From a virus: 22,151 nucleotides of DNA. How positions within the stretch are numbered: the stretch's first letter is position 1; each line of letters begins with the position of its first letter. The notes below the pieces were generated by a model. It searched no databases and was not told where the DNA came from. It saw only the letters and a list, made by a program, of their open reading frames with translations. Position numbers and translations under genes: made by a program. The stretch covers positions 1-22,151 of the IMG/VR virus record IMGVR_UViG_3300010885_075749; one strand, given 5' to 3'. Shown piece after piece: positions 1 to 22,151 of the stretch.

Positions 1-1
1 C

Positions 2-67
2 GACGATACCGATTTAAGTGGAGAGGTAGCATGCGCGGGTGGAGCTTGTGAAGTCACACTCGTTTAA
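2..67 (+). CDS. C-terminal end of an upstream gene (partial)
   Basis: Frame 2 is open from the window edge to a TAA at 65-67 and gives 21 residues that end in ACEVTLV, with two Cys (C11 and C16 of the visible part). The composition is protein-like (Asp, Gly, Ala, Val, Thr). The competing frame 1 gives an Arg/Trp-rich peptide that ends at 51, and frame 3 stops at once, so frame 2 is the best choice. The piece is too short to assign a family. Its position just upstream of a baseplate cluster makes another tail or baseplate gene plausible, but that rests on position alone. Confidence 0.4.
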   Translation, partial: DDTDLSGEVACAGGACEVTLV

Positions 68-102
68 AATCATGAAAGATAATTTAGTTCAAAACATTAT
101 TA

Positions 103-312
103 ATGGAATTTATTACTCAATTAAAGGAAATAGATAATAATAAGAGGGAGAAGCCAAAACTTCTCCCTTCTTATTTCTACAAAGAAAATGGTAAAACAGT
201 TTTTACTGAAGAATACCATATTCAAAGAGGATGTTGTTGTGGAAATGGTTGTAGACATTGTCCTTATGAACCTAAAGCTCAAAAAGGAAATACGGCTTTA
301 ATAAAAAAATAA
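103..312 (+). CDS. DUF5522-like small Cys-rich protein
   Basis: A 69-residue protein. Residues 1-38 are polar and Lys/Glu-rich. The signature RGCCCGNGCRHCPY spans residues 42-55, with Cys at 44, 45, 46, 50 and 53 and His at 52. This matches the CCGxGCRHCPY core of DUF5522, a short family I recall mostly from Bacteroidota, and also resembles the CCGSGC core of oxidoreductase-like N-terminal domains. The Cys/His cluster suggests metal binding, but the function is unknown. The ATG at 103 is the only ATG in this frame after the stop at 85-87, and it has no Shine-Dalgarno sequence. The gene ends 20 bases before the gp25-like gene. It is not an obvious virion component and may be a host-derived accessory gene; a small virion or assembly protein is the alternative. 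Confidence 0.8.
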   Translation: MEFITQLKEIDNNKREKPKLLPSYFYKENGKTVFTEEYHIQRGCCCGNGCRHCPYEPKAQKGNTALIKK

Positions 313-320
313 ACCAAGTA

Positions 321-328
321 TATTTATC
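321..328 (+). promoter_or_regulatory. TATTTAT element before the baseplate wedge genes
   Basis: TATTTATC lies in the 20-base gap before the gp25-like gene, 12 bases upstream of its ATG, with an A-rich run (301-313) ahead of it. It shares the core found in the other four larger gaps of the window. The spacing to the start differs from the 23-24 bases seen elsewhere, so this is a weaker member of the set. Confidence 0.3.
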
Positions 329-332
329 TTAT

Positions 333-803
333 ATGGCAAATGGTATTACATATGGTATTAATTTTCCGTTCAGAGATTCTCTAAGAGGTGATTATTTGCA
401 ATTAACTGAATTAGAGTCTGAAGAGATAAAGGCAGATTTGATTCATTTATTATTAACTAGAAAGGGTTCGAGATATTATTTACCAACTTTTGGTACAAGA
501 TTATATGAATTCTTATTTGAACCTTTTGATGGTTTAACTTTTAATGCGATTGAATCTGACATTAGAGATGCAGTTGAAACTTTTATGCCGAATCTTCTTT
601 TAAATCAAATAACAATTGTACCCGCTGACCCACAAGAGGAGGCGGATATTGCTACTGGTCAAAATAGTGTTGGTACAAGTGAATCGTCAATATATAGATT
701 CCCAGGTAAAGGAACTTCAGAATATACTGCAAAAATAAAAATAGATTATTCTACAAATCGTACATCGTTTGCACAGAGTGATTTTGTTATTATCAATATT
801 TAA
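333..803 (+). CDS. gp25: gp25-like baseplate wedge protein
   Basis: A 156-residue protein of the gp25/TssE/P2 W family, a baseplate wedge component that in T4 links the wedge core to the start of the sheath. Residues 41-64 contain LTRKGSRYYLPTFGTRLYEF and match the T4 gp25 core (TRKGSRPFDPEFG), and the preceding helix 24-40 also fits. The segment that normally carries the Glu-Pro-Arg motif reads TFMPNLLL here (M85, P86, N87), so the hallmark Glu and Arg are missing. The length is slightly above T4 gp25 (132 residues), with an extra loop near residues 99-125 before the last strands. The next gene, five bases downstream, is the gp6-like partner, which is the canonical order. No Shine-Dalgarno sequence precedes the ATG. 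Confidence 0.9.
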   Translation: MANGITYGINFPFRDSLRGDYLQLTELESEEIKADLIHLLLTRKGSRYYLPTFGTRLYEFLFEPFDGLTFNAIESDIRDAVETFMPNLLLNQITIVPADPQEEADIATGQNSVGTSESSIYRFPGKGTSEYTAKIKIDYSTNRTSFAQSDFVIINI

Positions 804-808
804 CATAG

Positions 809-2647
809 ATGGCTAATCGTAAAATATCATATACAACTAGAGATTTCCAAGGTATAAGAACCGAACTCTTAAATTATGTCAGAACATATTATCCTGAATT
901 AATTCAGGACTTTAATGATGCATCGGTATTTTCTGTTTTTCTTGATTTAAATGCTGCAGTTGCCGATAACCTACACTATCACATCGATAGAAGTATCCAA
1001 GAAACTGTATTACAGTATGCACAACAAAGGTCATCAATTTACAATATAGCTAGAACTTATGGATTAAAACTTCCAGGACAAAGACCATCAGTATCTTTGG
1101 TTGATTTTTCAGTTACTGTTCCTGCTTATGGGGATAAAGAAGATGAAAGATATTTGGGTACGCTACTTAGAGGTTCACAAGTAATTGGAGCTGGTCTTGT
1201 ATTTGAAAACATATATGATATAAATTTTGCATCACCATACAATGCACAAGGATTTCCAAATAGATTGAAAATACCAAACTTTAATGCCAATGGGGTTTTA
1301 TTAAACTATACTATTACAAAGAGAGAAGTTGTTGTGAATGGTATTACAAAAGTATTCAAAAGAGTAATTACTCCGAATGATGTTAAGCCTTTCTTTGAGT
1401 TGTTTTTACCTGAAAAAAACGTTTTGGGTATTACTAGTGTTTTATTAAAAAGTGGTACACAATATACAAATGTACCAACTACTGCTGAATTTTTAGGATT
1501 GGATAATAGATGGTATGAAGTAGATGCGTTAGCTGAAGATAGAGTATTTGTTGAAGACCCAACAAAAGTTTCAGACCAACCTGGTATAAAAGTTGGAAAA
1601 TATATACAAACACAAGATAGATTTATTACTGAGTATACTGCGGAAGGATTTAAAAAAATGACTTTTGGTGGAGGAACAAATACAGCGCAAGACGCTTTAG
1701 ACGAATTTACAACACTTGGAACAACATTAGAATTACAAAAATATTCAAATAACTTTTCTTTAGGTTCAACCCTAACACCAAATTCAACTTTATTTATTCA
1801 ATATAGAATTGGAGGTGGATTAGCAACTAACTTAGGTACAAATGTAATTAATCAAATTGGTACTGTTTCTTTCTTTGTTAATGGACCTTCAGAAGTCACA
1901 AACTCTTCGGTTGTATCTTCATTAAGATGTAATAACGTAACTGCGGCAGTAGGTGGGGCTGGAGTACCTTCATTAGAAGAAATTAGAAACTACGTTTCTT
2001 TTAACTTTTCAGCACAAAAAAGAGCGGTGACAGTACAAGATTATGAATCTTTAATTAGAAATATGCCAGCTCAATTTGGAGCACCAGCAAAAGTTGCGAT
2101 TACCGAAAACGATAATAAAATATTGATACAAGTTTTATCTTATGATTCTTCAGGTAAATTGACAAATTTAGTTTCAAATACTCTTAAACAAAATATTGCA
2201 AATTATTTATCAAATTATAGAATGATGAATGATTATATATCAATATTCACTGCAGAGGTGATTGATTTGAGTCTTGACGTTTCAATTATATTAGATTCTG
2301 CACAAAACTCTGGACAAGTAATTACTGAAGTGATTGATAAAATTTCTGCATATTTTAATCCACAAACAAGACAACTTGGTCAAAATGTTTATCTGTCTGA
2401 ATTAAGAAGTATTGTACAAAATACTAATGGTATTTTAACAGTTGCAAGTATTGATGTTTTTAATGAAGTTGGAGGACAATATTCTTCCGCAGAAACTTCA
2501 ATGGAATATTCAGACCCAGCTATTAAACAAATTGGTGCTGTTGACGATACTATTTTTGCACAACCTTCACAAGTTTATCAAATTAGATATCCTAACAAAG
2601 ATATTAGAGTATCGGTTAAGAATTTCCAATCAGTAACATTCTCTTAA
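809..2647 (+). CDS. gp6: gp6-like (P2 J-type) baseplate wedge protein
   Basis: A 612-residue protein of the T4 gp6/P2 gpJ family, which forms the ring joining baseplate wedges. Residues 35-95 show the N-terminal pattern of this family (LNAAVADNLHYHIDRSIQE, then a helix and an ARTYGLKLPG turn). Residues of about 385-420 contain PSLEEIRNYVSF and QKRAVTVQDYESL, the family's 'RAVT..DYE' core. The C-terminal half (about 425-560) looks like the following alpha/beta domains, with IILDSAQNSGQ and a YFNPQTRQLGQNVYLSEL region. The length is close to T4 gp6 (660 residues). It sits five bases after the gp25-like gene, so the two are probably cotranscribed. A 91-base gap follows, which suggests the end of a transcription unit or a new promoter. 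Confidence 0.9.
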   Translation: MANRKISYTTRDFQGIRTELLNYVRTYYPELIQDFNDASVFSVFLDLNAAVADNLHYHIDRSIQETVLQYAQQRSSIYNIARTYGLKLPGQRPSVSLVDFSVTVPAYGDKEDERYLGTLLRGSQVIGAGLVFENIYDINFASPYNAQGFPNRLKIPNFNANGVLLNYTITKREVVVNGITKVFKRVITPNDVKPFFELFLPEKNVLGITSVLLKSGTQYTNVPTTAEFLGLDNRWYEVDALAEDRVFVEDPTKVSDQPGIKVGKYIQTQDRFITEYTAEGFKKMTFGGGTNTAQDALDEFTTLGTTLELQKYSNNFSLGSTLTPNSTLFIQYRIGGGLATNLGTNVINQIGTVSFFVNGPSEVTNSSVVSSLRCNNVTAAVGGAGVPSLEEIRNYVSFNFSAQKRAVTVQDYESLIRNMPAQFGAPAKVAITENDNKILIQVLSYDSSGKLTNLVSNTLKQNIANYLSNYRMMNDYISIFTAEVIDLSLDVSIILDSAQNSGQVITEVIDKISAYFNPQTRQLGQNVYLSELRSIVQNTNGILTVASIDVFNEVGGQYSSAETSMEYSDPAIKQIGAVDDTIFAQPSQVYQIRYPNKDIRVSVKNFQSVTFS

Positions 2648-2691
2648 CACATTTATTATTTTATTCTTTGAACTATCATTAAAGGGTGTGG

Positions 2692-2715
2692 GTTTATTAA
2701 AAATTCCGCATAAAC
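2692..2715 (+). repeat. Inverted repeat GTTTAT / ATAAAC before the 1615-residue gene
   Basis: GTTTAT at 2692-2697 is exactly complementary to ATAAAC at 2710-2715, with a 12-base loop. The stem is only six base pairs and AT-rich, with no T-run after it, so it is not a convincing terminator. It lies directly upstream of the TATTTATT element and could be an operator or chance. Confidence 0.3.
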
Positions 2716-2723
2716 TATTTATT
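2697..2723 (+). promoter_or_regulatory. Putative late promoter block, copy 1
   Basis: A 27-base block that starts TTAAAAATTCC and ends TAAACTATTTATT. It matches 11150-11176 at 24 of 27 positions, with all differences in one internal triplet (GCA versus AGT). The TATTTATT core (2716-2723) begins 23 bases before the ATG of the downstream gene, as in copy 2. Identical spacing upstream of two unrelated genes is what a phage promoter would give. The core is not the T4 late promoter (TATAAATA) nor the Bacteroidota -7 box, so the polymerase that reads it is unknown. Confidence 0.5.
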
Positions 2724-2738
2724 AATTAAAGTCATTTA

Positions 2739-5700
2739 ATGGGTGATTCATATAGAATACGAACCGAGTTAGGTATCAACAAAACAATTACGGTACAATT
2801 GGACCAAGAATTTGAATTCTTGGAAATCCTTTCATTGAAACTTCAACAAGAAGATATCTACATCAGAAGTTGTGCAGACTATGGAGTTGTTGTTGGTAGA
2901 GTTACGGCAAATAATGGATATGGTATTCCAAATGCAAGGGTTTCTATTTTTATACCTATTGAATCTGTAGACGAATCTAACCCAATTATTTCAAGTATAT
3001 ATCCATACAAATCACCAACCGATAAAAACGAAGATGGTTATCGATATAATTTGTTAACGTATGAGAAATCATATTCAACACACGCAGCAACAGGAACATT
3101 ACCATCAAGAACAGATGTATTAACAGGTGCAACCGCTGTAGAAATTTTTGACAAGTATTATAAGTATACCTCAAAAACAAATGAAAGTGGTGACTATATG
3201 ATTATGGGAGTACCTTTAGGGTTTCAAACAATGGTCATGGATGTTGATTTATCTGATATTGGTGAGTTTTCATTAACACCACAAGATTTAGTAAGAGTAG
3301 GTAGAGCCACACCTGAACAAGTTGCGGGTAACAAGTTTAGAACATCAACTGATTTAGATTCACTACCTCAAATTTTAACATTACAAAAAAGTGTTGAAAT
3401 TGCACCTTTATGGGGAGACCCTGCAATTTGTGATATCAAAATTAATAGAGTAGATTTTGATTTAAGAGATGATGCAAGTATAGATATTCAACCAACATCA
3501 GTTTTTATGGGGTCAATGTTTTCGACTCCTGATAGTTTTAGACTTAGAGGTTCAACTTATTTTGGCGGTGTTCAAATTTCAAGAGGTTGTAAACCAAGAG
3601 ATAACATGGGTAATCTATGTGAACTTCAAGCAGGACCAGGACAAATCCTTTCAATTAGACAGACAATTCAACAAGACTCAGACGGAAATCCAATATTAGA
3701 ACAATATGACCTTGAACAATCTGGAAATATCATTGATGGAGATGGAACATGGTTAACAGAGATTCCTATGAATTTGGATTATGTTGTAACAAATGAGTTT
3801 GGTGAAAAAACACTATCCAATGACCCAACTATTGGTATTCCAACAAAGGGTAAATATAGATTTAAAATAAAATGGCAACAACCAAATACTATAACACAAC
3901 AAGTTAGAAGACCATATTATTTGGTACCAAATATTAGAGAATATGGTTGGACAAATTCGTCTAATCTTGCAGCTAATGACCCAAACCAAAATCCAAATAT
4001 TACTGCAACAAATAAAAAAAATCTAAAAGGTTCATATTATTTTGGATTAGCGTGGTCTGGATATACAAATGTTCAGGCGGCAATTGATTGCGAAGATACG
4101 TTCTATCAATTTGACTTTAATAAAGTATATACCGTTTCAAGTTTGATAGATGAATATAAAAATGGTAGAGATAGAGGAAGATTTATTGGTATTAAGGAAA
4201 TTGATAGTCAAGATTGTTCTTCTACTGTAAATAAATTTCCTACTAATGATGGAGTTAGAAACTTTGATTTGTTCTATTTTATATTTTCAATAATATTTCA
4301 AATAATTCAATTAATAGGAATACCAATTTTAGTTATTTTTCATTTTATTGCCTACTTATGGAATAATTTTGCGGCACCATTTTTAGTTTTGATTATTGCA
4401 TTTTTCTTCAGAGAATCAATTCAAAACTTCATCGGAGCTGCGGTAAGTTTTCCAGCTCTTGGATTAATTGGACCATTTATTGTAAAAGGAATTATAAATT
4501 TAATAATAGCAATTGTTTTGGGAATTAACTTCAGGAAAATTACCAAATATACATTTGGTAGAATTAAATTGGCAATGATAACTTATCCTGATTGTCAGGC
4601 TTGTGATTGTACTCCTGAATCAACCAGGGAAGGTGATGGAGGTACTCCTACTACTTTACTTACACAATATAGTAACAGCGGATTATACGTAGAAAAATTA
4701 GCAGCAAATGCAACCCCAATTAAAGGTTGGGATGATGAAGACCCTCAAGTTGGAGCTGCAGCTGTAAGTCAGGCTATGGGTACTAATTCAACAGACAAAC
4801 CAAACAATTATATATATAAATCAACGAAGTCAACTGAACTTCGACTACCATCCAACAATAGAAAGTTTTTTAGTGCTACGCCTTATCTGACTATGGGGGA
4901 AAGAATAAATGTATTCAATCTAAGAAAAAAATATTTTGACAATTTTAATAGAATAAGTGTTTCTTTTGATACTAATTCAAATAATGGGATTAGACATTTC
5001 GACAACACCTTGACAATAACAATGCAAGAAAAATTGGAAAGCGGAACACTTTTAACTTTCGTATCTCCAACATCCACAAGAGACCTTAATTATTTATGGT
5101 CTGCGGCAACAGTTGATTTTGGTGTTGTTACAGGTATTAGTGGAGCTACCTTATTATCTACACAGGGGACTGTAAACGTACAATATGCAAATCCTGCAAA
5201 TCAACTACAAAACCTGTCACAAACTTATTTTTTAACAACTGGCTCAACTGAAATAAATTATAAATTCCCATCAGACATTGAATATTATCAGGTAGTTACC
5301 GCACTAACGATTTCTCAGGCAGCAAAAATATGGAATACATCAAACCAAAGTTTGTTTCCTGGAATTTTGGAATCATCAACATATGTGATATGGAATGACA
5401 GAAATGGAATAGGACATTGGGGAGACGCTAGTTTTAATGGACCTTACAGTACCAAAGATTATTTTGATGGGTTTGAAAGTCAATATATTACTATTATTCA
5501 AAGAGGGGTTGACCCGTATTCTCCAAAGTATACAAATAAGTATGGTATTGGTAGGATTTTAGGGTTGTCTGATACTGAAAGTTTGACGGTGACAGCACAG
5601 ACAAGACTCAACATTCCAATTCAAAAACTAAGTTCGAGTAGTTTATCTGTACAACCATTCAGTTCCCAACCAGAAATTTTTTATCCTTCATACTTCTTTA

Positions 5701-7586
5701 GTGCGGGTGACCAATTTTCAGGGTTTACAACGTCTGGTGTTGGTTATTATAGTGCGTTTGATGCTAATTATGTTGCGGCTAAAAGAACACCAGCAACCAT
5801 AACAACAATTAATAGTGCTAGAGGTGTAATTACTTTTGGAAGTAATGCTACATACTATCCTACTGTTCAGCCAGGATTCTATGATTATTCTGAAGATTTA
5901 TCGGGAGGTGCTTATTATTTTAGTAGAATAGGAAATAGACCAGGTAATACAACCATAAATTATACGTCGCCAAGTCTATTACCAACATTCACTGCCAACC
6001 CAATGTCAATAAGCTCTAAAACATTAAACGTATTAAGAACGGACAGACTTCCATCTTCAGATTATTTAGATGGTAGTAGTTGGACCAACAATGCAGCTTT
6101 GTTACAACAAAATGTTGGATTTAGTATGTATGTGTTAAATACAGATACCGAAGATTTTACATCAGAAAGATTTGGTAATGGTGCAACAACATATACACCA
6201 GATATTGAAGGACAAGTTGCAGCAACCAACGTAATATCAACTGTTGGGGATTGTACTAAAATGGTTGGGTTAACTTGTTATAGTGGTAATGGCGTTAATT
6301 TTGGTGTTAAAGAAGGTTGTCAAGGAACTGATACTATAGAAAATGGGTGTTATATTTTAATGGAGCAACCATTAAAAACATTAGGAAAAGACTTAAAATC
6401 TTTTGGAGAGTGGGGATACAGATTTAGATTTTTCTATGGATTATGTAGAGGGGTTTTGTCTCAAATATTTGTAAACAATTGGGTCAATGGAGCGCTATAT
6501 GCATTTCCAATACAGGTTGATAGATATTTTGATAAACAAAACAAACCACTACCTCCTGAATTTTGTAAAGATTTAGTATATTTTGATTCAGATACAAATA
6601 ACTTTTATTTTAGAAGTAGTCCTTACTTAAGTGGTTCAACACAACCTTTTATTGGATATCCAACACAAGGATTACTACAACCTGTTAATAGTAGAAATTT
6701 ATTATTCCCAACAACAATTGTTAATTTAGGGATTAAAGATGCCTTCTATCAGGAAATTATTTTTGACCCATCTGCTAGAGGATACATCTTAAATAAATTG
6801 AGTGACACAAGTTATTCTGACCCATCGGATTTGGTTAACTTATTTGTCATTTCGAGAATTACTGATGAGAGTTTCTTACAACAACTTTTTGCAGGGTTTA
6901 ACAAAAATAATTCTTTGGACCAATTATTTTCAAGATATGAAAGAAGAGTTGATGGTGATTTGGCACAACTTTTATCAATTAATTCTGAAGAAGGAGTTAT
7001 ACCTTTTTCACCTGAGTTTTATGCATCAACTGGAGGGACAACTGACCCTGTGGTTATTATAGCACCTGGAGGGGATTTAAGATATCCAACGATGGGTGTA
7101 TTCTTTTCGTCAACAACAGAAGATTTACAATTTAAAGATTTTATGACACCAGGTAGAATAGATTTCAGACCTACCAATAATGCAAATGCAATCACGTATC
7201 CATATGGCATTAAGTCACAACAAGTACCGTTTTATCAGTGGGGGTTGGAAAAAAACAACACTATTTTTGGAACAGAGATGAATAACTGGAAAACAAATTA
7301 CTCAACAGATGAGAACGCTGCTGGCATTTTTTCAAGATACATTCAATCTTTAGATAGAACCAGTATACCAAGACCATCTTATTTTATACCATCTAATACT
7401 TCTGTATCAGACACTTTTGCTAGAGGTTACATTTTTAATGTAACTGATGGTGGTCTTTATTCAATTGATGGTGGAACATACCCAAATCGATTTTTAGTTG
7501 GAGCTCCATACCATTTTTATTTTGGACTAATAAAGGGTGCAACTGCCTTAGATAAATTCAAAACAAAATATTCTTTTAGTGAATAA
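2739..7586 (+). CDS. Giant baseplate-region structural protein with a multi-span hydrophobic block
   Basis: A 1615-residue protein and the largest gene here. I do not recognise a named family, although it resembles long structural proteins of environmental phages. Residues of about 45-70 (GVVVGRVTANNGYGIPNARV) and 143-175 (TSKTNESGDYMIMGVPLG) look like the two halves of a carboxypeptidase-regulatory-like Ig fold split by an insertion of about 75 residues. Residues 509-597 are strongly hydrophobic, with three or four possible membrane spans separated by short polar turns. C619, C622 and C624 (YPDCQACDC) follow directly. The rest is Ser/Thr/Asn/Tyr-rich beta-type sequence with further Cys near residues 1170-1240. 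It lies between the gp6-like gene and smaller structural genes. A wedge-attached or membrane-contacting role is inferred from position and the hydrophobic block. A tape measure is less likely, because most of the protein lacks long helices. Confidence 0.75.
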   Translation: MGDSYRIRTELGINKTITVQLDQEFEFLEILSLKLQQEDIYIRSCADYGVVVGRVTANNGYGIPNARVSIFIPIESVDESNPIISSIYPYKSPTDKNEDGYRYNLLTYEKSYSTHAATGTLPSRTDVLTGATAVEIFDKYYKYTSKTNESGDYMIMGVPLGFQTMVMDVDLSDIGEFSLTPQDLVRVGRATPEQVAGNKFRTSTDLDSLPQILTLQKSVEIAPLWGDPAICDIKINRVDFDLRDDASIDIQPTSVFMGSMFSTPDSFRLRGSTYFGGVQISRGCKPRDNMGNLCELQAGPGQILSIRQTIQQDSDGNPILEQYDLEQSGNIIDGDGTWLTEIPMNLDYVVTNEFGEKTLSNDPTIGIPTKGKYRFKIKWQQPNTITQQVRRPYYLVPNIREYGWTNSSNLAANDPNQNPNITATNKKNLKGSYYFGLAWSGYTNVQAAIDCEDTFYQFDFNKVYTVSSLIDEYKNGRDRGRFIGIKEIDSQDCSSTVNKFPTNDGVRNFDLFYFIFSIIFQIIQLIGIPILVIFHFIAYLWNNFAAPFLVLIIAFFFRESIQNFIGAAVSFPALGLIGPFIVKGIINLIIAIVLGINFRKITKYTFGRIKLAMITYPDCQACDCTPESTREGDGGTPTTLLTQYSNSGLYVEKLAANATPIKGWDDEDPQVGAAAVSQAMGTNSTDKPNNYIYKSTKSTELRLPSNNRKFFSATPYLTMGERINVFNLRKKYFDNFNRISVSFDTNSNNGIRHFDNTLTITMQEKLESGTLLTFVSPTSTRDLNYLWSAATVDFGVVTGISGATLLSTQGTVNVQYANPANQLQNLSQTYFLTTGSTEINYKFPSDIEYYQVVTALTISQAAKIWNTSNQSLFPGILESSTYVIWNDRNGIGHWGDASFNGPYSTKDYFDGFESQYITIIQRGVDPYSPKYTNKYGIGRILGLSDTESLTVTAQTRLNIPIQKLSSSSLSVQPFSSQPEIFYPSYFFSAGDQFSGFTTSGVGYYSAFDANYVAAKRTPATITTINSARGVITFGSNATYYPTVQPGFYDYSEDLSGGAYYFSRIGNRPGNTTINYTSPSLLPTFTANPMSISSKTLNVLRTDRLPSSDYLDGSSWTNNAALLQQNVGFSMYVLNTDTEDFTSERFGNGATTYTPDIEGQVAATNVISTVGDCTKMVGLTCYSGNGVNFGVKEGCQGTDTIENGCYILMEQPLKTLGKDLKSFGEWGYRFRFFYGLCRGVLSQIFVNNWVNGALYAFPIQVDRYFDKQNKPLPPEFCKDLVYFDSDTNNFYFRSSPYLSGSTQPFIGYPTQGLLQPVNSRNLLFPTTIVNLGIKDAFYQEIIFDPSARGYILNKLSDTSYSDPSDLVNLFVISRITDESFLQQLFAGFNKNNSLDQLFSRYERRVDGDLAQLLSINSEEGVIPFSPEFYASTGGTTDPVVIIAPGGDLRYPTMGVFFSSTTEDLQFKDFMTPGRIDFRPTNNANAITYPYGIKSQQVPFYQWGLEKNNTIFGTEMNNWKTNYSTDENAAGIFSRYIQSLDRTSIPRPSYFIPSNTSVSDTFARGYIFNVTDGGLYSIDGGTYPNRFLVGAPYHFYFGLIKGATALDKFKTKYSFSE

Positions 7587-9273
7587 GTATACAATCATAC
7601 CAAGTCAATTAAAGTATCAAGGCGCACCAAGTACTGACCAAGAAATTGAAGTATCTTTGGAACAACAGAGTCAACTACTTACCGAATATGATAGAAACTC
7701 AACTGTTAGTTTAGCTCAATTATTTGATGACGAAAGACAATCTTGTAGTATTTTTAGACCAACTTTCAAGGTAACATATCTGTATTCAAACACTTATACG
7801 GGTACAACAACTTATTTACCATTTCAATACAATTTATACTACACAACACCTGAAGAGTCTTACGCTAGTGGTAATTGGAGAGGATTTCCTCAGTATTATG
7901 AATTTGATTTTTTTAGACCGAACATTACTGACCAACATTTTGTTTATAAAGCCAAAAGCGCATATACGTATAATTGGACATACTATTTAACATATCCCCA
8001 CAGAAATAACTACGATAAAAAATTATCGTTTGCACTGAATAATAGCAGTCTTACTTGGACGGCATCAACAGGAATACCATTTTCAATTAATAAAAGCAGT
8101 TTGAATGGTAATGGTATAGTATCCTTTGAATGTATTGCACCTCATGGATTAACTATTGGAGAATCTGTTGAACTTTCATTCAAATATAACAATCAATCAA
8201 CGTTTCAAGTATATTCTTTGGGTAATGGAAAAACAGGAAGCGATGTTTTTATATTCAGTATATTCAATTTAGGATTTACAGGTACTACTTTTGCTGACGG
8301 AAAAACAGGAACATTTAGAAGAGTTATTAATGCGGAAAACCCAACAGAGACAACATCAAAATATTATATCAGAGAGCATAAAGTAATAACAAATGTTGAA
8401 GATTTAATTGTTACTAAAGCTGGATTTGAAAGAAATGTTTTTACGGAAGAAAAAAAATTTGAGTTTAGTTCAATAACTCCTAATAATGTTTCAAGAATTT
8501 CACAAAAAACAAGTAGTAATGCTTATAATATGACATTGAATTATGATTTAGATATTAAAAATTTAAATGATAATCAACAGAGACCAATTACAGAATTATA
8601 TTTAACAATTGTGAACAAAGGTTATTCAGGATATTTTAATCAACCATATAATGGGGTGGGACTTAAACAAGGTTGGGGTTTTAATTTAACTAGTTCGGTA
8701 AACTCTTGGTGGGACTTAACAAATATAAACTCTAATACAAACATACCCGTTTCTTCTTATACTCAAACAAATGGTGCGACAAAAACATTTTATTATAATT
8801 CAGACCTTAAATATGGAGATGTTATAGATGGTGATTTTTGTGAGTGGAATGACTATGAACAAAAAGAAAGAGTTATATCCAAATACTATCAAAAGATAAA
8901 GTATAATCAAAATGTTTTTCAAACGACAAGTGTATCAGATACAAATTCGCCAGGATATTATTATGAGCCACATAACCCAATGACAATTAGAGTGTTTTCT
9001 GATTACGTTGAAACAGGAGATTTAGCCTTCATCGACCAAGTTCCAAGATGGTCATATTTTTCAAACTCAGACCAACAGTTCAGATGGAGAGATTTATATA
9101 CATATGGATTTTTAGATAATTTGGGAAGAGGAGTTGATTATCCATTTTTCAATTCAGCACAATACCCATACCAAGATATCATTTTCAGACTAATACCTGA
9201 AGGAATAAACTACAATAACTACCTTCTTGGTGTTAATGTACCTATTAAACCATTATTTGATGAGTGTCAATAA
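7579..9273 (+). CDS. Structural protein of unknown family (564 residues)
   Basis: The frame opens after a stop at 7549-7551, and the only good start is GTG at 7579, which overlaps the end of the 1615-residue gene by eight bases. That overlap suggests translational coupling. The protein is rich in Tyr, Phe, Asn, Ser and Thr with few helical stretches, as expected for a beta-rich virion protein. The N-terminal 60 residues are Gln/Glu/Ser-rich (SLEQQSQLLTEYDRNS). There is no signal peptide, membrane segment or catalytic motif. It has only a few Cys (for example in QSCSIF and the C-terminal DECQ), unlike the fibre proteins downstream. By position it is a baseplate or tail decoration protein, but no specific function can be given. 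Confidence 0.7.
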   Translation: MNKYTIIPSQLKYQGAPSTDQEIEVSLEQQSQLLTEYDRNSTVSLAQLFDDERQSCSIFRPTFKVTYLYSNTYTGTTTYLPFQYNLYYTTPEESYASGNWRGFPQYYEFDFFRPNITDQHFVYKAKSAYTYNWTYYLTYPHRNNYDKKLSFALNNSSLTWTASTGIPFSINKSSLNGNGIVSFECIAPHGLTIGESVELSFKYNNQSTFQVYSLGNGKTGSDVFIFSIFNLGFTGTTFADGKTGTFRRVINAENPTETTSKYYIREHKVITNVEDLIVTKAGFERNVFTEEKKFEFSSITPNNVSRISQKTSSNAYNMTLNYDLDIKNLNDNQQRPITELYLTIVNKGYSGYFNQPYNGVGLKQGWGFNLTSSVNSWWDLTNINSNTNIPVSSYTQTNGATKTFYYNSDLKYGDVIDGDFCEWNDYEQKERVISKYYQKIKYNQNVFQTTSVSDTNSPGYYYEPHNPMTIRVFSDYVETGDLAFIDQVPRWSYFSNSDQQFRWRDLYTYGFLDNLGRGVDYPFFNSAQYPYQDIIFRLIPEGINYNNYLLGVNVPIKPLFDECQ

Positions 9274-10078
9274 ATACGAAATAAGACAAGATAATTTTAC
9301 TGACAAATCATTAGTAATACCAGTTGAATTGAAGTGGGATTACTTAGGTATTGATGAAAGTATTGACGAATACGAAGTCGAGGTAATTGATGAAGTGTTG
9401 GGATTTGGTAGAGATTTTGAAGTAGACAGATTTCCAAATGAACCATTTAGTGGTACTTCAAAAATTACTGAAATTGCATATGATTTTTATTTTTATTCAG
9501 GAGGTTCATTAAGTACTGAAAGTAATTGGAGAATGGATTATAGAGGAGAAGGATTTAGTACTCAAGATGTTTATTATTATAATAATAATTTTTCAAATTC
9601 GTTTTTCAAACTTGACCTATATGATAGTCCTGATGAAAAGAAACAGACAAATTATATTACGATAATTATACCAACTCAGCAAGGGTTGAAGATGGATGCA
9701 ATTATGCAAAGAACACCAGTCAAAATTAAAAAGCCTCAATTTATTTTAGATTATGTTGGAGATAAAGAAGGATTTTTCATTTATTGGTTAAAGAAAAGAA
9801 CGTTTTTGGATATTAATACGTTTTATATGACAGCTAAATTTTATAATGCAGAGACTGGTTCATTTACTAAAATGATGAATATGCCACAGTCTAGTTTAGG
9901 TAATAATCCATATTCATTCGATAATTTAAGTTATTTCTATTATAAAGTTAATTTGGATTATGACAAACACACATATCAAATTTTTAATATAAATCCAAAT
10001 CAAAGTATATATCGTTTGAATGGAGAAAGAGCGGGTACTCCAATACCCATAAAATGGTACGAATATGTTAACCCATAA
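9260..10078 (+). CDS. Structural protein of unknown family (272 residues)
   Basis: I place the start at the ATG at 9260 (MSVNKYEIRQDNF), which overlaps the preceding stop by 14 bases. A longer reading from TTG at 9227 would add 11 residues in a stretch that codes for the previous protein in another frame, and it is less likely. The protein has an acidic N-terminal third (ESIDEYEVEVIDEV) and is rich in Tyr, Phe and Asn, with alternating hydrophobic residues typical of beta structure. It has no Cys, no membrane segment and no known motif. It sits between two structural genes with almost no spacing, so a virion role is inferred from context only. Confidence 0.7.
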   Translation: MSVNKYEIRQDNFTDKSLVIPVELKWDYLGIDESIDEYEVEVIDEVLGFGRDFEVDRFPNEPFSGTSKITEIAYDFYFYSGGSLSTESNWRMDYRGEGFSTQDVYYYNNNFSNSFFKLDLYDSPDEKKQTNYITIIIPTQQGLKMDAIMQRTPVKIKKPQFILDYVGDKEGFFIYWLKKRTFLDINTFYMTAKFYNAETGSFTKMMNMPQSSLGNNPYSFDNLSYFYYKVNLDYDKHTYQIFNINPNQSIYRLNGERAGTPIPIKWYEYVNP

Positions 10079-10083
10079 TAGTT

Positions 10084-11166
10084 ATGTCTGATTTTTATAG
10101 ATTTATTGTATCACCAGAAAATATTGAGGGAGACTTATCGGTTGTTGATTACAAAGGTCAATCGGTCGGAGTTTACTCTGCAATGACTCAAGTATTAACA
10201 AGTGGTGTTAATGGTACATCTTTATTAACAGGGTTAACAATACCAATTTTAATAAAACAAATAGCAATTGATGCTGGTTATTATACTCCATTTGATGGCG
10301 CGGTTTTACAAAAAGATGTTGTTGCAAATTTTCTTTTTTCATCTACAACACAACAACCTTATAAATGGTATGTTTATAACACATCAGACCAATTGCAGAA
10401 ATTTTTACAATTATCAGATTATAGCGTTGACTGGGGGGATGGCACACCCGTTCAACAAATTAGTCAATATACTCCAAATTCAATAAATCATACATATCCA
10501 ACGGCAAACAAAACATATACAATTACTTTACAACAAACGAATCCTTGGGGAATTACAAGAGTTGAAAAACAAATAACAACACCATATAAAATTGTAACAC
10601 CTTTGAATCCACAAGGTAAAGCATTTTTTATTCCACTTGGAGGAAGTTGGTCAGGCACGCCAATAAGTTACGATTATATTTTTTCTGGTGATGCAGAAAA
10701 CACTGTTTCGGCACAAACATCAAACAATTATGTGACAGTCCCGTATACAATTTCAGGTATAACAAAATCAAGAATTAGAGAGTTAAAATTATATGGAGAC
10801 CCACCTTATCAAGTAGGTGTTCCAGTCGTTGCTAACGGACAAATATGGGGAGCAATTTCAGACATGAATTTAATTTTTACTGCGTATACAATTCAAGATA
10901 TTAATTACTATGATTATAATGACGGTACTACAATATTTTTTGAATTATCCTCAGGATTTACACCAAACAATTTAACTGCTGTACCAATTACAAAAAACGA
11001 AGCTTTACTGAAAGTCATGGACCAACCACAGATACAATCTGATGTGTTTGTTGAGAGAGGAAAGAATAGTGCGTATGAAAGAGTTCAAAGACTTGGGGAG
11101 GTAGATAACATTGGAGATATGATAAACTACGGATATGGATTTTTTAATGTTAAAAATTCCAGTTAA
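10084..11166 (+). CDS. PKD-domain virion protein (360 residues)
   Basis: Residues of about 90-167 form a PKD-like Ig-fold domain. It has the hallmark VDWGDGTP (residues 115-122), then NHTYPTANKTYTITL (135-149), and ends near ITTP (167). PKD domains usually mediate protein or carbohydrate contact on surfaces. The N-terminal 90 residues and the C-terminal 190 residues are not recognised; a second beta domain is likely at about 180-260. The C-terminus (EYNDG... then QSDVFVERGKNSAYE) is more polar and could dock to a neighbour. The gene starts five bases after the 272-residue gene. Its last 17 bases overlap the putative promoter block for the following gene, so that block lies partly in coding sequence. 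Confidence 0.75.
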   Translation: MSDFYRFIVSPENIEGDLSVVDYKGQSVGVYSAMTQVLTSGVNGTSLLTGLTIPILIKQIAIDAGYYTPFDGAVLQKDVVANFLFSSTTQQPYKWYVYNTSDQLQKFLQLSDYSVDWGDGTPVQQISQYTPNSINHTYPTANKTYTITLQQTNPWGITRVEKQITTPYKIVTPLNPQGKAFFIPLGGSWSGTPISYDYIFSGDAENTVSAQTSNNYVTVPYTISGITKSRIRELKLYGDPPYQVGVPVVANGQIWGAISDMNLIFTAYTIQDINYYDYNDGTTIFFELSSGFTPNNLTAVPITKNEALLKVMDQPQIQSDVFVERGKNSAYERVQRLGEVDNIGDMINYGYGFFNVKNSS

Positions 11167-11176
11167 ACTATTTATT
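11150..11176 (+). promoter_or_regulatory. Putative late promoter block, copy 2
   Basis: Same 27-base block as at 2697-2723, with 24 of 27 positions identical. TTAAAAATTCC is at 11150-11160, TAAAC at 11164-11168 and TATTTATT at 11169-11176. The core begins 23 bases upstream of the ATG at 11192, the same spacing as copy 1. The upstream half covers the end of the PKD-protein gene (stop TAA at 11164-11166), so the conservation with the noncoding copy is unlikely to reflect protein coding. Confidence 0.5.
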
Positions 11177-11191
11177 TAAAAACAAGAAATT

Positions 11192-12100
11192 ATGGCTATA
11201 GGTTCATATGGCACAATAAGACCAAGTGATGTTTCACCAGCAGATGTTGAAATAATCATGAATTATACACCAACAAGAGATGTCACAGATGATTTTGTTT
11301 TAACTAAACTTGATTCTCAAACGGTATTGAGACCGTATTTTAATAATACTGAAACAGGCGGAAACGCTGGTGTTGAAGTCTTAGGTGGGTTATATAATTT
11401 AACATTACCCGCACAACAATTTAATGCTCTTGGAATTTATACTTTATATTTGAGACCTGCTCAGATAAGAACAGTAATTACAGATTGTGGTGTTTTAAAT
11501 GCGCTTCCTAATGTTAAGGGTATTATCATTGATATCACAAATGTACCTGTACAATTTCAAAATAAATTTGTTCCTCAAGGGTTGGTTGGATTCAGAATAG
11601 AATACTTAAACTCGGACGGCTCAAAAATACCAAATTTCTTTAGAGTTGTTACATCATGTTTCTTTTGTGAACCAGTTGTAACTAATGAAGTTAATACAAC
11701 ACAAAAGTCTATTAGATATAGATATGTTGATGGAAATGCTAATTTGATGTTTCTTACTTTATCACCATCATCGTCACCAACAAACAAACCAAACGCAACA
11801 CCATTTATTGGACAGCCTGACCAAAGTATTATAATTTCAAATACTTACTTCAATCCAGTTACAATTGAAATTGATATGGTTGAGTATGATATTTCTTCTC
11901 TTGCAATTGCACTTTACGGTAATCAAACTAAGTCAATTGATGATGGTATCTACACAATCTACGATTCGGCTAATAACATATACAGACAATACAACTTATA
12001 TGAAATTAGAGACCAATTTAATGCATTGTTGTATGAGGTTAGACAAGGTAGAGGAAATAATATTGATTTCAGTAAAAACTTTGCAAACATAACAACTTAA
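11192..12100 (+). CDS. Structural protein of unknown family (302 residues)
   Basis: I do not recognise a family. The N-terminus (MAIGSYGTIRPSDVSPADVEI) is a short polar arm, followed by beta-rich sequence. A CxxC pair lies in TSCFFCEP near residue 155. A Ser/Pro-rich linker (SPSSSPTNKPNATP) separates the N-terminal two thirds from a C-terminal part with helix-forming sequence (YEIRDQFNALLYEVRQGRG). The stop TAA (12098-12100) shares its last base with the ATG of the next gene, so translation of the 996-residue protein is probably coupled to it. It is likely a virion protein that acts with its neighbour; a specific role cannot be given. Confidence 0.7.
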   Translation: MAIGSYGTIRPSDVSPADVEIIMNYTPTRDVTDDFVLTKLDSQTVLRPYFNNTETGGNAGVEVLGGLYNLTLPAQQFNALGIYTLYLRPAQIRTVITDCGVLNALPNVKGIIIDITNVPVQFQNKFVPQGLVGFRIEYLNSDGSKIPNFFRVVTSCFFCEPVVTNEVNTTQKSIRYRYVDGNANLMFLTLSPSSSPTNKPNATPFIGQPDQSIIISNTYFNPVTIEIDMVEYDISSLAIALYGNQTKSIDDGIYTIYDSANNIYRQYNLYEIRDQFNALLYEVRQGRGNNIDFSKNFANITT

Positions 12101-15090
12101 TGGCAACATCAAGAACGAAATATTTTTACCCACCAAGACCTGGTAATGGTGCTGGTACATTCTCAGACAACATTGTAGGTTTACAAACCGTTGATGGGGG
12201 AGGATTTACCCAAGGTAATTTTGAATTTACAACATCTGTAACTGAAAAAGTTAACAGAAAATTTAATGTAGGAGCCTTTTCGGAGCCTATAACACTTGAT
12301 GCTTTAGGTATTGAAGATTTAATTGAGAGTAGAAGAATTCAAGCAACACAATTTAGAGTTTATCCAAATTATGATGTTTCTCAAGTATTGAACTTTTCAA
12401 TGTATGGGTCACTCGCAAAAAGATTTCAAGTTTCAGTAACAAAAATTATTAACTATTTTCCTGCGTCTTTGGATATTGTTTTTAATACCCCTGATTACTT
12501 AACAGGTGCAACAGCTGTTAATATACAATATGATTCGGTGTTAAATGAAACATATTTTGAGGTTAATGTTGATAGAATTGTTAATCCATTTGGTATCGAT
12601 TATTCGGTTAGTGCATCAACAAACTTAACATTAAGAGAATTAACAGTATCTCCGTATAGAAATCTTTATGATACGTCATTAGATTATTGTGTTAGTATTA
12701 ATGATGATATTTTCAAAGTAGTGTCGTTTAAACCGTCAGAGTCTTTGAATTATGGATATTTGGCATTTTATGTTTCAGGAGCGCCATTTGGGATTTCTGG
12801 AACTACAAGCCCATGGGACATTTATGAAAACTTTGAAATAAGACCAAATGATTTTATTGTTGACAAAGTATTCAATGAAAGTTTTGATGAAATTGAAAAA
12901 TTCTTGTTGAATAGACTTGTTGTTCCTGAATATACTGCGGCATTCCAAGTACCACAACAAAATCTTGATGGACAATTCTATACTGATTATCAACACGTAA
13001 CATGGCCTAAGGACGGTAATTGGAACTTGGATATTAGGTCTTTTAAATTTGATGATTACTTACAACAATTACAAGACATTGCGGTTAATTTGGATTCATT
13101 CAAGACAAACTTAATTTCCAGATTTTTGGTAAGTGGTTCATTGAAAGAGTTTGATACATTGGGTAGAAAAGTTGATAAAATATTTCAAATCTATGGTAGA
13201 AGTTTTGACCAAATAAAACAATTTATTGATGGTTTGGCTTATATGGATTCTGTTAATTACAATCCATCTAACGACATTCCTTCACAATTACTTGTAAACT
13301 TGGCACAAACATTGGGATGGACATCTAATTTTTCTCCAATAACAGACGAGAATTTTTTAGATTCAATATTTGGAAATACAACAACACCAAATTACCCTGG
13401 TTATGCTAGAGCTTTAACACCAACAGAAATTAATTACGGATTTTATAGAAATTTAATTTTAAATGCCGCTTATCTTTTTAAATCTAAAGGAACAAGAAGG
13501 TCTATTGAGTTTATGTTAAGATTGATTGGTGCTCCTGAATCATTAATTGAATATAATGAACACATTTATTTAGCTGACCAAAGAATTAATCTCGACCAAT
13601 TTTATACTCAGTGGACACAAATTTCAGGAGGTACATATGTTGACCAAGTACCAGCATATTCAAATGATACATTTAAAGTTAAAGGACAATTGTTTACTGC
13701 GTATACAACAAACTCAACATATGAAACTATCAATATTAGATTGGTAGATTATCCTATGGACGTTGAAGGTTATCCAAAAGCACCACTTGACACAGAAACA
13801 TATTTCTTCCAAATTGGTTCAGGTTGGTACGAAACAACACCACAACACAGAAGCCCTGACGCGGTTCAAATTACAGGAAGAGTATATACAGGACAAAACT
13901 ATGACATACAAACTCAATTACAACCCTTTACATATGGTCAAACTTATCTTGATAGATTTAGGGATTTTCCATACATGACAGAAGGATTTAAATTAAGAAG
14001 AATAGTTGACAACAATAAAAGTTGGTTAAAAAATGATGACAAAATAAGAGTATCAACTCAAGGTAACTACAATGCATATTATTTTGTTGATAATGATAAG
14101 TTAGTTTTGAATGTTAAAAATGTTGAAATATTTTTAAATCCAGCACAAGGTTTAGTTTATGATGTTTGGACACAATCAAGAAAATATGACTATCCAATAC
14201 CTGAAACAGGATTAACAGTAAATTATCCAGTACCTGGCGGAGTAGACTCAACGTTTGTAAATCCTGAGCCAAAGAAAAAGACATTTTTTGAATTTTCTCA
14301 AACATTTTGGGAGAATATGATTAACACAAGAAATAGACAATATATAACTGATGGTAAAACAGGAGGATATCCAACGCTACAATCAATATTTTGGAAATAT
14401 CTTGAACAAGAACAGACTATTGGAATACCAAACAACAAATACACTTATCAAAAATTAATTGATTATGTTGTTGGTATTGGTCCATATTGGATTAAGTTGG
14501 TAGAACAAATGGTTCCTGCAACAACAATATGGAATGGAGGAGTAAAATATGAAAATTCAATTTTTCAAAAACAAAAGTTTGTTTATAGAAGACAAAGAGG
14601 TTGCCAGTTTATACCAGTCCCTGTTGACCCTTGTTATATCATATCAAATATTTTTGATTATACGTGTTCGACTGAGTATACAGATTTTTCAATATATCCT
14701 TGGTTAAACGGTGATGTGACAGTTTCCAATTTTAGTTCAATATTAAACAATAGAGTTAATAATTTATTGGAATCTGAAGGGGTTTCAATAACTCAATGTG
14801 TTTTAAGTTCAATCGAATCTAAATGGTATGTTGATTTAAGAGTTGGAAATGATATATTAATTCAAGAACAATTTTACACAGGATACGGTAATACAGATGT
14901 ACCAACTAACAGACTCTGGAGAAGCTCTTTAATAAGTTTTCTACCAATGTTATATGATTTTGGTTTTACTTATTTCCTTAATGGTAATGTGTTAACAATA
15001 ACAAGTTTAACTTGTGAGCCTCGTAACTTAAATGAAACATTAAGTTTAAACGTTGGAATAAATATAGATATAAATTGTAATAATAACTAA
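12100..15090 (+). CDS. Large baseplate protein with a P2 tail protein I-like region
   Basis: A 996-residue protein. Residues of about 368-407 (FDQIKQFIDGL, then QLLVNLAQTLGW) and 448-495 (FYRNLILNAAYLFKSKGT, RRSIEFMLRLIGAPE) resemble the conserved helical core of P2 gpI, whose 'K.KGT...I...L.L.G' pattern is typical. P2 gpI is the equivalent of T4 gp7 in the wedge. The N-terminal 350 residues and the C-terminal half are beta-rich additions, so the protein is far longer than gpI. Residues of about 900-960 resemble the C-terminal region of the next protein (see findings); W940 lies in NRLWRSSLISFL. The gene is joined to both neighbours by one-base TAATG overlaps. With the gp25- and gp6-like proteins it would complete the wedge trio. 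The assignment to I/gp7 is moderate; the structural role is firm. Confidence 0.75.
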   Translation: MATSRTKYFYPPRPGNGAGTFSDNIVGLQTVDGGGFTQGNFEFTTSVTEKVNRKFNVGAFSEPITLDALGIEDLIESRRIQATQFRVYPNYDVSQVLNFSMYGSLAKRFQVSVTKIINYFPASLDIVFNTPDYLTGATAVNIQYDSVLNETYFEVNVDRIVNPFGIDYSVSASTNLTLRELTVSPYRNLYDTSLDYCVSINDDIFKVVSFKPSESLNYGYLAFYVSGAPFGISGTTSPWDIYENFEIRPNDFIVDKVFNESFDEIEKFLLNRLVVPEYTAAFQVPQQNLDGQFYTDYQHVTWPKDGNWNLDIRSFKFDDYLQQLQDIAVNLDSFKTNLISRFLVSGSLKEFDTLGRKVDKIFQIYGRSFDQIKQFIDGLAYMDSVNYNPSNDIPSQLLVNLAQTLGWTSNFSPITDENFLDSIFGNTTTPNYPGYARALTPTEINYGFYRNLILNAAYLFKSKGTRRSIEFMLRLIGAPESLIEYNEHIYLADQRINLDQFYTQWTQISGGTYVDQVPAYSNDTFKVKGQLFTAYTTNSTYETINIRLVDYPMDVEGYPKAPLDTETYFFQIGSGWYETTPQHRSPDAVQITGRVYTGQNYDIQTQLQPFTYGQTYLDRFRDFPYMTEGFKLRRIVDNNKSWLKNDDKIRVSTQGNYNAYYFVDNDKLVLNVKNVEIFLNPAQGLVYDVWTQSRKYDYPIPETGLTVNYPVPGGVDSTFVNPEPKKKTFFEFSQTFWENMINTRNRQYITDGKTGGYPTLQSIFWKYLEQEQTIGIPNNKYTYQKLIDYVVGIGPYWIKLVEQMVPATTIWNGGVKYENSIFQKQKFVYRRQRGCQFIPVPVDPCYIISNIFDYTCSTEYTDFSIYPWLNGDVTVSNFSSILNNRVNNLLESEGVSITQCVLSSIESKWYVDLRVGNDILIQEQFYTGYGNTDVPTNRLWRSSLISFLPMLYDFGFTYFLNGNVLTITSLTCEPRNLNETLSLNVGINIDINCNNN

Positions 15091-17222
15091 TGGCAACATT
15101 CCAATATTTTGTATCAATAACGGGGGACTGTTCAAATGTAGGTGCTGGCGCAATATTATTTACTCCATCAGGAGGAACACCACCCTATACTGTAGAATGG
15201 CAAACACCAAATTTAGGTACAGACCAAGCAGTGTTAAGTTCATATAGAAATTTGTTACAACCAAATACTTATGTTCTTCGCGTAAATGATTCTTCAGTTC
15301 CAACAAACCAAGAATTCTTTGTTAACATTCCTGTTTCAGATGGAATATGTTGTGATATATTAAGTGTCTCAAACACAACTTGTTCTTTGAATAATGGTGG
15401 TGTTACAGGTACAACAACTTCAGATTATTCATCAACTAACTTATTTTTATTTTTTTCTGATAACACATATATTACATCTGCGGTTACAAATGAAGCACAA
15501 TTTATATTTTCAAATTTAACGGCTGGGACTTATTATACATTGGCTCAAGATTTAGGTGGATGTACAGGAAGAAGTGAATGTTTTATAGTTGAAGATTCAG
15601 GTCCTTTTGATTTTGGACTTTACGTGGTACCAAACTCAAGTTGTGGGGGAACACCAATAGGTAAAATATTTGTTACAGGACAAACAGGTCTTTCACCTTA
15701 TAGTTATCTTTGGAGTAATGGACAAACAGGAAGTACTATTACAGGATTAACTGCTGGAGGATATTCAGTTACAGTAACAGATTCTTCAGGATGTGAAGTT
15801 ACAAAATCAGGAGTTATTACAAATGTATCACAGCTTGGATTTGGTGATTTTACAGTAGCTCAGCCAACATGTTTTTCAAATGATGGTGCAATTACTTTAA
15901 GAATAACGGGTGGAACTGCTCCATACTATTATTCGGCATCAACAGGAGATGTCTTAATATCGTATAGTGACACTTTTTCACTTTCAGGATTATCTGCAGG
16001 AAATTATTTGTTCAATGTAACAGATGCCGCATTTTGTTTTATAAATGTAGGTACTTCTTTAATTACACCTGGAGGAATTGCTTCAGTTAGTGTTTCTGCA
16101 TCTGGTTCAACATGTTCAAGTGTTGATGGTCAAATATTAATATCAGTTGTTGGCGGAACCACACCATATGTTTATACACTTATAAAACCAAATGGTGATA
16201 CAACCAATATTAGTTCAAGCCAAACATCTAAACTGTTTAGTAATCTTAGTACAGGAACCTATATGGTTGGAGTTAGAGACCAAACAGGTTGTTCATATAT
16301 GGGAGAAGAAACTCTCGTAGCTGAAAACAAATTTACAATTTCTACTTCAGTTGTTGGAACATCATGTGCACAAAATAATGGTACTGTTACAATTACAAAA
16401 ACTACAGGAGGAACAGAGCCTTTTGATTATTCTCTAGACGGATTGTATAATGTAATCGATACAACATTAAGTGCTGTAACATTCACAAATGTATCACCAG
16501 GACAACACACAATAACAGTAACAGATGCCACAGGTTGTACCCAAACAACACAAGTATATGTAAATAATAGTGTACAACTTAATTATACATTATATTCAAC
16601 TTCTTGTGGTACAGGAACTGATGGAACAATAACAGCATTTATATCTTCAGGAACACCTCCGTTCACATTCAATTGGTCTTCTAACATATCAGGTAATCCT
16701 CAACAAATACAGATTACAGGATTAACCGCAGGAACATATAGTCTAACAGTTACGGATGCAAATGGATGTTCTTTAAGAAGGTCTACAGTAATTGACTGTA
16801 ATACATCTTACGTTTCGTATCAACTATATGTTATGGGTGCAGAAACTTTCCAAATTCAAACACCAGCCAAATATGGGTTACTTCAAATGTTGAATGAAGG
16901 ATTTATTGATTTAACATCAGGTAATACAAATTGTGATTTAATATCAGCAACTTTTAGTGCTAAAGTTTCTGTACAACCTTTAGGTACTGTGGTTAGTCAA
17001 CAATTCTTTGTTTCAAATTCTTTATCAACGGCACCAAGTGATAATCTTTGGTATAATGCAATTTCATCTTTACTAAGAAGTATTTCAGGCGTTGGTAATG
17101 TAACAATTGACCCATTAAATAACCAAATAACAATTGAAACTAGTAGAAATAATAATAGTTTAAATGGACAAGAGATTATTATTGAACTAGTTATTGTTTA
17201 CGATACAATGTGTTTAACATGA
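15090..17222 (+). CDS. Tail fibre/adhesin with seven SprB-like repeats
   Basis: A 710-residue protein. Residues 1-575 are a chain of about seven 75-85-residue repeats of SprB type. Each has a GGT.PY.Y core (for example GGTAPYYY near 274), a 'LTAGTYSLTVTD' strand pair and a closing DANGC-type turn. Cys occur in pairs, one early and one in the closing turn of each repeat: C98-C158, C185-C235, C261-C316, C342-C401, C426-C483 and C506-C560. In Bacteroidota such repeats build the gliding adhesin SprB and other surface proteins. Here the context makes the protein a probable host-contact fibre. There is no signal peptide, as expected for a virion protein. Residues of about 595-665 form a different C-terminal module that resembles the end of the preceding 996-residue protein and may be the attachment point. 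The gene overlaps the previous one by one base and the next by four (ATGA). Confidence 0.8.
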   Translation: MATFQYFVSITGDCSNVGAGAILFTPSGGTPPYTVEWQTPNLGTDQAVLSSYRNLLQPNTYVLRVNDSSVPTNQEFFVNIPVSDGICCDILSVSNTTCSLNNGGVTGTTTSDYSSTNLFLFFSDNTYITSAVTNEAQFIFSNLTAGTYYTLAQDLGGCTGRSECFIVEDSGPFDFGLYVVPNSSCGGTPIGKIFVTGQTGLSPYSYLWSNGQTGSTITGLTAGGYSVTVTDSSGCEVTKSGVITNVSQLGFGDFTVAQPTCFSNDGAITLRITGGTAPYYYSASTGDVLISYSDTFSLSGLSAGNYLFNVTDAAFCFINVGTSLITPGGIASVSVSASGSTCSSVDGQILISVVGGTTPYVYTLIKPNGDTTNISSSQTSKLFSNLSTGTYMVGVRDQTGCSYMGEETLVAENKFTISTSVVGTSCAQNNGTVTITKTTGGTEPFDYSLDGLYNVIDTTLSAVTFTNVSPGQHTITVTDATGCTQTTQVYVNNSVQLNYTLYSTSCGTGTDGTITAFISSGTPPFTFNWSSNISGNPQQIQITGLTAGTYSLTVTDANGCSLRRSTVIDCNTSYVSYQLYVMGAETFQIQTPAKYGLLQMLNEGFIDLTSGNTNCDLISATFSAKVSVQPLGTVVSQQFFVSNSLSTAPSDNLWYNAISSLLRSISGVGNVTIDPLNNQITIETSRNNNSLNGQEIIIELVIVYDTMCLT

Positions 17223-17599
17223 CGCAGATAAGAATTGATATGATATCAGGGGGTACTTACCCCGTTACAGTTAGTATTGCGGATGTTTATGGTAACAACC
17301 TGACAAACATCGCAACAATAACAACAGGACCTGTTCCACCAACACAAAGTTTTAATTCAGGTAACACAACTATTCCTGCAATATTTAATACTGCACCTCA
17401 AATCATGTTATTATTAACAGATGCAAATGGTTGTCAAGTATTTAAAATTCTTGATTGTACATTTGGATGTGCTTTTGAAATTACAGTTAATCTTGTTTCT
17501 TGTGTGGTTGATATTACAATTCAAGAAACAAATTGTTCGTTCAGTTTAAATGTTGAAGATTCTTCTTGTGTATGTTCAATTTATACAATTGAGATATAA
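17219..17599 (+). CDS. Small Cys-rich beta protein (126 residues)
   Basis: The start is taken at the ATG at 17219, which forms an ATGA overlap with the stop of the SprB-like gene. A GTG at 17210 would add three residues. The first 60 residues are Thr/Ile/Val-rich and resemble part of a SprB-like strand pair. The segment LLLTDANGCQVFKILDC matches the repeat's closing turn. The last 60 residues contain seven Cys with no CxxC zinc-finger layout. It looks like a fibre cap, a linker or a shortened repeat protein that serves the gene before it. No enzyme motif, signal peptide or membrane segment is visible. An 80-base AT-rich gap follows. Confidence 0.65.
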   Translation: MTQIRIDMISGGTYPVTVSIADVYGNNLTNIATITTGPVPPTQSFNSGNTTIPAIFNTAPQIMLLLTDANGCQVFKILDCTFGCAFEITVNLVSCVVDITIQETNCSFSLNVEDSSCVCSIYTIEI

Positions 17600-17632
17600 A
17601 AAATAATATACAAACATTTTAATTAAATAATT

Positions 17633-17669
17633 TTTATTAAATAATATATCCGTGGTATTTATTAAATAA
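17633..17669 (+). repeat. Direct repeat of TTTATTAAATAA in the gap before the Thr/Pro protein
   Basis: The 12-base word occurs at 17633-17644 and again at 17658-17669. Each copy has complementary arms (TTTATT / AATAAA). The second copy contains the TATTTATT-type element. In such AT-rich sequence part of this may be chance, but two tandem copies with dyad symmetry would suit a binding site for a dimeric regulator. Confidence 0.35.
17656..17663 (+). promoter_or_regulatory. TATTTATT element before the Thr/Pro protein
   Basis: TATTTATT begins 24 bases upstream of the ATG at 17680, close to the 23-base spacing of the two conserved blocks. The sequence further upstream does not match those blocks beyond being AT-rich. 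The element lies between ATCCG (17648-17652) and CGGAT (17677-17681), which could pair across the start codon. Confidence 0.4.
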
Positions 17670-17679
17670 AAATCTGCGG

Positions 17680-19737
17680 ATGTCAACTTATTCAATAATT
17701 GTAACCAATCTTGCTCCAGGGTGTAATAATGAGGTCGCTCAACAACTAACAGTTTCTGGATGTTCATCTTATATTGTAAGATTAGCGTCAACTTCCAATG
17801 CAATTGGACCTTTTAATGTTTATATTGACTCAATATTAACAACTCCAATATATTCCGCACAAACAAGAACGGAAATGTTTAATGGGGTTGTTGTAGAATT
17901 TCTATGTACACCAACACCAACTCCACCGTCATCAACACCTACTCAAACACCTTCAAATAGTGCAACACCTACAATCACACCTTCACCAACAGAAACTTTA
18001 CCTACAACTCCAACACAAACACAAACTCCAAGTCAAACACAAACTCCAAGTCAAACACAAACTCAAACACCAACTAATACCGCAACACAAACTCCAACAT
18101 CAAGTGAGACATCAACGCCTACATCTACACAAACGCCAACTCCTTCGGTTACGGCAACAAATACAACAACGCCAACATCTACACAAACACCAACAACAAC
18201 ATCAACACCAACTCAAACACCAACAACAACACCTACAACAACTTTAACATCAACGCCAGGAGCAACTCCGCCATCAACACCAACTAATACACAAACATCT
18301 ACAGCAACACCAACTGAAACACCAACTCAGACCGCTACTGCAACTCAAACTCCAACACAAACTGCTACACAGACAGCAACTGTTACTCCAACAACTACAC
18401 CAACAACTACTCCAACTCTTTCTTCAACTCCAACTGAAACACCTACAAATACACCAAGTGTAACTGCAACAGCAACTGAAACATCAACTGCGACTCCAAC
18501 GCCGACACCAACAATAACATCAACACCAACTGAAACTCCTACACCAACAATAACATCAACACCAACTGAAACGCCAACTCAGACTGCAACACCAAGTGTG
18601 ACGCCAAGTTCAACTGAGACACCAACACCTACTCCAACTACGACATTAACAAGTACACCTGGGGAAACTCCACCATCAACACCAACACAAACTTCAACTG
18701 AAACACCAACATCAACTGTAACACCAACAAATACTGAAACGCCAACCGCAACACCAACACAGACACCAACTCAAACTGCAACACAAACTCCAACAAGTAG
18801 TTTAACACCTACACCAACGGAGACACAAACACCTACAGTAACGCAAACACCAACTAATACTGCAACCCCAACAGCAACTAATACTGCAACCCCAACAACA
18901 ACTACAACATTAACAGCAACTAACACACCAACAAGTAGTGTAACACCTACACCTACAGAAACGCCTACACAGACTCCAACTAATACACAAACACAAACTC
19001 CAACTAACACAGAAACGCCTACACCTACAGCAACTCCAACTAATACACAAACACAAACATCTACTCCTACAGAAACTCCTACACAAACACCAACTAATAC
19101 ACAAACACAAACACCAACTAATACACAAACTCCTACAACATCACCTACTCCAACACCAACTAACCAACCATTATTCGCTTACTTGTTTATGGACCAAAAT
19201 GATGGTTCAGGAGCAAGGGCTAATTTAAGTGCTTGGATGGTGTCCCAAGGAAGTGCTTGGAAAGGATTTAATACTGTACCATCAGCACCTTCAACTGTAC
19301 AAGCAACGTTTGACGCACAAATGAATGCATACTTAAGTTACAGTGGATGGGGAGTTTATGAACCTGCAATATTAACGGCACCAATATCAACAACAACAGG
19401 AGGAAATGATGCTTATGGTAATCCTATTACCGCATACCAATTCCAAACTGTCCAAGTTCCAGCGGCTTATTTCTCAGCAACAAGTTGGGTTACAATATTT
19501 GTTTCAACAGGAGCAACAAACGGTCAAAAGTATTCAAATGTTAAATCAGGAACAGCGTCTGGTAGTATGACAAATAAAACAATGAATTCAACATATAATA
19601 GTTTAATAATTAACTACTCAGGAAGTACAAACATACCTGCTGGAACTTATAGAATGTATTCAACATATAACTCGGCAGCATTCCAATTACCAGTTGGATT
19701 ATTACCGCATTATTTCCAAGGTTCAACACTTGTGTAA
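17680..19737 (+). CDS. Virion protein with a 418-residue Thr/Pro mucin-like stalk
   Basis: A 685-residue protein in three parts. Residues 1-76 are a small head domain ([15 protein letters not shown] at the start, LC at 75-76) with three Cys. Residues 77-494 are a Thr/Pro-rich tract made almost only of Thr, Pro, Ser, Gln, Asn, Glu, Ala and Val. It has no Lys, Arg, Asp, aromatic residue or Cys, and only two Gly. Residues 495-685 form a Gly/Ser/Tyr-rich globular domain ([14 protein letters not shown] at its start). This head-stalk-tip layout is that of a fibre or spacer protein with an extended stalk and a possible receptor-binding tip. Thr/Ser density resembles O-glycosylated mucin stalks, but the Bacteroidota O-glycosylation site needs an Asp before Ser/Thr and the tract has none. 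The gene has its own upstream TATTTATT element. Confidence 0.75.
17908..19161 (+). repeat. Thr/Pro-coding low-complexity repeat tract
   Basis: An irregular repeat of ACA/ACT and CCA/CCT codons that codes for the TPT, TQT, TNT and TET triplets of the stalk. Locally exact units occur: 18 bases twice at 18021-18056, and 36 bases twice at 18505-18576 with two differences. A longer-range repeat is marked by the only two Gly codons (18259 and 18661), each within TTTLTSTPG(A/E)TPPSTPT and 402 bases apart. Open frames in this tract on other frames or the other strand are by-products of the repeat. Confidence 0.85.
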
Positions 19738-19782
19738 TATTTATAAAATAAAAAAATAATATAAAAAACAAAATAAAATAAA
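19738..19782 (+). promoter_or_regulatory. A-rich leader with a TATTTATA element before the collagen-like fibre gene
   Basis: The 45-base gap is almost only A and T. It opens with TATTTATA (19738-19745), which is the exact reverse complement of the T4 late core TATAAATA. On the + strand it keeps the TATTTAT core seen in the other gaps, here 45 bases before the ATG. An A-rich region just before a start codon is typical of Bacteroidota genes, which seldom use Shine-Dalgarno pairing. Assignment as a promoter rests on recurrence of the core. Confidence 0.3.
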
Positions 19783-22151
19783 ATGAGTTTCAGTTATAAA
19801 AATCCAATATCGGCATCAATTATTGCAGAGCCAATTTCAGTAACATTAGATAGTGACCAGGGTACCAGTTTTAGTGTCGGTACTGTTGGTGGATATATGG
19901 AAGTTTGGAATTTATCCGATTTAAATTGGGTTATTCCATCAAGCACATATGCATCAGGAGGACAGGTATTATATTCTGGAAATACTATTCCGATTAGTTT
20001 CATTTATGGTGGACCACCAGAACCTGTTATTAGTCAGTTAAACTTATATAGTGATGGTATTTCTTCAGGAAGAAGAAGATTAGGAATGCAGGTATTCGTT
20101 CAAGAAACTCAGGAAGTTTACCAATATACCATTCCAAATTATGCTTCTTTATGGAATATTGCTCAAATTGATGGTTCAATTTACGATTTGGAGTTTGGAT
20201 ATCAAGTAATTACAGATAGTGCTGGTGGTAGAGCTTTGGTTAATGCTTGGACAGGGTCAACAATTGAAGGACAAAGTGGTACGACAAGAGAAAATGCTAG
20301 ATGGAGAATTTTCCATGGAGATGATGTTCAAATCACTGGAGGTACTTACTATTCAGCAACTACTACTTTAGATTTATTTAATAGTACAGGAGGAACAATA
20401 TCAATCACAGGATTTACAGGTACTGTAACAGGTGGAACATATAATAGCGGTTCTTCAACCTTAACTTTAAACAATAGTGATGGTACTGAGGTATCAATTA
20501 CAGGTATAACTTCAGGCTCAGCCTTATCTGTTGGAGACGGTGGAACACCAGTTACTAATGTTTCAGGAATTACATTCAGTGGAGCATCAGTTATAGATGA
20601 TGGTGGCGGAAACATTACAGTAGTAATAACAGGAAATACGGGTTCAAATGGTTCTTCAGGAACTAGTGGAACTTCAGGTGTTAGTGGTATTGACGGTACT
20701 TCAGGTACAAATGGTACTTCGGGTTCATCAGGAACTTCAGGTAGCGATGGTTCAAGTGGCTCATCAGGAACATCAGGTTCAGATGGCTCAAGTGGCTCAT
20801 CAGGAACTTCAGGTTCTGATGGCAGCTCTGGTTCTAGTGGAACTTCAGGTTCAGACGGTTCAAGTGGTTCATCAGGAACTTCAGGTACATCAGGAATAAG
20901 CGGTGTTAATGGTACAGATGGTAGCTCAGGTTCTTCAGGAACAAGTGGTTCTGATGGTAGCTCAGGTTCTAGTGGAACTTCAGGTTCAGACGGTAGCTCA
21001 GGTTCTTCAGGAACAAGTGGTTCTGATGGCTCAAGTGGCTCATCAGGAACAAGTGGTTCAGACGGTAGCTCAGGTTCTTCAGGAACAAGTGGTTCAGATG
21101 GCTCAAGTGGCTCATCAGGAACATCAGGTTCAGACGGTAACTCTGGTTCTTCAGGAACAAGTGGTTCTGATGGCTCAAGTGGCTCATCAGGAACATCTGG
21201 TTCTAATGGTAGCTCAGGTTCTTCAGGAACATCTGGTTCAGATGGCTCAAGTGGCTCATCAGGAACTTCAGGTAGCGATGGTAGCTCAGGTTCTTCAGGA
21301 ACAAGTGGTACAGATGGTAATTCAGGCTCTAGTGGAACTTCAGGTTCTGATGGTAGTTCAGGTTCATCAGGAACAAGTGGTACAGATGGTAGTTCTGGTT
21401 CTTCAGGAACTTCAGGTACAGATGGTAGTTCAGGTTCTTCAGGAACTTCAGGTACAGATGGTAGCTCTGGTTCTTCAGGAACAAGTGGTACAGATGGTAG
21501 TTCAGGCTCTTCAGGAACAAGTGGTAGCTCAGGAACATCAGGAAGCTCTGGTACATCGGCCTTAATTTGTACACCATTTTTATCTGGAGATTATTATTTT
21601 CAATCGGTAGGACAACCCTATAACGGGCCTTCATATCCAAATATGGCATGGGGTCCTGGACAAACATTAAGTGTATATGCGCCTGATGATATTATAGAGT
21701 ATATGATAATTAGCGGTTATACCGCTTCAACAGGAGATTTGATTGCGGTTATTACATATTCTCAAAGTCCTAATTATAAAACACAGGCAGGAGTTACTCT
21801 TTGTCTTGTAGGTGCACAAGGTTCAAGTGGTTCTTCAGGTTCTTCAGGTTCTTCAGGTACAAGTGGTAGCTCTGGTTCATCTGGTTCTTCAGGAACTTCA
21901 GGTACAGATGGTAGCTCTGGTTCTAGTGGAACTTCAGGTACAGACGGTAGTTCAGGCTCTTCAGGAACAAGTGGTACGGATGGTAGTTCAGGTTCTTCAG
22001 GAACTTCAGGTACAGACGGTAGTTCAGGCTCTTCAGGAACAAGTGGTACGGATGGTAGTTCAGGCTCTTCAGGAACAAGTGGTACGGATGGTAGTTCAGG
22101 CTCTTCAGGAACAAGTGGTACGGATGGTAGTTCAGGCTCTTCAGGAACAAG
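19783..22151 (+). CDS. Collagen-like tail fibre protein (3' end beyond the window)
   Basis: The frame stays open from the ATG at 19783 to the window end (789 residues visible) and the gene is partial at its 3' end. Residues 1-180 are a globular N-terminal domain, the expected virion-attachment end. Residues 184-245 hold two units of about 31 residues that begin TGGTY, a beta-type repeat common in phage fibres. A VSGITFSG / DDGGGNITVVITG segment follows. Residues 284-592 are 103 uninterrupted Gly-X-Y triplets of the type GSDGSSGSSGTS with no proline. Residues 593-676 are a globular insert with two Cys (ICTPFLSG, TLCLVG) and several aromatics. A second Gly-X-Y tract starts at 677 and continues past the edge. 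Such triplets form trimeric collagen-like stalks in phage fibres. The receptor-binding tip is probably beyond the window. Confidence 0.8.
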   Translation, partial: MSFSYKNPISASIIAEPISVTLDSDQGTSFSVGTVGGYMEVWNLSDLNWVIPSSTYASGGQVLYSGNTIPISFIYGGPPEPVISQLNLYSDGISSGRRRLGMQVFVQETQEVYQYTIPNYASLWNIAQIDGSIYDLEFGYQVITDSAGGRALVNAWTGSTIEGQSGTTRENARWRIFHGDDVQITGGTYYSATTTLDLFNSTGGTISITGFTGTVTGGTYNSGSSTLTLNNSDGTEVSITGITSGSALSVGDGGTPVTNVSGITFSGASVIDDGGGNITVVITGNTGSNGSSGTSGTSGVSGIDGTSGTNGTSGSSGTSGSDGSSGSSGTSGSDGSSGSSGTSGSDGSSGSSGTSGSDGSSGSSGTSGTSGISGVNGTDGSSGSSGTSGSDGSSGSSGTSGSDGSSGSSGTSGSDGSSGSSGTSGSDGSSGSSGTSGSDGSSGSSGTSGSDGNSGSSGTSGSDGSSGSSGTSGSNGSSGSSGTSGSDGSSGSSGTSGSDGSSGSSGTSGTDGNSGSSGTSGSDGSSGSSGTSGTDGSSGSSGTSGTDGSSGSSGTSGTDGSSGSSGTSGTDGSSGSSGTSGSSGTSGSSGTSALICTPFLSGDYYFQSVGQPYNGPSYPNMAWGPGQTLSVYAPDDIIEYMIISGYTASTGDLIAVITYSQSPNYKTQAGVTLCLVGAQGSSGSSGSSGSSGTSGSSGSSGSSGTSGTDGSSGSSGTSGTDGSSGSSGTSGTDGSSGSSGTSGTDGSSGSSGTSGTDGSSGSSGTSGTDGSSGSSGTSGTDGSSGSSGT
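20632..21558 (+). repeat. First collagen-like Gly-X-Y repeat tract
   Basis: 927 bases that code for 103 perfect Gly-X-Y triplets, mostly GSS, GTS, GSD, GTD and GSN. The dominant unit is 36 bases (12 residues, GSDGSSGSSGTS) with synonymous variation between copies, which implies older expansion followed by drift. X is nearly always Ser or Thr, and Y is Ser, Asp or Asn. Proline is absent, so any triple helix cannot rely on hydroxyproline. Confidence 0.9.
21811..22151 (+). repeat. Second collagen-like tract ending in identical 36-base units
   Basis: Gly-X-Y coding resumes after the globular insert. At the end three 36-base units (22045-22080, 22081-22116 and 22117-22151) are identical, the last one base short because the window stops. 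Each codes for GTDGSSGSSGTS. Sequence identity, unlike the diverged first tract, indicates recent expansion or concerted exchange. Read-based assembly may have collapsed or ended in this array, so the copy number here is uncertain. Confidence 0.9.

Follow-up and report, generated by a model that had tools for sequence, protein, structure and literature searches.

A conserved SprB-repeat protein in the tail operon of a mostly uncultured phage family, most likely a tail-fibre spacer

Tail operon and phage host

The window, meaning the whole stretch of DNA that we analysed, is a 22,151-base IMG/VR virus fragment with a G+C content of 34%, and one long series of genes runs across it on the + strand, from a gp25-like gene through a J/gp6-like gene to a collagen-like protein. 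The gp25-like baseplate wedge protein (333–803, +) matches Pfam GPW_gp25 at 7.3e-11 and PHROG baseplate wedge at 4.7e-16, and the gp6/J-like baseplate wedge protein (809–2647, +) matches Pfam Baseplate_J at 6.3e-7 and PHROG baseplate wedge at 2.5e-23 and is 27% identical to the baseplate wedge protein of Flavobacterium phage immuto. Several large proteins without family matches lie between the J/gp6-like gene and the gene for a 996-aa tail protein (12100–15090, +), which itself gave no match in Pfam and PHROG searches. The idea that the 996-aa protein is P2 gpI-like was dropped, as no family search spoke for it.

Directly downstream is the gene for a 710-aa SprB-repeat protein (15090–17222, +; the open reading frame is as given in the preliminary description), whose start codon shares bases with the stop codon of the 996-aa gene (TAATG). 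It is followed by a 129-aa Cys-rich protein (17210–17599, +) that gave no match in a Pfam search but is conserved among relatives, with a tblastn match in 69 loci, a Thr-Pro-rich stalk protein with a conserved N-terminus and an exchangeable C-terminus (17680–19737, +), and a protein truncated at the contig end that its own sequence marks as a collagen-like fibre protein rich in Ser, Gly and Thr (19783–22151, +). The preliminary description had placed the repeat gene in a baseplate/fibre operon, and the gp25 and Baseplate_J matches upstream on the same strand bear this out. Pfam and PHROG searches found no fibre-specific domain in the SprB-repeat protein, and it is from the position of its gene that we infer it to be part of the virion.

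Two other places in the operon stood out. Within a 1615-aa ORF (2739–7586), residues 507–601 (4257–4541) are strongly hydrophobic and multi-span-like, and the stretch around them has a match in 123 of 160 related loci, with 59–95% identity in those examined. Such a region is unusual in a tail protein and might act on the host membrane. The gene for a protein of about 271 aa at 9265–10078 varies much more than the genes around it, being more than 80% covered in 38 of 115 matching loci with a median identity of 43%, in contrast to the gene at 11192–12100, which is 89% identical.

By J and terminase, the nearest cultured relatives are represented by immuto, at 25–27% identity, so we infer that the window phage likely has a Bacteroidota host. 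The J and terminase of Microcystis phage Mel-JY01, which was recorded from Microcystis, also resemble those of the window family and of immuto. By eye, the window genes are without clear Shine-Dalgarno sites. A search for the 996-aa protein in 399 Flavobacterium family-group and 395 phylum genomes gave no match and, having no positive control, is uninformative.

Seven repeats and their predicted fold

The Pfam SprB model (PF13573) matched the 710-aa protein with an E-value of 6e-25 and 87 bits, with six stretches over threshold. Run on the DNA, the model found six places, one of which (repeat 4) was alone above the curated Pfam cut-off of 28 bits. A host-only profile of 68 positions, made from 302 repeats that all come from Bacteroidota adhesin loci, matched the protein at 1.1e-85 overall and matched all seven domains. 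These host repeats were collected starting from a profile seeded with phage repeats, which brings in some selection, but the independent Pfam model is in agreement. The host-only profile matched 0 of 200 shuffles of the protein, found nothing at a meaningful level in the other reading frames of the window, and had no match in the examined tail regions of three related phages (immuto, Mel-JY01 and LR756508), from which the SprB protein is absent.

All seven repeats lie on the + strand. Repeat 1 (15102–15359; Cys 14 and 87) scored 28.5 bits with the host-only profile, and repeat 2 (15354–15572; Cys 98 and 158), which is divergent and was not found by Pfam, scored 17.5 bits (iE 0.0018) and was thereby detected, so that all seven are recognised. 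Scores were higher for repeat 3 (15615–15803; Cys 185 and 235; 56.8 bits), repeat 4 (15843–16046; Cys 261 and 316; 60.2 bits), repeat 5 (16086–16301; Cys 342 and 401; 49.3 bits), repeat 6 (16338–16547; Cys 426 and 483; 47.2 bits) and repeat 7 (16578–16778; Cys 506 and 560; 58.0 bits). In each domain one Cys lies close to the first strand and the other close to the last, and all 14 paired cysteines are kept in 98–100% of 51 distinct relatives; the pairs are probably oxidised, presumably after lysis. The repeats are on average about 31% identical to one another (range 19–42%), and this divergence indicates that no recent tandem duplication took place. Seven tandem SprB-like repeats with paired Cys had been proposed from the sequence alone, and Pfam, the host-only profile and the conserved cysteines agree on them; the refuting outcome named there, no significant profile match, did not occur.

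No export signal was seen in the 710-aa protein. Models of the T9SS sorting domain (CHU_C/TIGR04131) did not match it, and the same search was positive for an adhesin of Rufibacter roseus (L172) and for a protein of phage LR756502. The protein starts MATFQYFVSITGDCS, and hydropathy gave no hydrophobic segment that stands out as an N-terminal export signal, the maximum over 15 residues being 1.08 near the N-terminus.

An AlphaFold model built with 43 family members had a mean pLDDT of 82.9 and a pTM of 0.32, as expected of a flexible chain, and placed beta-domains as far as residue ~570, followed by a weak hinge (572–583) and an alpha/beta domain (586–709). This C-terminal domain is not of the SprB type (16812–17219, +; residues 571–710) and has a pLDDT of about 81–92 over residues 590–710. 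A PDB sequence search with the protein found nothing significant, and the best Foldseek matches in the PDB were segments of GhpA, the grappling-hook adhesin of Aureispira, at 1.2e-19 and below. TM-scores were low because the chains bend differently, so these matches support the type of domain and not the whole shape. By fold, the repeats are therefore adhesin-type; the alternative raised earlier, a fold of some other phage-specific Ig family, was not borne out.

The last ~130 aa of the 996-aa protein may resemble the C-terminal domain of the 710-aa protein, judging by weak scores. HHalign of the two C-termini scored 24.5, where 100 column shuffles gave no more than 21.6, with a weak pairwise E-value of 0.0025, and the full-length profile comparison was weak as well (E 0.037). 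The order beta-alpha-beta-beta-alpha-beta-beta-beta is common to both C-terminal models, the 996-aa model being poor (pLDDT 32) except for parts of its C-terminus, for which reason it was left out of the fold search. A shared C-terminal domain may be an assembly interface.

Conservation and origin of the array

Relatives were gathered by a viral-contig search with the neighbouring 996-aa protein, which gave 280 in one scan. In 78 of the best 80 of these, the next gene after that for the 996-aa protein encodes a SprB-repeat homologue, and the remaining two contigs end within about 150 bases, making it 78 of 78 where there is sufficient sequence. The location in the tail structural operon is kept across relatives, as is a length of about 710 aa in nearly all of them. 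The homologues are 58–68% identical to the window protein with array size, order and cysteines fixed, and conservation is even among the repeats (mean pairwise identity 58–73%), with no hypervariable repeat seen among the relatives. The phage family is large, mostly uncultured and aquatic, with a strictly conserved SprB-repeat protein.

Median identity to the window was 89% for J (in contigs that had been chosen by J), 89% for a 302-aa protein, 77% for the 996-aa protein, 63% for the SprB-repeat protein, 64% for the 129-aa protein, 64% for the stalk N-terminus and 52% for the stalk C-terminus, the last from 17 loci only. The N-terminal 80 aa of the stalk were found in 60 loci and the C-terminal 150 aa in 17, so the C-terminus is replaced in most. 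Together, these figures suggest that the SprB-repeat protein evolves like a structural part of the fibre and is less exchangeable than the distal end. In five relatives (L020, L029, L042, L043 and L047) the C-terminus of the 710-aa protein is fused to Thr-Pro stalks of 31–422 aa, and three of these extensions (L029, L042 and L047) run on past the stalk into non-repetitive sequence.

In a tree of 316 repeats, the seven positions form seven separate clades across eight phages with support of 0.93–1.0, while the deeper branching, based on 64–68 columns, is poorly determined. Since repeats of different phages group by position in the array, the seven-repeat array is ancient and fixed, and we conclude from the tree that it was already complete in the ancestor of the phage family. 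One origin for all repeats of the phage family was not rejected (AU p 0.62).

The preliminary description took the repeats to have been captured from the host, and proposed a phylogeny of them against host adhesins as a check. In the sample used, the phage position clades contain no host repeats, and capture as stated is not supported, given these clades, the ~31% identity between repeats and the lack of a close host adhesin; the long array matches to host adhesins have about 23–34% identity. For six of the seven repeats the host profile did score above the profile of the other phage positions, the one point in favour of recent capture, but the host profile was built from a larger and more diverse set of sequences than the phage-position profile. 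With position-specific clades family-wide, no near host relative found and a single phage origin not rejected, we regard recent capture from a host adhesin gene as highly improbable. The host-profile advantage would fit common ancestry with Bacteroidota repeats, giving neither direction nor date, and descent from Bacteroidota repeats long ago is plausible. Capture from Bacteroidota does not follow from a SprB match by itself, as Hoc-like proteins of Klebsiella phages also match the model.

Known counterparts and role of the protein

The best fold match in a viral library was UniProt A0A6J5LD72 (BFVD model), a 714-aa 'SprB repeat [uncultured Caudovirales phage]' protein that is 35% identical to the window protein and matches its whole chain (Foldseek E 7.8e-62). 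It is very likely of the same protein family, with a SprB label that comes from automatic annotation. In the literature searched we found no published analysis of this family and no description of SprB repeats in phage tails. CrAss-like phages carry tail-associated tandem arrays of BACON, a domain whose other known occurrences are in surface proteins of Bacteroidota, and in cluster 1 the domains at each array position group in a separate clade (PMC6949934). The window array is likewise a tail-associated tandem array of a Bacteroidota surface module with position-specific clades, though its domain is SprB and not BACON, and whereas crAss-like phages come from the gut, the window family comes mostly from other metagenomes and the window phage is a T4-like myophage (gp25, J, terminase). 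Considering the UniProt label and the BACON parallel, the array is not a wholly new kind: the role as a tandem tail array is already known, and SprB is a new repeat family in that role.

Among bacterial proteins, GhpA of Aureispira, a member of the Bacteroidota (PDB 9flp, 9flw, 9fly), is also a chain of related beta-domains, at 14–19% identity, but its numbering goes beyond 5000 residues, as compared to 710 aa and no T9SS signal in the phage protein. Bacteroidota SprB-repeat adhesins such as that of R. roseus have the same repeat, and their profile matches all seven domains, but they are thousands of residues long and the R. roseus protein ends in a T9SS type B sorting domain. In Klebsiella Slopekvirus phages, Hoc-like proteins with a head-decoration or whisker annotation have domains that also pass the SprB cut-off (35.9 bits), but the score of canonical Ig domains in them is higher (72.8 bits).

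Other SprB-like proteins were seen in phages. A canonical SprB query found more than 100 phage records, mostly enterobacterial; in Klebsiella phage vB_KpnM_05F (L171:3668-4729) a Hoc-like/whisker protein is above the SprB cut-off and has stronger Ig_3 matches. Three relatives (L247:1211-3700, L246:1798-3573 and L245:1868-4186) encode a further protein at some distance from the first locus, built of SprB-like domains and Thr-Pro linkers in alternation, and in L247 the gene after it ends like immuto tail proteins. The 642-kb uncultured phage LR756502.1 (L007:18684-23696) encodes a 1670-aa protein with 13 SprB repeats, PKD, a signal-peptide-like start and a T9SS type B domain (TIGR04131 2.4e-13, CHU_C 5.2e-14), with its gene lying between those for a topoisomerase, a NIF-type phosphatase, SpoVR and a glutamate-synthase-like protein; this is apparently a host-type adhesin encoded by the phage and exported by T9SS.

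We think that the 710-aa protein is probably a structural spacer or adaptor of the tail fibre, and a spacer is a more likely explanation than a recent theft from the host. Seven disulphide-stabilised SprB-type beta-domains would form a semi-rigid chain with the alpha/beta domain at its end, and the coupled operon would yield it together with the baseplate and fibre/stalk proteins. Most likely the chain links the baseplate region to the distal Thr-Pro stalk, which has a tip that is swapped among phages. The stalk fusions in relatives would put the C-terminus of the 710-aa protein next to the distal stalk, and which end faces the baseplate is suggested only by these fusions. The fixed array and cysteines, the 78 of 78 synteny, the operon with gp25 and J, the stalk fusions and the lack of export signals all speak for a spacer, as do the even conservation of the repeats beside a stalk C-terminus that is mostly replaced and the likeness of the C-terminal domain to that of the 996-aa protein. 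The strict seven-repeat architecture favours a mechanical function and sets right the notion of recent capture.

The PDB matches are mostly adhesion molecules, which makes a binding role possible and counts against a pure spacer. The main rival to the spacer accordingly assigns receptor binding or environmental adhesion to the SprB repeats themselves, which would give weak multivalent attachment to surface polysaccharide, mucus-like polymers or SprB-type filaments before irreversible adsorption. Both fold and profile match Bacteroidota adhesins, the gliding/T9SS adhesins SprB and RemA have been discussed as possible phage receptors (PMC13288928; PMC7345892), and in other systems phages use tandem Ig-like arrays for adhesion (PMC13370021). 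On the other hand, the repeats are conserved and constant in number, where a recognition surface would be expected to vary, and a separate exchangeable distal segment lies downstream, so we find this reading possible but rather doubtful. A more specific version, in which the virion chain contacts SprB-type/T9SS filaments of the host like-with-like and moving gliding adhesins are the first docking site, seems quite improbable.

A decoration or accessory virion protein resembling the Hoc-like head Ig proteins, with its gene merely among the tail genes, is also unlikely. PHROG matches to Hoc-like head decoration (1.4e-8) and a virion structural protein (3.6e-7), both weak, point that way, as do the SprB-model matches in Klebsiella phage Hoc-like/whisker proteins, but the PHROG matches are to generic beta-domains, and the invariant position between baseplate and fibre genes, the TAATG coupling and the stalk fusions are against it. 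Phage LR756502 sets a precedent for a phage-encoded true SprB-like adhesin that is shown on the infected host cell, yet the 710-aa protein sits in a tail operon and is without a T9SS sorting domain or a signal-peptide-like start; the missing export signals already largely refute this reading, which we consider barely credible here.

With a fibre spacer as the favoured role, SprB joins BACON on the short list of Bacteroidota surface modules found in phage-tail tandem arrays, in a phage family that extends over hundreds of metagenomic contigs. As gliding/T9SS adhesins are suspected phage receptors, the chain poses a testable choice between binding of the host surface and spacing of the fibre.
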